Source of the DNA: an uncultured bacterium
GTDB taxonomy: Bacteria; Cyanobacteriota; Vampirovibrionia; Gastranaerophilales; Gastranaerophilaceae
DNA: 64,000 bases
Assembly (NCBI GenBank): GCA_949286705.1
Contig: CASEDF010000004.1
Span: 1-64,000 of the forward strand
Direction: 5' to 3'
The notes under the pieces: generated by a model
Seen by the model: the letters and a program-made list of their open reading frames with translations, nothing else
The model's database searches: none
What the model was told of the DNA's origin: nothing
In this document: positions 1 to 64,000 of the stretch, in pieces
Layout of the letters: each line of letters starts with the position of its first letter
Numbering within the stretch: position 1 is the first letter of the stretch
Made by a program: the position numbers and the translations under genes

Positions 1-119
1 TGCGAGCTCAGGGCGAGTTATAGTAATGATTAGCGAGTGCAGTTCCGGTCGAGAGCTTCTTTGGTTACTTTCTTGTCGGTACAAGAAAGTAACAGGTACC
101 GATAATAGTTTTTATGTAA
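1..119. repeat. End of an interspersed inverted-repeat element
   Basis: The stretch has a perfect 13-bp inverted repeat (64-76 with 81-93, four-base loop) followed at 99-119 by CCGATAATAGTTTTTATGTAA. The same 21-bp end, with up to one or two mismatches, recurs at 45745-45765 (inverted), 46076-46096 and 46181-46201, and at 45745 it again neighbours a long hairpin. This is read as one end of an element whose remainder lies outside the window. No gene is seen in these bases. Confidence 0.6.
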
Positions 120-152
120 AAAAAAAGCGCCCCCTTTCGGGGGCGCTTTTTG
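118..152 (-). terminator. Rho-independent terminator of hppA
   Basis: An 8-bp perfect GC stem (127-134 with 139-146) with a TTTC/GAAA tetraloop is flanked by A and T runs. On the minus strand it is followed by a run of about nine T, just downstream of the pyrophosphatase stop codon at 169. The A/T runs on both sides mean it could also stop transcripts entering from the left. Confidence 0.92.
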
Positions 153-168
153 AATTTTGGACTATCAA

Positions 169-2586
169 TTATTGTTTTGTAGTCGGAATTCTCATTCCGT
201 AGAATGAACGAATTACGAAAATCAAAGCAATTACCAACAAAATCCAGCCTGCAACAGGTGCAATGGCTTTGAAAGATTCGCTGATAGCGATTTCCATAGC
301 CAAAAGACCGAACAATGTAGTAAATTTGATAATCGGGTTCATTGCAACTGAAGAAGTATCCTTGAACGGGTCACCTACAGTGTCGCCGACAACCGTTGCT
401 TCGTGAAGCGGGGTGCCTTTTTCTTTCATATCAACTTCAACAATTTTCTTTGCGTTATCCCAGCATCCGCCGGCATTTGCCATAAATACTGCCTGGAACA
501 AACCGAATACGGCAATTGCAATCAGGTAGCTTACGAAAAATGCTACAGGATGTGAGTTTTCACCTGCAGGTGCTGATAAACATGCAAGTGCTAACGCAAA
601 TGCAAACAATGAAATGAATATATTTACCATACCTTTTTGAGCATATTGCGTACAAATTTTTACAACTTCTTTAGAGTTTTGAACATTTGCACTCTTGCAA
701 TTTGCGTCATCTAACTTGATATTGTCTTTGATGTATTCGGTTGCACGGTAAGCACCTGTTGTAACAGCCTGCATAGAAGCGCCGCTGAACCAGTAAATTA
801 CCGCACCGCCTGTCAAAAGACCAAGCAATGTGTACGGATTCAACATATTCAGAATCATTTCGGGCTGGATGCCGAGTGTATTTTGGATTACCAGAATCAA
901 TGAGAAAATCATTGTAGTGGCACCGACTACAGCAGTACCGATCAAAACAGGTTTTGAAGTTGCTTTGAAGGTATTTCCTGCGCCGTCATTTTCTTCCAAA
1001 TATTGTTTTGCGTTTTCAAAATCGGGTTTGAAGCCGTAATCACGTTCGATTTCATCAGCTACGCCTTCTCTTTCTTCAATCAAAGACAATTCATAAACTG
1101 ATTGAGCATTGTCAGTTACAGGACCGTAGCTGTCAACAGCGATTGTAACAGGTCCCATACCCAAAAAGCCGAAGGCTACCAAACCAAAGGCAAATACTGA
1201 TGAATAAACCATAATATCTGCCGGTATAAATGTGCTTGCAAAATATGCAAGACCCATTAAAAGTACGATTACCATACCTATCCAGAAAGCGGAGAAGTTA
1301 CCTGATACAATACCTGAAAGGATTGTAAGAGATGCGCCGCCTTCTTTTGAAGCTGTAACAACTTCTTCAGTGTGTTTTGCTTTAGGAGAAGTAAAGATTT
1401 TTGTAAATTCAGGAATTAAAGCAGCACCCAAAGTTCCGCAAGAAATAATGCCTGAAAGTACAAGCCATAAGCTTCCGCCTAAAGGAGCCAATAACCAGTG
1501 GCTTACGCCGAAAGTCATTGCGATTGATAAAATAGATGTCAGCCATACAAGATTTGTCAAAGGCTGTTCAAAATCGAATTTTGAAGTTTTAGCAGCGTAA
1601 AATCTGTCAACAATATTGTTAATCCAATAAGCAACAACAGAAGTTACGATCATCAAAAATCTCATTGTGAATATCCAGGTCAAAAGCTGAACCTGATATT
1701 CAGGCATAACACCCAGAAGAATGAATGAAACAAGCGCAACACCCGTTACACCGTATGTTTCAAAACCGTCAGCAGTCGGTCCGATTGAATCGCCTGCGTT
1801 GTCACCGGTACAGTCAGCGATAACACCGGGGTTTCTCGGGTCATCTTCTTTAATACCGAATTGGATTTTCATCAAATCTGATCCGATATCAGCGATTTTT
1901 GTAAAGATACCGCCCGCTACACGAAGTGCAGATGCGCCTAATGATTCACCGATTGCAAAACCGATAAAGCAAGCGCCTGCAAGGTGTCCCGGAACAAACA
2001 ATAAAATTGTAAGCATCAGGATTAACTCAACTGATACCAATAATACCCCGATACTCATACCGGCTCTTAAAGGAATGTTCAAAATGTTCAACGGGTTTCC
2101 TTTAAGTGATGCAAATGCTGTTCTTGCGTTAGCTAAAGTGTTCATTCTGATACCGAACCATGCAACACCGTAAGAACCTAAAATACCGATTACTGACCAT
2201 GCCAAAATAGTCAATACGCCGGACATGCCCATTTGCTGCAAGTAACCGAAGTAAAACGCTATACACAAACCGATTAACACTTCTAACACTAACAAGAATT
2301 TACCCTGTTGAATAAGGTAAGTTTTGCAGGTTTCGAAAATAGTGTTTCCGATTTCTGCCATAGCAGTGTGTACTTGCAATTTTTTAATTCTCATAAATTC
2401 GATAAAACCGAAAATACATCCGATTAAAGAAATCACCATACCGATTAACAACAAGTTAAAACTGTCAGGTGATAACTGGTGGATATTCGGAACTACCAAA
2501 TCAGCTTCTCCCGCAAGTGTAGGAGCGGCGCTTAACAACAATGCGCCAAACAATGCCATCATTGGACTGAATAACTTTTTAATCAT
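169..2586 (-). CDS. hppA: Membrane-bound proton-translocating pyrophosphatase
   Basis: This integral membrane pump couples hydrolysis of pyrophosphate to ion export across the cytoplasmic membrane. About 805 residues with some 16 hydrophobic segments fit the family. The substrate loops are visible: EDDPRNPGVIAD near residue 247, GDNAGDS just after it, and GDTVGDPFKDTS near the C terminus. In GNTFKATSK (about residue 540) a lysine stands where K+-dependent enzymes have alanine, which predicts a K+-independent, proton-pumping type (inference). The loop GDNAGDSIGPTADGFETYG departs from the usual GDNVGDVAGMGADLFESY and suggests the divergent H+-PPase branch. The ATG at 2586 is chosen because GGAGG lies 5 nt upstream; the longer frame would need the GTG inside that ribosome site. 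Confidence 0.95.
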   Translation of the reverse strand: MIKKLFSPMMALFGALLLSAAPTLAGEADLVVPNIHQLSPDSFNLLLIGMVISLIGCIFGFIEFMRIKKLQVHTAMAEIGNTIFETCKTYLIQQGKFLLVLEVLIGLCIAFYFGYLQQMGMSGVLTILAWSVIGILGSYGVAWFGIRMNTLANARTAFASLKGNPLNILNIPLRAGMSIGVLLVSVELILMLTILLFVPGHLAGACFIGFAIGESLGASALRVAGGIFTKIADIGSDLMKIQFGIKEDDPRNPGVIADCTGDNAGDSIGPTADGFETYGVTGVALVSFILLGVMPEYQVQLLTWIFTMRFLMIVTSVVAYWINNIVDRFYAAKTSKFDFEQPLTNLVWLTSILSIAMTFGVSHWLLAPLGGSLWLVLSGIISCGTLGAALIPEFTKIFTSPKAKHTEEVVTASKEGGASLTILSGIVSGNFSAFWIGMVIVLLMGLAYFASTFIPADIMVYSSVFAFGLVAFGFLGMGPVTIAVDSYGPVTDNAQSVYELSLIEEREGVADEIERDYGFKPDFENAKQYLEENDGAGNTFKATSKPVLIGTAVVGATTMIFSLILVIQNTLGIQPEMILNMLNPYTLLGLLTGGAVIYWFSGASMQAVTTGAYRATEYIKDNIKLDDANCKSANVQNSKEVVKICTQYAQKGMVNIFISLFAFALALACLSAPAGENSHPVAFFVSYLIAIAVFGLFQAVFMANAGGCWDNAKKIVEVDMKEKGTPLHEATVVGDTVGDPFKDTSSVAMNPIIKFTTLFGLLAMEIAISESFKAIAPVAGWILLVIALIFVIRSFYGMRIPTTKQ

Positions 2587-2621
2587 AATATCCTCCACTA
2601 AAAGTTACAATTTCCAGCCTA

Positions 2622-2649
2622 ATTATAATCCAAATATTTTATTTGACAA
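2622..2649 (-). promoter_or_regulatory. Promoter of hppA
   Basis: On the minus strand TTGTCA (2644-2649) and TATAAT (2622-2627) are separated by 16 bp, about 36 bp upstream of the hppA start codon. This is a good match to a housekeeping sigma-70 promoter. Confidence 0.65.
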
Positions 2650-2679
2650 GTTTGTTACAAAAATTACCGAAAATTTCTT

Positions 2680-3438
2680 TTAATCCCCGTCACAGCTTGT
2701 AGAACCGTTAACGGAAAGTTTTTCGGGGCACTTTAAATAATCCATGTTTTCATACTTCAAAACCCAGAATGTACACTTGTTTGTATCGGTATAATCAAGA
2801 CAATATTCAGGATAGAGCCTTTGACCTTCCGGCAAAAGCTGCGGCTTATTCACCTTGTCCCAGTTTGAATAAGGATCGGCAATTTCAAACGAAAATACAT
2901 CTTTACCGGAAACATTCGGTCCCGCCAAAGCGTTTATATCAACTTTAATTGTTGCATAAGTTCCCCACCACAAATCATTATTATCCATTCTCGGACAAAG
3001 TACTATGCCCATACCGTTACTCAATAATGCGGAATAACCTTGAGAACAAAATGTGTATCTTACACCGTTTAAATCTTTATAATCCTGATTTTGCGAATCA
3101 TAGCACAATTTGGAAGGCAAATATATATTGCCGCAATCTTTTGTTATTTTTAAATACTTTGAAATATTATTATAATACATGTCGGCGCAGTCCGCGGCAT
3201 CCGTACAGGTCCACTGATTAATAGTGCCGTTTTCGACCTGAGCGAGATCAATAGCATTTGCAATAATACTGCGCGCCTGCTTCAGCTTAATAACAGTAGT
3301 TTTTGTTTGATAATTTGATATAAGCGTAGGAATTGTCATCGCTGCCACGATGCCGATTATACCGAGGGTGATTAAGATTTCTGCAAGAGTAAACGCGGCT
3401 TTTTGGGAAGATACTAAGTTACTAAGACAGTAAGGCAC
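2680..3438 (-). CDS. Type IV prepilin-like protein
   Basis: A prepilin-type N-terminal motif (AAFTLAEILITLG, residues 14-26) opens a single hydrophobic helix, followed by a soluble Cys-rich domain ending in a TSCDGD tail. Processing by a prepilin peptidase before Phe is expected, and the protein would join a type IV pilus or type II secretion pseudopilus. The start is odd: the only usable start codon in frame is the GTG at 3438, with no ribosome site. That codon and about ten following codons are made of TTAGTATC-type octamer repeats (3409-3440), and an in-frame TAA lies about 20 codons upstream. The original leader may have been replaced by the repeat array, so the gene may be damaged or badly expressed. 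The remainder of the domain is intact. Confidence 0.8.
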   Translation of the reverse strand: MPYCLSNLVSSQKAAFTLAEILITLGIIGIVAAMTIPTLISNYQTKTTVIKLKQARSIIANAIDLAQVENGTINQWTCTDAADCADMYYNNISKYLKITKDCGNIYLPSKLCYDSQNQDYKDLNGVRYTFCSQGYSALLSNGMGIVLCPRMDNNDLWWGTYATIKVDINALAGPNVSGKDVFSFEIADPYSNWDKVNKPQLLPEGQRLYPEYCLDYTDTNKCTFWVLKYENMDYLKCPEKLSVNGSTSCDGD

Positions 3439-3519
3439 TAAGAAAGTATTTTTGTCATTCTGAGCTTTCTGCCGAGCAAAACAATTGAGTATTCCTTAGT
3501 GCCATAGTATCTTAGTAAC
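3409..3519. repeat. Octamer repeat arrays (TTAGTATC family), inverted pair
   Basis: Two short arrays of an 8-bp unit face each other. At 3409-3440 the minus strand reads TTAGTGCC TTACTGTC-type units, and at 3494-3519 the plus strand reads TTAGTGCC, ATAGTATC, TTAGTAAC. About 50 bp between them contain GTCATTCTGAGC, related to the CAGGATGACA segment next to the arrays at 21361-21624 and 62581-62670. The left array supplies the start codon of the prepilin gene. Confidence 0.7.
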
Positions 3520-3559
3520 TTTACACAACCAATACCGCCAAAACCCTTGTCCTGTCTAC

Positions 3560-3607
3560 TTAGGAGAGTCGCCTCCCCCCGAGTTTCATACCAATCATAT
3601 CTTTCAT
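3560..3607 (-). CDS. 15-codon small ORF or detached prepilin leader
   Basis: An ATG at 3607 follows AGGAGAGCGGAA and opens a 15-residue frame (MKDMIGMKLGGRRLS) ending in TAA at 3560. It sits directly behind a promoter and about 120 bp upstream of the prepilin reading frame, with a run of six G inside. It could be a leader peptide, or the original N terminus of the prepilin split off by insertion of the octamer repeats. The peptide resembles nothing I can name. Confidence 0.4.
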   Translation of the reverse strand: MKDMIGMKLGGRRLS

Positions 3608-3629
3608 TTCCGCTCTCCTATTCGTGTTT

Positions 3630-3657
3630 ATTATAGCAAAAATTTTAATTTTTTACA
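3630..3657 (-). promoter_or_regulatory. Promoter upstream of small ORF and prepilin
   Basis: On the minus strand TTGTAA and TATAAT (3630-3635) are 17 bp apart, with the small ORF start about 23 bp after the -10 box. It is the only clear promoter between the prepilin gene and the gene upstream of it. Confidence 0.55.
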
Positions 3658-3706
3658 AGTCAATAGGAGGTCATTGCCGACAGCTTGCAGTTCAGGCATA
3701 ACTGCA

Positions 3707-3748
3707 ATATCTTCTTAGTACCTTACTGCCTTAGTATCTTAGTATCTT
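3707..3748. repeat. Octamer repeat array (TTAGTATC family)
   Basis: Plus-strand units TTAGTACC, TTACTGCC, TTAGTATC and TTAGTATC run head to tail and end in a T tract three bases before the stop codon of the gene at 3752. As in the arrays at 21224 and 21624, the array abuts the 3' end of a gene. Confidence 0.7.
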
Positions 3749-3751
3749 TTT

Positions 3752-4618
3752 TTACAACAAATAAACATCTTCAAGGAGCTTAATTTCAAATTCACTGCCT
3801 GCGGGAACGGAAATTCTGCCGCCCTTGCCGAAAAGCCCGAACAAAGGCGAGCCGACAAAGTTAACCGCATACACGGCAACTCCGGCAACAACCGTAAACG
3901 GAGTCAGGATAACCGTAATTGTGCCGTCTGCGAGTTTTGAGGTTGCGCGCATCATTTTTTTGTAGAATTTAGTACCCGGTTTTAGGGAATTTGCTGTACT
4001 TTTCCAGTATGTTCTTTTGCCTTTTATATTATTAAAAAATATTTTTTTATGGTTAGCCTTGGTAATTTTCGCCTTGATACCGACGGTTGAACCTCTAAAG
4101 ACCATGCTGTCAATTCCGATTACAATCAGCCCGCCGTTTCCTGACAGTTGAGGAAGGTGAGAATCGTATACTTCGCCTTTAAAAACGGTTCCCTGCGGAA
4201 TAGTAACGTATCTTTGGGTTACGGCTCTTTGGGAAACAAACGAGAGTCTGGAGCCTGCGCGGGTGGCGTCAGACACTGCCTGCCGGGATTTGACGGTAAA
4301 TTTTGTACCTTTTTTAATCCTGATTGCCGTAGATTTGTCAATTTTGGAAATCACCGGCTTTTTGTCCGCGGGAGTAAGCGGCGGAAGGCTGCCGGCGGAT
4401 TCCGGTATATCAACCACCTCAAGAGGCGGTTTTTGAGCGGGTTGAGAGGTCGGTTTAACCTCCGGCAATGGCGGAAGTGATTCCAATTCCAGCTTTGACG
4501 GGTTATAATTTTTCCTGATTTCCTCGTCAACGGACGTATCTAACTCTAACGCAAGACAGGGCATCAGAGTTAAACTCAAAGCTATAAATAATGTTAATAA
4601 TTTATTTAAGTAATTCAT
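3752..4618 (-). CDS. Secreted protein of unknown function
   Basis: The 288-residue product begins with a signal peptide (hydrophobic to about residue 23, cleavage after LALE or nearby). A Pro-rich segment (about 45-90) follows, then a beta-rich part with repeated R/K-GTKF and IPQGTVF-type phrases, and a hydrophobic stretch (about 235-262). Repeated phrases of the type [IV]P.G[ST].F are seen in outer-surface or OmpA-linked proteins, but I cannot assign a family. The start overlaps the 3' end of the upstream gltA-like gene by 17 nt, so the two are probably co-transcribed. Confidence 0.75.
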   Translation of the reverse strand: MNYLNKLLTLFIALSLTLMPCLALELDTSVDEEIRKNYNPSKLELESLPPLPEVKPTSQPAQKPPLEVVDIPESAGSLPPLTPADKKPVISKIDKSTAIRIKKGTKFTVKSRQAVSDATRAGSRLSFVSQRAVTQRYVTIPQGTVFKGEVYDSHLPQLSGNGGLIVIGIDSMVFRGSTVGIKAKITKANHKKIFFNNIKGKRTYWKSTANSLKPGTKFYKKMMRATSKLADGTITVILTPFTVVAGVAVYAVNFVGSPLFGLFGKGGRISVPAGSEFEIKLLEDVYLL

Positions 4619-5972
4619 TTATCGCTTTAGCGGCTTTTTTGCCTGCTCCCATAGCGTTAATTGCATTGGATTCACCGACAGGAGCCACGTCGCCTCCGGC
4701 GTAAACCGTCGGGATATTTGTTGCTCTTGTTTCACCGTCGACCGTAATATAGCCTTTTTTATCGGTAATAATTTCCAGCCCTTCCGCCTCGGCAGACTTT
4801 TGGATAATCGGATTCGGGCCGGTGCCGAGCGCGACGATTACGGTATCAAGCTCCATAACCTCTGTTTTGCCTGTTGAAACAGGACGTCTGCGCCCGCTTT
4901 CATCGGGTTCGCCAAGCTCCATAACCTCAAGCTCAACGCCTTTTACGTAACCTTCCTCACCTAAAATTTCCTTGGGTGCGTAAAGGAATTTGAAAATTAT
5001 GCCTTCTTCTTTTGCATGCCTGATTTCTTCAAGACGTGCCGGAAGTTCCTTTTCAGTTCTGCGGTAGATTATATAAACTTCTTCAAATCCGACCCTGACG
5101 GCTGTTCTTGCGGCATCCATCGCAACATTTCCGCCGCCGAACACGGCAGCTTTTTTGCCGACTTTTAAAGGCGTGGGGCTGTCTGGTTGTCCTGCATGCA
5201 TCAAGTTTACGCGTGTCAAAAATTCGTTTGCGGAAAATACTCCGTTAAGGTTTTCGCCAGGGACGTGGAGCATTTTTGGCAAACCCGCACCGGAACAGAT
5301 AAATATTGCGTCAAATCCGTCCTCTTTCAATTGTTTCAAGGTAATTGATTTTCCGACAACAACATTTGTTTTGAATTCAACACCCATGTTTTTAAGGTTT
5401 GTAATTTCTCTGTCAAGAACCGTTCGCGGAAGTCTGAATGGCGGAATTCCGTATCTTAATACGCCCCCGAGTGCGTGAAGTGCTTCAAAAACAACAACCT
5501 CATGCCCTGCTTTTCTTAAATCCGCAGCCGCCGTAATCCCCGCACAGCCGGAACCTACAATCGCGACTTTTTTGCCTGAGGGTTTGATTTCCGGGGTTTC
5601 GGCTTTTGTATTATCGCCTACATACCGTTCAAGCGCACCGATTGAAACAGCTTCACCCTTAATCCCGAGAATACAGTTGCCTTCGCATTGTCTTTCCTGC
5701 GGGCAAACCCTTCCGCACACTGAAGGCAGCATACTTGTTTCACGGATAATTTCACCCGCTTTATCCAAATTCCCCTCCTTAATCGCGTGAATAAATTCAG
5801 GTATTTGAATATTGACGGGACACCCCTGAACGCATCTGGGATTTTTGCAATTCAAACATCTTGACGCTTCAAGTTTTACCTGTTCTTCGGTCAAATTGCT
5901 CTCCACAGGGTCAAAATTATGCCTTCTTTGAATTTTATCCTGCTCTTTAACTCTCTGTCTTTCTACTGCCAT
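4602..5972 (-). CDS. gltA: NADPH-dependent glutamate synthase small subunit-like oxidoreductase
   Basis: This is a flavin/iron-sulfur oxidoreductase of the GltD/SudA/NfnB group, 456 residues, matching the stand-alone homotetrameric glutamate synthase type. Cluster ligands are C39, C42, C47, C51 and C85, C89, C95, C99. A first Rossmann motif (GSGCAG, about 138) binds FAD, a second (GGGNVAMD, about 275) binds NAD(P)H, and the C terminus carries the ATNIPTVYAGGD FAD motif. The large glutamate synthase subunit and the NfnA ferredoxin-reductase partner are not next to it, so the physiological acceptor is open. The next gene overlaps it by 17 nt. Confidence 0.9.
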   Translation of the reverse strand: MAVERQRVKEQDKIQRRHNFDPVESNLTEEQVKLEASRCLNCKNPRCVQGCPVNIQIPEFIHAIKEGNLDKAGEIIRETSMLPSVCGRVCPQERQCEGNCILGIKGEAVSIGALERYVGDNTKAETPEIKPSGKKVAIVGSGCAGITAAADLRKAGHEVVVFEALHALGGVLRYGIPPFRLPRTVLDREITNLKNMGVEFKTNVVVGKSITLKQLKEDGFDAIFICSGAGLPKMLHVPGENLNGVFSANEFLTRVNLMHAGQPDSPTPLKVGKKAAVFGGGNVAMDAARTAVRVGFEEVYIIYRRTEKELPARLEEIRHAKEEGIIFKFLYAPKEILGEEGYVKGVELEVMELGEPDESGRRRPVSTGKTEVMELDTVIVALGTGPNPIIQKSAEAEGLEIITDKKGYITVDGETRATNIPTVYAGGDVAPVGESNAINAMGAGKKAAKAINELLK

Positions 5973-6015
5973 TTCTATCTCCCCTTCATAAATATTTTAT
6001 CAGTAAAAAATACAA

Positions 6016-6045
6016 TTGCAAATAATTTATGCTTGTTTTTAAATA
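6016..6045 (+). promoter_or_regulatory. Promoter of mutS2, probably leaderless transcript
   Basis: TTGCAA (6016-6021) and TAAATA (6040-6045) are 18 bp apart. The mutS2 ATG comes only 5 nt after the -10 box and no Shine-Dalgarno sequence precedes it, so transcription should begin at or inside the start codon. Confidence 0.45.
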
Positions 6046-6050
6046 ATAAT

Positions 6051-8417
6051 ATGGATATTGTATCAAAAACTCTTAAAGCATTGGAATTTGACAAAGTGCT
6101 TGAAAAATTGTCAAATTTTGCAAAAACTCCGCAAAGCAGGGAGCTTTGTCTGAATGCAAAAATTTTTGATACGGCTGAGGAGATTAAATCACAGCTGGAA
6201 TTTACAAAAGAGTCTAAAAGAATTCTGGACACGGCGCTTGATATTCCGGTCGAATTTATTGCGAATATTGAAAGAATCGAAAAAAATTCATTTTCAAGTT
6301 ATCTGAATGAAGAAGAACTCAACGACATTGCAAAAACTTTCAGGACGTCAAGGCTTGTTAAGAAATTTCTTACGGAAAACACCCTCTCAGACACCTGTCT
6401 TTACAAAATTTCAAGGGATTTAATCGTTGATAAAGAGCTTGAAGAAAAGATTTTTTCAACCTTTGACGACACATTAAATATAAAACACGATGCGACACCG
6501 GAGCTTAAAGGGCTTTTTGCATCTTTGAACGAAACCGAAAAAAATCTCAAAACAAAAGTTAATGAGCTTATGACGTCTTCTGATTTTTCCAAGCACCTGC
6601 AGGAAAATATCTACACAACCCGCGACGACAGAATTGTTTTTCAGGTTATGGCATCTTCAAAAAGCAAAGTTCCGGGGATTGTCCACGACGTTTCCGCAAC
6701 AAGCAAAACTTTTTATATAGAACCCGAACAAATTGTCCCGATTAATAACAAAATCCGGGAAATTAAATCAAAAATCCATTCTGAATTGATAAAAATTCTC
6801 GTTGAGCTTACAAATCTTGTAAAAATGCGGATTACTGAACTCAAATTATCCGAAAAACTGCTTGCACAGATTGATTTTCACTTTGCAAAAGCCCGTTATG
6901 CCGTAAAAATTCAGGCAACAGAGCCGGAAATTATCTCAAACAAAGAAGTATCTTTTGAGAATATGCGGCATCCGCTTTTAATAGGAACGGTCGAAAACGT
7001 TGTGGCAAACGACTTTGAAATCGGTCGCGATTACAAATCCGTTATCATAACAGGTTCCAATACAGGCGGAAAAACAGTTACGCTAAAGACAATCGGGCTT
7101 TTCCTCATTATGGCAAAAGCCGGCATGTTTCTGCCTGCAGCAAATGCCAAACTCTATCCTTTCAAAAATATTTTTGCGGACATCGGTGATGCCCAGAGTA
7201 TCCAGCAAAGCCTTTCAACTTTTTCCGCTCACATGACAAATATTATTGAAATAGTTAACAAATCCGACGACGAAACTTTTATCCTGCTTGATGAAATCTG
7301 CGCGGGAACAGATCCTTTGGAAGGCGCCGTACTGGCTCAGGTTATTCTCGAAAACCTCGCAGGCAAAAATGTATTCTCAACCGTCACAACCCACTACGGC
7401 GAACTTAAATCGCTCGAATACGTTAACCCGTATTTTAAAAATGCCTCTGTCGAATTTGATACGGAATCTCTAAAACCCACCTACAAACTTCTTCTTGGAA
7501 TTCCGGGTCTGAGTAACGCCATCGCAATTTCTTCAAATCTCGGGCTTGATAAAGAAATTGTAGATAAAGCCAAAAGTATTCTCATTTCTCAAAAAGACCC
7601 CTCTATCCTTGTTGTTGAAAAACTTCAGGAAACTCAAATGCAGTTGTCTAAAAATCTTGAAGAAGCCGAAGAATTAAAAGAAGCTTCACTTTATGTTAAA
7701 CAAGAATATGAAGAAAGTTTAAGTAATATTAAGAAAGATAAAAAGAAAACAATAAAAAATATTAAGGACAAATTTGACCGCGAGCTTATGAGCGTAAAAG
7801 CGGAAATAAAGGATATTTTGGATGAACTCAGACGCGAAAAATCCGAAAAAATTGCCCGCCGCTCATATGCCCGTCTTGCCAAACTTGAACAGGATTTCCG
7901 CGGAAAACTCTCGGATCACGACGAAAAACAAAAATACCTCGAAATTGACTGGGATAAAGTTCAACCGGAGGATAAAGTTATGCTAAAAGAGCTTCACCAG
8001 CCTGTTACAGTCCTTTCAAAACCCGACAAACACGGTAATGTTTTTGTTCAAATGGGTAATATAAAAACAAAAATTAAGACCGAAAAGCTTGCCGTGCTTG
8101 ACCAAAACTACAAAGAACCGGTCAAAATTTACACACCGAGCAGCTTTGAAAAATTTGAACTAAAACGTTTAAATCTCTCAAATACGCTTGATTTAAGAGG
8201 TTACAGAGTGGAAGATGCGCTGGACAGCCTTGAATTTTACCTTGATAAGGCAAGTCTTGCAAATCTTTCACCGGTTACAATTATTCACGGGCATGGCACA
8301 GGTGCCCTGAAATCAGCTGTCCGCGACTTTTTATCTACATCTCCGTACGTCGCAAAATTCAGACCGGGAGAAGATACCGAAGGCGGGGACGGCGTAAGTA
8401 TAATTGATATCAATTAG
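6051..8417 (+). CDS. mutS2: MutS2 family ATPase/endonuclease
   Basis: MutS2 lacks the mismatch-binding domain of MutS. It acts on branched DNA (anti-recombination) and, in some bacteria, splits collided ribosomes. The 788-residue product has MutS core and clamp helices, a Walker A motif (GSNTGGKT, about 335), Walker B with LLDEICAGTDP, the THYGELK histidine, a long coiled coil (about 515-615), and a C-terminal Smr domain starting at LDLRG (about 714) with the catalytic HGHGTG (about 745). The ATG at 6051 is chosen because homology starts there; the longer frame adds an unrelated hydrophobic stretch. No ribosome site is seen. A separate mutS lies at 54942. Confidence 0.94.
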   Translation: MDIVSKTLKALEFDKVLEKLSNFAKTPQSRELCLNAKIFDTAEEIKSQLEFTKESKRILDTALDIPVEFIANIERIEKNSFSSYLNEEELNDIAKTFRTSRLVKKFLTENTLSDTCLYKISRDLIVDKELEEKIFSTFDDTLNIKHDATPELKGLFASLNETEKNLKTKVNELMTSSDFSKHLQENIYTTRDDRIVFQVMASSKSKVPGIVHDVSATSKTFYIEPEQIVPINNKIREIKSKIHSELIKILVELTNLVKMRITELKLSEKLLAQIDFHFAKARYAVKIQATEPEIISNKEVSFENMRHPLLIGTVENVVANDFEIGRDYKSVIITGSNTGGKTVTLKTIGLFLIMAKAGMFLPAANAKLYPFKNIFADIGDAQSIQQSLSTFSAHMTNIIEIVNKSDDETFILLDEICAGTDPLEGAVLAQVILENLAGKNVFSTVTTHYGELKSLEYVNPYFKNASVEFDTESLKPTYKLLLGIPGLSNAIAISSNLGLDKEIVDKAKSILISQKDPSILVVEKLQETQMQLSKNLEEAEELKEASLYVKQEYEESLSNIKKDKKKTIKNIKDKFDRELMSVKAEIKDILDELRREKSEKIARRSYARLAKLEQDFRGKLSDHDEKQKYLEIDWDKVQPEDKVMLKELHQPVTVLSKPDKHGNVFVQMGNIKTKIKTEKLAVLDQNYKEPVKIYTPSSFEKFELKRLNLSNTLDLRGYRVEDALDSLEFYLDKASLANLSPVTIIHGHGTGALKSAVRDFLSTSPYVAKFRPGEDTEGGDGVSIIDIN

Positions 8418-8422
8418 CTTCT

Positions 8423-8451
8423 TTGCATAAATGTAATTTATGTGTTATGAT
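8423..8451 (+). promoter_or_regulatory. Promoter of the M20 peptidase gene
   Basis: TTGCAT (8423-8428) and TATGAT (8446-8451) are exactly 17 bp apart and end about 41 bp before the ATG at 8493, which is preceded by AAAGGA. Confidence 0.7.
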
Positions 8452-8492
8452 AATTAATATGAGTTAGAATTAAATATAAAGGAAAATATCTT

Positions 8493-9656
8493 ATGGATAT
8501 AAAAACATTAAGAGAAGAAAACAAATTAATTGATTTATTTTGCAACTTGGCACAAATTCCTTCACCGTCACTCGGCGAAGAAACTTTGAGCAACTGGATT
8601 GTTGATTACTGCAAAGCTAACAACATACCGTGCGAGCAGGACAGTTACAAAAATGTTCACATCAATATTGAAGCAACGGCGCCTAAAAAACTTCCGCTTC
8701 TTTTATCTGCGCATATGGATGTTATAGGCGATGATTCTGCCGTAAAACTTATTCTCGACGGAGATTTGATAAAAGCTGACGGCAGAACCCTCGGTGCCGA
8801 CGACAAAGCAGGCGTTGCGAATGCATTATATTTTGCACAAAAACTTGCCGCTGATAAGGATTACAAACACGGCGGACTGGAAATTATACTAACCCGCGAT
8901 GAAGAATCCGGCATGACAGGCATTAAACACGTTGATTTTTCCAAAATCAAATCCAAATACGTGCTTGTACTGGACAGCGACACCCTCGGACAACTTATGA
9001 CATCCGGTGCCAGCTATACAAATGTAAAAATTGAATTAAACACATTCAAAGGCGGCCACTCAGGTATTGACATCGGTGACCAGACAAGAGAAAATGCCGC
9101 AAAATTGCTTGCTGATTTGATTTCCGAATTTCCTCAAGGAGTATTCTGTACCGAAGGCGACAAAATAGTGACTTCTTGCAATATAGGCGGAATTTCAGCA
9201 GGTAAACTGGATGTTACTAATATTATTAATACTCACGGAGAAGCAACTTATTCTATAAGAAGTTCAAGCGTTGCAAAAGAAGAAGAATTGAAAAATCTTA
9301 TGAGCTTTTTAATTGCTGACTTTAATAAAGAATATTCAGGAATTGCAGAGGCTAAAATAACTTTTGAAGAACATATGCCCGCTTTTGAAAAAGTTGAGGA
9401 CGACTACATTCCGCTTTTATTTGAAGCAGTAGCTAAAAAAGAGGGAATAACCCCTGAGATTTCATCTTTCCACGCAGGCGCGGAAACTCATATCTACGCA
9501 AACCAAACAAACGCTTCCGGCGAAAAATTTTCACCATACCTTGTCGGGCTTGCAACAGTTTGCAATATGCATTCAGACAAAGAATTTGTGGATTATAAAA
9601 CCATAATACAAGGTCAAAGACTCCTCGAAGCATTTTTCAGAGCATATAACGGGTAA
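8493..9656 (+). CDS. pepT: M20 family metallopeptidase (tripeptide aminopeptidase-like)
   Basis: This cytoplasmic di-zinc peptidase removes N-terminal residues from short peptides. The 387-residue product shows the M20 metal ligands: H74 and bridging D103 (SAHMD, GADDKAG), the general-base pair E137/E138 (RDEESG), D161 or D163 (LDSD) and a late His in NMHSDKEF. The middle segment with GGHSG is the dimerisation domain. It matches PepT and the close PepT-like subgroup; the exact substrate is not readable. It has its own promoter and ribosome site, and the next gene is convergent. Confidence 0.88.
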   Translation: MDIKTLREENKLIDLFCNLAQIPSPSLGEETLSNWIVDYCKANNIPCEQDSYKNVHINIEATAPKKLPLLLSAHMDVIGDDSAVKLILDGDLIKADGRTLGADDKAGVANALYFAQKLAADKDYKHGGLEIILTRDEESGMTGIKHVDFSKIKSKYVLVLDSDTLGQLMTSGASYTNVKIELNTFKGGHSGIDIGDQTRENAAKLLADLISEFPQGVFCTEGDKIVTSCNIGGISAGKLDVTNIINTHGEATYSIRSSSVAKEEELKNLMSFLIADFNKEYSGIAEAKITFEEHMPAFEKVEDDYIPLLFEAVAKKEGITPEISSFHAGAETHIYANQTNASGEKFSPYLVGLATVCNMHSDKEFVDYKTIIQGQRLLEAFFRAYNG

Positions 9657-9732
9657 TGGACAAATTTTTAGAGTGAATGACGTGAGTGGAGGATTTACTG
9701 TGAGTTCCAAAATCCTTACCGGTATCTTTTTA

Positions 9733-11511
9733 TTATGAAAATGCCTTGAATGAACGTTCCGTATTCTTTTCAATTACACCTTTAACAGATTCATATTCGG
9801 TTTGAAGTGCATTGTGTTCCGTATCCAGCTTTTTAATATCGTTATCGTATTTTTTATCTTTAGCTTCGATTTCTCTTAATTTTTTATTGTATTCAGCTTC
9901 TGCTTTAGCAATAGCGACGTCATCTTCAGTTTCAGTGATATCCGTGCAGGAGCTGTAAGCAGTTGCCATCCATTGAGTTGTGCTAAGCCCTGTTTCATCT
10001 TCTGCTTCATCAACATACTGAACTTTTTCAAGTGTTACAACACCATGTTCAAGTGCAAATTGCAGCCATGAACTGTTTGTCAACAAATCATCCTCAAGGA
10101 GCTTATAATATGTACCTTTTTCACCTTCGGCTGATTTATAATCGCTTTGACCGTTCATACGATGCCATAAATTTACATACCACAAAGTCTTCGGATCTTC
10201 CTCATCAGGGATTTTAGGCATAGGAAGAGTATCCAGATCAGCCATATATTCAGTTAAAAATTGAGTGGTTTCTTTTTGCCAATCTTCAACGACATCCCAG
10301 GAAGCTTCCCAATCAGTCATTTCTTTATTATATGCGTCCAATAATGCCTGATATTCCTCTTTACCTGCATCTTCTATTGCAGCAAGATCTTCATAGAATT
10401 GCTCCCATTGTGCATAAAGTTCATCAGGCTGTTTAACCGGCTTGCTACCCTGTATTTCACCATAAAATCTTTCAGGTGTAGCATAATAATTTCCGCTTTG
10501 CGCAAAATAATTGACAACATCACAATACAAATCTATAAGTGATTGTATTACCTCTTGAACGCATGCATAATTACCAACTGATTTTAATCCGTTAAGCAAG
10601 TTAGTAGCCGCACTGCCGCCGCTTCCGGCAAAACCGTAGAATAAACTATCATCATCCAAATTTTCCATATCTGCAACGATTGTAAGTGAACCATCAGAAT
10701 TAGTTATTTGACCTGTATCAGCGCCAAAACCGCCAACTCCCCATATCAACTTACACAAATTATGTTCCATGTGCCATATACCGTTAGAATCGTCACCATT
10801 AACATCACTGTAACAAGCTGAATTATTATATGCAATAGCCAATGCAGAGAAATCAGGCATTGCAGGCGGAGCTACTGGTTCGCTGCCAGGATATGCCGGA
10901 GGATTTGTTATATTAGAAATCAAATTTCCGTAAGATCCTGATTCTTTACCGGTTGTAGATATATTCAAACTGCCTGCCCATGAATTATATTCATCTTCAG
11001 TCATTCCGTTATTCGGTGTTGATATCCAGTTTCCAACCCCCATTCCTTCCAAATCCTGTTTCGGTACACCTTTATTTACATCAAACAATTCTTCATAATT
11101 TGCACCGAAAATTGTCTGAAGCTGCAAATCATACTGAGGGTTATCAACAAGCTCAACGCCGTAAGATTGAACAAACTCGTTTACATTATTACTTGACTCA
11201 AAATGTAAAGCATCGGTTGAACTTACCAGTAATTGTCCTGACGTATTTGATATTCCGTACTGGTTTTTCAATTCACTGTACTGATACATTATTGCCGGAG
11301 TTAATTCGGCTTTAGTTGCTTCGCCTTTTGCATCATAAGTTGTATACATCAATTTTGTTGCATTCAAAGCCTGAATATACTCCTGGCTTGCTTCCTGAGT
11401 TCTGTCCGCAAGGCGCACTTTGGAGTTAGAGATCTGCTGTGAATGCAGCTCGTTATCTGATAACCTTGCGGTTATACTTAATAATCTCGCTTGTGATGCC
11501 GCTAAACCCAT
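9733..11511 (-). CDS. Lineage-specific protein with GLAASQARLL N terminus
   Basis: The 592-residue protein has no signal peptide. It starts with MGLAASQARLLSITARLSD and a helical region (to about 60), continues with a low-complexity Asn/Ser/Asp/Tyr-rich middle, and ends in Glu/Lys-rich coiled coil (about 525-585). The N terminus recalls a family common in Melainabacteria and some other deep-branching bacteria; its helical start is reminiscent of flagellar hook/rod or other self-assembling proteins, but this is only an impression. The ATG at 11511 has GAAAGGA 5 nt upstream. It is transcribed alone. No function is assigned. Confidence 0.75.
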   Translation of the reverse strand: MGLAASQARLLSITARLSDNELHSQQISNSKVRLADRTQEASQEYIQALNATKLMYTTYDAKGEATKAELTPAIMYQYSELKNQYGISNTSGQLLVSSTDALHFESSNNVNEFVQSYGVELVDNPQYDLQLQTIFGANYEELFDVNKGVPKQDLEGMGVGNWISTPNNGMTEDEYNSWAGSLNISTTGKESGSYGNLISNITNPPAYPGSEPVAPPAMPDFSALAIAYNNSACYSDVNGDDSNGIWHMEHNLCKLIWGVGGFGADTGQITNSDGSLTIVADMENLDDDSLFYGFAGSGGSAATNLLNGLKSVGNYACVQEVIQSLIDLYCDVVNYFAQSGNYYATPERFYGEIQGSKPVKQPDELYAQWEQFYEDLAAIEDAGKEEYQALLDAYNKEMTDWEASWDVVEDWQKETTQFLTEYMADLDTLPMPKIPDEEDPKTLWYVNLWHRMNGQSDYKSAEGEKGTYYKLLEDDLLTNSSWLQFALEHGVVTLEKVQYVDEAEDETGLSTTQWMATAYSSCTDITETEDDVAIAKAEAEYNKKLREIEAKDKKYDNDIKKLDTEHNALQTEYESVKGVIEKNTERSFKAFS

Positions 11512-11681
11512 AATTTCCTTTCAACTTGTATACACATGTGTTTACGGTGTTTTTAGGGTTTAGCTTTAATATTATCGGATATGTTTGTTACAAAAGTTAA
11601 CAAATTATCGGTAACGGAATTACGTAACAGTTAAATTCTTAGCACCGAACCAGTAACTTTTACAAAAAATCACTCAGCGAC

Positions 11682-12299
11682 CTAAATTGAGAAATATTCA
11701 GGATTCAATTCCAATTCTATAGGATCGTCTTCCACGACTTCCAATTTTAAGCTTTCCTCAACTTTTGAAACCACAGGTGCCGGAGCCGTTTTTGCGGCAG
11801 GAGCAGCCGCCTGAGGTTTTGCCGCGTTAATCATGGCAGGATCAGGATTTGCTTTTAATCTGTTGTAATCCGTCATTATTTTGGCGATAAATCTTTTTGT
11901 TTCAGCATACGGCGGAACTTTATTATTATAACGTTTTACGTTACCGGGACCCGCATTATATGCAGCAAGTGCCAATTCCATTGATCCGAACATTTTATAC
12001 ATATTCTTGTAATACATAATACCGCCTTTGATATTATCGTTCAATGAATATGCGTTAAGCCCCATTCTTTTTGCTGTTGAAGGCATTAATTGAAACACTC
12101 CGACAGCACCGTGAGAGCTTCTGGCTTCGTGTCTGAAACCTGATTCCGCTCTTGCAATACTTAAAGCGATTGCCGGATCAACTCCCATTTCAATTGAATG
12201 TTTTACAATTGTCGCTTTGATTGTGTTTACATCTGATGCGAAGCTTTGTGTGCAGGACATAAACACTATTGCAATAGTGAACAGTAATAATCTTTTCAA
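11682..12299 (-). CDS. Lytic transglycosylase with SLT domain
   Basis: This enzyme cleaves peptidoglycan glycan strands in the periplasm. The SLT fold is clear: catalytic E52 in ARAESGFR, then GVFQLMPSTA, and AAYNAGPGNV. A signal peptide covers the first 20-22 residues. I choose a TTG start at 12299: AGAGG sits 8 nt upstream and the signal peptide then begins MKRLLLF. A longer reading from TTG 12335 would add 12 polar residues before the signal. The C-terminal 60 residues are Ala/Pro-rich, then acidic. The usual peptidoglycan-binding module is absent. Confidence 0.88.
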   Translation of the reverse strand: MKRLLLFTIAIVFMSCTQSFASDVNTIKATIVKHSIEMGVDPAIALSIARAESGFRHEARSSHGAVGVFQLMPSTAKRMGLNAYSLNDNIKGGIMYYKNMYKMFGSMELALAAYNAGPGNVKRYNNKVPPYAETKRFIAKIMTDYNRLKANPDPAMINAAKPQAAAPAAKTAPAPVVSKVEESLKLEVVEDDPIELELNPEYFSI

Positions 12300-12335
12300 A
12301 ATGTAATCCTCTGGTTGTAAATTGAAATCCTCCAA

Positions 12336-12721
12336 GCCTCATTTAAACGGTTATGTTTTAAATTATAACTTTTTGGAATATAGTTTATATCATTATGGTA
12401 ATACAAAAATTTAAAATTTCAAGTCCGCATAAAAAATTACCCTGCGCCGTTTATTGCAAAACCCGCTTGCAGCAAGGATTTCAACTGCTTAACATTTAGT
12501 GTATTTTATACGATAAATTCACGGAGTTTATATACAAGACCCTCACCCGTATTTGCAGCTCGCTTCGCTCACACAACTACTGCCCTCTCCCATTGGGAGA
12601 GGGTAAAATTTCTTAAAGATATTTTTAACGGAATTTGCTATACAAATCATGTACGAATTTCCATTAAAAATTATTTTATGGTAAAATAAATCTTGTAATA
12701 AATTTTAAATGAGGGATAAAA
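12336..12721. other. Intergenic region with a CCCTCTCCC palindrome
   Basis: This divergent-promoter region of about 390 bp holds no ORF. At 12583-12603 lies a palindrome of nine bases each side (CCCTCTCCC / GGGAGAGGG) preceded by CCCTCACCC at 12539, the same short-repeat family as 28641-28674 in the opposite orientation. TAAAAT at 12682-12687 with a weak TTCCAT 17 bp upstream is a possible promoter for mtnP. Confidence 0.5.
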
Positions 12722-13525
12722 ATGGAACAGAAAAAATTAGCAACAATCGGCGTATTTGGCGGATCAGGGTTTTACAAATTTTTGGAGGACATTGAAGAAA
12801 TCAAAGTTGAGACGCCGTACGGGATGCCGAGCGACAACATATTTTTAGGACAAATCGGCAGACATAAAGTTGCATTTATGCCGCGTCACGGCAGAAATCA
12901 CACCATATTGCCTCATTTAATAAACTACAGAGCAAACGTATGGGCAATGAAATCAATCGGCTGCGAAAGGGTAATCTCGCCGTGTGCAGCGGGTAGCTTG
13001 CAAAAAGAAGTTAAACCCGGAGACTTTGTAATTTGTGATCAGTTTGTGGATTGGACAGACGGCAGAAAATCAACGTTTTTCGAAGGTCCGATTGTAACAC
13101 ATCCGTCCGCTGCGGATCCTTATTGTCCGGAACTTAGAAAACTGGCTATTGAAGAAGGGAAAAAATTAGGTATTAATATTCATGAAACAGGAACTGTTGT
13201 TGTAATCAACGGCCCGAGATTTTCGACCAAGGCAGAATCAAAATTCTTTACAAATCAGGGCTGGCAGGTAATCAACATGTCAGCATTTCCTGAAGCATAC
13301 CTTGTCAAAGAACTTGATATGTGTCCTTTGAATATTTCACTGATAACTGATTATGATGCAGGGCTTGTCGGAGATGTACCGCCGGTTTCACACCATGCCG
13401 TGATTGAAGTTTTCAACAATAACGTTCAAAATCTTAAAACACTTTTATTCAATATGATTGAAAATATTCCAACGGAACGCAAAAATTGCGAATGCGCATT
13501 AACCAAACAACATTCACAATTATAG
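12722..13525 (+). CDS. mtnP: S-methyl-5'-thioadenosine phosphorylase
   Basis: The enzyme phosphorolyses methylthioadenosine to adenine and 5-methylthioribose-1-phosphate in methionine and polyamine salvage. The 267 residues contain GGSGFY near the N terminus, the phosphate-binding RHGR (about 55-58), the loop PRFSTKAES and the base-site pair NMSAFPEAYL and TDYDAG. Asp in TDYD fits 6-aminopurine substrates (MTAP) rather than guanine/hypoxanthine. The last 20 residues are Cys- and Glu-rich and not part of the fold. GAGGG precedes the start. It begins a run of four genes ending in trkH. Confidence 0.9.
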   Translation: MEQKKLATIGVFGGSGFYKFLEDIEEIKVETPYGMPSDNIFLGQIGRHKVAFMPRHGRNHTILPHLINYRANVWAMKSIGCERVISPCAAGSLQKEVKPGDFVICDQFVDWTDGRKSTFFEGPIVTHPSAADPYCPELRKLAIEEGKKLGINIHETGTVVVINGPRFSTKAESKFFTNQGWQVINMSAFPEAYLVKELDMCPLNISLITDYDAGLVGDVPPVSHHAVIEVFNNNVQNLKTLLFNMIENIPTERKNCECALTKQHSQL

Positions 13526-13537
13526 GAAAGGGGAAAT

Positions 13538-13807
13538 ATGCTTGGCATAGCACACGGTATAAACAACATATTCAACTTATATTTTTTCCTGATAATATTG
13601 AGGATATTTTTAAGCTGGATACCGAGCATACGCTGGGAACTTCAGCCGTGGCAGACACTGAGGCAGGTAACGGATATTTATCTTAACCTTTTCAGACGGT
13701 GGATTCCGCCTCTTGCAGGGCTGGATTTTTCGCCGATTGTCGCGTTGATTGTGTTACAAATTGTACAGAATATAATTATTTATGCTTTATTAAATATATT
13801 AAGGTAG
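13538..13807 (+). CDS. YggT family membrane protein
   Basis: An 89-residue protein with two transmembrane helices and the family signature around RWIPPLAGLDFSPIVALI. YggT proteins are linked to membrane organisation, osmotic stress and, in cyanobacteria and chloroplasts, nucleoid or complex assembly, but the biochemical role is not settled. AGGAAAGGGG precedes the ATG. It follows mtnP by 12 bp and precedes trkA by 6 bp. Confidence 0.85.
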   Translation: MLGIAHGINNIFNLYFFLIILRIFLSWIPSIRWELQPWQTLRQVTDIYLNLFRRWIPPLAGLDFSPIVALIVLQIVQNIIIYALLNILR

Positions 13808-13813
13808 TATGAA

Positions 13814-15142
13814 ATGAAAATTATAATTTTTGGAGCAACGGAAGTCGGATGCCTTCTTGCAACGGAATTTTTTGAAGACCACGACATAACAATAATAGAT
13901 AAAGAAGAAAACAGAACGGATGAATTTGACAAGCTTGATATAAGCTTTGTTCAGGGGAATGCAACCGATACAAATGTTTTGAAGCAGGCTGACATAAGAA
14001 ATGCCGATGTTTTTATAGCCTGCACAGGCATAGATGAAGCAAATATAGTAGCCTGTCTTGCGGCAAAAAAAGTCGGAGGAGTGAGGACAATTTGTTTCGT
14101 AAGCAAAGGCGAATACAAAAATACCCTCAATACAAGCGACTATTGCGACTTTTTCATAGATTACATAATCTGGCCGGAAGAATTGTTAACTCAGGATATT
14201 TTCAGAATTGTCACGGTAGCGCACGCGCTGGATGTCGAAAACTTTGCGGACGGCAAGGCAAGGCTTCTGGAATACAAAGTTCAGCCGGGGCTTTCTATAA
14301 TCAACCAAAAATTGAAAGATATCGGATTTACAAAAGATACGATTATCGTAGGGCTTACACGCGACAGCAAACTCTTTATCCCTAACGGCGACACGGAAAT
14401 TCTGGAAGGCGACAAGCTTATTTTTATGGGCACACCGCACTCTCTGGATATTCTTGCGGGAACTTTTTTCCACGAAAAAGATCAGGTGAAAACCGCTGCC
14501 ATTATCGGCGGAGGAAACGTCGGGGCAATGCTTGCAAAAAGTCTTGACGATTTAAAAATCAAAACCAAAATAATTGAAAAAGATTACGAAAGATGCCAGT
14601 TTTTGGCGCAAACGCTTGAGAGAACCCTCGTAATCCACGGCGACGGTACGAATTTAAAAATCCTTGACGAAGAGGATATCGGCTCCAGCGACATTGTGAT
14701 AAGCGTTACAAATAATGACGAAAGAAACCTTTTATGCTCGCTTTTGTGTAAGCAGCTCGGCGTAAAACGTGTAATTGCGCGTGTCGCAAAGGTTTTGAAC
14801 ATACCTTTATTTGAAAAAGTCGGAATTGATATCGCGATTTCTCCGAAAAATTCAGCTATAAACGAAGTTAAAAACGATTTGGAGGAAAACGACGTTGACA
14901 TTCTGGCAACAGTAGAGCAGGGGCAGGGCGAGGTGCTGGAAATCTGTGTCAGAGAAGAATTTAATGACAAAATGATTATGGAATTAAAACTTCCGGCAAG
15001 AGCCATAATAGGCGCTGTTCACAGAAAAAATTTCGTAATAATTCCGAAAGGCGATACAAAAATACGAACCGGCGATGTTTTGATTACGTTTACGATGGCG
15101 GAAAATGCCGATACGATTAAAGAATTCTTCAAGGTGGGATAA
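13814..15142 (+). CDS. trkA: Trk potassium transporter regulatory subunit TrkA
   Basis: This is the cytoplasmic NAD(H)/nucleotide-binding gate of the Trk K+ uptake system. The 442 residues hold two RCK units: RCK_N (GATEVG at 8) with RCK_C to about residue 220, then a second RCK_N (GGGNVGAML at about 232) with RCK_C to the end. This is the tandem TrkA rather than the single-unit KtrA architecture. The trkH start codon overlaps its stop (TAATG), so translation of the two is probably coupled. Confidence 0.94.
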   Translation: MKIIIFGATEVGCLLATEFFEDHDITIIDKEENRTDEFDKLDISFVQGNATDTNVLKQADIRNADVFIACTGIDEANIVACLAAKKVGGVRTICFVSKGEYKNTLNTSDYCDFFIDYIIWPEELLTQDIFRIVTVAHALDVENFADGKARLLEYKVQPGLSIINQKLKDIGFTKDTIIVGLTRDSKLFIPNGDTEILEGDKLIFMGTPHSLDILAGTFFHEKDQVKTAAIIGGGNVGAMLAKSLDDLKIKTKIIEKDYERCQFLAQTLERTLVIHGDGTNLKILDEEDIGSSDIVISVTNNDERNLLCSLLCKQLGVKRVIARVAKVLNIPLFEKVGIDIAISPKNSAINEVKNDLEENDVDILATVEQGQGEVLEICVREEFNDKMIMELKLPARAIIGAVHRKNFVIIPKGDTKIRTGDVLITFTMAENADTIKEFFKVG

Positions 15143-16611
15143 TGCGCTTAAACTATTTATTTTATGCAATAGGGCTGGTTATAAAATACGTCGGGATAAC
15201 ACTTTTAATTCCCGTTCTTGTGGCACTTTATTATAAAGACTTTTATTCCGTCCTGCCATTTTTAAGCTCAGGCATTATTTCAATAATCATCGGGAGCCTG
15301 TTTAAACGATTAGGCAATGCAAACGGTCGAATTGAGAACTTAAACGACATAAAAAAATCCGAAGCATTGTTTGTAGTTGCCGTATCGTGGATAATTTTCG
15401 GGATACAGGCAGCTTTGCCGTTTTTATTTTACGGAATAAATTTTGTTGACGGATTATTTGAATCCGTATCAGGGATAACGACAACAGGTGCAACGATATT
15501 AACGCACTTTAATTATCCGAAAGCCTTCTTTTTCTGGCGGTCATTTACACAATGGCTTGGCGGTATGGGGATTATAGTGTTGTTCGTTGCGGTACTTCCG
15601 CAGTTCGCGGTTGCCGGACGCCAGATGTTTTTTGCGGAAGCTCCAGGACCTGTAGAGGAAAAGTTATCTCCTAGGATACGAAATACGGCGTCAGCGCTGT
15701 GGGGGATTTATGCGGGGCTGACAATTCTTGCGGCGGTGCTGTTATCATTTGCGGGAATGCCGAAATTCGATGCCGTGTGTAACGCAATGTCAACCCTTGC
15801 GGCAGGCGGATTTTCACCCAATGCGCAGAGTACTATGGGGTATCATTCAAATTTAATCACATGGATTTTGACGTTTTTCATGTTTTTGGCTGGAGCGAGT
15901 TTTATTCTGCAATTAAGAGCAATAAAGCAGAAAAATCCGTTTGTGATGTTCAAAAGTGAAGAATTCAGGGTTTATACGTATATAATCGTGATTTTATCGG
16001 GCTTAATTGCGGCGGCACTGTATTTTAACGACCATTACAATGTTTTTGACGCAATAACCGCGGCATTTTATCAGGTAATAAGCCTTACAACATCAACCGG
16101 AAGCGCGAGTGTTGACTTTGCACAATGGAGTTTCAGCGCAAAACTTTTACTGTTTATTGCGATGTTTACGGGCTCATGCGCGGGGTCTGCCGGCGGCGGG
16201 ATTAAAATGACCCGATGGATTCTGGTTTTCAAATCAATGAAAAGCGAAATTTTCAGAATTTTGCACCCGAACGCAATTACCAATATTAAAATTGACAACA
16301 CAATTGTGCAGCCTGAAGTCGTACGGCAGATTGTAGTATTTGTATTTTTCTACTTTTTTATATTTGCTCTGAGCGCACTTCTGGTGGCAATTATTGAACA
16401 AAACACCACAATCGGTGTCACGGGAGCAATCACGACGCTTGGCGACTGCGGACCGGGCTTCGGCGCGACAATCGGACCTATGGGAAGTTTCAGCAGTCTG
16501 CATGTATCGTCAAAACTTATTTTCACGGCAAATATGCTTGTCGGACGTCTTGAATTAATTCCGTTTCTGGTTCTTTTTCAGCGTGATTTCTGGTCTGTTA
16601 AGCAAAATTAA
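15142..16611 (+). CDS. trkH: Trk potassium transporter membrane subunit TrkH
   Basis: This is the K+-conducting membrane protein partner of TrkA. The 489 residues carry about ten membrane helices and the four P-loop filters: SVSGITTTGAT (about 108), STLAAGGFS (about 217), SLTTSTGSAS (about 314) and TLGDCGPGFG (about 435). A conserved CAGSAGGGIK stretch lies at about 345. The gene overlaps the trkA stop codon by one base and closes the mtnP-yggT-trkA-trkH run. Confidence 0.95.
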   Translation: MRLNYLFYAIGLVIKYVGITLLIPVLVALYYKDFYSVLPFLSSGIISIIIGSLFKRLGNANGRIENLNDIKKSEALFVVAVSWIIFGIQAALPFLFYGINFVDGLFESVSGITTTGATILTHFNYPKAFFFWRSFTQWLGGMGIIVLFVAVLPQFAVAGRQMFFAEAPGPVEEKLSPRIRNTASALWGIYAGLTILAAVLLSFAGMPKFDAVCNAMSTLAAGGFSPNAQSTMGYHSNLITWILTFFMFLAGASFILQLRAIKQKNPFVMFKSEEFRVYTYIIVILSGLIAAALYFNDHYNVFDAITAAFYQVISLTTSTGSASVDFAQWSFSAKLLLFIAMFTGSCAGSAGGGIKMTRWILVFKSMKSEIFRILHPNAITNIKIDNTIVQPEVVRQIVVFVFFYFFIFALSALLVAIIEQNTTIGVTGAITTLGDCGPGFGATIGPMGSFSSLHVSSKLIFTANMLVGRLELIPFLVLFQRDFWSVKQN

Positions 16612-16679
16612 TTTGAATAAATGATTGAAATGAACAAAAATTATGCTTAAATCGTTATAAAAATAAAAGGATAGCGATT

Positions 16680-18146
16680 TTGCGATTTGGTATAAAAAAA
16701 CTTGTAGCCCTATGCCTGTCATTTACACTGATGACAAGCATGTCCGCGTGTGCTATCGAAGAAATTACAATAGAAAAGGATTCTGTTGTAACCCTTAATG
16801 ACTGTATAAAAATAGCGCTTGAAAACAGTCCTTTGATAAAACGGTTCAAATACAATTACGGAGTATCAAAAAGCAATGTAGGTCTTGCAAAATCAGCGTA
16901 TTTTCCGACCCTCGGGGTAAGCACGGGCTACACCTTCAATGATTCCACATCATCCGGCCGTTTCAGCAGGAATATGACAAACCGGAATTCGTATAACGTT
17001 GAGGCGTCTTTGAACCAGCTGATCTGGAATTTCGGAAAAACAAACGCGAATATAAGAATGCAAAAATTCAATATGATAACCGCATTATTTAACTTTGACG
17101 ACAGCGTTCTGGATACGATTTATGAAGTAAAAACCAATTACTACGGAGTTTTAGCCGCAAAAGCCGCCGTTGATATTAATAAAGCGAACGTACAGATAAA
17201 CGAAAGAAACTACCAGAGAATAAAAGCCTATTTTGACGAGGGAATACGTTCCAAAATCGACCTTGTAAATGCTGAGGTTAACCTGAGCGACTCCAAAGTA
17301 ACCCTTGTAGATGCCGAAAAAGCCTACAAAAACGCAATGGTAACCCTTAACAATTCAATGTATATAGCATTTACGCCGGATTACGAAATCACACCGACGG
17401 AGAGTTTCAACTTCAACGAAAGCACTTATTCAATAGACCTTGAAGAACTTGACAGGAAAAACGACATAAGCACCCCCCCGCCTGCGGCATCAGATGCAAT
17501 GCTTACATCAACAGTTGAAAAAACCGATATTTTAACGGATTACAAATTCGAGGAATTTCCCTATACATTTGAAAAAGCTGTTGAACTGGCATACAAAAAC
17601 CGCCCTGATTTAAAGGCTTATGACGCTACATTAAGGGCAATGGAAGAAAACCTTTTGTACATCAAACGCGAATATTATCCGGAACTTTCCGCAAGCGCGG
17701 GCTACGGTTACCGCAACATGAATTCGACAAGCTCTTTTAATGTAGGCGTAAATCTTTCAAGCAGCATTAATATCTTAGGCAAAAAACACGAAATCGACGC
17801 CGGCAAACTTCAGGTGCAATTAGCACAGAATGAAATTAATATGCTTAAACAAAACGTCTATTTTGAAGTTCAAAATGCCTACGTAAATATGATAGAGCTG
17901 GAAAGACAAATCCCGCTTTTAGCCGTAAAAGTCCGCCAGACATTAGAAAACTTTGAACTGGCAGACGGAAGATACGCGGTCGGGCTGGGTGATTTTATAG
18001 AATTACAGGACGCAAAAGTCCAATACAACAATGCACAGCACAATTATGTGCAAACTGTGTATAATTATAACGTAGCCAGAGCTTCTCTTGAAAAAGCCAT
18101 GGCATTGCAGCAGGATGTAACAATAACAATTGAGGACGTAAATTAA
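16680..18146 (+). CDS. TolC family outer membrane efflux protein
   Basis: An outer-membrane exit duct of 488 residues with a signal peptide (to about residue 26) and two OEP repeats (about 38-220 and 300-480). Each repeat is long helix with Asn/Gln/Ala-rich heptads, separated by a Ser/Asp/Pro linker. The start is a TTG, with AAAAGGA 9-10 nt before it; no other start precedes the signal sequence. It is translationally coupled (TAATG) to the adaptor gene and forms a complete export system with the next three genes. Confidence 0.9.
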   Translation: MRFGIKKLVALCLSFTLMTSMSACAIEEITIEKDSVVTLNDCIKIALENSPLIKRFKYNYGVSKSNVGLAKSAYFPTLGVSTGYTFNDSTSSGRFSRNMTNRNSYNVEASLNQLIWNFGKTNANIRMQKFNMITALFNFDDSVLDTIYEVKTNYYGVLAAKAAVDINKANVQINERNYQRIKAYFDEGIRSKIDLVNAEVNLSDSKVTLVDAEKAYKNAMVTLNNSMYIAFTPDYEITPTESFNFNESTYSIDLEELDRKNDISTPPPAASDAMLTSTVEKTDILTDYKFEEFPYTFEKAVELAYKNRPDLKAYDATLRAMEENLLYIKREYYPELSASAGYGYRNMNSTSSFNVGVNLSSSINILGKKHEIDAGKLQVQLAQNEINMLKQNVYFEVQNAYVNMIELERQIPLLAVKVRQTLENFELADGRYAVGLGDFIELQDAKVQYNNAQHNYVQTVYNYNVARASLEKAMALQQDVTITIEDVN

Positions 18147-19303
18147 TGAAACTGAAGAAAAAACACATAATAATTCTAATCGCGGCAGCACTTGCGCTTA
18201 TATTTCTTGTAGTCATAAACGCAAAAGCAAACGGGGTTAAATACGAAACCCGAAAAGTCCGCCGCTGCACGATTACGGAAGTTGTGGAAGCCTCCGGCAC
18301 AATTAATCCGGTTAACACGGTCAGTGTCGGTTCAACAGTTTCAGGCTTGATAAAAGAAATCTACGTTGACTTCAACTCCGTTGTAAAAAAGGGACAAATT
18401 CTTGCACAGATTGACCCTGCGAACTTTCAAGCTTCCGTTGATCAGGCAACCGCACAGATTAATAACGCGCAGGCAAACCTTGCAAATACTCAGGCAGTTA
18501 TGGAAATGTCCAGAAAAACTTACAACCGCTACAAAAACCTTTACGCAAAAAATTTCATAGCCAAAAGCGAACTTGATCAGGCAGAAAGCGACTATTATGC
18601 GAACCTTGCGAAAGTAAATTCGGCAAAAGCCCAGATTTCACAGGCGCAGGCAACATATAACACAGCAATGACAAACCTTGGTTACACAAAAATCATTGCC
18701 CCTGTTGACGGCACAATAATTTCCCGTGAAATAGACCTCGGTCAGCCGGTTGCCGCAAGCTTTCAGGCTCCGCAATTGTTTACAATCGCGCAGGATTTGA
18801 CCAATATGCAGATAGAAGTAAACGTTTCCGAAGCAGATATAGGCAAAGTCAAAGTGGGACAGGATGTTACCTACACGCTTGACGGCTACCCCGATACAGA
18901 CTTTAAAGGCAAAGTAACTCAGGTAAGAATTTCCCCGACAACCGTTTCAAACGTTGTTACCTACGTTGTAATTGTCGACGTACACAATGAAGATTTAAAA
19001 CTTATCCCCGGCATGACGGCAAATGTTTCAATAATCACGGATCAAAAAGAAAACGTGCTTTGCGTACCCAATGTTGCACTGAAATTCACTCCCGAAACCT
19101 CGGGTCAAAAATACAAAAATCAGGGCATCTGGCTTCTGCAAAAAAATAAACCCGTCAGAATTGATATAGAACAGGGCGCAAGCGACGATTCAAGATTTGA
19201 AGTAATATCAGACAAAATAAAAGAAGGCGACCTTGTCCTGACAGGCTCTACAGGCGGCAAAAAGACAACGCAGCAGCCGAGAAGACGCAGAGGAATGTTC
19301 TAA
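18146..19303 (+). CDS. macA: MacA-like periplasmic adaptor (HlyD family)
   Basis: This membrane-fusion protein bridges an inner-membrane ABC transporter to the TolC-like duct. The 385 residues include an N-terminal anchor helix (about 7-25), a lipoyl/biotinyl-like half (GTINPVNTVSVGSTVSG), an alpha-hairpin rich in Ala/Asn/Gln (about 95-175), the second lipoyl half (APVDGTIISR) and a beta-barrel. The C terminus ends in a basic tail (QPRRRRGMF). It overlaps the TolC-like gene by one base and is followed 1 bp later by the ATPase gene. Confidence 0.9.
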   Translation: MKLKKKHIIILIAAALALIFLVVINAKANGVKYETRKVRRCTITEVVEASGTINPVNTVSVGSTVSGLIKEIYVDFNSVVKKGQILAQIDPANFQASVDQATAQINNAQANLANTQAVMEMSRKTYNRYKNLYAKNFIAKSELDQAESDYYANLAKVNSAKAQISQAQATYNTAMTNLGYTKIIAPVDGTIISREIDLGQPVAASFQAPQLFTIAQDLTNMQIEVNVSEADIGKVKVGQDVTYTLDGYPDTDFKGKVTQVRISPTTVSNVVTYVVIVDVHNEDLKLIPGMTANVSIITDQKENVLCVPNVALKFTPETSGQKYKNQGIWLLQKNKPVRIDIEQGASDDSRFEVISDKIKEGDLVLTGSTGGKKTTQQPRRRRGMF

Positions 19304-19304
19304 A

Positions 19305-19994
19305 ATGGCTCTGATTGAAGTTAAAAACGCAATAAAAACATACCGCACAGGCGAAGACAGCTTCAATGCGATGAATAATGTTTCATTAAGCATTGAAGAA
19401 GGCGAATTTGTAGCGATTATGGGCGCCTCAGGCTCCGGCAAATCAACTTTTATGAATATGCTCGGAACTTTAGACAAACCCAACAGCGGGAGCTATTTTC
19501 TGGACGGTGTGGATATGCTGTCTTTAGGACCGGATGAGCTTGCGGAAGTCAGAAATCTCAAAATGGGGTTTGTTTTTCAAGGCTTTAACCTGATTTCCCG
19601 AACAACAGCGCTTGAAAATGTTGAACTTCCGATGATTTACAAAGGAATACCTGAAGAAGAAAGAATAATCCGCGCGAAAGAAGCTTTAAGGATAGTGGGG
19701 CTTGAAAACAGGGAAGATCACATGCCGAACCAGATGTCAGGCGGTCAGCAGCAGCGTGTTGCAATTGCCCGCGCAATCGTAAACGATCCGCCGCTTATCT
19801 TAGCGGACGAACCCACAGGTAACCTTGATACCAAAACCAGTATTGAGGTTATGGAATTTTTTGTAAAACTCAACGAACAAATGGGCAAAACAATCGTGCT
19901 TGTAACTCACGAACCCGATATTGCGGAATACTGCAAACGCGTTGTACGATTTAAAGACGGGAATATTATTTCCGATGAGGTAAAAGTTAAATGA
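19305..19994 (+). CDS. MacB/LolD-type ABC transporter ATP-binding protein
   Basis: The 229-residue ATPase of the tripartite exporter has Walker [10 protein letters not shown] (about 40), signature MSGGQQQR (about 145), Walker [10 protein letters not shown], and the switch His in THEP. Unlike E. coli MacB, where ATPase and permease are fused, the two are separate genes here, as is usual outside Proteobacteria. The next gene starts inside its stop codon (ATGA overlap). Confidence 0.92.
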
Positions 19995-21220
19995 TAGACT
20001 TCAAATCAACGGTCAAAATGGCTATAATTTCATTAAAAATCAACAAAATGCGCTCGATTTTAACTAGTTTGGGCATAATTATCGGGGTAAGCGCGGTTAT
20101 CATAATGCTTGCGGTCGGCTCAGGCGCCAGCAAAAAAATCGCAAAAGATATGGAATCCATGGGCAGCAATCTTTTGATGATAAGGTCAGCCTCTGCGACT
20201 TCCGGCGGGGTTCGGATGGGGTTCGGCACAAAACCGTCTTTAACGCTTAAAGATGCAGACGCCATCTACAAAAATTGCCGCGGAATAATGGCTGTCGCGC
20301 CTTATTCTTCCGCAACAAGCCAATTGACTTACGGTAACCAGAACTGGTCTACAACCGTCGGAGGCACCACTGCCGAATACCTGTTTATAAGAAATTACGA
20401 AATCGAATCAGGCAGAAATTTTGTTGAAGAAGACGTCAAAAACAATACCAAAGTCGCAATTATAGGCAGCACGGTTGCAACGGAACTTTTCGGCGACATG
20501 AACCCCATAAATAAGACAATGCGTGTGGGAAATGTTCCATTCAAGGTAATCGGACTTTTAAAAACCAAAGGTCAAAGCGGCATGGGAATGGATCAGGATG
20601 ATCTTGTGTTCATTCCGATTACAACCGCCCAGAAAAAGGCTTTCGGAACGGAATACCCCGGAACCGTCAAAATGATTAACGTAAAAGCACAGAATTCGGA
20701 AGTTTTACAAACCGCACAGGACGATATCACAGACCTTTTACGAACCCGCCACAACATAGGCAAAAATCAAGAGGACGATTTTGAAATCCGTAACTTGGCC
20801 GAAATGCAGGAAACTATTAAATCTTCCGCACGCACCATGTCAATTCTTCTCGGTGCGATTGCGTCTGTATCTCTATTGGTCGGCGGTATAGGGATTATGA
20901 ATATCATGCTTGTATCGGTTACGGAAAGAACCAAAGAAATCGGCATCCGTATGGCAATAGGGGCAAAAGCTTCCGACATCAGGGTGCAATTTTTGATTGA
21001 ATCGTTTTTATTGTCCGTAATCGGCGGTGTAATCGGCGTTGTTATAGGTGTTTTGGGCGCCAAAGTCGTTGAGCTTACAGATGCCATGACTATTTCAATA
21101 TCAAGCGGCTCAATCATTTTGTCACTCGGGTTTTCAGGCGCAATCGGGGTTCTGTTCGGCTACTATCCTGCCTACAAAGCCTCACTCCTTAACCCTATTG
21201 ACGCGTTGAGGTATGAGTAA
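19991..21220 (+). CDS. MacB-like ABC transporter permease (FtsX family)
   Basis: A mechanotransmission-type permease of 409 residues: helix 1 (about 20-42), a large periplasmic MacB_PCD domain (about 43-280), and three C-terminal helices with the FtsX signature (MNIMLVSVTERTKEIGIRMAIGA at about 300-322). It works with the ATPase, MacA-like adaptor and TolC-like duct upstream to export a substrate (macrolide, peptide or virulence-type molecule) that the sequence does not reveal. The octamer repeat region begins 4 bp after its stop codon. Confidence 0.92.
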   Translation: MIDFKSTVKMAIISLKINKMRSILTSLGIIIGVSAVIIMLAVGSGASKKIAKDMESMGSNLLMIRSASATSGGVRMGFGTKPSLTLKDADAIYKNCRGIMAVAPYSSATSQLTYGNQNWSTTVGGTTAEYLFIRNYEIESGRNFVEEDVKNNTKVAIIGSTVATELFGDMNPINKTMRVGNVPFKVIGLLKTKGQSGMGMDQDDLVFIPITTAQKKAFGTEYPGTVKMINVKAQNSEVLQTAQDDITDLLRTRHNIGKNQEDDFEIRNLAEMQETIKSSARTMSILLGAIASVSLLVGGIGIMNIMLVSVTERTKEIGIRMAIGAKASDIRVQFLIESFLLSVIGGVIGVVIGVLGAKVVELTDAMTISISSGSIILSLGFSGAIGVLFGYYPAYKASLLNPIDALRYE

Positions 21221-21629
21221 TAAAGATACTAAGATACAAGGACAATAAGTTACTAAGAGTAAGTAGTGTATGTAAAATGAGTGACGGAAAGCCGGGAACG
21301 ACATTTTGCAGGTCGGATTATCCGACTGTAAATTTTTCTGTCGGCTTGGTAAAGACGACCTACTGCTGTAAATTCTTAGTATCTTAGTGCCTTAGTATCT
21401 TAGTAACTTAATATCTTTATCCGAGGTCCTGAAACGAGTTCAGGATGACAAATGTAGGTCGGATTTACTAATCCGACAGTAAATCCTTACTGCCTTAGTA
21501 TCTTAGTAACTTAATATCTTTATCCGAGATCCTGAAACGAGTTCAGGATGACAAATGTAGGTCGGATTTACTAATCCGACAGTAAATCCTTACTGCCTTA
21601 GTATCCTGGTATCTTAGTATCTTCTCCAA
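21221..21629. repeat. Octamer arrays, GTCGG hairpin and 103-bp tandem duplication
   Basis: This 409-bp gap between convergent genes is wholly repetitive. Octamers of the TTAGTATC family run at 21224-21262 (minus sense), 21374-21418, 21491-21521 and 21595-21624. A 103-bp unit occurs at 21389-21491 and again at 21492-21594, with a partial third copy from 21595. Each unit has octamers, then the palindrome TCCTGAAACGAGTTCAGGA, then GATGACA and the hairpin GTCGGATTTACTAATCCGAC. At 21300-21358 lies a related double hairpin starting GCAGGTCGG and ending CGACCTACTGC. No ORF is supported. Confidence 0.85.
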
Positions 21630-22718
21630 TCACAACACTTCCAACAACGCTATTTTCATCAAATCCGTGTTGGGCTTTCTGCCTGTCCAAATTTCTTCCG
21701 CGGCAGCAGCCTGCCCGATAAACATATCAACTCCGTTCACGGTTTTGTAGCCGAGTTCCTGCGCAAGCTTTAATAAAACAGTATTTTTCGGGTTATAAAT
21801 AACGTCATAAACAAGCGCACCTTGGGGAAGCGTCATCAACTGCGGCTTTTCAACAGGAGTCATATCAGCGGAGCGTCCGAGCATACCGATAGGGGTTGTG
21901 TTTACAAGAATATCCACCATTGACAGATCTCTGATGTATTCTATCTGATAAGCATCAAATTTAACTTTCGGGAAAACTTTACGCATATAAGTCAACAATT
22001 CTAACGAATTCGGGATACTTCTTGTGTAAAAACGGATTTCTTTCACATTGGAATCCGCGAGTGCAACTGATGCCGCATGCGCAGCCCCGCCGGTTCCCAA
22101 AATTCCCGCGACTTTTCCTGTCAGGCTGAAATCGTTCGGTATTGCGTTTTTAAACCCGATAACGTCCGTATTATAACCCTTCATGGTTCTGTCAGGGTTA
22201 ATTATAACCGTATTTATGGCACTTGCAATATCCGCGTATTTGTCAACTTCGTCAATAAACAATGCCACCGGAAGCTTCAAAGGTATTGTAACGTTAAAAC
22301 CTTTGTAGTTATTATTTTTCAGATATTTAATTCTTTCGACAAGCGTTTCCGGCGGAGTTTCCAGCGTTTCATAACTTGCATTAATGCCCATACTTTTGAA
22401 TCCTGCGTTATGAATTACGGACGAAAGCGAATGCCCCAGCGGATAACCGATTACGCAGAATTTATTTTCACGGCGGTCAACAATTTGAGGCTCATAATTT
22501 TGCGTCAAAGCCGGCTCAATCGGTGTCTGATAAGTCTGCGGTACGGGATTAACCGGCTCAACAGGCTGCTCATACTGAGGCGGCTGAACTGATTGATACC
22601 GAGGCGCCTCAACAGGCTCTGAAGGCTGCATTGATCCGCCTTTGAGTTCTTCAACGGATATCCCGAGTTTTTTAGCTTTTTTTTGCAAATATCTTTCGTA
22701 AAGGTCTTTATTCAGCAT
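21630..22718 (-). CDS. aroE: Shikimate dehydrogenase with N-terminal extension
   Basis: AroE reduces 3-dehydroshikimate with NADPH in aromatic amino acid synthesis. The catalytic core (about residues 85-362) has CVIGYPLGHS, the FNVTIPLK lysine, GTGGAAHAA for NADPH and NTTPIGM. The core is preceded by about 85 extra residues: a short helix (MLNKDLYERYLQKKAKKLG) and a Pro/Gln/Glu-rich disordered linker not usual in AroE. The ATG at 22718 is preferred (GAGG about 9 nt upstream, 11-nt overlap with topA); a longer frame from 22760 would overlap topA by 53 nt. It is the last gene of the lptC-lptA-TPR-dprA-topA-aroE run. Confidence 0.9.
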   Translation of the reverse strand: MLNKDLYERYLQKKAKKLGISVEELKGGSMQPSEPVEAPRYQSVQPPQYEQPVEPVNPVPQTYQTPIEPALTQNYEPQIVDRRENKFCVIGYPLGHSLSSVIHNAGFKSMGINASYETLETPPETLVERIKYLKNNNYKGFNVTIPLKLPVALFIDEVDKYADIASAINTVIINPDRTMKGYNTDVIGFKNAIPNDFSLTGKVAGILGTGGAAHAASVALADSNVKEIRFYTRSIPNSLELLTYMRKVFPKVKFDAYQIEYIRDLSMVDILVNTTPIGMLGRSADMTPVEKPQLMTLPQGALVYDVIYNPKNTVLLKLAQELGYKTVNGVDMFIGQAAAAEEIWTGRKPNTDLMKIALLEVL

Positions 22719-24996
22719 TTTCTTCAGCCTCTTTTTTGTATGCGCACTTTGAGCAGACAATTGTATCGCCGTTTTTCAAAACTTTTTTAACAAGAAGCGA
22801 GCCGCATTTGGGGCAAACTTCTCCTGTCGGTTCATTCCAGAGAACAAAATCGCATTCCGGATACGCGTTACAGCCGTAAAAAACCGTACCGCGCTTGGAT
22901 TTACGCTCGACTATAATGCCTTTTCCGCATTTGGGGCATTTGACCCCGGTTGATTTATGGTAAGGCTTTCTGTGCTTGCAGTTTTGATTGGTACACTCAA
23001 GATATTTGCCGTAAGGACCTGTTTTGAAAACCATATCTGAGCCGCACTTTTCGCACTTTTCCTCGCAAATTTCTTCCGGCGGAGTTTCCGTATTTTCCTC
23101 ATTTTGTTCGGATAAAACATTCATCGACATAACGGTTTTGCAATCAGGGTAGCCTGAGCAGCCCAGAAACTGTGTACCGAATTTGCTTGTTCTCACAACC
23201 ATAGGCTTTCCGCAGTTCGGGCAATTGATACCGGTTTCTATGTTAATTTTTTTCGCGGTTTTCATAACGGAATTTACTTCTTCCATAAACGGGTCGTAAA
23301 AATCCTTCAAAACCTTGTTCCAGACAGCTTTTTTGTCGGCGATTTTGTCGAGTTTTTCTTCCATGCCGGCTGTGAACTTGTAATCCATAATGTCGGAAAA
23401 CTGCGTAACAAGCTGTTTTGAAACCGCACGTCCCAAAATTGTCGGATGAAGGGCTTTATCGCGTTTTTCAACGTATTTGCGGGTCTGAATTACCGTAATA
23501 ATAGTTGCATAAGTCGACGGACGTCCTATTCCGTATTCTTCCAGAGCCTTGACCAAAGACGCCTCGTTATATCTCGGCGGCGGCTGGGTAAAGTGTTGTT
23601 TCGGGGTTATTTTATTACAATCAACGCTGTCGCCTTTTTCAAGGTCGGGGATTTTGGAATCTTCAACCTTTTCGTCCTCCGCGTCGTTATAAAGTTTCAA
23701 AAACCCGTCAAAGGTAACCTTGCTTGTGCCTGCTCTTAACGTGTAATCACCTGCCGTAATCTCAATTGATTTATTTGCGATTTCAGCGTTTGACATCTGG
23801 GAGGACATAAATTTGTCCCAGATCAGTTTATACAATCTGTACTGGTCATTATCAAGATATTGCTTAATGCTTTCGGGCGTTCTTTCGGGGTAAGAGGGAC
23901 GGATTGCCTCGTGCGCGTCCTGAACGTTTTGTTTGCCTTTGACGTAAATATTAGGGGTTTCGGGGTAATATTTTTCACCGAAATTATTCAGAATAAAATC
24001 CTTTGCCATTGCCATAGCGTCATCAGAAACTCTTGTACTGTCAGTTCTCATATAAGTAATAAGCCCGACGGCGCCTGAATCAAGCTCAATACCTTCATAA
24101 AGCCTTTGCGCAACCTGCATTGTTTTTTGAACTCCGAAACCGAGCTTGGAGCTTGCCGCTCTCTGAAGTGTTGATGTTATAAAAGGCGCGGTGGGTTTGC
24201 GTTTTGTTGATTTATTGGTAACTTTTGACACCAAAAAGTCGGAATTTTTAAGATAATCGACAATTTTTTGCGCTTCTGCTTCGTTTTTTATAGTTTTTTC
24301 AACGGGTTTGTCTTTGTATTTTGCGACTTCCGCCTCAAAAACCTTGCCGTCTTTTGCCAAATCCGCGTGGATTGACCAGTATTCCTGCGGAACAAATGCC
24401 TCTATTTCGTCCTCGCGCTCGCAAATCATCCTCAACGCAACAGACTGAACGCGGCCTGCGGAGAGATTGTAATTTCCCATCTGCTTCCACAAAACAGGGC
24501 TTAACTTATACCCCACAAGCTTGTCAAGAATTTGTCTTGTCTGCTGTGCCTGCACCATATCCATATTAATCATTCTCGGGTGCTCTACGGAATATTTTAC
24601 CGCTTTCGGGGTAATTTCGTTGAACTCAATCCTTTTGATTTTTTCGTCGGGGACTTTCAAAACCTGTCGTACATGCCAGGCAATAGCTTCACCCTCGCGG
24701 TCAGGGTCGGAGGCGATATAGATATTATCAAACTTTTGCGCAAGGTCGTTTAATTTTTTCACAACAGCCTTTTTGCCGGGGATAATCTCGAATTTCGGCT
24801 CAAAATTGTTATCCACATCAAACCCTAAGTTATCGGTTTTCGGGTCTTTTGTCGGTAAATTCCTTATATGTCCGAAACTCGCCTCAATCTGAAATCCGTC
24901 ACCTAAAATCTTTTTGATTGTTTTGGATTTTGCGGGAGACTCAACGATTACTAACGATTTTTCTTTTTTATTTGTCTTTTTAGCTGTTTCTGCCAC
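22708..24996 (-). CDS. topA: DNA topoisomerase I
   Basis: This type IA enzyme relaxes negative supercoils. The 762 residues comprise the TOPRIM domain (VIVESPAKSKT at about 16, DPDREGEAIAWH at about 100), the catalytic Tyr in LITYMRTDSTR (about 314), GRPSTYATII (about 490), and four C-terminal zinc ribbons starting CPNCGKP, CEKCGSD, CPKCGKG and CPKCGSL, each closing with a second Cys pair. The start lies 2 bp after the dprA stop codon. A short basic tail precedes the TOPRIM domain. Confidence 0.96.
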   Translation of the reverse strand: MAETAKKTNKKEKSLVIVESPAKSKTIKKILGDGFQIEASFGHIRNLPTKDPKTDNLGFDVDNNFEPKFEIIPGKKAVVKKLNDLAQKFDNIYIASDPDREGEAIAWHVRQVLKVPDEKIKRIEFNEITPKAVKYSVEHPRMINMDMVQAQQTRQILDKLVGYKLSPVLWKQMGNYNLSAGRVQSVALRMICEREDEIEAFVPQEYWSIHADLAKDGKVFEAEVAKYKDKPVEKTIKNEAEAQKIVDYLKNSDFLVSKVTNKSTKRKPTAPFITSTLQRAASSKLGFGVQKTMQVAQRLYEGIELDSGAVGLITYMRTDSTRVSDDAMAMAKDFILNNFGEKYYPETPNIYVKGKQNVQDAHEAIRPSYPERTPESIKQYLDNDQYRLYKLIWDKFMSSQMSNAEIANKSIEITAGDYTLRAGTSKVTFDGFLKLYNDAEDEKVEDSKIPDLEKGDSVDCNKITPKQHFTQPPPRYNEASLVKALEEYGIGRPSTYATIITVIQTRKYVEKRDKALHPTILGRAVSKQLVTQFSDIMDYKFTAGMEEKLDKIADKKAVWNKVLKDFYDPFMEEVNSVMKTAKKINIETGINCPNCGKPMVVRTSKFGTQFLGCSGYPDCKTVMSMNVLSEQNEENTETPPEEICEEKCEKCGSDMVFKTGPYGKYLECTNQNCKHRKPYHKSTGVKCPKCGKGIIVERKSKRGTVFYGCNAYPECDFVLWNEPTGEVCPKCGSLLVKKVLKNGDTIVCSKCAYKKEAEENAE

Positions 24997-24998
24997 GG

Positions 24999-26081
24999 TT
25001 ATACCTTTTTATATCTGTCAGAACCGACTTGTTTTATTATGCCCTTAAGCTCCATGGTTGTCAAGTCCGTCAATAAATTTTCAACACTCATCCCGGTTAT
25101 CGAAATCAGTTCATCAACACCTTTTTCTTCAATTTCAAGAGCGTTGAGAATAATTTTTTCATTTTCGTTCAATAACGGAAGTTCTTTTTGCACAGGCACT
25201 TTTTTAATTTCCCAGTTAAGCGCGTTCAAAATATCTTCGGCGCAAGTTACAAGAGTTGCGCCGTTTTTAAGAAGCTTATAAATCCCTTCGGTATTCGGAT
25301 TGGAAATCAACCCCGGCATACACATTAATTCTCTGCCCTGCTCAAGCGTTAAGTTTGCGGTAATCAATGCACCGCTTTTCAAAGACGCCTCTGCAACAAG
25401 GGTTCCGTAAGAAAGCCCCGATACAATTCTGTTTCTCTGCGGAAATCTGAATTTCAAAGGTTCAAATGTCGGGAAATATTCGCTCACGACGGCGCCGTTG
25501 CCGTTCTCAATTCTTTCATAAAGGTGTTTGTTGCTTGCCGGATAATAAAAATCCAGCCCGCTTGCGATTACGCCGATTGTTTTAAGGTTATTGTTAAGCG
25601 CCGACAAATGCGCCTCTGAATCAATTCCCGCAGCCAATCCCGATACTATACAGATATCCGTTCCCGCAAATTGCGAAATAATCCTGCTTAACTCATCTTT
25701 TGCGCTGTAGCTTGCACGTCTTGACCCCACAACCGCAAGAGTTTTTTCAAGATTACAAATATCAAGGCTTCCTTTATAATACAATACCGCAGGCGGATCC
25801 GATATGTTTTTAAGCATTACGGGGTAATTTTCATCCTCAAGCGTCAAATATTTTATGTTCCGCCGTGTGACTTCTTCCAGAACCTTATCAGGATTAACTT
25901 TATCGCGCAGCGTCAGAAAATTTTCGGCTTTCTTGATATTTAAGCCGTCAATATTCATCAAATCAAGACGTGACGCCTTAAATGCCGCCTCTATATCCCC
26001 GAAATAATTATATAATCTTTTTATAAACCCGCTGTCTAGCTGCTCTATTGACGACAGCGCAACCCAGTATTTACTTTTCAT
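24999..26081 (-). CDS. dprA: DNA-processing protein DprA
   Basis: DprA binds incoming single-stranded DNA and loads RecA during natural transformation. The 360 residues contain an N-terminal HhH-like/SAM region, the Rossmann domain (VGSRRASYSA at about 114, SGLAAGIDSEAHLSAL, GVIASGLDFYYP) and a C-terminal winged-helix DML1-like domain (about 300-358). It overlaps the TPR gene upstream by 11 nt and is followed by topA 2 bp later, a dprA-topA pairing seen in many bacteria. Confidence 0.94.
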   Translation of the reverse strand: MKSKYWVALSSIEQLDSGFIKRLYNYFGDIEAAFKASRLDLMNIDGLNIKKAENFLTLRDKVNPDKVLEEVTRRNIKYLTLEDENYPVMLKNISDPPAVLYYKGSLDICNLEKTLAVVGSRRASYSAKDELSRIISQFAGTDICIVSGLAAGIDSEAHLSALNNNLKTIGVIASGLDFYYPASNKHLYERIENGNGAVVSEYFPTFEPLKFRFPQRNRIVSGLSYGTLVAEASLKSGALITANLTLEQGRELMCMPGLISNPNTEGIYKLLKNGATLVTCAEDILNALNWEIKKVPVQKELPLLNENEKIILNALEIEEKGVDELISITGMSVENLLTDLTTMELKGIIKQVGSDRYKKV

Positions 26082-26847
26082 CTCTTTTCTTTTTAACTTT
26101 TTCTATCAAAGCCTTGACACTGTCAATTTCTTCCTCAGGCACGTCAAGCTTTATGTAATCTTCAAAATACTCAATCGCATCGTCATAATCTCCGCGTGCC
26201 ATAAAAAGTATTCCCGCCTTTTTATATGCCGGATGGAATTTATCGTTCACCGTAATTGCTTTCAGATAATTTGAAATTGCCTTGTCGATTTCATCATTTG
26301 CCTCATAAGCCTGTGCCAGAATATAATAGACAAATTCATTGTTTTCTTTGTATTCAAGAACATTTTCAAAATTTTCAATTGCAAGCTGATAATTTCCAAG
26401 CTCAAAATGAACTTTTCCCAAATCATAATAAGCATCGTAATTATCCGGCTGGCGTTCCAAAATCTGCTCCAATTCATCAATTGCCAAATCCAGCCTTGCA
26501 TCTTCCATATAAAACCGCGCAAGATAATGAGAAAGAATTAATTCCTCAGGCAGCTCGTAAATCCCCGTATTCAAAAGCCCGATACCGTGTTCAAAATCTT
26601 TTTGACGGTAATAGATATCCGCAAGGTTTATGTATGCCTGCACAATTTTAGGATTCAATTCAAGCGCGTGAAGAAAATTTCTCTCCGCTTTTTCATAATC
26701 ACCCTTATTTGCGTAACATAATGCCAGATTGTTATAAATTTCCGCATTATCGGGATTTTTTTCCAGAATTGCCGTGAAAATATCAATTGCTTTATCCCAA
26801 TCGCGCTTTTTAAAATATTCAATTGCTTTATCGAGTTGTTCCTGCAT
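26071..26847 (-). CDS. Tetratricopeptide repeat protein
   Basis: The 258 residues are almost entirely TPR units of 34 residues (about seven), e.g. AEIYNNLALCYANKGDYEKAERNF and FVYYILAQAYEANDEIDKAISNY-type helices; there is no signal peptide. It is presumably a cytoplasmic protein-protein interaction scaffold. It lies between lptA (11 bp upstream) and dprA (11-nt overlap) and shares their transcript. The partner is unknown. Confidence 0.85.
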   Translation of the reverse strand: MQEQLDKAIEYFKKRDWDKAIDIFTAILEKNPDNAEIYNNLALCYANKGDYEKAERNFLHALELNPKIVQAYINLADIYYRQKDFEHGIGLLNTGIYELPEELILSHYLARFYMEDARLDLAIDELEQILERQPDNYDAYYDLGKVHFELGNYQLAIENFENVLEYKENNEFVYYILAQAYEANDEIDKAISNYLKAITVNDKFHPAYKKAGILFMARGDYDDAIEYFEDYIKLDVPEEEIDSVKALIEKVKKKRDEK

Positions 26848-26857
26848 AATTTTTTCC

Positions 26858-27838
26858 TTATAAACCGAGTGTCATACCTGAATCTTCACTATTTCCGGAA
26901 CCTATATTTTTGATAACGGTTCTTGTATTGCCGGTTGCCTGAAAATCTTTCGGCTCAAGCGTCATCCTGATTTTGTCAGCATAAATTGTTCTGACGCCCT
27001 GAGTTATGCTTGAGCGGCCAGTGAAATAAATTTCGTTAGGCTTGCCGGTAGTTTTATCCGGATAGAAAGTAATTTTCGGCCCGACAGCAAAATAATCCTG
27101 ATACCAAACATGAACATTTCCGCTAGCATTATAGGTATTTTTCTTTTTGTTATATTCCTGATAATTTGATTTTAAAACGAGCTTATCTCCGCCTTCCATA
27201 GTGGCTTTGGACGTTGTATTGCCGGTTGCAACCAAAATTTCCGTTGCCGGATCATACACGAATTTATCCGCGAAAGATTCGTTATTTTGCTCTTTGACTC
27301 TTGCGTTTCCTATTAGCGTAATATTTTTCAAGTCGCCGTTTTTGTCTGTTTTAATGCTTGCGTGATTTGAGAACGTTTCAATATCTTTATATTTTATTGT
27401 AACGGTGCCGTCAGCATCCATAACACCGGATTTTGTATCATATTCCTGACTGTCCGCATTTATAACAACAATCGGTGTTTTTCCGTCATAGACAATTGAC
27501 TGGGTGTCGCCTTCGGCTTTTATAACCTTGGTTATCAAAGATACTTTCAAAATATTTGCTTTGACTTCTCTTTTTTTATTCTTTTTTATTTCATAAGCGT
27601 AAGGTTTGTCGTAAAAAGTTGCGGTATCAAGCTGCTTGTCCTGCGTCATATTAACGTCGGCAGTCTGACCTTCCACTCGCAAATCGTCGATTGAAACTTT
27701 TACATCGCCCTGAAATTTAACCTTGTTTTCGGATTCCGCATAACTCTGAGTTTTGGAATCTATAACAAGATCGGACGCATTCACCGCAATGCCGGCGGTT
27801 AATATTACAGCTGTTAATCCAATCAGTATCTTTTTCAT
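26858..27838 (-). CDS. lptA: LptA-like LPS transport periplasmic protein
   Basis: LptA forms the periplasmic bridge that carries lipopolysaccharide to the outer membrane. The 326 residues start with a signal peptide (to about residue 21) and show two OstA/LptA jellyroll segments (about 22-125 and 125-310), with repeated phrases such as VKFQGDVKV, MDADGTVTI, LIGNARVKE and YNASGNVHVW. It is longer than E. coli LptA (about 185 residues), so the bridge may need fewer subunits. The ATG overlaps the lptC stop by 4 nt, which supports a joint role. Confidence 0.85.
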   Translation of the reverse strand: MKKILIGLTAVILTAGIAVNASDLVIDSKTQSYAESENKVKFQGDVKVSIDDLRVEGQTADVNMTQDKQLDTATFYDKPYAYEIKKNKKREVKANILKVSLITKVIKAEGDTQSIVYDGKTPIVVINADSQEYDTKSGVMDADGTVTIKYKDIETFSNHASIKTDKNGDLKNITLIGNARVKEQNNESFADKFVYDPATEILVATGNTTSKATMEGGDKLVLKSNYQEYNKKKNTYNASGNVHVWYQDYFAVGPKITFYPDKTTGKPNEIYFTGRSSITQGVRTIYADKIRMTLEPKDFQATGNTRTVIKNIGSGNSEDSGMTLGL

Positions 27839-28425
27839 TTTTTCTCCTTAGTATCGTATATTTTGGAAGTTGTGTTTCCGCTGATTTTGAAATGTTCGTA
27901 ATCCGGGCTGATTTCAACTTTATCTGCCGTTGCAACAAAATTATCGTCACGGGTAATTCTTACATTTCCTGTTGCAATAACAGGCCGGTCGCTTCCTGCA
28001 TAACGTAACCTGTCAGCTTTTAACGTTGTTCCGTCCTCAAGAACAATAAAAGTATCCTGATACAACATTATCACTTTTGTTGTTGCGTTATAGGTGCCTT
28101 TTGAAGATTGAAAACTCATCCCGACTTCATTTTCTTTATAAAAATTTCCGATGACATTATCCATCATTGCAATTTCATTTCTGCTGTCATAGGAACCCGT
28201 TTCGCCATAGATTTCCCAGTATTTTTTTTCGTTTTTGGTTTCTGTGAGAATAATCCCGTTTATCAAAGCTTCCTGACGGTCTTTGTCGGTTGAAAGCTGG
28301 CTTCTGTTAAAATCATGCGTAATAACACCTGCGGATATAAATGCCCAAACCATAACTCCCGCAAGCACGCCGAATGCGCCTATATATGCTTTCTGTTTTC
28401 TGCTTAAATTATTCCACCGGTTCAT
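27835..28425 (-). CDS. lptC: LPS export protein LptC
   Basis: The 196 residues start with a short cytoplasmic segment, one membrane helix (about 13-33) and a periplasmic LptC/OstA-like beta domain (IYGETGSYDSRNEIAMMDNV, GTYNATTKVIMLYQD, VIATGNVRITRDD). LptC is the bitopic inner-membrane component passing LPS from LptB2FG to LptA. It is the first gene of the run ending in aroE. lptB, lptF and lptG are not in the window. Confidence 0.85.
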   Translation of the reverse strand: MNRWNNLSRKQKAYIGAFGVLAGVMVWAFISAGVITHDFNRSQLSTDKDRQEALINGIILTETKNEKKYWEIYGETGSYDSRNEIAMMDNVIGNFYKENEVGMSFQSSKGTYNATTKVIMLYQDTFIVLEDGTTLKADRLRYAGSDRPVIATGNVRITRDDNFVATADKVEISPDYEHFKISGNTTSKIYDTKEKK

Positions 28426-28895
28426 AAAAAAATTTTAGCACGAAGGATTTTTGTTGGCAATTTTTTTGGAAGTGAATAAGGTAATAGGGAAATAAGTTGT
28501 ATCATAGATTAAGCTGTACGGGATTTCTTCAAAATCGCTTTTTATATAACACTTATTCACTTTATAGCAGTAGGTCGGCATTACTATGCCGACAATAAAA
28601 TTCCTGTCGGATTAGTAAATCCGACCTACAATCTTTTGCTCCCTCTCCCTGCGGGAGAGGGGTTGGGGTGAGGGGGCAAAGATGACGAAGTATGCAGGAT
28701 GGGCTTTTAGTCCAATTAAAGAAGGGAATAAGTTGTTTCATAATTAATCTGTACGGGATTTTTCCAGGATTGCTTTTTATATAACACTTATTCACTTATT
28801 TACCTATTTTATTAACTCTCTTTAATATTTATGTAACTTTTGGGACTTTTGTTATATAATAAAATAGTAGGATTAGGGAAAAAGGGGAGAAATAT
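28426..28895. repeat. Nested short repeats between lptC and dapA
   Basis: This 470-bp divergent intergenic region holds no ORF. A segment of about 75 bp is present twice in the same orientation (28487-28562 and 28724-28799; both contain GTACGGGATTT and end CTTTTTATATAACACTTATTCACTT). The first copy is bracketed by AAGTGAATAAG (28470-28480) and its inverse near 28551-28561. Between the copies are a double hairpin bracketed by GTAGGTCGG and CCGACCTAC (28570-28628) and a CCCTCTCCC palindrome with a GGTTGGGGTGAGGG tail (28641-28674). TATAAT at 28855-28860 is a likely -10 box for dapA. Confidence 0.8.
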
Positions 28896-29789
28896 ATGCC
28901 TATAAGATACGACGCAGGTGAAGTTATTACAGCAATGGTCACACCGATGGACGCGAAAAAAGAGGTGGACTACAACAGAGTTGAATCACTTACGCAGCAT
29001 TTGATTAATAACGGAAGCGATGCAATTCTGGTTTGCGGAACAACGGGGGAATCTCCGACACTGACGCATGAAGAAGAAGTGGAAATTATAAGCACGGTAA
29101 AACGTGCAGCCGCAAACAGAGCAAAAATTATTGCAGGAGCAGGCTCAAATTCAACCCAAACAGCTGTTATGTCCGCTAAACTTGCTCAAAAAGAAGAAGT
29201 TGACGCAATTTTATCCGTCGTACCTTATTATAACAAACCGTCACAAAAAGGCATGATTGAACATTTTTCGGCGGTAGCGGAAGCTGTTAACATCCCTGTA
29301 ATTTTGTATAACATCCCCTCAAGAACAGGGGTTACAATGCAGCCGGCAACCGTTGCATACCTCGCGGGTAAATACGACAATATCGTAGCTGTTAAACAAA
29401 GCTGCCCTGATATGGATTTGATAAGCGAAATGAAATTGCTCTGTCCGGAAGATTTTTTAATCTATTCCGGCGACGACAGCCTGACACTTCCGATGCTGTC
29501 ACTCGGCGCTCACGGGGTAATTTCCGTTGCATCTCACCTTTTCGGCGCGGAAATTAAATCCATGATAAGAAACTTTAAAACCGGAAACCCGACCGCGGCA
29601 AGAAATATGCACACCAAACTTTTTCCGGTATTCAGAAAATTGTTTATGGCGCCCAATCCCGTGCCTGTTAAGGCGGCTCTCGCGCATAAAAAACTTATTG
29701 ATGAATACGTCAGACGCCCGCTTGTGGAATTAACGGATGACGAAAAAATTGTTCTTTTCGCGGCAATTGACGGATTCCATGCGGATTAG
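28896..29789 (+). CDS. dapA: 4-hydroxy-tetrahydrodipicolinate synthase
   Basis: DapA condenses pyruvate with aspartate semialdehyde, the first step of lysine and diaminopimelate synthesis. The 297-residue TIM barrel has GTTGESPTL (48-56), Y138 in LYNIPSRTG and the Schiff-base lysine K167 in VAVKQSC. The usual KEASGD motif after this lysine is altered to KQSCPD, within the range of the family. A ribosome site AAAGGGGAG lies 7 nt before the ATG. The spacer of 67 bp before secD may hold a separate promoter. Confidence 0.94.
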   Translation: MPIRYDAGEVITAMVTPMDAKKEVDYNRVESLTQHLINNGSDAILVCGTTGESPTLTHEEEVEIISTVKRAAANRAKIIAGAGSNSTQTAVMSAKLAQKEEVDAILSVVPYYNKPSQKGMIEHFSAVAEAVNIPVILYNIPSRTGVTMQPATVAYLAGKYDNIVAVKQSCPDMDLISEMKLLCPEDFLIYSGDDSLTLPMLSLGAHGVISVASHLFGAEIKSMIRNFKTGNPTAARNMHTKLFPVFRKLFMAPNPVPVKAALAHKKLIDEYVRRPLVELTDDEKIVLFAAIDGFHAD

Positions 29790-29856
29790 CCGATACGGCA
29801 ATAAATGAAATCTTATTTTTGATAAAATTATATCAGTATAGAGAGGATAAATAAAA

Positions 29857-31164
29857 GTGAAAAACAAAATTATTATGTTTTGGGCAATTGTACTTATTGT
29901 AATCGTATCAACGGTTATAATATTTGTAAAGCCGACAAAACTCGGACTGGATCTGGTAGGCGGCTCACGTCTTATGCTTGAGGCCGAAACCACGCAATCC
30001 ATTGCAAAAATCACACCCGAGGTTATGGGACGATTGCAGTTTGCAATCGAAAACCGCGTAAATAAACTCGGGGTAGCAGAAACCGTCGTTCAACAGGTTG
30101 GCGACAAAAGACTTTTAATCGAAATTCCGAACGTTACGGATTTGAAAGAAGCAAAAGCATTTTTGGGCGAAACTGCACAATTGGAATTCAAAAAAGAAGG
30201 CAAAGATTCTGACGGCAATCAGATTTGGGTAGACACGGGACTGACAGGGCAGGATCTTCAAAGATCCTCCTTAAGCACTGACCAGACAGGTCAGTGGGTT
30301 GTGTCATTGGAATTTAATGACGCAGGCGCAAAAAAATTCGCTGATTTGACAAAAGCTCTTGTAGGGCAGCAAATGGCAATTTTCTTTGACGGAGAAATCC
30401 AGTCAGCCCCTGTAATCAGAGAGGCAATCTATGGCGGCAAAGCACAAATTTCCGGCGGAAACAGCGGTTTTGAATACGCGGAAGCCGAAAGAATGGTTAA
30501 CCTGCTTAACGCAGGCGCTCTGCCGGTTCCGGCTAAAATAGTCGAAGAAAATACAGTCGGACCTACACTCGGTGCTGACAGTATTGAAAAATCAAAATTC
30601 GCAGGTATTGTAGGTCTGGGAGCAGTTATGCTGTTTATGATTGCATACTACAGATTACCCGGTTTGATTGCGGATGTGGCGTTAATCATTTACAGCTTAA
30701 TCCTGTTTGCGCTGTTCAAAACAATACCCGTAACCCTGACACTTGCGGGTATTGCAGGTTTTATTCTTTCAATCGGTATGGCGGTTGACGCTAATATCTT
30801 GATTTTTGAAAGAACAAAAGAGGAATTAAGAGCCGGAAGAAACCTGTTTACGGCAATCAATTCAGGTTTTGACAGAGCATTCACAAGTATTTTTGACTCA
30901 AATATGACAACAATCATAACCTGTACGATTTTGTACTTATTGGGTACAAGTATTGTCAAAGGTTTTGCATTAACTCTTGCACTCGGTGTAATCGTTTCAA
31001 TGTTCAGTGCAATTACAATTACAAAGAACTTTATGCACCTGATATTCGGAACGGGTGAATTGAAATATCCGGCACTTTTCGGACTTTCAAAAGACGAAAT
31101 CGGCAAGAGTTACGAAGCAACCGAAACCAAACGTGAAAAAGCTCGTTTCGGTATTTTAGACTAG
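29857..31164 (+). CDS. secD: Protein translocase subunit SecD
   Basis: SecD with SecF uses the proton gradient to pull secreted proteins through SecYEG. The 435 residues have helix 1 (about 6-25), LGLDLVGGSRLMLEA, a periplasmic P1 domain shortened relative to E. coli (615 residues), and a C-terminal block of five helices (about 245-410) with LTLAGIAGFILSIGMAVDANILIFER. The start is GTG at 29857; GAGG lies 10 nt upstream and there is no alternative ATG before helix 1. secF follows after 16 bp. Confidence 0.95.
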   Translation: MKNKIIMFWAIVLIVIVSTVIIFVKPTKLGLDLVGGSRLMLEAETTQSIAKITPEVMGRLQFAIENRVNKLGVAETVVQQVGDKRLLIEIPNVTDLKEAKAFLGETAQLEFKKEGKDSDGNQIWVDTGLTGQDLQRSSLSTDQTGQWVVSLEFNDAGAKKFADLTKALVGQQMAIFFDGEIQSAPVIREAIYGGKAQISGGNSGFEYAEAERMVNLLNAGALPVPAKIVEENTVGPTLGADSIEKSKFAGIVGLGAVMLFMIAYYRLPGLIADVALIIYSLILFALFKTIPVTLTLAGIAGFILSIGMAVDANILIFERTKEELRAGRNLFTAINSGFDRAFTSIFDSNMTTIITCTILYLLGTSIVKGFALTLALGVIVSMFSAITITKNFMHLIFGTGELKYPALFGLSKDEIGKSYEATETKREKARFGILD

Positions 31165-31180
31165 GAAAGGATTAAATAAA

Positions 31181-32176
31181 ATGTTTGCACTAAAAAGACA
31201 TCTGGTACATATAGTTAAGTACAGAATATTATGGATGGTGTTGTCCGCAATCCTGTTGATTCCGGGTATTGTTGCAATGGTATACTCATCAATGACTTAC
31301 CCGAACCACGCACCTATGAAGGTCGGTATTGACTATACGGGCGGCACGATTTTGCAGTACGGTTTGAAGCAAAAAATTACAAATAACGATTTGACAACAA
31401 CCCGTGCGAACTTAGAAAAAATCGGGGTCGAAAACCCTTACCTGCAAATCTTAAACGTTAATAACACCCAGCAGGAAGAAACCAAAAATAACATTAATTC
31501 AATTATTTCAATCAGAACAAAATTCATCGGCGAAAGCTCCGAGGATGTACAAAATATCACAAACGCGCTTTCAAGCCAGTTTGAAACCCCTGAATTAATT
31601 CAGGTAAGTTCAGTCGGACCGACTATGGGTAAAGAATTATTCAAAAATTCATTCATAGCTGTTGCGCTGGCATTTTTAGGAATATGCGTATATCTTTCTT
31701 TGAGATTCCGCTTTGATTATGCTATAGCGGCAATTCTCGGAATTTTGCACGACGTACTTTTTGTTTGCGGTGCGTTTTCAATTCTGGGACTTTTGTATAA
31801 CGTTCAGATTGACGGATTATTCATCACTGCGATTTTGACGGTAATCGGATTTTCAGTCCACGATACAATCGTTGTATTTGACAGAATCAGAGAAAACTTA
31901 AGATACTATTCAAAGAAAATGTCATTCGGCGAAATCGTGGATGCATCGGTTAACCAGACACTTGCAAGAAGTATCAACACCTCATTGACTACTTTAATTA
32001 CGTTGTGCGCACTGTATTTCTTCGGCGGCGTAACAACCAAAGACTTTGTTCTTGCAATGATTCTGGGTATTGCAATCGGAACATATTCAAGTATATTCTT
32101 CTGCAGTATGCTGATTGACTTCTGGAACGATAAGAAAAACGGTCCAAAACCGGTTAAAGAAACCGTTGCGGCATAA
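31181..32176 (+). CDS. secF: Protein translocase subunit SecF
   Basis: The 331-residue partner of SecD has helix 1 (about 17-38), VGIDYTGGTILQ, a small periplasmic domain and five helices with SVHDTIVVFDRIRENLR (about 225) and the NTSLTTLITL stretch. AAAGGA precedes the ATG. A hairpin terminator follows 9 bp after the stop. Confidence 0.95.
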   Translation: MFALKRHLVHIVKYRILWMVLSAILLIPGIVAMVYSSMTYPNHAPMKVGIDYTGGTILQYGLKQKITNNDLTTTRANLEKIGVENPYLQILNVNNTQQEETKNNINSIISIRTKFIGESSEDVQNITNALSSQFETPELIQVSSVGPTMGKELFKNSFIAVALAFLGICVYLSLRFRFDYAIAAILGILHDVLFVCGAFSILGLLYNVQIDGLFITAILTVIGFSVHDTIVVFDRIRENLRYYSKKMSFGEIVDASVNQTLARSINTSLTTLITLCALYFFGGVTTKDFVLAMILGIAIGTYSSIFFCSMLIDFWNDKKNGPKPVKETVAA

Positions 32177-32185
32177 AAAATATTT

Positions 32186-32212
32186 AAGGGCGGTAAATAA
32201 TCCGCCCTTTTT
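32186..32212 (+). terminator. Terminator after secF
   Basis: An 8-bp perfect stem AAGGGCGG / CCGCCCTT with an AT-rich 8-nt loop is followed by TTTTATAT. It ends the secD-secF transcript and stands between convergent genes, so it may also serve the pdxA-like gene. Confidence 0.88.
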
Positions 32213-32240
32213 ATATACAGCAAATTCAGCATTTAAATTT

Positions 32241-33140
32241 TTATAAAACCGCTTTAATCGCTTCAACCATGCCTGTTTCGTCCGCAAGGTTTTTACCTGC
32301 AATGTCAAAAGCAGTGCCGTGACCGGGAGAAGTTCTTATGACATCAAGCCCGATTGTCATATTAACCGTTTTTGAACCGGCAACTGTTTTGATAGGGATT
32401 AAGCCTTGATCGTGGTAGTTTGCAATATAGCAGTCGTAACTGTCTTTAAAGTAATTAACAAATAAAGTATCCGCGGGCAAGGGATCTGTAATATCAATTC
32501 CGCGTCCGCGCAAAATTTCAACAGCCGGCCGCAGAATTTCTATTTCTTCCGTGCCTAAAATTCCGTCCTCGCCGGAATGCGGATTAAAACCGCAAAGTGC
32601 GAATTTCGGCTCTTTTATTCCCAATTTTTCAACAAAGAATTCGCGGAGATTCGTGACTTTTTCAATCACCATATCTTTTGTAAGCTTAACATCTTTCAAC
32701 GCACAGTGGCGGGTCAAAAGCAAAACCCTGAAATTTCCGGCAACAAAAAGCATCTCGGCAAGCTGTCCGTCATGCGCCAGATATTTTTGCAAAATTTCAG
32801 TCTGCCCGTTAAAATTATGCCCCGCAAGGTAAAGTGCGTTTTTGGCAACAGGCGCGGTCACAATTGCTCTGCCTTTAAGATCACACGCTTTTTTTAACGC
32901 TTGAAAACTGAATTCACCCGCCAAAGGCGTGACTTTTCCTGGCAGAATATCGTTTTTTTCATACGGAATTTCAATAATTTCATAATCCTTATTCAATTTT
33001 CCGTAAAAATCAATAACCGCTTTGTTTGAAACTATAGCCGCATCAGACACATGCAAATCAAGCTTGTTCAAAGCTTTAACCGTAATTTCCGCCCCTATTC
33101 CGTTCGGGTCGCCAGTTGTTATTAAAATTTTATCCTTCAT
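32241..33140 (-). CDS. pdxA: PdxA family 4-phosphohydroxythreonine/4-phospho-threonate dehydrogenase
   Basis: PdxA-fold NAD-dependent dehydrogenases oxidise 4-phosphohydroxy-L-threonine (vitamin B6 synthesis); the PdxA2 branch oxidises 4-phospho-D-threonate or D-erythronate. The approximately 299 residues include TTGDPNGIGAE, the metal ligands in TAPVAKNAL/HNFNGQTE, YHDQGLIPIK, and RTSPGHGTAFDIAG. The start at 33140 (ATG) is chosen because the motif begins there; it overlaps the upstream DUF1537 kinase gene by 11 nt. That coupling is the hallmark of the acid-sugar pathway and makes PdxA2 at least as likely as the B6 enzyme (inference). No pdxJ is in the window. Confidence 0.9.
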   Translation of the reverse strand: MKDKILITTGDPNGIGAEITVKALNKLDLHVSDAAIVSNKAVIDFYGKLNKDYEIIEIPYEKNDILPGKVTPLAGEFSFQALKKACDLKGRAIVTAPVAKNALYLAGHNFNGQTEILQKYLAHDGQLAEMLFVAGNFRVLLLTRHCALKDVKLTKDMVIEKVTNLREFFVEKLGIKEPKFALCGFNPHSGEDGILGTEEIEILRPAVEILRGRGIDITDPLPADTLFVNYFKDSYDCYIANYHDQGLIPIKTVAGSKTVNMTIGLDVIRTSPGHGTAFDIAGKNLADETGMVEAIKAVL

Positions 33141-34443
33141 GGTGATCAAAATATTTTAAAATATCAATTAAAGTATTAACCCCGCCGAGGTTGCCCGATT
33201 TGGTAACAATCCAACGCGCGTCATGATCCATACACAAAGCAATTGCCGGAGCAACTTCATCTATCAACTGCAATTGATCGGCACCTATTCTTGAACAGCA
33301 TTTATATGACGTTTCTCCGCCGAGAGTTATTAAAATAACCTCTTTTCTCTCTATAACCTGACGCGTCAATTCTGCGAGAAAATCGGTTATAACACCTGCA
33401 AGCTCAGCCTTTGTTAACTCGGCACGCAAGGATTCGTCCGAAAATCCGTCAAAATTCTTGATTAAATTTGAAGTGTGAACCACAACAATATTTTTGCCCG
33501 AAAGATTTGAAACAATCCTATCGACCAGATCTTCCTTAACTCCGCCGAGCACTGTTTCCAGATCCAAATCAATAACAAGGGTATTTTCGTCGAATTCTTC
33601 ACCCGCCTCAAGCCTTTCAATCTGGCTTGCCGTAATCTGTGTGGCGCTGCCGGATACAATAAATTTAGGTAATTCCGGCAAAGTTTTGGCGACCCTGTCC
33701 GCATCCATGTCCGCAAACCAAACATTACTGAACGCACGCGCCGCAGCCGCTGTTCCGCCCGGTAAAATATTATATTCGGATTTTTCTATTGCAAGAACTA
33801 TCTGCTCAATATCCGTTGTGGAAACCGCATCCGCTATTATAAGCTTTTTCCCGTCTTTGATAAGTTCATTTATTTTTCTGACAATAGGCCCCGCGCCTTT
33901 CATAACCGTTGACAAATCCAATGATGCCACAAGATTATGAAATTCTTCAGGCAGCTGAGATTTCAAAAGCGTCGGGAGATGAGATTCCATAATAGGTGAA
34001 TGCGGATCACGCGCCATTTCAGTCCTTTCAACAGGAATACCTTTTAAAAGATGATACCCGCCGACTGTTACCCTGCATTCCGCCGGAAATGCCGGAATGA
34101 CAACCGCTGCGTCCCATTCAAGAACCTCCAGCATTGCAAGCGTTTCAACCGCAATATTTCCTCTTACCGTCGAATCAATTTTTTTGTAATAATAATCAGG
34201 TTTTAATACCTCCGCAAACATTTTGACGGTATGCTTAACTTTTTCATACGCTTCATGAGGAGTTACATTACGCGATTCCGTTGAAATCGCCCAGGTCTGA
34301 GTGCCTGCAATATTTAAAGGCTCAATTTCATCGCTCAATAAAATCTGGGTATTAGCCCCTCTCAAATGAAATTGCAAAGCCGTATCGTTGGCTCCGGTTA
34401 AATCATCGGCAATTATTCCGACAACGTTTGAATTGATTATCAT
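33130..34443 (-). CDS. Four-carbon acid sugar kinase family protein (DUF1537)
   Basis: DUF1537 kinases phosphorylate four-carbon acid sugars such as D-threonate, L-threonate or D-erythronate. The 437 residues show IADDLTGANDTALQF (10-24), the KKIDSTVRGNI substrate motif (about 87), SGSATQIT (about 268), and the C-terminal ATP-binding parts GGETSYKC (about 382) and KSGNLGG (about 423). In the canonical pathway the product is oxidised and decarboxylated by PdxA2 to dihydroxyacetone phosphate, and that dehydrogenase is the next gene. The start overlaps the ssb stop by 4 nt. GGETS is followed by YKCC rather than the usual small residues, so substrate and activity need testing. Confidence 0.87.
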   Translation of the reverse strand: MIINSNVVGIIADDLTGANDTALQFHLRGANTQILLSDEIEPLNIAGTQTWAISTESRNVTPHEAYEKVKHTVKMFAEVLKPDYYYKKIDSTVRGNIAVETLAMLEVLEWDAAVVIPAFPAECRVTVGGYHLLKGIPVERTEMARDPHSPIMESHLPTLLKSQLPEEFHNLVASLDLSTVMKGAGPIVRKINELIKDGKKLIIADAVSTTDIEQIVLAIEKSEYNILPGGTAAAARAFSNVWFADMDADRVAKTLPELPKFIVSGSATQITASQIERLEAGEEFDENTLVIDLDLETVLGGVKEDLVDRIVSNLSGKNIVVVHTSNLIKNFDGFSDESLRAELTKAELAGVITDFLAELTRQVIERKEVILITLGGETSYKCCSRIGADQLQLIDEVAPAIALCMDHDARWIVTKSGNLGGVNTLIDILKYFDHHEG

Positions 34444-34778
34444 ATAGCAGCTTCCGCATCCCTTTTGGAGCCTAACAGTCTGATGCTGTTGGCAATTATA
34501 AGAAAGTTTTCTCTGTCGTTTCCGGTAGCCTTGTCAGTCCATTTGTTCTGGCCTATTCTGCCGTCTACGGCCACCTGAATACCCTTTTTAACATATTCTC
34601 CGGCAAATTCAGCCTGCTTATCCCATACATCAATATTAAACCAATCAGCAACTTCCGCCTTGGTTTTGGGATCCCAGCGGTTTACGGCAACGGAAAAATT
34701 TGCCTTTACCTTGCCTGACTCAAAATATCTGACTTCCGCATCGCGACCTACTCGCCCTACTATTACAACTGTATTCAT
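34440..34778 (-). CDS. ssb: Single-stranded DNA-binding protein
   Basis: SSB coats single-stranded DNA during replication and repair. The 112 residues are just one OB fold (VVIVGRVGRDAEVRYFESGK, aromatic DNA-contact residues in NRWD and ADWFNIDVW). There is no Gly/Pro linker and no acidic DDDIPF tail; the end LLGSKRDAEAAI resembles cyanobacterial SSBs (LLGSKRD). The ATG at 34778 follows AGAGGTAAAA; an upstream frame to 34838 is unrelated. It heads the ssb-DUF1537-pdxA run, an unusual pairing. Another SSB with the acidic tail may exist elsewhere. Confidence 0.92.
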   Translation of the reverse strand: MNTVVIVGRVGRDAEVRYFESGKVKANFSVAVNRWDPKTKAEVADWFNIDVWDKQAEFAGEYVKKGIQVAVDGRIGQNKWTDKATGNDRENFLIIANSIRLLGSKRDAEAAI

Positions 34779-34852
34779 TTTTACCTCTTTCTTATAACAT
34801 TTTACACTAAAAATGAAAATCTTGAGGCAAAAAAACATTTATTTAAGAAATG

Positions 34853-35074
34853 TTAATTATCCAGCGGCATAAGTTTGTCTATTGTAACGCCCAAAGCCTT
34901 AGCCAATCTTACGATGACCACAAGCGACGGACTGTATTGTTCATGTTCTATCCTTGCAAGATATTCAGGTGTTATATCAGCTTTTTCAGCAAGAACTTCC
35001 TGTGAAAATTTTTTTCGCGCTCTTTCTGCTCGTAAATTCTCTGCAAATATTCTTATTATATCATTTCTTTCCAT
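34853..35074 (-). CDS. XRE family HTH transcriptional regulator (73 aa)
   Basis: A single Cro/CI-type helix-turn-helix fills the protein: KKFSQEVLAEKADITPEYLARIEHEQYSPSLVVIVRLAKAL. No effector domain is present. No ribosome site precedes the ATG; TATTAT/TAATAT lies about 5-10 nt upstream. The AT-rich divergent region before it has repeated TGATTTATAA half-sites (35111-35146) that could be its operator. It may act on itself, on ssb or on thrS. Confidence 0.8.
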   Translation of the reverse strand: MERNDIIRIFAENLRAERARKKFSQEVLAEKADITPEYLARIEHEQYSPSLVVIVRLAKALGVTIDKLMPLDN

Positions 35075-35110
35075 ATTAATAATATTACTCTTTTTTTTAT
35101 CTCATGCTAA

Positions 35111-35146
35111 TGATTTATAATTATATTTATTAGATTTATAAATCAT
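35111..35146. promoter_or_regulatory. Candidate operator between XRE gene and thrS
   Basis: TGATTTATAA occurs at 35111-35120, AGATTTATAA at 35132-35141 and the inverse TTATAAATCA at 35137-35146, giving a perfect 12-bp palindrome GATTTATAAATC (35133-35144). Two half-sites about two helical turns apart, 40-70 bp upstream of a small HTH gene, suggest self-regulation (inference). Confidence 0.35.
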
Positions 35147-35321
35147 AACTAAGTGATTATAAGCATACAATTACCCCATGCTCTGATAAATTACATCAAT
35201 TATTTTGTGATAAAATTGAAATTGTAGAGTTAGGGGGGTCCACCCCGGGCGGTAAAAGTTTATATAAACGTTATTATTTAAACGGAATTTACCAAAAAGC
35301 CCAAAGGACGAAAGGATTAAA

Positions 35322-37127
35322 ATGGAAAAAAACGAATCAACACTTGGTGTTTTAAGACACTCAACATCACACATCATGGCGCAGGCCGTACAAAAGTTGT
35401 TTCCCGAAGCAAAGTTAGCTATCGGACCTTCAACTGATACGGGATTTTATTATGACTTTGATTTAACCGACGGGCATGCCTTCACTCAGGAAGACCTCGT
35501 TAAAATCGAAGAAGAAATGAAAAACATAGTAAAACAAAACCTGACTTTTGAAAAACACTATGTCGAAGATGTGGACGCTCAAATTGAAGAATTCAAAAAA
35601 GAAGGTGAAATTTACAAGGCAGAACTCCTTGAAGAACACAGAAACGACAATCCGACCTTGTATTTGACAAAAGATAAAGACGGAAATGTCTTATTCAATG
35701 ATCTTTGCGCAGGTCCTCACCTTCCCAATACAAGTTATATAAAGCCGAATGCAATTAAATTATTAAAAGTTGCAGGCGCTTACTGGAGAGGCAACGAAAA
35801 AAACAAAATGCTTCAAAGAATTTATGCAACCGCATTCTGGACAAAAGAAGATTTAGCGGATTATCTGAATTTTCTTGAAGAAGCAGAAAAGCGCGACCAC
35901 AGAAAATTAGGCGCAAAACTTGATTTATTCTCAACCAGAGATGAACTTGGCGGCGGGCTTGTTCTGTGGCATCCGAACCTTGCGGTTGTAAGGGAAGAAA
36001 TTGAAAATTACTGGAGAACCGAACACAGAAAACGCGGTTATGTAATCGTGAACACCCCGCATATCGCAAAATCAAAACTCTGGGAAATTTCAGGTCACGC
36101 TGACCATTACAGAGAAAACATGTTCTTTATCCAGAAAGACGAAGACAGCGACGATCAATTTATCCTGAAGCCGATGAACTGCCCGTTCCATATTTTGATT
36201 TATCAGGCAAACAGATATTCATACCGTTCGCTGCCTTTGAGAATGGCTGAACTCGGTACGGTTTACAGAAAAGAAAAATCAGGAGCATTATCAGGATTGA
36301 CCCGTGTACAAGGCTTCACTCAAGATGATGCGCATATTTTCTGTACGCCGGAACAGCTTGTTGACGAAATCAACGAAATTATTGATTTTGTTGCGGATAC
36401 AATGGCAATATTCAAAATGGATTTTGAAGTCGAACTTTCAACCCGCCCCGAAAGCTACGTCGGCGAAATCGAGAACTGGAACAGAGCTGAAGCAGGTTTG
36501 AAAGAAGCTATGGACAGACGCGGTATGAAATACGAAATCAACGAAGGCGACGGCGCCTTCTACGGTCCGAAAATCGACTTTAAGGTAAAAGACGCTATAG
36601 GCAGAACATGGCAATGCGCTACAATTCAATTAGACTTCAACCTGCCGGAACGTTTTGACATAAAATATCAGGACAAAGACGGTTCAATGAAAACACCGGT
36701 TATGCTCCACCGTGTAATTTTCGGCTCTATGGAACGTTTCCACGGAATCTTAATTGAGCATTATGCAGGCGCTTTCCCCACATGGCTTGCGCCGACTCAG
36801 GTGGCAATTGTTCCTATTTCAAACGAAAAACACGTTGATTTCGCGGAAAAAGTCTACAAAAAAATGCGCAATGCGGGAATAAGAGTAAAACTCGACGACC
36901 GCTCAGAAAGCATGAATTATAAAATCAGAGAAAGCCTGCAGGATAAGAAAATTCCTTATGTCGTTGTAATCGGCGATAAAGAAATTGAATCAAATGCTCT
37001 TGCAGTCCGCGCACGCGGTATCGGACAGGTCGGAACGCTCGGTGTGGATGAATTCATCAATAAGGTTAAAGATGAAATAGAATCCAGATCCTCCGAATCG
37101 TTCGCTAAAGAACTTGTTAAAGCATAA
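35322..37127 (+). CDS. thrS: Threonine-tRNA ligase without TGS domain
   Basis: ThrRS charges tRNA-Thr. The 601 residues begin directly with the editing domain (RHSTSHIMAQAVQ at 12; second editing site CAGPHL at about 128), followed by the class II catalytic core (motif 2 YRKEKSGALSGLTRVQGFTQDD, zinc ligands in KPMNCPFH, motif 3 with HRVIFGSMERF) and an anticodon-binding domain (from about 490). The roughly 60-residue N-terminal TGS domain of most bacterial ThrRS is missing, as in cyanobacteria. An in-frame stop lies about 18 codons upstream and the intervening codons do not encode TGS. GAAAGGA precedes the ATG. The leader of about 100 nt after a TAAAAT box contains a GC-rich hairpin (35232-35252). 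Confidence 0.96.
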   Translation: MEKNESTLGVLRHSTSHIMAQAVQKLFPEAKLAIGPSTDTGFYYDFDLTDGHAFTQEDLVKIEEEMKNIVKQNLTFEKHYVEDVDAQIEEFKKEGEIYKAELLEEHRNDNPTLYLTKDKDGNVLFNDLCAGPHLPNTSYIKPNAIKLLKVAGAYWRGNEKNKMLQRIYATAFWTKEDLADYLNFLEEAEKRDHRKLGAKLDLFSTRDELGGGLVLWHPNLAVVREEIENYWRTEHRKRGYVIVNTPHIAKSKLWEISGHADHYRENMFFIQKDEDSDDQFILKPMNCPFHILIYQANRYSYRSLPLRMAELGTVYRKEKSGALSGLTRVQGFTQDDAHIFCTPEQLVDEINEIIDFVADTMAIFKMDFEVELSTRPESYVGEIENWNRAEAGLKEAMDRRGMKYEINEGDGAFYGPKIDFKVKDAIGRTWQCATIQLDFNLPERFDIKYQDKDGSMKTPVMLHRVIFGSMERFHGILIEHYAGAFPTWLAPTQVAIVPISNEKHVDFAEKVYKKMRNAGIRVKLDDRSESMNYKIRESLQDKKIPYVVVIGDKEIESNALAVRARGIGQVGTLGVDEFINKVKDEIESRSSESFAKELVKA

Positions 37128-37128
37128 A

Positions 37129-37162
37129 AAATAAGCAGGCTTAATGCCTGCTTATTTTTTTT
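37129..37162 (+). terminator. Terminator after thrS
   Basis: AATAAGCAGGC / GCCTGCTTATT form an 11-bp stem with a TTAAT loop, followed by a run of T. It follows the thrS stop by a few bases and overlaps the 3' end of the convergent XRE gene, so it can act in both directions. Confidence 0.9.
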
Positions 37163-37479
37163 AATAACAAAATATTTGTAAAATCTAAAATCAGTTTTAA
37201 ATTCTCCAACGGACAAACTTTTATCTTTTCCGTTAATTCTTCGAGAATCTCATCCCTGTCTTTATATTCCGAATAGTCAAACAGCTGCCCGATGTCCGCA
37301 TGCAAAACCTCTACAATTTTTTCTATGGTCTTTAATGACGGAGAGGCAAGCCCTGTTTCAATTCTACTCAAATATTTAGGATCAACGTCAATTTTTTCTG
37401 CAAGTTCAATCTGTGTATACCCTTTAGACTTTCTTATTTCCTTTATTTTACGACCGAGATATTTTGCTATAACACTCAT
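37141..37479 (-). CDS. XRE family HTH transcriptional regulator (112 aa)
   Basis: An N-terminal Cro/CI helix-turn-helix (about 10-65; YTQIELAEKIDVDPKYLSRIETGLASP) is followed by a helical tail of about 45 residues. The same layout is found in the regulators at 61138 and 62213, so these are paralogues. The ATG lies 6 nt after a TATAAT box with TTTATT 17 bp further upstream and no ribosome site: probably a leaderless message. Inside the spacer is the inverted repeat TTTTGT-TATGGG-ACAAAA (37492-37509), well placed for autorepression. Confidence 0.85.
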   Translation of the reverse strand: MSVIAKYLGRKIKEIRKSKGYTQIELAEKIDVDPKYLSRIETGLASPSLKTIEKIVEVLHADIGQLFDYSEYKDRDEILEELTEKIKVCPLENLKLILDFTNILLLKKISRH

Positions 37480-37485
37480 AAAGGT

Positions 37486-37514
37486 ATTATATTTTGTTAT
37501 GGGACAAAAATAAA
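37486..37514 (-). promoter_or_regulatory. Promoter and candidate operator of XRE gene
   Basis: Minus-strand TTTATT (37509-37514) and TATAAT (37486-37491) are 17 bp apart. The spacer is occupied by a 6-bp inverted repeat with a 6-bp centre (37492-37509). The start codon is 6 nt beyond the -10 box. Confidence 0.5.
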
Positions 37515-37533
37515 CTACTTATATTTAATAATA

Positions 37534-37562
37534 TAATATTATTTGTTATGCTAATAATATTA
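37534..37562. promoter_or_regulatory. Perfect 10-bp inverted repeat before glycosyltransferase
   Basis: TAATATTATT (37534-37543) and AATAATATTA (37553-37562) are perfect inverted copies around TGTTATGCT. TTTGTTATG, also present at 37493-37501, recurs at 37542-37550. The site sits between two divergent genes and about 24 bp upstream of the glycosyltransferase ATG; a repressor site is plausible. Confidence 0.35.
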
Positions 37563-37585
37563 AAAACAATCTTAGAGGTAGATAA

Positions 37586-38275
37586 ATGCATAATATTAAA
37601 ATCAGTATTATTGTTCCTATTTATAACAGCGAAAAATTTCTGAGCAGATGCCTGAACAGCATAGTCAATCAAACTCTGAAAGAAATTGAGATAATCTGCA
37701 TCAACGACGGTTCTACGGACAAATCCGGAGAGATTTTAAAAGAATATAACGACAATCGGATAAAAATAATAAACAAAGAAAACGGAGGACAATCTTCTGC
37801 CAGAAATATCGGAATTGACATTGCAAAAGGTGAATATATCGGGTTTGTAGACAGCGATGACTGGGTTGATTTGGATTTCTTTGAAAAACTTTACAGCGCC
37901 GCTAAAAAATATGACACTGATATTGCCGCAGGAGGAATTATAAGGTTGCACAAATTTAATAAAAAATATCAGCTTAAATTTGATAAGGAGATAATAGCAT
38001 CAGATTTTAGGGAAAAACTTTTAATCTGCGATGTCCCTGATAAATCCTATGTTTGGAATAAAATCTACAGACTTAATAAAATAAAACAATATAATTTGAA
38101 ATTTATTGAAGGCAAAATTTTTGAGGACGTAGTATTCACTCCTCAAGTGCTATATAACTTAAATACATTAGTGACAGTACCGGATATATACTATTATTAC
38201 TGGAGAAGATCAGGCTCTACGGTAATTCTTCGAAATAAGAAAGCCTATCTGGATGGATGTTGGGCTAAAAAATAA
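37586..38275 (+). CDS. Glycosyltransferase family 2, interrupted by in-frame stop
   Basis: The GT-A domain transfers a sugar from a nucleotide donor, probably to a surface polysaccharide. The 229 residues show VSII-type VPIYNSEKFLSRCLNS (10-25), NDGSTDKS (40-47), GGQSSARNIG (67-76) and the metal-binding DSD (89-91, in GFVDSDDW). Translation stops at TAA 38273-38275, but the same frame continues for 54 codons to 38440 with a sequence typical of the C terminus of these enzymes (see next entry). The core is complete, so a shortened enzyme may still work, or this is a young pseudogene. AGAGG lies 9 nt upstream of the ATG. AT content is higher than in neighbouring genes and no other polysaccharide gene is nearby, which hints at acquisition. 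Confidence 0.8.
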   Translation: MHNIKISIIVPIYNSEKFLSRCLNSIVNQTLKEIEIICINDGSTDKSGEILKEYNDNRIKIINKENGGQSSARNIGIDIAKGEYIGFVDSDDWVDLDFFEKLYSAAKKYDTDIAAGGIIRLHKFNKKYQLKFDKEIIASDFREKLLICDVPDKSYVWNKIYRLNKIKQYNLKFIEGKIFEDVVFTPQVLYNLNTLVTVPDIYYYYWRRSGSTVILRNKKAYLDGCWAKK

Positions 38276-38440
38276 GCCGAAAAATTTTTTGAAGAGCATA
38301 ATATTAATATTTCCGGCATAAAAACAACAACAAGATACAGACTTTTCGGGTTTTCAGTTTTTAAAGTATGTATAAAAGGAAATACTAAAACTTACAGACT
38401 ATTTAATATTATAAAATGGAATTCTAAAACGTCCTGTTAA
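38276..38440 (+). pseudogene. Detached C-terminal segment of the glycosyltransferase
   Basis: These 54 codons follow the TAA in the same frame and end in a second TAA at 38438-38440. They encode AEKFFEEHNINISG and RYRLFGFSVFKV, phrases common at the C terminus of family 2 glycosyltransferases. A single base change (for example CAA or GAA to TAA) would explain the split. The end overlaps the convergent gene at 38424 by 17 nt. There is no start codon or ribosome site for separate translation. Confidence 0.7.
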
Positions 38441-39218
38441 AATAATCTCTTATGCATTCGACCGCATAAAGGACTTTTTGTCTGGAAAATTCGTCTTTAT
38501 ATACATCTTGTTTTTCGTAGAATTTCAAATCATCGTCTAAAATTTTTAAATTTTCCTTTTTGGGTAATATTCTGAATTCTCTTGGCAGTTTATCCATATC
38601 TTCATGTGCATAAAGCGGGACTCTAAAAGTATCGTATAAAGAATTTACGGTTAGAGCGCGCGCCTCATCCGACTTATATAATCCCGAATCATTAACGTAA
38701 TCAATTTTACAAAGCAGGTCAGTCAAATTGTTCTGCGTTTTGAAAGGTAGTTTTGAAAAAACTTCCATGGGTTTTGTTGCATTTTCAAGCTCGTTTGCGG
38801 CAAACTCAAGAATTGCAAACCTTTCATTTTCAGGTCGGTTTGCCGTCAATGCAACCAGACGCTTGAACAATTTATTATCGGGGAGTTTACCCGAATCGCC
38901 TATCATTAAAAGTTCCTGCAAAATATATGGCTTATTTTCCGGTTGTGCGACATATTTAAGACTATTTACAATATCCTGAATGTCATTTTCCGCGAATCTT
39001 CTGCAGCGACCGTTTCTTGCTGATCGCAAAATATCAATACATTCATTTTCAATAAAATCGACCCCTTTTGCCAGAGAACCAAAATAAACATTCATACCTC
39101 TTGTATTGTATAAAGAAGTTTGAATACCTGATGGATAATCTTTTGTCTGCTGCGGTTTATTCTGCAGCTTTTTGTAATTAGCAAAACTTTTATCTAAATT
39201 AACCTGATTTACATACAT
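38424..39218 (-). CDS. Lineage-specific protein of unknown function (264 aa)
   Basis: The N terminus (MYVNQVNLDKSFANYKK) carries a short NVYFGSL motif (43-49) after a Gln/Lys-rich disordered start. The remaining 210 residues are mainly helical and polar, without signal peptide or membrane segment. Similar disordered N termini with an N-x-x-F-G motif are seen in the protein at 57598 and, in my recollection, in many Gastranaerophilales orphans. It has a divergent, terminator-isolated position. No function can be assigned. Confidence 0.7.
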   Translation of the reverse strand: MYVNQVNLDKSFANYKKLQNKPQQTKDYPSGIQTSLYNTRGMNVYFGSLAKGVDFIENECIDILRSARNGRCRRFAENDIQDIVNSLKYVAQPENKPYILQELLMIGDSGKLPDNKLFKRLVALTANRPENERFAILEFAANELENATKPMEVFSKLPFKTQNNLTDLLCKIDYVNDSGLYKSDEARALTVNSLYDTFRVPLYAHEDMDKLPREFRILPKKENLKILDDDLKFYEKQDVYKDEFSRQKVLYAVECIRDYFNRTF

Positions 39219-39232
39219 ACTTTTACACCTTA

Positions 39233-39277
39233 TAAAAAGTTCTTCCCGAATTTATAAAACACAGGAAGAACTTTTAT
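39233..39277 (-). terminator. Terminator of the flavodiiron gene
   Basis: A perfect 12-bp stem AAAAGTTCTTCC / GGAAGAACTTTT (39235-39246 and 39264-39275) with a 17-nt loop is followed on the minus strand by TTTTTATA, 21 bp after the stop codon of the flavodiiron protein. Confidence 0.82.
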
Positions 39278-39297
39278 TGACCTTATGTTACAAAATA

Positions 39298-40467
39298 TTA
39301 ACTATGCTTTTCAATAATTGTCTTAGCCATCTCATCAAGCTTTTGGAAAGTATCTTCTTTAGCTTTACCCTTAATCAAAATCGGCTCAATAAGTTCGACT
39401 TTCAAGTTTGACATCATATTTGTCAATTTGCCGACCAGATCGCCGCCCCAGCCGTAAGAACCGATAATTGTTGCATATTTAGCTTTTGGGTTAAGGATAT
39501 TAACCAGATATGCCGCATTTGCAGCCGCCGGATGCGGGGAACAAAGCACCATAGAGGCTCCCAGAACGATTGTTTTTGCATCCACAAGCGCCATTGCCAG
39601 ATCTCCAAGATCATCGGACACAATATCGTGCTTAAGTGTCTGAATTCCAGCCGCATTAAGTTTATCCGCAAGATAGTTAATCATTTGCTCTACACTGCCG
39701 TACATTGAAACGTAAGGCAATACAACAAGATTTTTTGCCTCATCTCCTGACCAATCTTCGTATAAATCAAGTATGAATTTCGGATTTTTATAAATCGGAC
39801 CGTGGCTCGGCAAAATCATCTCAGGATTCAATTCTCTGACCTGTTTTGTATATTTCTGGCACATTTTTCTGAAAGGCATCATAATTTCCGCGTAATAACG
39901 TTTTGCGGAATGTTCAAGCTCTTTGCTGTCATCCGCGAAAATATCGTCAAACGTATAATGCGCGCCCAAAAAGTCACATGTACAAAGAAGATTATCTTCA
40001 ACAATGTACGTAAACATGGTATCCGGCCAGTGAACCCCCGGTGCCATAAAGAATTTCAGGGTTTTGTCACCGAGAGAAAGCTCCTCATCGTTTTTGATAA
40101 CCTGAATTCTGTCTTCCGGGATCAAAAGCATTTCCATTATGTTGTTTTTGCAAAACTGATTAGTTACAATTACAGCTTCGGGATATTTTTTAATCAATTC
40201 GGGCAAAGTTCCCGTGTGATCCTGCTCGCCATGATTTGCAATAATATAATCGACTTTAGCGATGTTATTTTCGTCAAGATTTTTCAAATATTCTCCGGAT
40301 TTGGGCGGGTACATTGTATCAATAAGTGCAATTTTTTCCGAACCTTTTACAAGATACGAATTATAACTTGTCCCCTGTTCAAGCGGAATAAGTTCATCAA
40401 AAATCTTGCGTTCTCTGTCGTTTAGCCCGCAGTAAAAAACATTATTTTTAATTTCACGGAATTTCAT
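39298..40467 (-). CDS. A-type flavoprotein (flavodiiron protein, FprA-like)
   Basis: Flavodiiron proteins reduce O2 to water (or NO to N2O) with electrons from rubredoxin. The 389 residues have a metallo-beta-lactamase-like domain with diiron ligands in HGEQDH (79-84), H148-type ligand in GVHWPD, D in CDFLGAH and H in SHGPIY, followed by a flavodoxin domain (from about 250; PYVSMYGSVEQM, GASMVLCSPHP, GSYGWGGD). No extra rubredoxin domain is fused. It lies downstream of perR, rubredoxin and rubrerythrin and completes an O2/peroxide detoxification cluster. Confidence 0.93.
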   Translation of the reverse strand: MKFREIKNNVFYCGLNDRERKIFDELIPLEQGTSYNSYLVKGSEKIALIDTMYPPKSGEYLKNLDENNIAKVDYIIANHGEQDHTGTLPELIKKYPEAVIVTNQFCKNNIMEMLLIPEDRIQVIKNDEELSLGDKTLKFFMAPGVHWPDTMFTYIVEDNLLCTCDFLGAHYTFDDIFADDSKELEHSAKRYYAEIMMPFRKMCQKYTKQVRELNPEMILPSHGPIYKNPKFILDLYEDWSGDEAKNLVVLPYVSMYGSVEQMINYLADKLNAAGIQTLKHDIVSDDLGDLAMALVDAKTIVLGASMVLCSPHPAAANAAYLVNILNPKAKYATIIGSYGWGGDLVGKLTNMMSNLKVELIEPILIKGKAKEDTFQKLDEMAKTIIEKHS

Positions 40468-40499
40468 TGTTTCTCCTTTATCATATAACGGTTTGAGAA

Positions 40500-40531
40500 A
40501 ATTCGCAAAGCCCGTCGGGGCTAAGCGAATT
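40500..40531 (-). terminator. Hairpin between rubrerythrin and flavodiiron genes
   Basis: AATTCGC-AA-AGCCC-GTCG-GGGCT-AA-GCGAATT is a 12-bp stem with a symmetrical AA/AA internal loop, followed on the minus strand by TTTTCTC. It could be a partial terminator or mRNA stabiliser setting different levels of the two proteins. Confidence 0.6.
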
Positions 40532-40536
40532 AGGTA

Positions 40537-41076
40537 TTAATAATTTTTTGCTTTCATAAAGAAATAAGCTTTGGGGTGTTTGCACACAGGACACAATTCC
40601 GGAGCATTTTCACCTTCAAATACATGCCCGCAGTTTGCGCATTCCCATACGACTTTATCGGGTTTATTGAAAACTGCATTGTTTTTAACGTTTTCCAGCA
40701 GCTTTCTGTAACGTTCTTCGTGCTCTTTTTCAATTTTGCCGACCATTTCAAAAAGAACCGCAAGTTCCGTAAAGCCCTCTTCTTTAGCCTCTCTGGCAAA
40801 CTGAGCATACATTTCCGTCCACTCGTAATTTTCGCCGTTTGCGGCATCTTCAAGCGCCTTCAAAGTTTCCGGCACTTTGCCGTCGTGCAAATATTTGAAC
40901 CAGATTTTTGCATGTTCTTTTTCGTTATTGGCGGTTTCTTCAAATATTTTGCTTATCTGCACAAAACCTTCTTTTTTAGCCTGAGATGCGTAATAAGTAT
41001 ATTTGTTTCTGGCCTGAGATTCACCGGAAAATGCTGCCAGCAGATTTTTTTCCGTCTTTGTTCCTTTTAAATCCAT
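40537..41076 (-). CDS. rbr: Rubrerythrin
   Basis: Rubrerythrin is a cytoplasmic peroxidase of anaerobes. The 179 residues form a four-helix diiron domain ([15 protein letters not shown] at 15-29, [14 protein letters not shown] at 46-59, [18 protein letters not shown] at about 126) and a C-terminal rubredoxin-like Fe(SCys)4 site (CANCGHVF at about 145 and CPVCKHP). It follows the rubredoxin gene after 3 bp, matching its electron donor. Expression is probably under PerR control via the upstream box. Confidence 0.96.
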
Positions 41077-41079
41077 ATT

Positions 41080-41235
41080 TTACTCCTGAACATTTTCTTT
41101 TAATTCTTCAAACATTTCTTTAGGCATAGCACATAAAGGGCATGTCCAGTCATCCGGAAGCTTTTTAAAAGGTACTCCGTCATTTTCCGCCGGATCATAA
41201 ACATAACCGCAAACCGTGCATACATACTTTTCCAT
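41080..41235 (-). CDS. Rubredoxin
   Basis: This 51-residue protein carries one iron on four cysteines and delivers electrons to rubrerythrin and flavodiiron proteins. Both cysteine pairs are visible: [10 protein letters not shown] (6-15) and CPLCAMPK (32-39), with the aromatic core W30 before TCPLC. GGAGAGAAATT precedes the ATG at 41235, and the stop is 3 bp before the rubrerythrin start. The protein is short and easily missed in gene calling. Confidence 0.95.
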
Positions 41236-41249
41236 AATTTCTCTCCTTT

Positions 41250-41624
41250 TTATTCCTGACAGTCTTTACACAAACCCTTGAAAACTATTTCATGACCTGT
41301 TATTCTAAAGCCTGTTTCTTCCTCTGTTTTTTTAACGACGTCCTCAGCCACATTTGACGTCACATCATACACTCTGCCGCATTTTTCACATATAAAATGA
41401 TAATGCAAATGCGTATTATGATCAAAATGCGACGACATTTCAAGTCCGTCGATTTTTTTAATTATCCCTGCTTCCGCAAGCTGGCTTAAGTTTCTGTACA
41501 AAGTCGCCTTGCTTACCTGCGGATATTCAATCTGAATTATTGAATACAACTGTTCGGCAGTCGGATGTATTACATTTTCCTTTAACGCATCCAGTACAAC
41601 TTCTCTTTGTTTTGAATAATTCAT
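41250..41624 (-). CDS. perR: Fur family peroxide-responsive regulator PerR
   Basis: A metal-dependent repressor of peroxide defence. The 124 residues include a winged helix (about 1-70), structural zinc Cys C79, C82, C119, C122, and regulatory metal ligands H20, D68, H74, H76 and D87. Asp at the D87 position (CGRVYDV) is typical of PerR, whereas Fur has Glu there, so PerR is favoured; the gene set it heads (rubredoxin, rubrerythrin, flavodiiron) agrees. A Fur/PerR box covers its own -10 region, giving autoregulation of the whole cluster. Fe uptake regulation cannot be excluded. Confidence 0.9.
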
Positions 41625-41640
41625 ACTTTATACCTCAACT

Positions 41641-41655
41641 TGATAATCATTCTCA
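41641..41655. promoter_or_regulatory. Fur/PerR box upstream of perR
   Basis: TGATAAT-C-ATTCTCA is a 7-1-7 inverted repeat with one mismatched pair, the typical Fur-family operator. It lies 17-31 nt upstream of the perR ATG and immediately downstream of, and touching, the -10 box. Confidence 0.75.
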
Positions 41656-41683
41656 TTTTAAACCAAATTAATCAGCAAGTCAA
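41655..41683 (-). promoter_or_regulatory. Promoter of the perR cluster
   Basis: Minus-strand TTGACT (41678-41683) and TAAAAT (41655-41660) are exactly 17 bp apart. The Fur/PerR box abuts the -10 element and covers the expected transcription start, so repressor binding would block initiation. Confidence 0.75.
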
Positions 41684-41758
41684 TTCAAAAGTTAATTTCA
41701 TCTTAATATAAATACAAAAAAATGGCAATTTTTTATATCATTTTGTTTTAATGAAACT

Positions 41759-42043
41759 ATGGAAGTGGTAGTGAAAGAAAATATCGCGAATAAACCGATG
41801 CACAATCCGCCATATGTTCTGGGGGTAATTCAGGCACCGGATTATCATCTTGAGCCGGAATTATATTCACATTTCAAGGCAACAAAAGAATTTAATCAAA
41901 TTTCAAGCGATATTTTTGAAAAAAAACAAAAAGAAAAACCCGCGGACAGGAAAAAAACTCCAATCGGAGTATGGTGTACATTTGGGGCTGCCGCACTTTT
42001 TGTGCTTTATAAAATAATCAAAACTGCCGTGTTTAAAAAATAA
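41759..42043 (+). CDS. Small protein with C-terminal membrane helix (94 aa)
   Basis: The first 70 residues are polar, with the phrase PPYVLGVIQAPDYHLEPEL, and are followed by a basic segment (KKQKEKPADRKKT) and one hydrophobic helix (about 70-87, VWCTFGAAALFVLYKII). It could be tail-anchored. No ribosome site is seen before the ATG; the GTG four codons in is an alternative. It is read divergently from perR. No family is recognised. Confidence 0.6.
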   Translation: MEVVVKENIANKPMHNPPYVLGVIQAPDYHLEPELYSHFKATKEFNQISSDIFEKKQKEKPADRKKTPIGVWCTFGAAALFVLYKIIKTAVFKK

Positions 42044-42104
42044 CCCCCTGAACACTTTTCTTATAATATATTTTATAGTAATATTTTATTAAAAAGGGGT
42101 TATT

Positions 42105-44681
42105 ATGAGAAAAATAATTATTTTGCTGAGCATAATTATAATGGGGAATTTAGCTTATTCAGCGGATTTCAACGTTTTCAAACTTAAAAACGGACAGACC
42201 GTGATAATTGAAGAAGTTCACTCGAATCCCATAGTGACAATAGATACCTGGATAAAAACAGGCTCCATAAACGAAACCGACCAGAATAACGGCGTATCAC
42301 ATTTTTTGGAACACTTGTTTTTCAAAGGAACAACAAACCACGAACCCGGAGAATTTGACCGGATTTTGGAGGCTAAAGGAGCCGTAAACAATGCCGCTAC
42401 AAGCAAAGACTTTACACATTATCATATAACCATTCCTTCAAAAGACTTTAATCTGGCTCTGAATATGCACGCCGATATGCTGCAAAATCCGCTTATACCG
42501 CGTAAAGAAATGGAAAAAGAACGTAAAGTTGTCTTAGAAGAAATTTCAAAAGACATAAATTCACCGTCCGCAAAAGTTTACGACAACCTTGTTGAAATGA
42601 TGTACACAAACCACCCCTATAAACGCAAAGTAATAGGTACAAGTGAAATTATAGGGACAATTACAAGAGAAGAAATACTTGATTATTTTAATAAATATTA
42701 CGCACCTTCCAATATGGTTACAATAATAGCCGGCGATGTAGATACGCAAAAAGCGCTTGAAAAAATAAAGTCAGAATTTTCAGCCGACTATAAAAAAGCG
42801 CCGAAACATAATTATCCAAAAGAGAAACCCTTAACATCCCAACTGAGGAAAACAGAACTTATGGATACGCAATCAGGCTACATGCTTATAGGCTTTAGAG
42901 GGACAAAAATAACGGACAACGACTCTTACGCGCTTGACGTACTTGCGACAATTCTCGGTGACGGAAGATCCTCCGTGCTTTACAGAAAAATAAAAGACGA
43001 AAAACAACTTGCATTTTCCATCGGTACGGCAAATGCAACCTTCAAAGAAGACGGCCTTTTCTATATTTCCGCAAACTTCACCCCCGGAAATGAAATAAAA
43101 CTTGAAAAAAACATTTTTGACGAAATTAACAAAATAAAGAAAAACGGGGTTACGCAGGAACAGGTTCAGCTTGCTAAAAATATGATTGAACGCGACACAT
43201 ATTATGCGAGAGAATCGGTTACGAATATCGCGCAGGAGCTTGGCTACACGGTTGTGACTACCGGCGGAACAAAATTCTATGAAAACTATATTGAAAATAT
43301 CAAAAAAGTAACTCCAGCAGATGTAAAACGCGTTGCGAACAAATACCTCGGTGTTGAAAAAAGCGCAGTATCAACAGTTTTGCCGAAAAAATCCAACGAA
43401 GTCCAAATTTCCGATAAAAAACCGCTTAATTTAAAAGCCGCACTTGTAAGCGAAAATTCAGGAACACAGAAATACACGCTATCCAACGGTGCGACACTTC
43501 TTTTGACTCCGAATACCGCAAATGACATTATCGCAATAAGCATTTTTTCAAAAGGCGGAGAATTTTTGGAAAAAATACCGGGCACAGGCAAACTTACCGC
43601 ATCGGTTATGTTGAAAGGGACAAAAAAATATTCTTCCACAGAGCTTGCGCAAATAATGGAGGATAACGGGATTAAAATTGCAGCCGATTCCAAAGGAGAT
43701 ACGTTCTCAATAAATATCCTCACCACGAAAAACGAATACGACAAAACACTTGATCTTATAAATGAAATTGTAAATAACGCAATTCTTGACGATTATGAAA
43801 TTGAAAAAACTCGTTCCGAAAAAATAAATTCCATCCGCAAAAACCGCGACCTGCCGCTTCAAAGAGCAATTGAAGAATACAATACGCTTATTTATCAAGG
43901 AAGCGTCTATTCAAACTCCACCAAAATCCTTGAAAAAACAATGCCACAAATTGAACAAGCAGATATTCAGGAATTTTATAAAACCGTATTAGCACCGCGC
44001 AATGTGGTAATTTCAATAAACGGCAATGTGGATAAAGAAAAAACAATTGAGGAAATGACTAAAATTTTCAATAACAGAGCAGGCGAAACCTTTGACTACG
44101 ACAAACATTCAGTGCCTGACATAACAATGCCGAGAATTTCAACCCAAACCGACAAAACCACGGAAACCGCATGGATATTGTTAGGCTGGCAGACCTCCGG
44201 ACTTTCAAACCTGAAAGATTATGCCGCATTGCAGGTAATAGATTCAATACTCGGCTCTGGCATGAGTTCACGCTTGTTCAAAAACCTCAGGGATCAAGAG
44301 GGTCTTGCTTACCAGTTAGGCTCAAACTACAGCCCGAGTATGCTTAAAGGGAATTTTGTCGTCTACATAGGTACCAACCCGAATACACTGGAAAAAGCAA
44401 AAAACGGACTTTTTACTGAAATAAACAGACTCAAAACAGAATACGTAGGGACAAAAGAACTTCAAGACGCTAAAGACAAGCTCATCGGACAATTCGCAAT
44501 CGCTCAGGAAACAAACCTTGAAAAAGCCGCAACTTCCGGCTGGTTTGAAACCTCCAAGCGCGGATATGATTTCAAAAACAAATACGCAGAACTCATTAAT
44601 AATGTAACCGAATCCGACATAATTGAAGCCGCTAATAAATACTTCAACAACAATTACGTGCTGTCTGTCGTAAAAAATTAA
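42105..44681 (+). CDS. M16 family zinc peptidase (two fused halves)
   Basis: An exported insulinase/pitrilysin-type peptidase. The 858 residues start with a signal peptide (to about residue 20). The N-terminal half has the inverted zinc motif HFLEH (66-70) and the distal Glu ligand near 146. The C-terminal half (from about 440; YTLSNGATLLL) repeats the fold without zinc residues, as in mitochondrial-processing-like M16 pairs fused in one chain. Conserved R/Y residues for substrate binding occur near LGSGMSSRLFKNLRDQEGLAY-type sequence (about 715). AAAGGGG lies 5 nt before the ATG. It is monocistronic. Confidence 0.9.
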   Translation: MRKIIILLSIIIMGNLAYSADFNVFKLKNGQTVIIEEVHSNPIVTIDTWIKTGSINETDQNNGVSHFLEHLFFKGTTNHEPGEFDRILEAKGAVNNAATSKDFTHYHITIPSKDFNLALNMHADMLQNPLIPRKEMEKERKVVLEEISKDINSPSAKVYDNLVEMMYTNHPYKRKVIGTSEIIGTITREEILDYFNKYYAPSNMVTIIAGDVDTQKALEKIKSEFSADYKKAPKHNYPKEKPLTSQLRKTELMDTQSGYMLIGFRGTKITDNDSYALDVLATILGDGRSSVLYRKIKDEKQLAFSIGTANATFKEDGLFYISANFTPGNEIKLEKNIFDEINKIKKNGVTQEQVQLAKNMIERDTYYARESVTNIAQELGYTVVTTGGTKFYENYIENIKKVTPADVKRVANKYLGVEKSAVSTVLPKKSNEVQISDKKPLNLKAALVSENSGTQKYTLSNGATLLLTPNTANDIIAISIFSKGGEFLEKIPGTGKLTASVMLKGTKKYSSTELAQIMEDNGIKIAADSKGDTFSINILTTKNEYDKTLDLINEIVNNAILDDYEIEKTRSEKINSIRKNRDLPLQRAIEEYNTLIYQGSVYSNSTKILEKTMPQIEQADIQEFYKTVLAPRNVVISINGNVDKEKTIEEMTKIFNNRAGETFDYDKHSVPDITMPRISTQTDKTTETAWILLGWQTSGLSNLKDYAALQVIDSILGSGMSSRLFKNLRDQEGLAYQLGSNYSPSMLKGNFVVYIGTNPNTLEKAKNGLFTEINRLKTEYVGTKELQDAKDKLIGQFAIAQETNLEKAATSGWFETSKRGYDFKNKYAELINNVTESDIIEAANKYFNNNYVLSVVKN

Positions 44682-44741
44682 CCAATTTTAAAGAATTATT
44701 AATTTCCAACGAATAAATGAACAATTTTTTCAAAAAATCGT

Positions 44742-44747
44742 TATAAT
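44742..44747 (+). promoter_or_regulatory. -10 box of the His-rich small gene
   Basis: TATAAT lies about 48 bp upstream of the ATG at 44795; no convincing -35 box is seen (TTTCAAAAAATCG region). A ribosome site AAAAGGAG is present 9 nt before the ATG. Confidence 0.4.
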
Positions 44748-44794
44748 TAATAGAGAGATAACTAGGTTAGTTTATTAAAAAGGAGAAAAAGATT

Positions 44795-45070
44795 ATGACG
44801 GAAGAACAAAGATGTGAAGACAAAAAATGCGATTGCATTTGTATGTCAAAAGATTTCAGAAAATTTTTAATTGTAACATGCGGTTCATTTTTCGGGGTAT
44901 TTTTTGCATTGTGCTTATTTCACGCAATAAACAAACCGCCAATGCCGCCATATCCGCAGCCGTATCATCATGAATGCAGATGTCACAGACACCACGGCGA
45001 TTTTCACAAAAAATTCCCGCCGAAACCGGATCGCAAAGCTCCTCACAAATTTGATAAAAAAGCCAAATAA
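44795..45070 (+). CDS. Small membrane protein with His/Pro/Cys-rich tail (91 aa)
   Basis: The N terminus contains three Cys in CEDKKCDCIC, followed by a basic turn and one transmembrane helix (about 25-44). The C-terminal 45 residues are Pro-rich (PPMPPYPQP) and then His-rich (HHECRCHRHHGDFHKK), ending in a Lys-rich tail. Paired Cys and clustered His suggest metal binding at the membrane, but this is inference. It ends in a strong terminator. The family is not recognised. Confidence 0.7.
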   Translation: MTEEQRCEDKKCDCICMSKDFRKFLIVTCGSFFGVFFALCLFHAINKPPMPPYPQPYHHECRCHRHHGDFHKKFPPKPDRKAPHKFDKKAK

Positions 45071-45073
45071 TTT

Positions 45074-45103
45074 AAAGGGCGGAATTTCCGCCCTTTATTT
45101 TTT
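45074..45103. terminator. Bidirectional terminator between convergent genes
   Basis: AAAGGGCGG / CCGCCCTTT (9-bp stem, AATTT-like loop) followed by ATTTTTT on the plus strand and an A-rich flank on the other. It ends the gene at 44795 and overlaps the stop codon of the convergent gene at 45102. Confidence 0.88.
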
Positions 45104-45704
45104 ACCAGTTAGTTCTTACGACAGTCTGTTTACCGTGTCTGTCGTACATTTTATCTTTATACCAGAGCCCCTTAAACTTTCCGTCGGGTTCATACATATA
45201 TTGCATGTCTTTTGATTTGAAATATATTGCACTGACAAGCTTTCCGCCTGCTTTATATTGTTTTGAATCATACGGAAAATTCGGATAATTTTCGGAAATT
45301 ACATCCACATATTTCAAATGTCCGTACGGGTCATAGTAAAAAACATTGCGCGGATTATTTTTATATTGAAGCGCATATATTATTAATATATTACCTTTAT
45401 AATAAAAAGAACAAATATTTGCGTCTTTAGTTTCTTTCACGTTATCGCGCGCGAGCATGTAATGTTCTTTATAGTTTTGATCTTTTTTAAACGGCTTAAA
45501 TTTTTCTTTGAATTCATCCTTGGAATAATTATTAACACTGTTTTCGCCGAACAGAATATCGTGATAATACTCAATTGTGGAATCACGCTGGATTTGGGTC
45601 ATATCAACCCAGTCAAAACGAGCCTCGCCTGTCAGAGTAACACCTTCCGCGCTTACACTCAGACCCAAAATCAATAATGCCGTTAATAAAAATAATTTTT
45701 TCAT
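45102..45704 (-). CDS. Secreted protein of unknown function (200 aa)
   Basis: A signal peptide (MKKLFLLTALLILGLSVSA) is followed by a beta-rich domain containing VTLTGEARFDWVDMTQIQR, YDPYGHLKYVDV and YEPDGKFKGLWYKD. The two similar YDPxG/YEPDG turns resemble short sugar-binding or MORN-like beta hairpins. The ATG at 45704 is the start of the signal peptide; a longer frame to 45743 adds 13 unlikely residues. The promoter is so close that the mRNA appears leaderless. Function unknown. Confidence 0.75.
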   Translation of the reverse strand: MKKLFLLTALLILGLSVSAEGVTLTGEARFDWVDMTQIQRDSTIEYYHDILFGENSVNNYSKDEFKEKFKPFKKDQNYKEHYMLARDNVKETKDANICSFYYKGNILIIYALQYKNNPRNVFYYDPYGHLKYVDVISENYPNFPYDSKQYKAGGKLVSAIYFKSKDMQYMYEPDGKFKGLWYKDKMYDRHGKQTVVRTNW

Positions 45705-45711
45705 AATAGAA

Positions 45712-45740
45712 ATTTTAACAAAAATTTTTGCGTTTGGCAA
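45712..45740 (-). promoter_or_regulatory. Promoter giving a leaderless transcript
   Basis: Minus-strand TTGCCA (45735-45740) and TAAAAT (45712-45717) are 17 bp apart, and the ATG at 45704 lies 7 nt after the -10 box. There is no ribosome site. The inverted-repeat element begins 5 bp further upstream. Confidence 0.55.
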
Positions 45741-45744
45741 CAAC

Positions 45745-46096
45745 TTACATAAAAACTATTATCGGTATGTCTTTTTGTTCACTCTTTCTTTTTGTAGCGA
45801 TGCAAAAAGAAAGAGTGAACCGAGAAAGAAAAACACGCTATTTCTTTGGATTGCTCAAGCCCTGACTGGCGCACATCCGTGCCGTTGCAAGCTATCGCTT
45901 GCAATTCCTCACCGCGCCTATAATCACGGCGCGGAGCCGGCGCAGCCGGCTTTAACGGGGGTGCGGGGGTGTCCCCTGCTCACTCGTTCATTTCGGTCGC
46001 GTGTTTCTCTTTCTTTTGCCAGCGTTTTCTTTCTCTTTTCCTCGCAAAAAAAGAGAAAGAAAATGCTGATACATACCCATAATAGTTTTTATGTAA
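45745..46096. mobile_element. Structured inverted-repeat element (MITE- or REP-like)
   Basis: The 352-bp unit is bounded by TTACATAAAAACTATTATCGG (45745-45765) and its inverse with one mismatch (46076-46096). Inside each end is a long hairpin: 17 bp perfect at 45778-45819 and 19 bp with one G-T pair at 46021-46067. The core is GC-rich, unlike its surroundings, and has further palindromes (TTGCAAGC-tatc-GCTTGCAA at 45885-45904; CCGCGCC/GGCGCGG and AGCCGGC-gca-GCCGGCT near 45912-45955). No transposase is encoded, and an open frame across it is not credible as protein. It could be a non-autonomous transposon or a structured RNA/DNA repeat. Confidence 0.65.
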
Positions 46097-46150
46097 AGCG
46101 GTAATACCAATATTTGTATTAGTTTACAAATAATTGAATAAATCGCCTTT

Positions 46151-46201
46151 ACTATTATCGGCACAATGTCCTGCCTCAGGCAGATAATAGTTTTTATGTA
46201 A
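46151..46201. repeat. Short derivative of the inverted-repeat element
   Basis: ACTATTATC (46151-46159) and GATAATAGT (46183-46191) face each other around a CTGCCTCAGGCAG palindrome, and the right end continues as TTTTATGTAA like the ends of the larger element. The right end (46181-46201) is a fourth copy of the 21-bp end sequence. It looks like an internally deleted copy. Confidence 0.5.
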
Positions 46202-46278
46202 CAATCCAAAAATAAAATTAAAGTTTTTGTTATATCTGCCGTAAATAAATTAGTGTAGATAAAATATAGGAGATATTT

Positions 46279-46767
46279 ATGTCAGGTGAAGGTGAATTAA
46301 AACTAAACTCATTACATTTTGAAGGAACAAATTACAAAAAAGCATTAACTCCGGGCGAAAATATCCAAAATTATTTCAGACAAGAAGATATTTTTACAGA
46401 ATTCAAAAAACAAACACGTTCAACTCCGGAAATTGATGATGCATATATTGAAATTAAAAATGACGGTGCTTCAAAAAGAGATCTGCAAGGTCATGATATA
46501 GCAGGACGTCCATACAACATAAGCGGTTTTAAAGTTATGCTAAATAGCGCTATGTACAAAAAGTTCATTGAGATTAACGGTGATGATTTTACCGAAGGTT
46601 TAAACGACTATGGCGAAAAAGTTATGCTATATGACGAATCAAAATCCGACAGAAAAATCACAATGTTTTCGGAAGAGGTTACACCTCAGGGCGAAACCTT
46701 TTACGCGATTAAAGATAACGACGGGAATATCTTTAAGTTTGATGAGGATGGCAACGCAATACAATAA
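46279..46767 (+). CDS. Cytoplasmic protein of unknown function (162 aa)
   Basis: A polar, acidic protein without signal peptide: MSGEGELKLNSLHFEG at the N terminus, a conserved-looking IEIKNDGASKRDLQGHDIAG (about 57-76) and an ending IKDNDGNIFKFDEDGNAIQ with two D-x-D/N-G turns. These turns recall calcium-loop or beta-hairpin ends but do not form a full EF hand. AGGAG precedes the ATG and a terminator follows. Family not recognised; the LHFEG start may belong with the F-G motif orphans at 38424 and 57598. Confidence 0.65.
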   Translation: MSGEGELKLNSLHFEGTNYKKALTPGENIQNYFRQEDIFTEFKKQTRSTPEIDDAYIEIKNDGASKRDLQGHDIAGRPYNISGFKVMLNSAMYKKFIEINGDDFTEGLNDYGEKVMLYDESKSDRKITMFSEEVTPQGETFYAIKDNDGNIFKFDEDGNAIQ

Positions 46768-46772
46768 TTATT

Positions 46773-46795
46773 AAGCCGGCAAAGCCGGCTTTTAT
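46773..46795 (+). terminator. Terminator after the 162-residue gene
   Basis: AAGCCGGC-AAA-GCCGGCTT is a perfect 8-bp stem followed by TTATT, 5 bp after the stop codon. Confidence 0.85.
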
Positions 46796-46911
46796 TATGT
46801 TCGGGAATGTGTAATAATAACTCTTAATAAAAATCACCGGAAGGATTACCCACCTGTGGTTATTGAAATTTTGTTTTTAGTTTATGCTAATATATAAAAG
46901 GAGTTAAAATT

Positions 46912-47313
46912 ATGAAAAAAAATCTGATTACAATTTTGTTAATTTTTGCGGTGCCTGTAATTGCGTATATGGCATTGACAAAATCCGCCGCAACAACAGC
47001 ACAGCCTGCGGCTACCGCAACAAACACAGCCAACAAACCGCAGGTAATCAAATTTACATCCGCGATGTGTCTTGACTGCCAGAAAATGAATGATATTTTC
47101 AAAGAAATTTTTCCGAAATACGAAGGCAAAATTATCTTAACGGAAATTCCTGTTCAAGACGGAACATCATTTACAAATTCGCAAATAGAAAAATACAGCG
47201 TAACTCTTGTACCGACAATCATTTTGCTTGACGCAACCGGCAAACAGGTAAAAAGAATTGAAGGTGCAATTGAAAAAGAAGAAATGGAAAACCTTTTGAA
47301 AGGTCTTGAATAA
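46912..47313 (+). CDS. Membrane-anchored thioredoxin-like protein
   Basis: A signal anchor (about 5-22) and an Ala/Thr-rich linker precede a thioredoxin fold (about 43-133). The redox pair is C53-LD-C56 in SAMCLDCQKM, and the cis-Pro is in VTLVPTIIL. It should exchange disulfides in the periplasm. The next gene, a CcdA-type membrane reductase, starts in its stop codon (TAATG) and is the natural electron source. Role in cytochrome maturation or in general disulfide reduction cannot be told apart; no cytochrome gene is nearby. Confidence 0.87.
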   Translation: MKKNLITILLIFAVPVIAYMALTKSAATTAQPAATATNTANKPQVIKFTSAMCLDCQKMNDIFKEIFPKYEGKIILTEIPVQDGTSFTNSQIEKYSVTLVPTIILLDATGKQVKRIEGAIEKEEMENLLKGLE

Positions 47314-48008
47314 TGGATTACACGGATATTTTCACGAACAACACGAGTGTTTTGATATTATTTATAATGTCGTTTCTCGGAGGGCTTGTTGCATCTGTTT
47401 CGCCGTGTTCTCTTGCGATGCTTCCGATAATAATCGGCTATATAGGCGGATATTCGGATGCAAAACCGTCTAAAACCCTCTTGCAGATGATATTTTTCGT
47501 ATTCGGAACCGCAATAGTTTTCTCGGTAATAGGAATAATCTGCGCGCTTACGGGAAAAGTTTTTGTATCAAATCACTATTTTGCCCTGATACTGGCATCT
47601 TTGCTGCTTGTAATGGGACTGAAACTCGTAGGTTTTTTGGACTTTGATTTTCCCGTATTAATAAAAGAAATGCCCAAAAGCACGGCACACAATACATTTA
47701 TTTATCCTATACTTCTGGGGGCTGTTTTTGCACTAATCGGAACTCCTTGTTCCACACCGATTTTAGCGGGAATAATGGCGTTTGCATCACTTTCCGCAAA
47801 TATTGTTAACGCAATTATAATGCTGTTTTTATTTTCAATCGGGCAGGGGTTAATCCTGATTCTTGCCGGATTTTTAACCTCCCGCCTTAAAAACTGGCAA
47901 AATTTCTACAAAATTTCCGATATTTTGATGAAAATTAGCGGCGTTTTGCTAATCCTTGCATCATTATATATTTTTTATAAGATTTTCTATCCGCTTATTG
48001 TAAAATAG
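47313..48008 (+). CDS. CcdA/DsbD-type thiol-disulfide membrane transporter
   Basis: Six membrane helices carry reducing power from cytoplasmic thioredoxin to the periplasm. The 231 residues have the two family cysteines, C32 in SVSPCSLAMLP and the one in GTPCSTPIL (about 150). It has no DsbD alpha or gamma domain, so it fits CcdA. It overlaps the thioredoxin-like gene by one base and the two form a reductive pathway. Confidence 0.9.
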   Translation: MDYTDIFTNNTSVLILFIMSFLGGLVASVSPCSLAMLPIIIGYIGGYSDAKPSKTLLQMIFFVFGTAIVFSVIGIICALTGKVFVSNHYFALILASLLLVMGLKLVGFLDFDFPVLIKEMPKSTAHNTFIYPILLGAVFALIGTPCSTPILAGIMAFASLSANIVNAIIMLFLFSIGQGLILILAGFLTSRLKNWQNFYKISDILMKISGVLLILASLYIFYKIFYPLIVK

Positions 48009-48048
48009 CCCTCTATGATGTACAATATATGCAAAGGAGTATATTAAG

Positions 48049-48510
48049 ATGAAAACATTTGAAGGGCAGTTAACAGTATCAGGGGAAAAATTTTGTATAA
48101 TAATTTCAAGATTTAACGATTTTATCGGGTCAAAGCTTCTGTCAGGAGCCGTAGATGAGCTTAAAAGACATGGCGTTGCCGACGAAAATATAGATATCGT
48201 AAAAGTTCCGGGCGCATTTGAAATTCCTCTTGCGTCCCAAAAATTTGCCAAAACCGGCAAATACAATGCGATTATCACACTTGGCGCGGTTATAAAAGGT
48301 TCAACACCGCATTTTGATTACGTAAGCGCCGAGGTTTCAAAAGGCGTTGCACATGTTGCATTAGAAACAGGGGTTCCTGTAATTTTCGGAATATTAACAA
48401 CGGATAATATAGAACAGGCAATCGAAAGAGCCGGAACAAAAGCCGGCAATAAAGGTGCGGACGCTGCAAAAACCGCAATAGAAATGGCAAATCTGGTCAA
48501 ATTAGTGTAA
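48049..48510 (+). CDS. ribH: 6,7-dimethyl-8-ribityllumazine synthase
   Basis: The penultimate enzyme of riboflavin synthesis. The 153 residues contain [18 protein letters not shown] (about 22-39), VPGAFEIP (about 55), [15 protein letters not shown] (with the catalytic His, about 80-94) and [25 protein letters not shown] precedes the ATG. No other rib gene is in the window. murQ follows 13 bp later. Confidence 0.95.
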
Positions 48511-48523
48511 TAGGGGGATTAAA

Positions 48524-49414
48524 ATGAGCGAAGTCATTACAGAGTACAGAAACGAGAACACCAAAGACATTGATATTTTATCAACAGTCGATATGGTGAG
48601 AAAAATGAACGAGGAGGACAAACTCGTTGCGCTTGCGGTTGAAGATGAAACCGAACATATTGCCGAAGCTATTGATTTAATTGCAAAACAGTTTTTAAAA
48701 GGCGGAAGATTATTCTACTTTGGCGCAGGAACATCAGGCAGATTAGGTATTCTTGATGCATCGGAATGCCCGCCGACATTCAGCGTGCCTTTTGATATGG
48801 TTCAGGGAAGAATTGCGGGCGGCAAAGACGCATTTTTGTATTCTGTTGAAGGCGCCGAGGATAACTTTGATTTGGGTGTTGAAGATGCAAAAGTTTTGAC
48901 TGATAAAGATGTGTGTGTTGCGATTTCTGCAAGCGGGAACCCGAAATATTTACTCGGGGTTTTGCATCAGGCAGATGAAGCCGGTGCAAAAACAATTGCC
49001 GTAACTTGCAACTCTCAAGGCAGAATTGCCGAAGAAGCAGGGCTTGTAATCTGCGTTGAGGTAGGTCCTGAAGTTATTGCAGGCTCCAGCAGACTTAAAG
49101 CCGGCACAGCGCAAAAAATGATTTTGAATATGCTCTCAACAGGTTCCATGATTAAAATCGGCAAAACTTACGAAAACTTTATGATTGATTTGAAAGCCGT
49201 GAACGAAAAATTAAAAGACAGAGCAATCAGAATTGTTGCTCAAATCGCTGATGTAAACCTTGCGGATGCACTTTCAACCCTTTTGAAATGCGACTGGGAA
49301 ATCAAAACGGCCATTGTGTCATTAATGATGAATATGAGCATAGATGACGCAAGAACAGAGCTTAAAAAACACGGCGGAGTTTTAAGAAAAATCATCTATA
49401 AAGCAATGGTATAA
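48524..49414 (+). CDS. murQ: N-acetylmuramic acid 6-phosphate etherase
   Basis: MurQ removes lactate from MurNAc-6-phosphate during cell-wall recycling. The 296 residues contain a SIS fold with GAGTSGRLGILDASECPPTF (about 66-85) including the catalytic Glu, SASGNPKYL, and SSRLKAGTAQKMILNMLST. The partner MurNAc kinase (AnmK) or PTS (MurP) is not nearby; the lytic transglycosylase at 11682 could feed the route. It starts 13 bp after ribH and is followed by gpsA 9 bp later. Confidence 0.94.
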   Translation: MSEVITEYRNENTKDIDILSTVDMVRKMNEEDKLVALAVEDETEHIAEAIDLIAKQFLKGGRLFYFGAGTSGRLGILDASECPPTFSVPFDMVQGRIAGGKDAFLYSVEGAEDNFDLGVEDAKVLTDKDVCVAISASGNPKYLLGVLHQADEAGAKTIAVTCNSQGRIAEEAGLVICVEVGPEVIAGSSRLKAGTAQKMILNMLSTGSMIKIGKTYENFMIDLKAVNEKLKDRAIRIVAQIADVNLADALSTLLKCDWEIKTAIVSLMMNMSIDDARTELKKHGGVLRKIIYKAMV

Positions 49415-49423
49415 GGAGAGAAT

Positions 49424-50425
49424 ATGAAGCTTACGGTATTAGGCGCAGGGTGCTGGGGATTAACATTAGCATGGCTTTTGACAAATAATTTTGACGAAAT
49501 AACCGTCTGGGGCAGACAGCAGGATTTGACGGAAGATCTGGTGCAAAACAAACACGCGTCAAAGCCTCTTGAAGTTCAGCTTTCAAACAAAGTTGAAATA
49601 ACCTCGGATATGACATCCGCAATCAAAGATGCCGATATAATTTTGAATGTTGTTGCGACATCAGGCACGCGTGATGTTTGTGAAAACCTTAAAAAATCAG
49701 GCATCAAGCCGGAACAAATTCTTGTAAATGCTTCAAAAGGTATTGAACTGCCTTCTTTAATGCGGATGAGCGAGGTTATAAAAGACGTTCTGCCCGAGCA
49801 AAAACTCGCAATTCTTTCAGGTCCGACTCTTGCAAAAGAAGTTTTGCAAGGGAAACCTACTGCCGCATGCGTTGCAAGTGAGGATATGACAACCGCTGAA
49901 TTTGTTCAGCACGCCCTGAATGTTCCCGGCAAATTCAGACTTTATACGAATAACGACGTTATAGGCGTTGAGCTTGGCGGAAGTTTAAAAAACGTAATCG
50001 CAATTGCCTCGGGCTTTGCACACGCAATGAACCTCGGCGACAATTGCGCAGGCACTCTTTTAACCCGCGGCATGGCGGAAATAGTCAGGGTCAGCATCAG
50101 GCTCGGCGCAAATCCTTCAACACTTTACGGGCTTTCCGGCATGGGAGATTTGATTGCCACCTGCTCAAGCCCTATGTCCAGAAACTACACGGTAGGTTCA
50201 ATGCTCGGTAAAGGCAAAAAAATTGATGACATTTTGAGAGAATTAGGTTCCGTCGCAGAAGGCGTAAAAACCTCCAAAGCGATTTGCGAACTTGCAAAAA
50301 AACTTGATATAGATGTACCTGTGTCAAATGCTATTTACGAAGCGGTTTACACAGACATAACCCCGCAGGAATTATTGGACAAATTAATGAACAGGAAGTT
50401 AAAAGAAGAAGAAAGATATGTATAA
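49424..50425 (+). CDS. gpsA: Glycerol-3-phosphate dehydrogenase [NAD(P)+]
   Basis: GpsA reduces dihydroxyacetone phosphate to sn-glycerol-3-phosphate for phospholipid synthesis. The 333 residues have the Rossmann motif GAGCWG (7-12), the SKGIE loop (about 105), the catalytic Lys in GGSLKNVIAIASG (about 192), and SRNYTVG (about 252). AGGAGAG precedes the ATG. It overlaps the downstream ricT-like gene by 8 nt. Confidence 0.95.
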   Translation: MKLTVLGAGCWGLTLAWLLTNNFDEITVWGRQQDLTEDLVQNKHASKPLEVQLSNKVEITSDMTSAIKDADIILNVVATSGTRDVCENLKKSGIKPEQILVNASKGIELPSLMRMSEVIKDVLPEQKLAILSGPTLAKEVLQGKPTAACVASEDMTTAEFVQHALNVPGKFRLYTNNDVIGVELGGSLKNVIAIASGFAHAMNLGDNCAGTLLTRGMAEIVRVSIRLGANPSTLYGLSGMGDLIATCSSPMSRNYTVGSMLGKGKKIDDILRELGSVAEGVKTSKAICELAKKLDIDVPVSNAIYEAVYTDITPQELLDKLMNRKLKEEERYV

Positions 50426-51350
50426 ATTTGCAGTAAGATACCTTAAAAACACATTTTATCCCGTAACCGTTCCGGAAACAATTCATCTTGAAGACGGTCA
50501 AATGGTTATTGTAAGAACTGAAAAAGGCGAAGAAGCTTTGAAAATCATTCTGGTAAGTCCGGAGATTTCACAAGCGTGGGAAAAAAGTGAGGTTAAACCG
50601 GAGCCTTTGCCTGTTATAAGAGTTTTATCCCAGAGAGATTTGCAAACTCTTGACGATATTAAAAAAGAGGAAGTAACCTCGTTTTTCAAATGTCAGGAGC
50701 TTGTAAGACAGCACGGATTAAACATGAACCTTGTCCAGTGCAGAATAACTTTTGACAGACGCAAGATAACTTTCTACTATACGGCACCGGAAAGAGTGGA
50801 TTTCAGGGCGCTTTTAAAAGATTTAACCCAAGTTTTCACGCGTGTTCGTATTGATTTGAGGCACATCGGCGTAAGAGATGAAACCTCAATTCTTGACGGG
50901 GTCGGGATTTGCGGCAGACCTTTTTGCTGTTCGAGTTTTTTGAGAAAATTTGCCACAATTAACGTAAAACTTGCCAAGGATCAAGGAATGCCGATAGCTC
51001 CGGGTAAAATTTCCGGGACCTGCGGAAGATTATTGTGCTGTCTGACTTATGAATACTCAAACTACATTGACGCTGCAAAAGGCATGCCGCCTGTAGGATC
51101 ATCCGTTATGACACCCGAAGGTCTCGGCAAAGTCTGCTATCTGCAATTTTTAAGCGGCAAAGTAGCTGTAAAAACCGAAGACGGCAAAGTAAAAGAATTT
51201 CCTAAAGGTGATATTGAAATGGTTGACGCTGATGTTAACGTTGAAATTGACGTTCAGCCGCTGAATACATCTTATATTGTTGAAGATGACATAAATATTG
51301 ACATCAAACAGCTTGAAGATGACAGAAACAGCTCAACAGGAAACATTTAA
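50418..51350 (+). CDS. ricT: PSP1 domain protein, RicT-like
   Basis: The 310 residues hold a PSP1/YaaT domain with the cysteine-rich signature CGRPFCCSSFLRKF (about 170) and CGRLLCCLTYEY (about 208). In Bacillus the RicAFT complex binds Fe-S clusters and aids RNase Y in mRNA maturation. RicA and RicF homologues are not next to it, so the complex may differ. The C terminus (about 270-310) is acidic. It overlaps gpsA by 8 nt and ends 9 bp before the convergent nrdG. Confidence 0.88.
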   Translation: MYKFAVRYLKNTFYPVTVPETIHLEDGQMVIVRTEKGEEALKIILVSPEISQAWEKSEVKPEPLPVIRVLSQRDLQTLDDIKKEEVTSFFKCQELVRQHGLNMNLVQCRITFDRRKITFYYTAPERVDFRALLKDLTQVFTRVRIDLRHIGVRDETSILDGVGICGRPFCCSSFLRKFATINVKLAKDQGMPIAPGKISGTCGRLLCCLTYEYSNYIDAAKGMPPVGSSVMTPEGLGKVCYLQFLSGKVAVKTEDGKVKEFPKGDIEMVDADVNVEIDVQPLNTSYIVEDDINIDIKQLEDDRNSSTGNI

Positions 51351-51359
51351 AACAAAATT

Positions 51360-52043
51360 TCAGCGCACGGAAACGTATTTTACGTAGGGTTTTAAAATAT
51401 CCGTAATTTCTTTGAATTCGCCATCAGTATAAGTTGTTTCCGTCATCATTTTTGGATCTAAAGTTTTGGACGGAACAAATTTTTGAAGATAATATTTTTC
51501 GGCACCTTTTATAAGTTTGCCGATTGCACGAAAATCATCATAGCTCAATTGCGATTTTACAACTGTTGTCCTGAATTCATAGCCGATACCGGAGGTCATA
51601 ATAATATCAATACTTTCGCGGATTTTTTCGGAATTAATTTTGGAATTGGTAACAAGCGGATATTTTTCAATCGGGGCTTTTATATCCATTGCAATGTAAT
51701 CCAAAAAAGGCAATAACCCTTTAATTTTTTCGGGGAAAGTGCCGTTGGAATCCAATTTAACAAGAAAACCGAGTTTTTTAATCTCTTTTATAAAATCTTC
51801 CAAATCAGACTGGAGGCAGGGCTCACCGCCTGTAATTACGACCCCGTCAAGCTTGCCGCGTCTTGTATTTAAAAATTCAAGAAAGGCCGGCACAGTCCAT
51901 GCCGGCTCATTTCTTACAGCTATAAGTTCAGGATTGTGGCAGTAACCGCATCTGAAGTTACACCCCTGCGTAAAAACGATTGTGCTGATTTTATCGGGGA
52001 AATCCAATAACGATGTTTTTTGAACTCCGCCTATTTGCAGCAT
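51360..52043 (-). CDS. nrdG: Anaerobic ribonucleotide reductase activating protein
   Basis: A radical SAM enzyme that makes the glycyl radical on NrdD. The 227 residues show the cluster motif CNFRCGYC (C28, C32, C35), GGEPCLQ (about 87) and the N-terminal IGGVQKTSLLDFPDKIS of the NrdG2 subfamily. It overlaps the nrdD 3' end by 13 nt, so translation is coupled, and it is under the same riboswitch. Confidence 0.93.
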   Translation of the reverse strand: MLQIGGVQKTSLLDFPDKISTIVFTQGCNFRCGYCHNPELIAVRNEPAWTVPAFLEFLNTRRGKLDGVVITGGEPCLQSDLEDFIKEIKKLGFLVKLDSNGTFPEKIKGLLPFLDYIAMDIKAPIEKYPLVTNSKINSEKIRESIDIIMTSGIGYEFRTTVVKSQLSYDDFRAIGKLIKGAEKYYLQKFVPSKTLDPKMMTETTYTDGEFKEITDILKPYVKYVSVR

Positions 52044-53881
52044 TCGTTTATTACAAATTCCTTTCTGTCCTTGAATTCACGTTTTTTGCCTTTATTCCAC
52101 TGGGTTACGGGTCTTATATAGCCCACAACACGTGAATAGACTTCGCATTCGGCGCCGCATTCAGGGCAGGTAAAGTGTTCGCCTGCAACATAACCGTGAT
52201 TCGGGCATGTGCTGAATGTCGGTGAGAATGTGAAATACGGGAGGTGATAATTGTTGCACACTTTTTTAACAAGGTTTTTCATAGTTTCAATGTTATGAAT
52301 TCTTTCCCCTGCAAAAATATGTAAAACAGTACCGCCTGTGTATTTAGTCTGCAAATCATCCTGATGATCAAGCACTTCAAAGATATCATCGGTATAATTT
52401 ACCGGCAACTGAGTTGAATTTGTGTAATAAGGATATTTTTCCTTATCAAGTTTAGCAAGCCTGTAGGAAGTACCTTCACCCGGTGTGGCTTCAAGGTTGT
52501 AGTTGTGGCCGGTTTCTTTCTGGAATTCTTTAATTTTTTCTCTCATAAAGTCCATAACCTCAACCGCAAACTGTTTTCCGCGGAAGCTGCCGATGTCATC
52601 GGCTAATAAGTTCAAGCATGCTTCGTTCATACCTATCAAACCGATTGTAGAGAAGTGGTTTTTCCAGTATACACCAAATCTTGATTTGATATCCCTCAGG
52701 TAGAATTTTGTATAAGGATAAAGATTTTTGTCAGTCAAATCTTCCAATAAAGCTCGTTTGATTTCCAAACTTTCTTTAGCAAGCTCCATTTTTTCAGCCA
52801 ATTTAGATAAAAATTCACCTTTAGTTTCGGAATTTGCAGCGATTTTCGGAAGATTAATCGTTACAACACCTACAGAACCTGTCAGAGGATTTGAACCGAA
52901 CAATCCGCCGCCTCTGTATTCAAGTTCTCTGTTGTCAATTCTTAATCTACAGCACATAGAACGTGCATCCTCCGGTGACATATCGGAATTGATGAAGTTT
53001 GAGAAATACGGAATGCCGTATTTTGCAGCCATTTCCCATAAACCTTCGATATTTTTATTATCCCAGTCAAAATCTTTTGTAATATTATATGTCGGAATCG
53101 GGAATGTAAATACTCTGCCTGAATTATCGCCTTGCATCATAACTTCGAAGAACGCTTTATTCAGCATATCCATTTCTTTCTGGAAGTCTTTGTAAGTTTC
53201 TTCCATCAATTCGCCGCCGATAATAACAGGCTGTTCCGCATAATATGAAGGAACCGTCAAATCCATTGTGATATTTGTGAAAGGTGTCTGGAACCCTACA
53301 CGTGTCGGAACATTCATATTAAATACGAATTCCTGCATAGCCTGCTTAACTTGCTCATAGGTCAAATTGTCATATCTGATAAACGGCGCAAGAAGTGTAT
53401 CAAAATTTGAGAAGGCTTGAGCGCCTGCAGCTTCTCCCTGCATTGTATACATAAAGTTTACAACCTGACCTAAGGCTGTTCTGAAGTGTTTTGCAGGAGC
53501 GCTTTCAATTTTACCTTTAACTCCGGTAAAACCTTCAGTCAATAAATCTTTTAAATCCCAGCCCACACAGTATACTGATATGATATTCAAATCATGGATA
53601 TGAATATCACCGTTTATATGAGCGTTTCTGATATCAGCCGGATAAATTTTATTAAGCCAGTAATTTTTGCTGATTTCGGAAGCTATATAATTATTAAGCC
53701 CCTGAATAGAATATGACATGTTAGAATTTTCATTAACCTGCCAGTCAAGCTGCTTCAAATAATTATCGACAAGCGTAATATTTGAATCTTTATCAGAAGC
53801 CTGAACAGGATTTGACATGAAAGCTCTTTTTGCGGATCCCAAATCGACAACATTGTTGTCCTTCAAAATTGCATTGTTCAT
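52031..53881 (-). CDS. nrdD: Anaerobic ribonucleoside-triphosphate reductase (class III)
   Basis: NrdD makes deoxyribonucleotides without oxygen or cobalamin. The 616 residues have the catalytic barrel, a C-terminal zinc site (CPNHGY and CPECGAEC) and the glycyl radical G587 in RVVGYIRPV. The N-terminal ATP-cone of E. coli NrdD (about 100 residues) is absent: the start MNNAILKDNN is followed almost directly by the catalytic fold, and the bases upstream are riboswitch. Allosteric activity control by ATP/dATP may therefore be missing. GGGAG lies 7 nt before the ATG. nrdG follows in overlap. Confidence 0.95.
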   Translation of the reverse strand: MNNAILKDNNVVDLGSAKRAFMSNPVQASDKDSNITLVDNYLKQLDWQVNENSNMSYSIQGLNNYIASEISKNYWLNKIYPADIRNAHINGDIHIHDLNIISVYCVGWDLKDLLTEGFTGVKGKIESAPAKHFRTALGQVVNFMYTMQGEAAGAQAFSNFDTLLAPFIRYDNLTYEQVKQAMQEFVFNMNVPTRVGFQTPFTNITMDLTVPSYYAEQPVIIGGELMEETYKDFQKEMDMLNKAFFEVMMQGDNSGRVFTFPIPTYNITKDFDWDNKNIEGLWEMAAKYGIPYFSNFINSDMSPEDARSMCCRLRIDNRELEYRGGGLFGSNPLTGSVGVVTINLPKIAANSETKGEFLSKLAEKMELAKESLEIKRALLEDLTDKNLYPYTKFYLRDIKSRFGVYWKNHFSTIGLIGMNEACLNLLADDIGSFRGKQFAVEVMDFMREKIKEFQKETGHNYNLEATPGEGTSYRLAKLDKEKYPYYTNSTQLPVNYTDDIFEVLDHQDDLQTKYTGGTVLHIFAGERIHNIETMKNLVKKVCNNYHLPYFTFSPTFSTCPNHGYVAGEHFTCPECGAECEVYSRVVGYIRPVTQWNKGKKREFKDRKEFVINECCK

Positions 53882-53884
53882 AAA

Positions 53885-53990
53885 AAATCTCCCAGATTAC
53901 CGTGGTTGTACTACTAACCTACATAAGCATTCCGACTATAACGGCTGCGGTCCAGTGAGGGATTTTCACCCATGCTTTCCTTACATAAGT
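53885..53990 (-). promoter_or_regulatory. Cobalamin riboswitch upstream of nrdD
   Basis: The minus-strand leader contains, in order, GGAAAGCAT, GGGTGAAAATCCC, CACTGGACCGCAGCCGT and AGTCGGAATGC, the conserved blocks of the cobalamin aptamer (GGUGAAAAUCC, a CCGCxxC core and the B12 box AGUCGGAAUGC). AAGCAT pairs with ATGCTT to close the core. Between aptamer and start codon, GGTT-AGTAGTAC-AACC may form a small hairpin 15-30 nt before the ribosome site, so control is probably translational. In other bacteria B12 riboswitches shut off a B12-independent isozyme when cobalamin is present. No terminator stem is apparent. Confidence 0.75.
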
Positions 53991-53996
53991 ATCATG

Positions 53997-54025
53997 ATTT
54001 TATAACTATCATGCAAATTTGTCAA
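53997..54025 (-). promoter_or_regulatory. Promoter of nrdD-nrdG
   Basis: Minus-strand TTGACA (54020-54025) and TAAAAT (53997-54002) are 17 bp apart, placing the transcription start near 53990, just before the aptamer. The leader is about 109 nt. Confidence 0.75.
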
Positions 54026-54041
54026 TAAATCATAAGATTGA

Positions 54042-54245
54042 TCAGGGGGTAACATAAACATAATATATATCGCCGTCCAAAAGCGTGACGGCATATTTGA
54101 CGTAATTTTTACGCTTCGGATCAGGTCCCTGTTCTGTAACATTTATTACAAAATCATTATCAATAAATTTTCTGACCTCATTCAAAGAAAAATATTCTTT
54201 AGTCAGAAATTTTGCAAATTTTTCATACTCACGATTATCTTCCAT
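54042..54245 (-). CDS. Small protein of unknown function (67 aa)
   Basis: A polar alpha-beta protein: an N-terminal helix (EDNREYEKFAKFLTKEYFSLNEVRKF), then strands YVKYAVTLLDGDIYYVYVTP. It has no signal or membrane segment. It lies between the nrdD promoter and the gene at 54284, with about 40 bp to each. No ribosome site is obvious (AGATA before the ATG). Family not recognised; reality supported mainly by its reading-frame quality and spacing. Confidence 0.6.
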   Translation of the reverse strand: MEDNREYEKFAKFLTKEYFSLNEVRKFIDNDFVINVTEQGPDPKRKNYVKYAVTLLDGDIYYVYVTP

Positions 54246-54283
54246 ATATTAGTTATTATACCCGTTTTTTAAAAAATGCAACA

Positions 54284-54886
54284 TTACTTAATATTTTTAA
54301 AAAATTCATCCGCAATCAACTGAGAATACTTATCCTTTTCCGAAACAGAAAGCAGTAATCTGTCATCACCTTTTGAATCCTTAACAACAGATATAATACC
54401 GGCAACATCGCCCACAGGCAGTTTTTTAACTCTTGCTTCAAACTTAACATAAGGAACCGATTTGCCGTAAGAAGATAACATTCCTCGCTTTGTAACGGAC
54501 AAATCATTAACCGAAATTGCCTGATATTTAATTTTTTTAACAGAATTACGCAATTTATCTTCAATATTATCGGATTTTATATCTTCCGCGGTCAATATCG
54601 GTTTTTCTCCGGTATCAACAACAACCATTTTTTGACCTGATGCCTTATGTTCGGCAATAACGGCATTATAACCCAAGACACCTGCGGCTTTTTCTATCTC
54701 AAATTCATCGTTAATTTTTGAAAAATCACCGACTTTTTTGGCTCTTTCAAGCATGACTTCCTGCGAAGGATTTAACCAGTTACCGAGCCAGCCGCCTATC
54801 AGTTCTTTTCCGCCAAGCGACATAAAACCTATTATTGCAAGGGTTATAACAACAGCTCTTATAATATTTCTAAGACAGCCTATCAT
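54284..54886 (-). CDS. Membrane-anchored protein of unknown function (200 aa)
   Basis: One N-terminal membrane helix (about 9-28) anchors a periplasmic or cytoplasmic alpha-beta domain with IEKAAGVLGYNAVIAEH, MVVVDTGEKPILTAEDIK, and KKLPVGDVAGIISVVKDS. The ATG at 54886 begins the hydrophobic anchor and is preferred over a longer frame that runs through the mutS promoter to 55048. It is read divergently from mutS. The family is not recognised. Confidence 0.7.
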   Translation of the reverse strand: MIGCLRNIIRAVVITLAIIGFMSLGGKELIGGWLGNWLNPSQEVMLERAKKVGDFSKINDEFEIEKAAGVLGYNAVIAEHKASGQKMVVVDTGEKPILTAEDIKSDNIEDKLRNSVKKIKYQAISVNDLSVTKRGMLSSYGKSVPYVKFEARVKKLPVGDVAGIISVVKDSKGDDRLLLSVSEKDKYSQLIADEFFKNIK

Positions 54887-54903
54887 CTTAAATTCCTCTG
54901 ATT

Positions 54904-54932
54904 TTGACAAAAAATTTTGATGGTATAATAAT
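54904..54932 (+). promoter_or_regulatory. Promoter of mutS, short or absent leader
   Basis: TTGACA (54904-54909) is followed by AATAAT (54927-54932) at 17 bp or TATAAT (54924-54929) at 14 bp. The mutS ATG is 9 nt after the first and there is no ribosome site in ATTATAATT. Confidence 0.5.
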
Positions 54933-54941
54933 ATTATAATT

Positions 54942-57515
54942 ATGACAAAAACAGAAATCAACAATATAAATAGTTGGGAAGTAATACCTGAAGACACAAC
55001 GCCTGTTATGAGGCAGTATCTGGAAATTAAACGCGAAAACCCGAACATGCTGCTTTTATACAGACTCGGAGACTTTTACGAAACTTTTTTTGAAGATGCA
55101 TACAAACTTTCAAAAGCGCTGGAATTAACGTTAACCAGCAAAGACGCAGGTACTCTGGGCAGAATTCCGCTTGCCGGAATACCCGTAAAAGCCGCTGACA
55201 ACTATATTGAACGACTTGTGCAAAAAAATATTAAAGTTGCGATCTGCGAACAGCTTGAGGACCCCAAATATACAAAAGATTTAGTAAAACGCGGTGTCAC
55301 AAGGATTATAACGGCAGGCACAATTACCGAAAGCAATTTTCTTGAACAAAATACAAATAATTATATTTGTGCAATGTTTAAAGACGAAAAAAATAACCTT
55401 TACGGATTTGCCTACACAGATATATCAACAGGTGAATTCAAGGTAACACAGGCACCTTTGGACTTAATCACAGCAGAACTTGCAAGGCTCAATCCTGCAG
55501 AAGTTATCGCACCTTCAATCAGGGATGAAATTAAACCGTTCCAGATTGTACCTGATGAAAAAATAGACCTGCCGGAAAATATTACAAAAATTTATAACTG
55601 TTCAAAAATTCCGTCTTCGGTTTTTGAACCTGCATTTGCTGAAAACAATTTAAAAGCTGTTTTTGAAACAAAAAGTCTTGAATCTTTCGGATATGAAACC
55701 TGTAAGGCAGGTTTCCGCGCAGCAGGCGCTCTTTTATCATACATCTGGGAAACTCAAAAAGGCAACATGCCTAAATTTGAAAGAATTGAACACTATGAAC
55801 TTTCCGAATATATGATAATTGATGTCAGCACAAGAAAAAATCTTGAATTAACCGAAACGCTGAGAGAAAAGAATAAATACGGTTCTCTTTTATGGGCTGT
55901 TGATAAAACCCGCACAAATATGGGAGCAAGACTTTTAAGAAACCGTATTTGCCAGCCCTTAAAAAAAGTTGAAGATATCCAAAAACGTCAGGATGCAGTG
56001 TCTGAACTTGTAGAAAAAAGCCAGCTGCGGCGCGAGCTTTCCGACAAATTAGAAAAAATTCAGGATATTCAAAGACTTTCCACAAGGATAAGCAACGGCA
56101 GCGCAACACCAAGAGATTTTATAGGGTTAAAGACCTCACTTCAAGCTCTGCCCGAGATTTTGGACATTTCAAAAAATTTAGACAACAATCCGTTTGCAAA
56201 AATCGAACAATACCGCGAAGATATTGCCATTTACGCGGATTTAATTGACAGAACAATTATTGATAACCCGCCAATCCACATAAAAGAAGGCGGAATTATA
56301 AAGGATAATGTAAACGGCGAACTGGATTATTTCAGAGATTTGTTAACCGGCGGAGAACAATGGTTAAAAAACTTTGAAGAAACCGAAAAAGAAAAAACAG
56401 GGATTAAGAACCTGAAAGTCGGCTACAACAAAGTTTTCGGCTACTTTATCGAAATAACAAACACATATCTTAATCAGACACCTGATAATTACATAAGAAA
56501 ACAAACTCTGACAAATGCAGAAAGATTTATCACGGAAGAACTAAAAAAACACGAAGATGATGTTTTGTCAGCGAAATTCAAATCAACCGAGCTGGAATAC
56601 AAACTCTACACCGACTTCAGGGACTATTCAAAAGAATACGTAACAAAAATTCGAGAAATAGCAGAAGCAATAGCTGTTATGGATGTTTCATCATCATTAG
56701 CCGAAGTTGCGGTTGAAAATAATTATTCAAAACCGATTGTGGACGAATCCGATGATTTTATAGTCAAAAACGGCAGACATCCCGTTCTGGAAAAGATTTT
56801 GCCTTTAGGGGAATACGTTGCAAACGACCTGACCTTGAAAAGCAATTCTGTTGACACAACGCAATTTATGATACTGACAGGTCCAAATATGGCAGGGAAA
56901 TCAACCTATATGCGTCAAAACGCACTGATTGCAATTTTAGCGCAAATCGGGTCATGGGTTCCTGCGGATTATGCCAAAATCGGGATTATGGATAAAATCT
57001 TTACCCGTGTCGGAGCATCAGACGATTTGACGCTCGGGCAGTCTACTTTTATGGTAGAAATGATTGAAACAGCCTGCATTTTAAACTCTGCAACCGACAA
57101 AAGCTTTATTCTGCTTGATGAAATCGGACGCGGCACAAGCACTTATGACGGTGTTGCAATAGCCTGGGCTGTTGCCGAATATATTGCGACAAGAATCAAA
57201 GCCAGATGTATTTTTGCAACCCACTACCACGAGCTGAATGTAATGACAAATACTTATCCGCAGATAAAAAATTATCGCATTACAATTTCGGAAGAAAACG
57301 GCGAAATTGAATTTTTACGCAAAATAGTACAGGGCGGAGCAAGCAAAAGTTACGGTATTCAGGTTGCGAAAATGGCGGGACTTCCTAATGTTGTTATCAA
57401 ACGATCTCAGGATTTGATGACCCGAATGCAAAAAGACTTTTCTAATAATTTAGCCACCCGCAAAAAATCCGACACGGTTGAACCTCAGGTACCTCAATTA
57501 AATTTATTTAATTGA
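54942..57515 (+). CDS. mutS: DNA mismatch repair protein MutS
   Basis: MutS binds mismatches and recruits MutL. The 857 residues contain the mismatch-reading Phe-x-Glu in RLGDFYETFFEDA (about 42-54), connector and lever domains, Walker A TGPNMAGKST (about 648), Walker B DEIGRGTSTYDG (about 724), THYHEL (about 763) and a short C-terminal dimerisation tail ending PQLNLFN. mutL is not in the window. No Shine-Dalgarno sequence is present; see the promoter entry. It ends about 55 bp before the next ORF, separated by a weak hairpin. Confidence 0.96.
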   Translation: MTKTEINNINSWEVIPEDTTPVMRQYLEIKRENPNMLLLYRLGDFYETFFEDAYKLSKALELTLTSKDAGTLGRIPLAGIPVKAADNYIERLVQKNIKVAICEQLEDPKYTKDLVKRGVTRIITAGTITESNFLEQNTNNYICAMFKDEKNNLYGFAYTDISTGEFKVTQAPLDLITAELARLNPAEVIAPSIRDEIKPFQIVPDEKIDLPENITKIYNCSKIPSSVFEPAFAENNLKAVFETKSLESFGYETCKAGFRAAGALLSYIWETQKGNMPKFERIEHYELSEYMIIDVSTRKNLELTETLREKNKYGSLLWAVDKTRTNMGARLLRNRICQPLKKVEDIQKRQDAVSELVEKSQLRRELSDKLEKIQDIQRLSTRISNGSATPRDFIGLKTSLQALPEILDISKNLDNNPFAKIEQYREDIAIYADLIDRTIIDNPPIHIKEGGIIKDNVNGELDYFRDLLTGGEQWLKNFEETEKEKTGIKNLKVGYNKVFGYFIEITNTYLNQTPDNYIRKQTLTNAERFITEELKKHEDDVLSAKFKSTELEYKLYTDFRDYSKEYVTKIREIAEAIAVMDVSSSLAEVAVENNYSKPIVDESDDFIVKNGRHPVLEKILPLGEYVANDLTLKSNSVDTTQFMILTGPNMAGKSTYMRQNALIAILAQIGSWVPADYAKIGIMDKIFTRVGASDDLTLGQSTFMVEMIETACILNSATDKSFILLDEIGRGTSTYDGVAIAWAVAEYIATRIKARCIFATHYHELNVMTNTYPQIKNYRITISEENGEIEFLRKIVQGGASKSYGIQVAKMAGLPNVVIKRSQDLMTRMQKDFSNNLATRKKSDTVEPQVPQLNLFN

Positions 57516-57538
57516 TAAAATTTGTAAATTTTTTTAAA

Positions 57539-57569
57539 AAAACTCGCAAAAAATTTCTTTACGAGTTTT
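57539..57569 (+). terminator. Weak terminator after mutS
   Basis: AAAACTCG (57539-57546) pairs with CGAGTTTT (57562-57569) around a 15-nt A/T loop; the T run is only four bases, so read-through to the next gene is likely. Confidence 0.45.
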
Positions 57570-57597
57570 AATGTTAATGGTAAAAAAAGGAGCGGCT

Positions 57598-58059
57598 ATG
57601 TACGTAAGTTTCAATCCTAATGTAAATTTTAAACAACAGGCACCTCAAATGCCAAAAGATAACGTACAACAGAATTCCAAACAGACTGCAGTAATGCAGC
57701 AGCAAAAAAAGCCCTCAGGATTTAGAGAAGATATCAGTAAGATAGCCAAATTTTTTACGTCGTTAAATGAAATGACAAAAGCTTCATTTAAGGCAGCAGG
57801 TTACGGCGCATTAACGTCCGCAGTTTCACTTGCCGGTTTCTGGGCATTCGGAGCTGTACCGAGAGGATTTAAAAAAGGCAACAAAATTTTAGACGCATTC
57901 AAACATCCGATTAAAAATATAAGTACCAAAGGCAAAGTTATCACAGCAGTCTTAGGTCTGGGAGTTGCAGCATACCACATAATTAAGGGTCTGTTAATAA
58001 CTAACCAGCGCACCGCAAACGTTGACCACCAGTTAAAAACAGGTCACAGACCGGCTTAA
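57598..58059 (+). CDS. Lineage-specific protein with two hydrophobic helices (153 aa)
   Basis: The N terminus MYVSFNPNVNFKQQ and a Gln/Lys-rich disordered stretch (to about 45) precede a helical part with two hydrophobic segments (about 72-88, ALTSAVSLAGFWAFGAV; and about 114-130, VITAVLGLGVAAYHIIKGL). It ends in a His/Lys-rich tail. The ATG at 57598 is chosen for the ribosome site AAAAGGAG 5 nt upstream; nine residues more could be added at 57571 without such a site. It is probably a Gastranaerophilales-type orphan. Function unknown. Confidence 0.72.
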   Translation: MYVSFNPNVNFKQQAPQMPKDNVQQNSKQTAVMQQQKKPSGFREDISKIAKFFTSLNEMTKASFKAAGYGALTSAVSLAGFWAFGAVPRGFKKGNKILDAFKHPIKNISTKGKVITAVLGLGVAAYHIIKGLLITNQRTANVDHQLKTGHRPA

Positions 58060-58121
58060 AAGGATACTGAAAGATTGAGCGGTTACCCCTATAACGGCTA
58101 AAACGGTATTTTATCTGCAGG

Positions 58122-59237
58122 TCAGCCGATTAAATTTCCGTAGTGTTCGTTGTAAAAATCGCCGAACCTGTCCTGCAGAATAGCTTCACGGCATTTTTGC
58201 GAAAATTCCACCAGAAATTGGATATTGTGGATGGATAAAAGCGTAGAAGCAGTGCTTTCGCCGCAGCGCCAGAGGTGTCTTATGTAGGCTCTGGAATGAT
58301 TTTGGCACGCATAACAATCACAGCCTTCCACAAGCGGACGCGCATCATCGTAGAATTCTTTATTCTTAATATTACGTTTGCCGTTCCATGTAAAAAACGA
58401 GCCGTGGCGGGCATTTCTGGTCGGCAGAACACAATCAAACATATCCACCCCGCGTTTAATTCCGTCCAACAAATCCTCCGGTGTTCCGACGCCCATAAGA
58501 TAACGCGGCTTATTTGCGGGCAATAAAGGCGCTGTAAGCTCAACAAAATGGTTCATAATCTCTTTTGTTTCACCGACACTCAACCCGCCGATTGCATAGC
58601 CGTGGGCATCATAAGATGAAATTACACTTGCGCTTTCACGTCTTAAATCATCGAAAAACGCGCCCTGAACTATCGGAAAAAGTGCCTGACGGGGGTTTGT
58701 TTTTGCTTTCATACATCTTTCAAGCCACCTGTGGGTGCGCTCCATTGCCTTTTTTGCGGTATCATAATCGCAAGGATACGGCGCACATTCATCAAAAGCC
58801 ATAATTATATCTGCACCGATATCCTGCTGGATTTCCATGGAAACCTCAGGAGATATAAAATGTTTTTTGCCGTCTTTCGGGTCTCTGAATTCAACACCGT
58901 CCTCTGTGATTTTCCTCAAATGCGACAGCGAAAACACTTGAAACCCGCCCGAATCCGTCAAAACCGGTTTATCCCAATTCATCCAGCCGTGAATTCCGCC
59001 GAATTGTTTGATTAACTTTGTACCGGCTCTTAAATAAAGATGATATGAATTTGCCAGAATTATTTGCGCGCCGGTATTTTTCACCTGTTCAGAGGTAAGC
59101 GTTTTGACAGCGGAATTTGTTCCGACAGGCATAAAAATAGGCGTTAAAATTTTTCCGTGCGGGGTGGTTAAAATTCCTGCACGGGCGCCTGTTTGCGCAC
59201 ATTCGTGAACCAATTCATAACTAAAAAATTCACTCAT
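58122..59237 (-). CDS. tgt: Queuine/preQ1 tRNA-guanine transglycosylase
   Basis: Tgt swaps the wobble guanine of Asp, Asn, His and Tyr tRNAs for preQ1. The 371-residue TIM barrel has D95 in TDSGGFQVFSL, the nucleophile Asp in GVDMFDCVLPTRNARHG (about 265), and the zinc motif CDCYACQNHSRAYIRHL (about 307-323). The start follows immediately (0 bp) after the ndk stop codon, so the two are one transcript. Other queuosine genes are not in the window, so de novo synthesis versus salvage is open. Confidence 0.95.
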   Translation of the reverse strand: MSEFFSYELVHECAQTGARAGILTTPHGKILTPIFMPVGTNSAVKTLTSEQVKNTGAQIILANSYHLYLRAGTKLIKQFGGIHGWMNWDKPVLTDSGGFQVFSLSHLRKITEDGVEFRDPKDGKKHFISPEVSMEIQQDIGADIIMAFDECAPYPCDYDTAKKAMERTHRWLERCMKAKTNPRQALFPIVQGAFFDDLRRESASVISSYDAHGYAIGGLSVGETKEIMNHFVELTAPLLPANKPRYLMGVGTPEDLLDGIKRGVDMFDCVLPTRNARHGSFFTWNGKRNIKNKEFYDDARPLVEGCDCYACQNHSRAYIRHLWRCGESTASTLLSIHNIQFLVEFSQKCREAILQDRFGDFYNEHYGNLIG

Positions 59238-59714
59238 CTACTCAAGATCTTCCTTTTCGGTGACGAGTTCCGTCATATTTTTCCAGTTTGTGCAGAGTTC
59301 TTCGGGCTTAAAGTATATTGCAATTTCGCGCGCGGCACTTTCCGGACAATCTGAACCGTGGACAGAATTGTATTCTTTCAACTGTGCAAAATCAGCGCGG
59401 ATAGTGCCGACCTGAGCTTCCGCAGGATCTGTTGCACCCATAAGCTGACGCGCACCTTTGATTACGTTATACCCTTGCAAAACCATTGCAACAATCGGAC
59501 CGCTCTGGATGTATTTGATAAGTCTGTCATAAAACGGTTTGCCAAAGTGTTCGGCATAATGCTGAGCAGCCTGTTCTTTACTAACCATAAGCATCTTTAA
59601 GCCGATAATTTTATACCCTTTATCTTCAAATCTTTTTATGATTGTGCTTGTAAGCCCTCTGATTACCGCATCCGGCTTAATCGCTATAAATGTTCTCTCT
59701 TCAGTATGTCCCAT
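59238..59714 (-). CDS. ndk: Nucleoside diphosphate kinase
   Basis: Ndk balances nucleoside triphosphates through a phosphohistidine. The 158 residues include FIAIKPDAVIRG (9-20) and the catalytic H119 in NSVHGSDCPESAAREI. A C-terminal extension of about 15 residues (ending TEKEDLE) goes beyond the typical 140-150. GGAGGAAAAA precedes the ATG. It heads the ndk-tgt pair. Confidence 0.95.
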   Translation of the reverse strand: MGHTEERTFIAIKPDAVIRGLTSTIIKRFEDKGYKIIGLKMLMVSKEQAAQHYAEHFGKPFYDRLIKYIQSGPIVAMVLQGYNVIKGARQLMGATDPAEAQVGTIRADFAQLKEYNSVHGSDCPESAAREIAIYFKPEELCTNWKNMTELVTEKEDLE

Positions 59715-59762
59715 GTTTTTTCCTCCATATAGAGCTATAATAGCATAAATCCCCGAAAAAAG

Positions 59763-61109
59763 CTAATATTCTTCCGCAATTCTCACAAAATCAAGGTTTT
59801 TCTTCATATCGTTTATGTATTTTCTCAAAATTATAAGCATTATTGTACAAAGAATAATTGCCGCACTTACAAGCCCGTACCAGAAGCCCATGATATTCAT
59901 ATTGTATTTAAACGCAAGCGTATATCCTACAGGTATTGAAATCAGCCAGTATCCGATAAAATTCGCAATCATAACGATTTTGGTCTTTTTCATGCCCTTG
60001 AATATTCCGGCAAGCGACACCTGCAGCCCGTCAAACACCTGAAACAGAGCCAGTACATACAAAACAGGCACGCTGATATCAACGAGCTTGCTGTCAGATG
60101 TAAACAATCCGACAAGAAAACCCGGAAAACTTGCAAAAATAATTGAACTGCAAGCCATAAACCCGACCGCCATTCCCAGACCTATATAAGCGTAACGTCG
60201 AAGCTCCATAAGGTTTTGCGCGCCGTTTGCAAACCCGACTTTTACCGCAATCGCATTTGATATGGCAAGCGGCACCATAAAAGATACCGTTGTCAAAGTG
60301 CACACCAAATTCTGCGCAGCTGCATAAACCCCTGACACACGTCCCATAATTACCGCAACGCAATTAAACGCAACAAATTCAATCAAAATCGCAATTGATA
60401 TGGGCATACCGATTTTCAAAAGCCCCCTGAAATATTCCCTGTCATCTCTGTAATTGCGAAATTTCATCAGCTTAAAACAATACCACAACAGCACAAATCC
60501 CATAAAATATCTTACGGTAAAACTTGCAATAGCAAGCCCTATTGCACCCAAAGACGGTATCGGACCCCAGCCGAACACGAGTATTGCGTTCAATGCAAGG
60601 TTCAAAAATACCGAAAACACAGTCACAACGTTCGGCAAAAATACAATTTCAAACGCCTGCAAAAATTCCTTCAACGCAGCATGCAAATACGCCCCGAAAG
60701 TCGAAAACGCAGTTATAATCATATATTCCTTAATCGGCTTTACAAGCTGCGGTTCAAAATTCAAATAATCAATCAGCGGCACGCACAACAAAACGCCAAT
60801 CATCATTATGACAGCCAAAATCATCGCAAATCTGATTGTCGGGTAAAAATACTTTTTAGCGGAGTGCTTTTCGCCCCTATAGTTTGACAAAAGCGGCGAA
60901 ACACTTGCAATTAAACCGATTCCGAAAGTCATAATACAATTGGAAATAGCTGTTGCAATGGAAATCGCCGCGAGAGTGTCCGTCGAATGACGTCCCGCAA
61001 TCAAAACATCTCCCGCACCTATCATAATAAAGCCCAAATTCCCCATTATAATGGGCAGGGCAATATGTAACAGCTCTTTTGCATAATGTTTAAAATCGGA
61101 TAAACGCAT
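59763..61109 (-). CDS. MATE family efflux transporter
   Basis: A 12-helix membrane antiporter exporting drugs or metabolites in exchange for Na+ or H+. The 448 residues form two six-helix bundles (about 15-220 and 235-435), with the N-lobe ALPIIMGNLGFIMIGAGDVLIAGR and C-lobe GMPISIAILIEFVAFNCVAVIMG. The substrate is not readable. There is no ribosome site of good quality and the gene stands alone, ending about 50 bp from the ndk start. Confidence 0.9.
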   Translation of the reverse strand: MRLSDFKHYAKELLHIALPIIMGNLGFIMIGAGDVLIAGRHSTDTLAAISIATAISNCIMTFGIGLIASVSPLLSNYRGEKHSAKKYFYPTIRFAMILAVIMMIGVLLCVPLIDYLNFEPQLVKPIKEYMIITAFSTFGAYLHAALKEFLQAFEIVFLPNVVTVFSVFLNLALNAILVFGWGPIPSLGAIGLAIASFTVRYFMGFVLLWYCFKLMKFRNYRDDREYFRGLLKIGMPISIAILIEFVAFNCVAVIMGRVSGVYAAAQNLVCTLTTVSFMVPLAISNAIAVKVGFANGAQNLMELRRYAYIGLGMAVGFMACSSIIFASFPGFLVGLFTSDSKLVDISVPVLYVLALFQVFDGLQVSLAGIFKGMKKTKIVMIANFIGYWLISIPVGYTLAFKYNMNIMGFWYGLVSAAIILCTIMLIILRKYINDMKKNLDFVRIAEEY

Positions 61110-61137
61110 GACTATATAGTAACATGAAAAAATAATT

Positions 61138-61455
61138 CTATCTCATAGACTTAATTAATCTGAAAATAGTTGTTATATCGTGAGAAGGTAAATATTCCAA
61201 ATTTTCAACAATATATTTTTTCATATTTTCATCAGTTAAATCAATATGTTCAAAGTCAAATAATTCGGGTAAAGATACTTTTAATGCACCGGCAATTCTG
61301 CCAAGACTTTGTGTCGGGAAATTATACCCGCATTCAATTTTACTAACAGTTTTTTTATCAATACCTACAATATCAGCTAATTTCTGCTGAGAAATTCCCA
61401 GAAAACTTCTTAATTCTTTTATTCTACGACCAAGATGACTTTTAATTTCTTTCAT
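61138..61455 (-). CDS. XRE family HTH transcriptional regulator (105 aa)
   Basis: HTH of the Cro/CI type (about 8-65; LGISQQKLADIVGIDKKTVSKIECGYNFP) plus a C-terminal helical tail (DENMKKYIVENLEYLPSHDITTIFRLIKSMR). Layout and sequence match the regulators at 37141 and 62213. TTAATAT lies directly before the ATG without a ribosome site, so the mRNA may be leaderless. It is divergent from the LuxR-like gene at 61573, which may be a target. Confidence 0.85.
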   Translation of the reverse strand: MKEIKSHLGRRIKELRSFLGISQQKLADIVGIDKKTVSKIECGYNFPTQSLGRIAGALKVSLPELFDFEHIDLTDENMKKYIVENLEYLPSHDITTIFRLIKSMR

Positions 61456-61572
61456 ATATTAAGATTACTTCATAAAACAAATAAATTAAACTGATTAATT
61501 GGAGATTTTATATTGATTATTCTCTTTTTTTGTAATAACATATAATAAAAATTAACAATATGGAGGTAAAGA

Positions 61573-62034
61573 ATGGAAATAAACAAAAGCCAAATGGAGT
61601 TGATATTAGAGTTAATGCAAGGCAAAACGCTCAATGAAATAGCGGAAACACTGAATACAACATATAACAACATACAAAAACGCACAAATAATTTGTACAA
61701 AAAATTCAATGTCAAAAATCGAAAAGATTTATCTACAGCATTACTGCAGCAAAATATAATAACCTCCACACAAATAACAAAAAATTTTCGTAAACGATTT
61801 AAAACAAAAATTGAGGACACACCGATTTCAGAAGAAATTGAAGAACTTACAAAACAAGAGCTTCAATATTTATTTCTTGCATCACGTTCAAAAACCAAAA
61901 AAGATATTATGAGTATTATGAATTTACGTAACATGCATGAGTGCAATTACATTCAGGCCTGCATTTGCAGAAAATTAAACGCACTAAACATGATAAATGC
62001 GCTCTTTATTGCAGGTAAATTAAACCTTGTTTAA
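61573..62034 (+). CDS. Protein with two LuxR-type HTH segments
   Basis: The 153 residues carry no receiver or ligand domain. Residues about 5-60 (LILELMQGKTLNEIAETLNTTYNNIQKRTNNLYKKFNVKNR) match a LuxR/GerE HTH. A second, degenerate copy at about 90-150 (LTKQELQYLFLASRSKTKKDIMSIMNL ... ICRKLNALNMINAL) follows after a basic linker. A tandem HTH could bind two half-sites or be a self-contained dimer. TGGAGGT lies 6-7 nt before the ATG. A terminator follows. Function as a DNA-binding regulator is inferred from fold only. Confidence 0.7.
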   Translation: MEINKSQMELILELMQGKTLNEIAETLNTTYNNIQKRTNNLYKKFNVKNRKDLSTALLQQNIITSTQITKNFRKRFKTKIEDTPISEEIEELTKQELQYLFLASRSKTKKDIMSIMNLRNMHECNYIQACICRKLNALNMINALFIAGKLNLV

Positions 62035-62064
62035 TATTACCCGTTTTTCTTAATAATATGTCTT

Positions 62065-62097
62065 GCCTTACTGCTTGTGCAGCAAGGCTTTTCTTTA
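62065..62097 (+). terminator. Terminator after the tandem HTH gene
   Basis: GCCTT-A-CTGC-TTGT-GCAG-C-AAGGC forms a stem of 5 plus 4 bp with one mismatch, followed by TTTTCTTT, about 30 bp after the stop codon. Confidence 0.75.
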
Positions 62098-62212
62098 ATC
62101 AATACGCCCCACAAACTCACCCACTTGTTCTGTTAAAAATACCAATTTAAAGTTCTAATTATATAACTTTGGATTGGTAGTTGCATTTATAAAAATATTA
62201 TAATCTATTGTT

Positions 62213-62527
62213 ATGAGTGAATTTTTAAAAAAATTTGGCAATAACATTAGAAAATATCGTGAAATTAATAATTACAGCCAGGAAAAATTAGCTGAATTAA
62301 TGGATGTTTCACTAACGACAATTAATAACATTGAACGAGGAATATCTTTCATTACTGCAGACAATCTTGTTAAGTTAACAACAATTTTAAAAACGACAAC
62401 AAAAGATTTATTTGATTTTGACGAGACACCTGATGGGAAATATCTTGGAATGATTATTGCAAAAGCTCGACAAATGAATGTTGAACAGCAAAAGCAAATT
62501 TTAAAAATCATGCAGACATTTGAATAA
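62213..62527 (+). CDS. XRE family HTH transcriptional regulator (104 aa)
   Basis: A Cro/CI HTH (about 10-65; YSQEKLAELMDVSLTTINNIERGISF) with a C-terminal helical tail (about 70-104, ending QILKIMQTFE), again the layout of the regulators at 37141 and 61138. TATAAT ends 8 nt before the ATG (62199-62204) and no ribosome site is present. It is convergent with the SNF2 helicase gene; no toxin-like or phage gene accompanies it. Confidence 0.85.
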   Translation: MSEFLKKFGNNIRKYREINNYSQEKLAELMDVSLTTINNIERGISFITADNLVKLTTILKTTTKDLFDFDETPDGKYLGMIIAKARQMNVEQQKQILKIMQTFE

Positions 62528-62580
62528 AGCAGAACATTTTTGTTGGGCAAGTATACTTACCGTCTTCAGGCTTCAGGATT

Positions 62581-62670
62581 ACAGAATAAAACCTTACTGC
62601 CTTAGTATCTTAGTAACTTAGTATCTTTAATTTGAGCTCCTTCGGGCTTCGCCCTCAGGATGACAATAAG
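62581..62670. repeat. Octamer array with GGATGACA segment
   Basis: Plus-strand units TTACTGCC, TTAGTATC, TTAGTAAC, TTAGTATC, TTTA run head to tail (62584-62619) and are followed by a TCCTTCGGGCTTCGCCCTCAGGA-like hairpin and GATGACAATAAG. This is the order seen in the 103-bp units at 21389. The array again lies between convergent genes. Confidence 0.75.
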
Positions 62671-62680
62671 TTATCCCCCT

Positions 62681-64000
62681 TTAGTCCACCGAGAAGATTT
62701 CCTTCAAATCTTCCATAGTAAGCGATTTAGTAATATTTCTGTCAACGGAAATTACGCTGTCAACAAGGTTGCGTTTAATTGTTTTGAGTTTTTGAATTTT
62801 TTCTTCAACAGTATTTTTTGTGATAAGTCTGTAGACAAATACTTTTTTAGTCTGACCGATACGATAAGCACGGTCTGTTGCCTGATCTTCGACCGCGGGG
62901 TTCCACCACGGGTCGTAATGGATTACGTAATCCGCGCCGGTCAAGTTCAAGCCCGTTCCGCCGGCTTTCAAACTGATTAAGAAAATCGGAATTGACGGCG
63001 TTGAATTAAATCTTTCAACAGCAGCCTGACGGTCTTTTGTTTTACCTGTCAGGTATTCGTAATCAATGCCTTCGCGCTCAAGCCAAGCCTTTACGATATC
63101 CAGCATGTCGACAAACTGGCTGAACAAAAGCACTCTGTGACCTTCAGAGATAATTTCTTCCAGCATGGATTTAAGTTTTTCAAATTTACCTGAGGACATA
63201 ATATTTTTAACGTTTTCTTTATCGTAAAGCCGCGGGTGGCAGCAGATTTGACGTAATCTGAGAAGTGCGGAGAAAATCGACAATCTGCTTTTTTCAAGTC
63301 CGTTCTGCTCAATACTTTTGAACAATTCTTCTTTGGTACTGTCAAGAACCTGCAGATAGAAGTCTTTTTGCTCATCCGTAAGTTCACAGTATGCAATGTT
63401 TTCGACCTTATCCGGCAAATCTTTTGCAACATCGCGTTTCATACGTCGCAAAATAAACGGATAAATCTGCAATTTCAGACGTTTTTCAACGGTTTTGTCC
63501 TGACGCTCCATAATCGGGTTAACATATCTGTAATTGAAATCCGCCACGCTGAACAAAAATCCCGGCATCAAAAAGTCGAATACAGACCACAATTCCTCAA
63601 GTTTGTTTTCAATCGGGGTGCCGGAAAGCGCCAGTTTATGCTGGGATTGCAATTTTTTAACCGCCTGAGCAGTCTGCGACATCGCGTTTTTAATATTCTG
63701 AGATTCATCAAGAATTATATATCTGAAATTAATATTTTTCAGTTTTTCAATATCGCGTCTGACAAGTGCATAGCTTGTAATTACAACATCGTAATTCGGA
63801 ATTTCCTTAAACATCTGTTTGCGCTCAATCCCTGCAAGTTTTAAACATGTCAAAGTCGGCGCGAATTTTTGAATTTCAGCTTCCCAGTTAAAAACAACCG
63901 TTGTCGGACAGATAACAAGAGTAGGCATCGGACCGTCCTCTTCTTTTGCCTTCTGAACAGCCGTCAGAGCCTGTAAGGTTTTACCAAGCCCCATGTCGTC
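62681..64000 (-). CDS. SNF2 family DNA-dependent ATPase, 3' part
   Basis: A Swi2/Snf2 helicase-like ATPase cut by the window edge. The visible part, about 440 residues, begins inside motif I (DDMGLGKT, at 64000-63980), then motif II ILDESQ, motif III LALSGTPIEN, and the C-terminal RecA lobe with GGTGLNLTGADYVIHYDPWWNP and DQATDRAYRIGQ (motifs V and VI). It is related to the bacterial RapA/HepA-like group often preceded by SWIM zinc domains, whose N terminus is not visible. The frame is open to the window end. Confidence 0.92.
   Translation of the reverse strand, partial: DDMGLGKTLQALTAVQKAKEEDGPMPTLVICPTTVVFNWEAEIQKFAPTLTCLKLAGIERKQMFKEIPNYDVVITSYALVRRDIEKLKNINFRYIILDESQNIKNAMSQTAQAVKKLQSQHKLALSGTPIENKLEELWSVFDFLMPGFLFSVADFNYRYVNPIMERQDKTVEKRLKLQIYPFILRRMKRDVAKDLPDKVENIAYCELTDEQKDFYLQVLDSTKEELFKSIEQNGLEKSRLSIFSALLRLRQICCHPRLYDKENVKNIMSSGKFEKLKSMLEEIISEGHRVLLFSQFVDMLDIVKAWLEREGIDYEYLTGKTKDRQAAVERFNSTPSIPIFLISLKAGGTGLNLTGADYVIHYDPWWNPAVEDQATDRAYRIGQTKKVFVYRLITKNTVEEKIQKLKTIKRNLVDSVISVDRNITKSLTMEDLKEIFSVD

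Follow-up and report, generated by a model that had tools for sequence, protein, structure and literature searches.

We conclude from sequence comparison that the leader of nrdD in the window (the whole stretch of DNA analysed, 64,000 nucleotides) is in all likelihood a cobalamin riboswitch of the AdoCbl-II class that acts as a translational OFF switch. A promoter is followed by a compact cobalamin aptamer and by nrdD-nrdG, all on the minus strand. The features of the locus outside the aptamer are as follows.

54020..54025, minus strand: −35 element TTGACA (promoter scan; also seen ahead of the aptamer in related loci)
53997..54002, minus strand: −10 element TAAAAT, spacer 17 (promoter scan)
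53888..53893, minus strand: Shine-Dalgarno (SD) sequence GGGAGA, read from the sequence, with its 5′ part inside hairpin P13
52031..53881, minus strand: nrdD, class III ribonucleotide reductase, 616 aa (NF006126 990 bits, TIGR02487 589 bits, Pfam NRDD 696 bits)
51360..52043, minus strand: nrdG, radical SAM activase (TIGR02495 NrdG2 205 bits, cut-off 131)

The preliminary description had placed a strong promoter before the leader and nrdD-nrdG behind it, and both were borne out. The promoter TTGACA-17-TAAAAT (54025..53997, minus) matches the consensus at 11 of 12 positions, in a scan that overall was not above chance (3 found versus 3.8 expected), and related loci likewise carry TTGACA and an AT-rich −10 element ahead of the aptamer. 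Judging from the position of the −10 element, the 5′ end of the RNA would lie at about 53990. As the closing stem of the aptamer begins at nearly the same place as this predicted start, the more extensive periphery of class I would not fit. The nrdD start codon is the ATG at 53881 (minus), nrdG overlaps the end of nrdD, and profile matches identify the pair clearly as a class III enzyme and its activase. The nearest NrdD relatives are in Candidatus Gastranaerophilales metagenome-assembled genomes from gut and rumen, with identity up to 99%. This assigns the window to the non-photosynthetic sister lineage of cyanobacteria and supports the earlier suggestion of a gut organism.

All main cobalamin aptamer blocks had also been reported for the leader, together with a proposal to compare it with covariance models. 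No match to RF00174, the canonical cobalamin riboswitch, was found across the whole genome, and an Rfam scan of the whole window returned no family at gathering score. However, a local search with the related model RF01689 (AdoCbl-II) matched positions 53997..53917 with 34.3 bits (E 2.3e-6), spanning model positions 1–81 without truncation; this is 2.2 bits short of the gathering cut-off of 36.5 bits, which is a curator's threshold and not a biological feature. Thus, the blocks are present for the compact AdoCbl-II layout but not for the larger class I layout. At the nrdD leader position, 11 of the 18 related loci scanned exceeded the RF01689 cut-off (37.0–47.5 bits), a count that includes L113, whose record is more distant. 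L056 has an additional match (1248-1324, minus), which represents a second riboswitch distinct from that of nrdD. RF01689 matched in 54 of 59 relatives. We also used a clade model, R1, built from an alignment (A1) of 33 nrdD leaders. R1 gave the window aptamer (53994..53914) 97.4 bits, a score that is not independent, the window itself being among the 33 training rows. Of 80 related loci (window not counted), 52 carry the element ahead of nrdD according to the same model, with scores of at least 68 bits; many of these 52 are training rows of R1 or copies of them. These results indicate that the Rfam cut-off misses members of the AdoCbl-II subclass in Gastranaerophilales. The aptamer and its parts are the following.

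53914..53994, minus strand: AdoCbl-II-type cobalamin aptamer, 81 bases (RF01689 match, clade model R1, covariation)
53980..53990 (5′ strand) with 53917..53927 (3′ strand), minus strand: closing helix, 11 pairs (two-sided changes at 9/11 pairs in 33 leaders)
53959..53971, minus strand: GGG(UGAAAAU)CCC hairpin (two-sided changes at 2/3 pairs)
53945..53955, minus strand: CUG/CAG hairpin carrying L5 (two-sided change at 1/3 pairs)
53951..53948, minus strand: L5 loop letters ACCG (vary jointly with L13)
53932..53944, minus strand: CCG/CGG hairpin (invariant pairs)

Alignment A1, which includes the window, was compared with 500 shuffles. The four-helix structure was paired in 92.3% of cells, as against 80.9% in shuffles; two-sided compensatory changes occurred at 12 of the 20 pairs (7.0 in shuffles); and the covariation score was 0.309 (0.114 in shuffles). 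None of the 500 shuffles reached the observed value for pairing, two-sided changes or covariation score, and sliding the partner strand by 1–3 columns reduced pairing to 36–49%. Across the aligned leaders the stems covary and the core is nearly invariant. Together with the full-length structural match to RF01689, this covariation establishes the aptamer fold. Long insertions were seen in some otherwise conserved leaders, in the CCG/CGG hairpin of L048, L081 (2557-2683), L084 and L089 (1760-1892) and in the GGG/CCC hairpin of the L058 nrdD leader (2861-2960).

Downstream of the aptamer, a small hairpin covers part of the SD sequence.

53892..53905, minus strand: P13 expression-platform hairpin CCA/UGG (hairpin scan of 50 leaders)
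53902..53899, minus strand: L13 CGGU, complementary to L5 ACCG (read from the sequence)

All 50 leaders scanned contain such a hairpin, with a loop beginning CG and a 3′ arm at or adjoining the SD sequence, even as the stem varies (CCA/UGG, CCU/AGG, CUU/AAG, CUUUA/UGGAG and others). Under a stricter rule of SD overlap, P13 was found in 43 of 49 leaders versus 7.7% of composition-preserving shuffles. In the window's group, L5 ACCG goes with L13 CGG (CGG[U/A]) in 17/17 leaders. L5 UCCG goes with a CG-bearing L13 in 33/33 leaders, 32 of which have CGNGA. In paralogous riboswitches L5 GCCG is mostly accompanied by CGNGC or CGGC, and in a single paralogous case (L021) L5 GGCG is accompanied by CGCAC. 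As the letters of L5 and L13 change on both sides, the kissing loop is supported; a kissing loop of this kind with an expression platform is a feature of AdoCbl-II riboswitches, and here both loops switch jointly in orthologues and paralogues. The compensatory changes thus establish P13 and its L5–L13 pairing.

We propose the following mechanism. When cellular coenzyme B12 is sufficient, it would be bound by the aptamer, the ligand presumably being adenosyl- rather than methyl- or hydroxocobalamin. Loop L5 (ACCG) would then pair with L13 (CGGU) of P13 and lock up the SD sequence, such that no NrdD and, by coupling, no NrdG would be made, and deoxynucleotides would come from the B12-dependent reductase NrdJ. 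When B12 is short, P13 would open and the glycyl-radical class III enzyme would take over.

The same leader could in principle work through transcription attenuation instead of translation. Terminators end other corrinoid riboswitches (PMC10653944), and the second riboswitch of this genome has a UCCUCU...AGAGGA-UUUUUU hairpin just 5′ of its gene. We nevertheless regard attenuation as improbable at nrdD, where no terminator-like site was found in the leader and where the P13 stem has only three pairs, its 3′ arm being part of the SD sequence 11 bases before the ATG.

Slightly less probable still is an ON switch, in which the SD sequence of the ligand-free RNA would pair with the CCCUC strand of the aptamer and would be freed by B12 binding. 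When the window leader was folded without constraints, the SD region did pair with the aptamer in the minimum-energy structure, and forcing the aptamer to form raised the computed openness of the SD sequence from 0.17 to 0.50. However, over 39 leaders the effect was small (0.36 to 0.48), and in several there was none. Single-sequence folding did not favour the aptamer (z −0.45 for the whole leader; mean cost of the aptamer fold relative to the minimum, 3.7 kcal/mol), being an energy-based method that can represent neither the kissing loop nor the ligand; the SD sequence is hidden in the free fold as well, so folding leaves the sign undecided. What argues against the ON switch is the conservation of P13 over the SD sequence with compensatory changes and a loop that varies with L5, which points to an OFF bound state, and the nature of the other targets. 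In relatives, AdoCbl-II riboswitches precede metE (L224, L225) and BtuB-like receptors (L005, L010, L025, L030, L221, L222, L231), names that come from reading translations except for the L231 region, which has a TonB plug match (G009:C14). B12 typically represses both kinds of gene, that of the B12-independent methionine synthase MetE and those of BtuB-like receptors, and both are classic targets of OFF switches. The metE riboswitches belong to genus g22 (G036, G042), whose nrdJ-positive genomes have no riboswitch before nrdD.

The preliminary description had predicted either nrdJ or cobalamin import. A class II nrdJ is indeed present in the window's own genome (G000:C4:241553-243310; TIGR02504 739 bits; NF006417 985 bits, cut-off 961), whereas import was not supported: no FecCD/BtuC-type permease and no TonB plug domain (BtuB-type receptor) was found in the genome. 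Class I NrdB and a PduO-type adenosyltransferase (PF01923) were likewise absent from this assembly, which is 96% complete, so that single absences are not proof. Two BtuR/CobO-type adenosyltransferases (PF02572; 203.5 and 200.8 bits) are encoded on contig C6, and by profile match a route from cobalamin to coenzyme B12 is therefore present. No cob/cbi cluster was recognised by eye beside these two genes. Uptake of cobalamin would not be strictly required if the corrinoid were made de novo.

We mapped nrdJ, R1 and nrdD in 286 genomes of the order. Among the best 150 nrdD genes, 85 are in genomes with nrdJ and 65 in genomes lacking it, and the riboswitch precedes nrdD in 76 of the 85 but in only 5 of the 65, two weak matches of 22.7 bits being counted as present. 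These numbers include a direct search of the contigs of 13 seemingly negative genes from nrdJ-positive genomes, the other two negatives (G036, G042) having been searched separately. A direct search of the contigs of 20 nrdD genes from nrdJ-negative genomes revealed no riboswitch at E up to 1. For the window's own type of nrdD (type A), the proportions were 68/70 with nrdJ and 5/24 without; type A genes lacking the riboswitch in nrdJ-positive genomes numbered 6 among the R1 matches listed (at least 55 bits) and 2 after the direct contig search. The difference persisted at the genus level (25/27 versus 1/9; Fisher p 1.3e-5). As for the exceptions, nine nrdD genes in nrdJ-positive genomes have no riboswitch and five nrdJ-negative genomes retain one; in four of these five, other members of the genus do carry nrdJ, and the remaining one (G051) is a genome of 66% completeness. 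Tree-aware pair contrasts, which took in all five exceptions and only a sample of the rest, gave 3 for, 0 against and 4 uninformative (sign test p 0.25), agreeing in direction but without power. Few of the type B nrdD genes (~760 aa), which align poorly with type A, were included in the tree. By raw and genus counts, the riboswitch co-occurs with nrdJ across the compared genomes. Together with the SD-covering P13 hairpin and the L5–L13 pairing, this co-occurrence supports repression, the sign given in the preliminary description, and repression would be the expected direction in vivo. Five genomes of one genus (G004, G005, G007, G008, G012) have nrdJ, with nrdD and class I NrdB undetected, and their DNA synthesis may rest wholly on B12.

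The least credible alternative takes the conserved leader to be a riboswitch that has degenerated, or else a structured RNA with a different ligand: the window scores under the Rfam cut-off and an almost continuous 11-pair closing helix replaces the 7-base joining strand of the model, but orthologues exceed the RF01689 cut-off, the core is nearly invariant between covarying stems, and the riboswitch accompanies nrdJ, all of which argues against this reading.

The commonest AdoCbl-II target in the lineage is an uncharacterised two-gene operon, and the sole other AdoCbl-II match in the window's own genome (47.8 bits) sits before a copy of it.

L167 10025-10104, minus strand: second AdoCbl-II riboswitch (contig C4 of the window's genome, beyond the window)
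L167 9265-9960 and 7788-9296, minus strand: the two open reading frames of the operon after the second riboswitch (own genome, contig C4)

The first protein, of ~230 aa, has an invariant CPHG-x5-CP-x-C motif, and the second, of ~500 aa, has three predicted membrane segments. Searches of Pfam, NCBIfam and PDB with both proteins returned only weak or coiled-coil-type matches. The pairing of riboswitch and operon recurs in most of the relatives that have a riboswitch, among them genera that lack nrdJ. Some relatives (L053, L056; G014) have a second AdoCbl-II riboswitch that lies upstream of the one at nrdD and on the other strand; on contig C64 of G014 (10046 minus, 11690 plus) this riboswitch is followed by the CPHG gene, which runs divergently from nrdD. 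In one leader of the second-riboswitch kind (L007 1380-1500, minus), a UCCUCU...AGAGGA hairpin with U6 behind it extends as far as the start codon. This hairpin could be a terminator and an SD cover at once, and its UCCUCUU could pair with the aptamer 5′ strand AAGAGGA. It is conceivable, although we would not bet on it, that the AdoCbl-II regulon of Gastranaerophilales includes in this operon an undescribed system for corrinoid acquisition or handling, here the missing B12 supply route that feeds NrdJ. With no standard uptake genes found in the window's genome and a second riboswitch target present, the question of how B12 is supplied becomes open to testing.

Taken together, a compact B12-sensing RNA very likely shuts off the B12-independent reductase when B12 is available to NrdJ, which would link the synthesis of DNA precursors to cobalamin status in a gut lineage that is common and uncultured. 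The cobalamin itself may originate in the surrounding community, in which case DNA synthesis would be linked to community cobalamin, as had been suggested. The order also offers a large natural comparison, in which the riboswitch precedes nrdD mainly where a B12-dependent alternative exists, and includes several relatives with nrdJ and no detectable nrdD, for whose DNA synthesis B12 may be essential.

In Streptomyces, B12 reportedly controls a B12-independent reductase, nrdABS, with NrdJ as the alternative, and this control is said, going by the title of the report, to be of transcription; nrdABS is a class I enzyme, whereas that of the window is class III. The Streptomyces nrdABS B12 riboswitch (Borovok 2006) is cited in PMC5962746 and PMC8620254. 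A close parallel is found in Desulfovibrio vulgaris and Desulfuromonas, in which B12-element riboswitches precede nrdDG (PMC545781). There the target, the class III isozyme, the presence of nrdJ in the same genome and the proposed logic are all alike; the window differs in its phylum, its compact AdoCbl-II layout and its lack of an RF00174 match. Propionibacterium acnes has cobalamin riboswitches of nrdAB and nrdDG, with an nrdJ that is not riboswitch-controlled (PMC3848588), and in Chlorobium a cobalamin riboswitch precedes nrdD (PMC8620254). In both, as in the window, a leader riboswitch lies ahead of B12-independent reductase genes, in lineages other than that of the window. The P. acnes nrdAB transcript appears to stop early, whereas in the window the SD sequence itself is covered. 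This resembles E. coli btuB and env8HyCbl, where L5 and L13 form a kissing loop that stabilises P13 and occludes the ribosome binding site (PMC10653944). The env8HyCbl pairing has a bulge, and most orthologues of the window likewise have one extra base in L13; in contrast, the window's group has four contiguous L5–L13 pairs (ACCG/CGGU) and no bulge. Relative to RF01689, the window has an almost continuous closing helix and a score just under the cut-off. Our literature search on Gastranaerophilales or Melainabacteria with cobalamin riboswitches found no paper. B12 control of nrdDG is already known elsewhere, and both the lineage and the riboswitch subclass described here are new for it.
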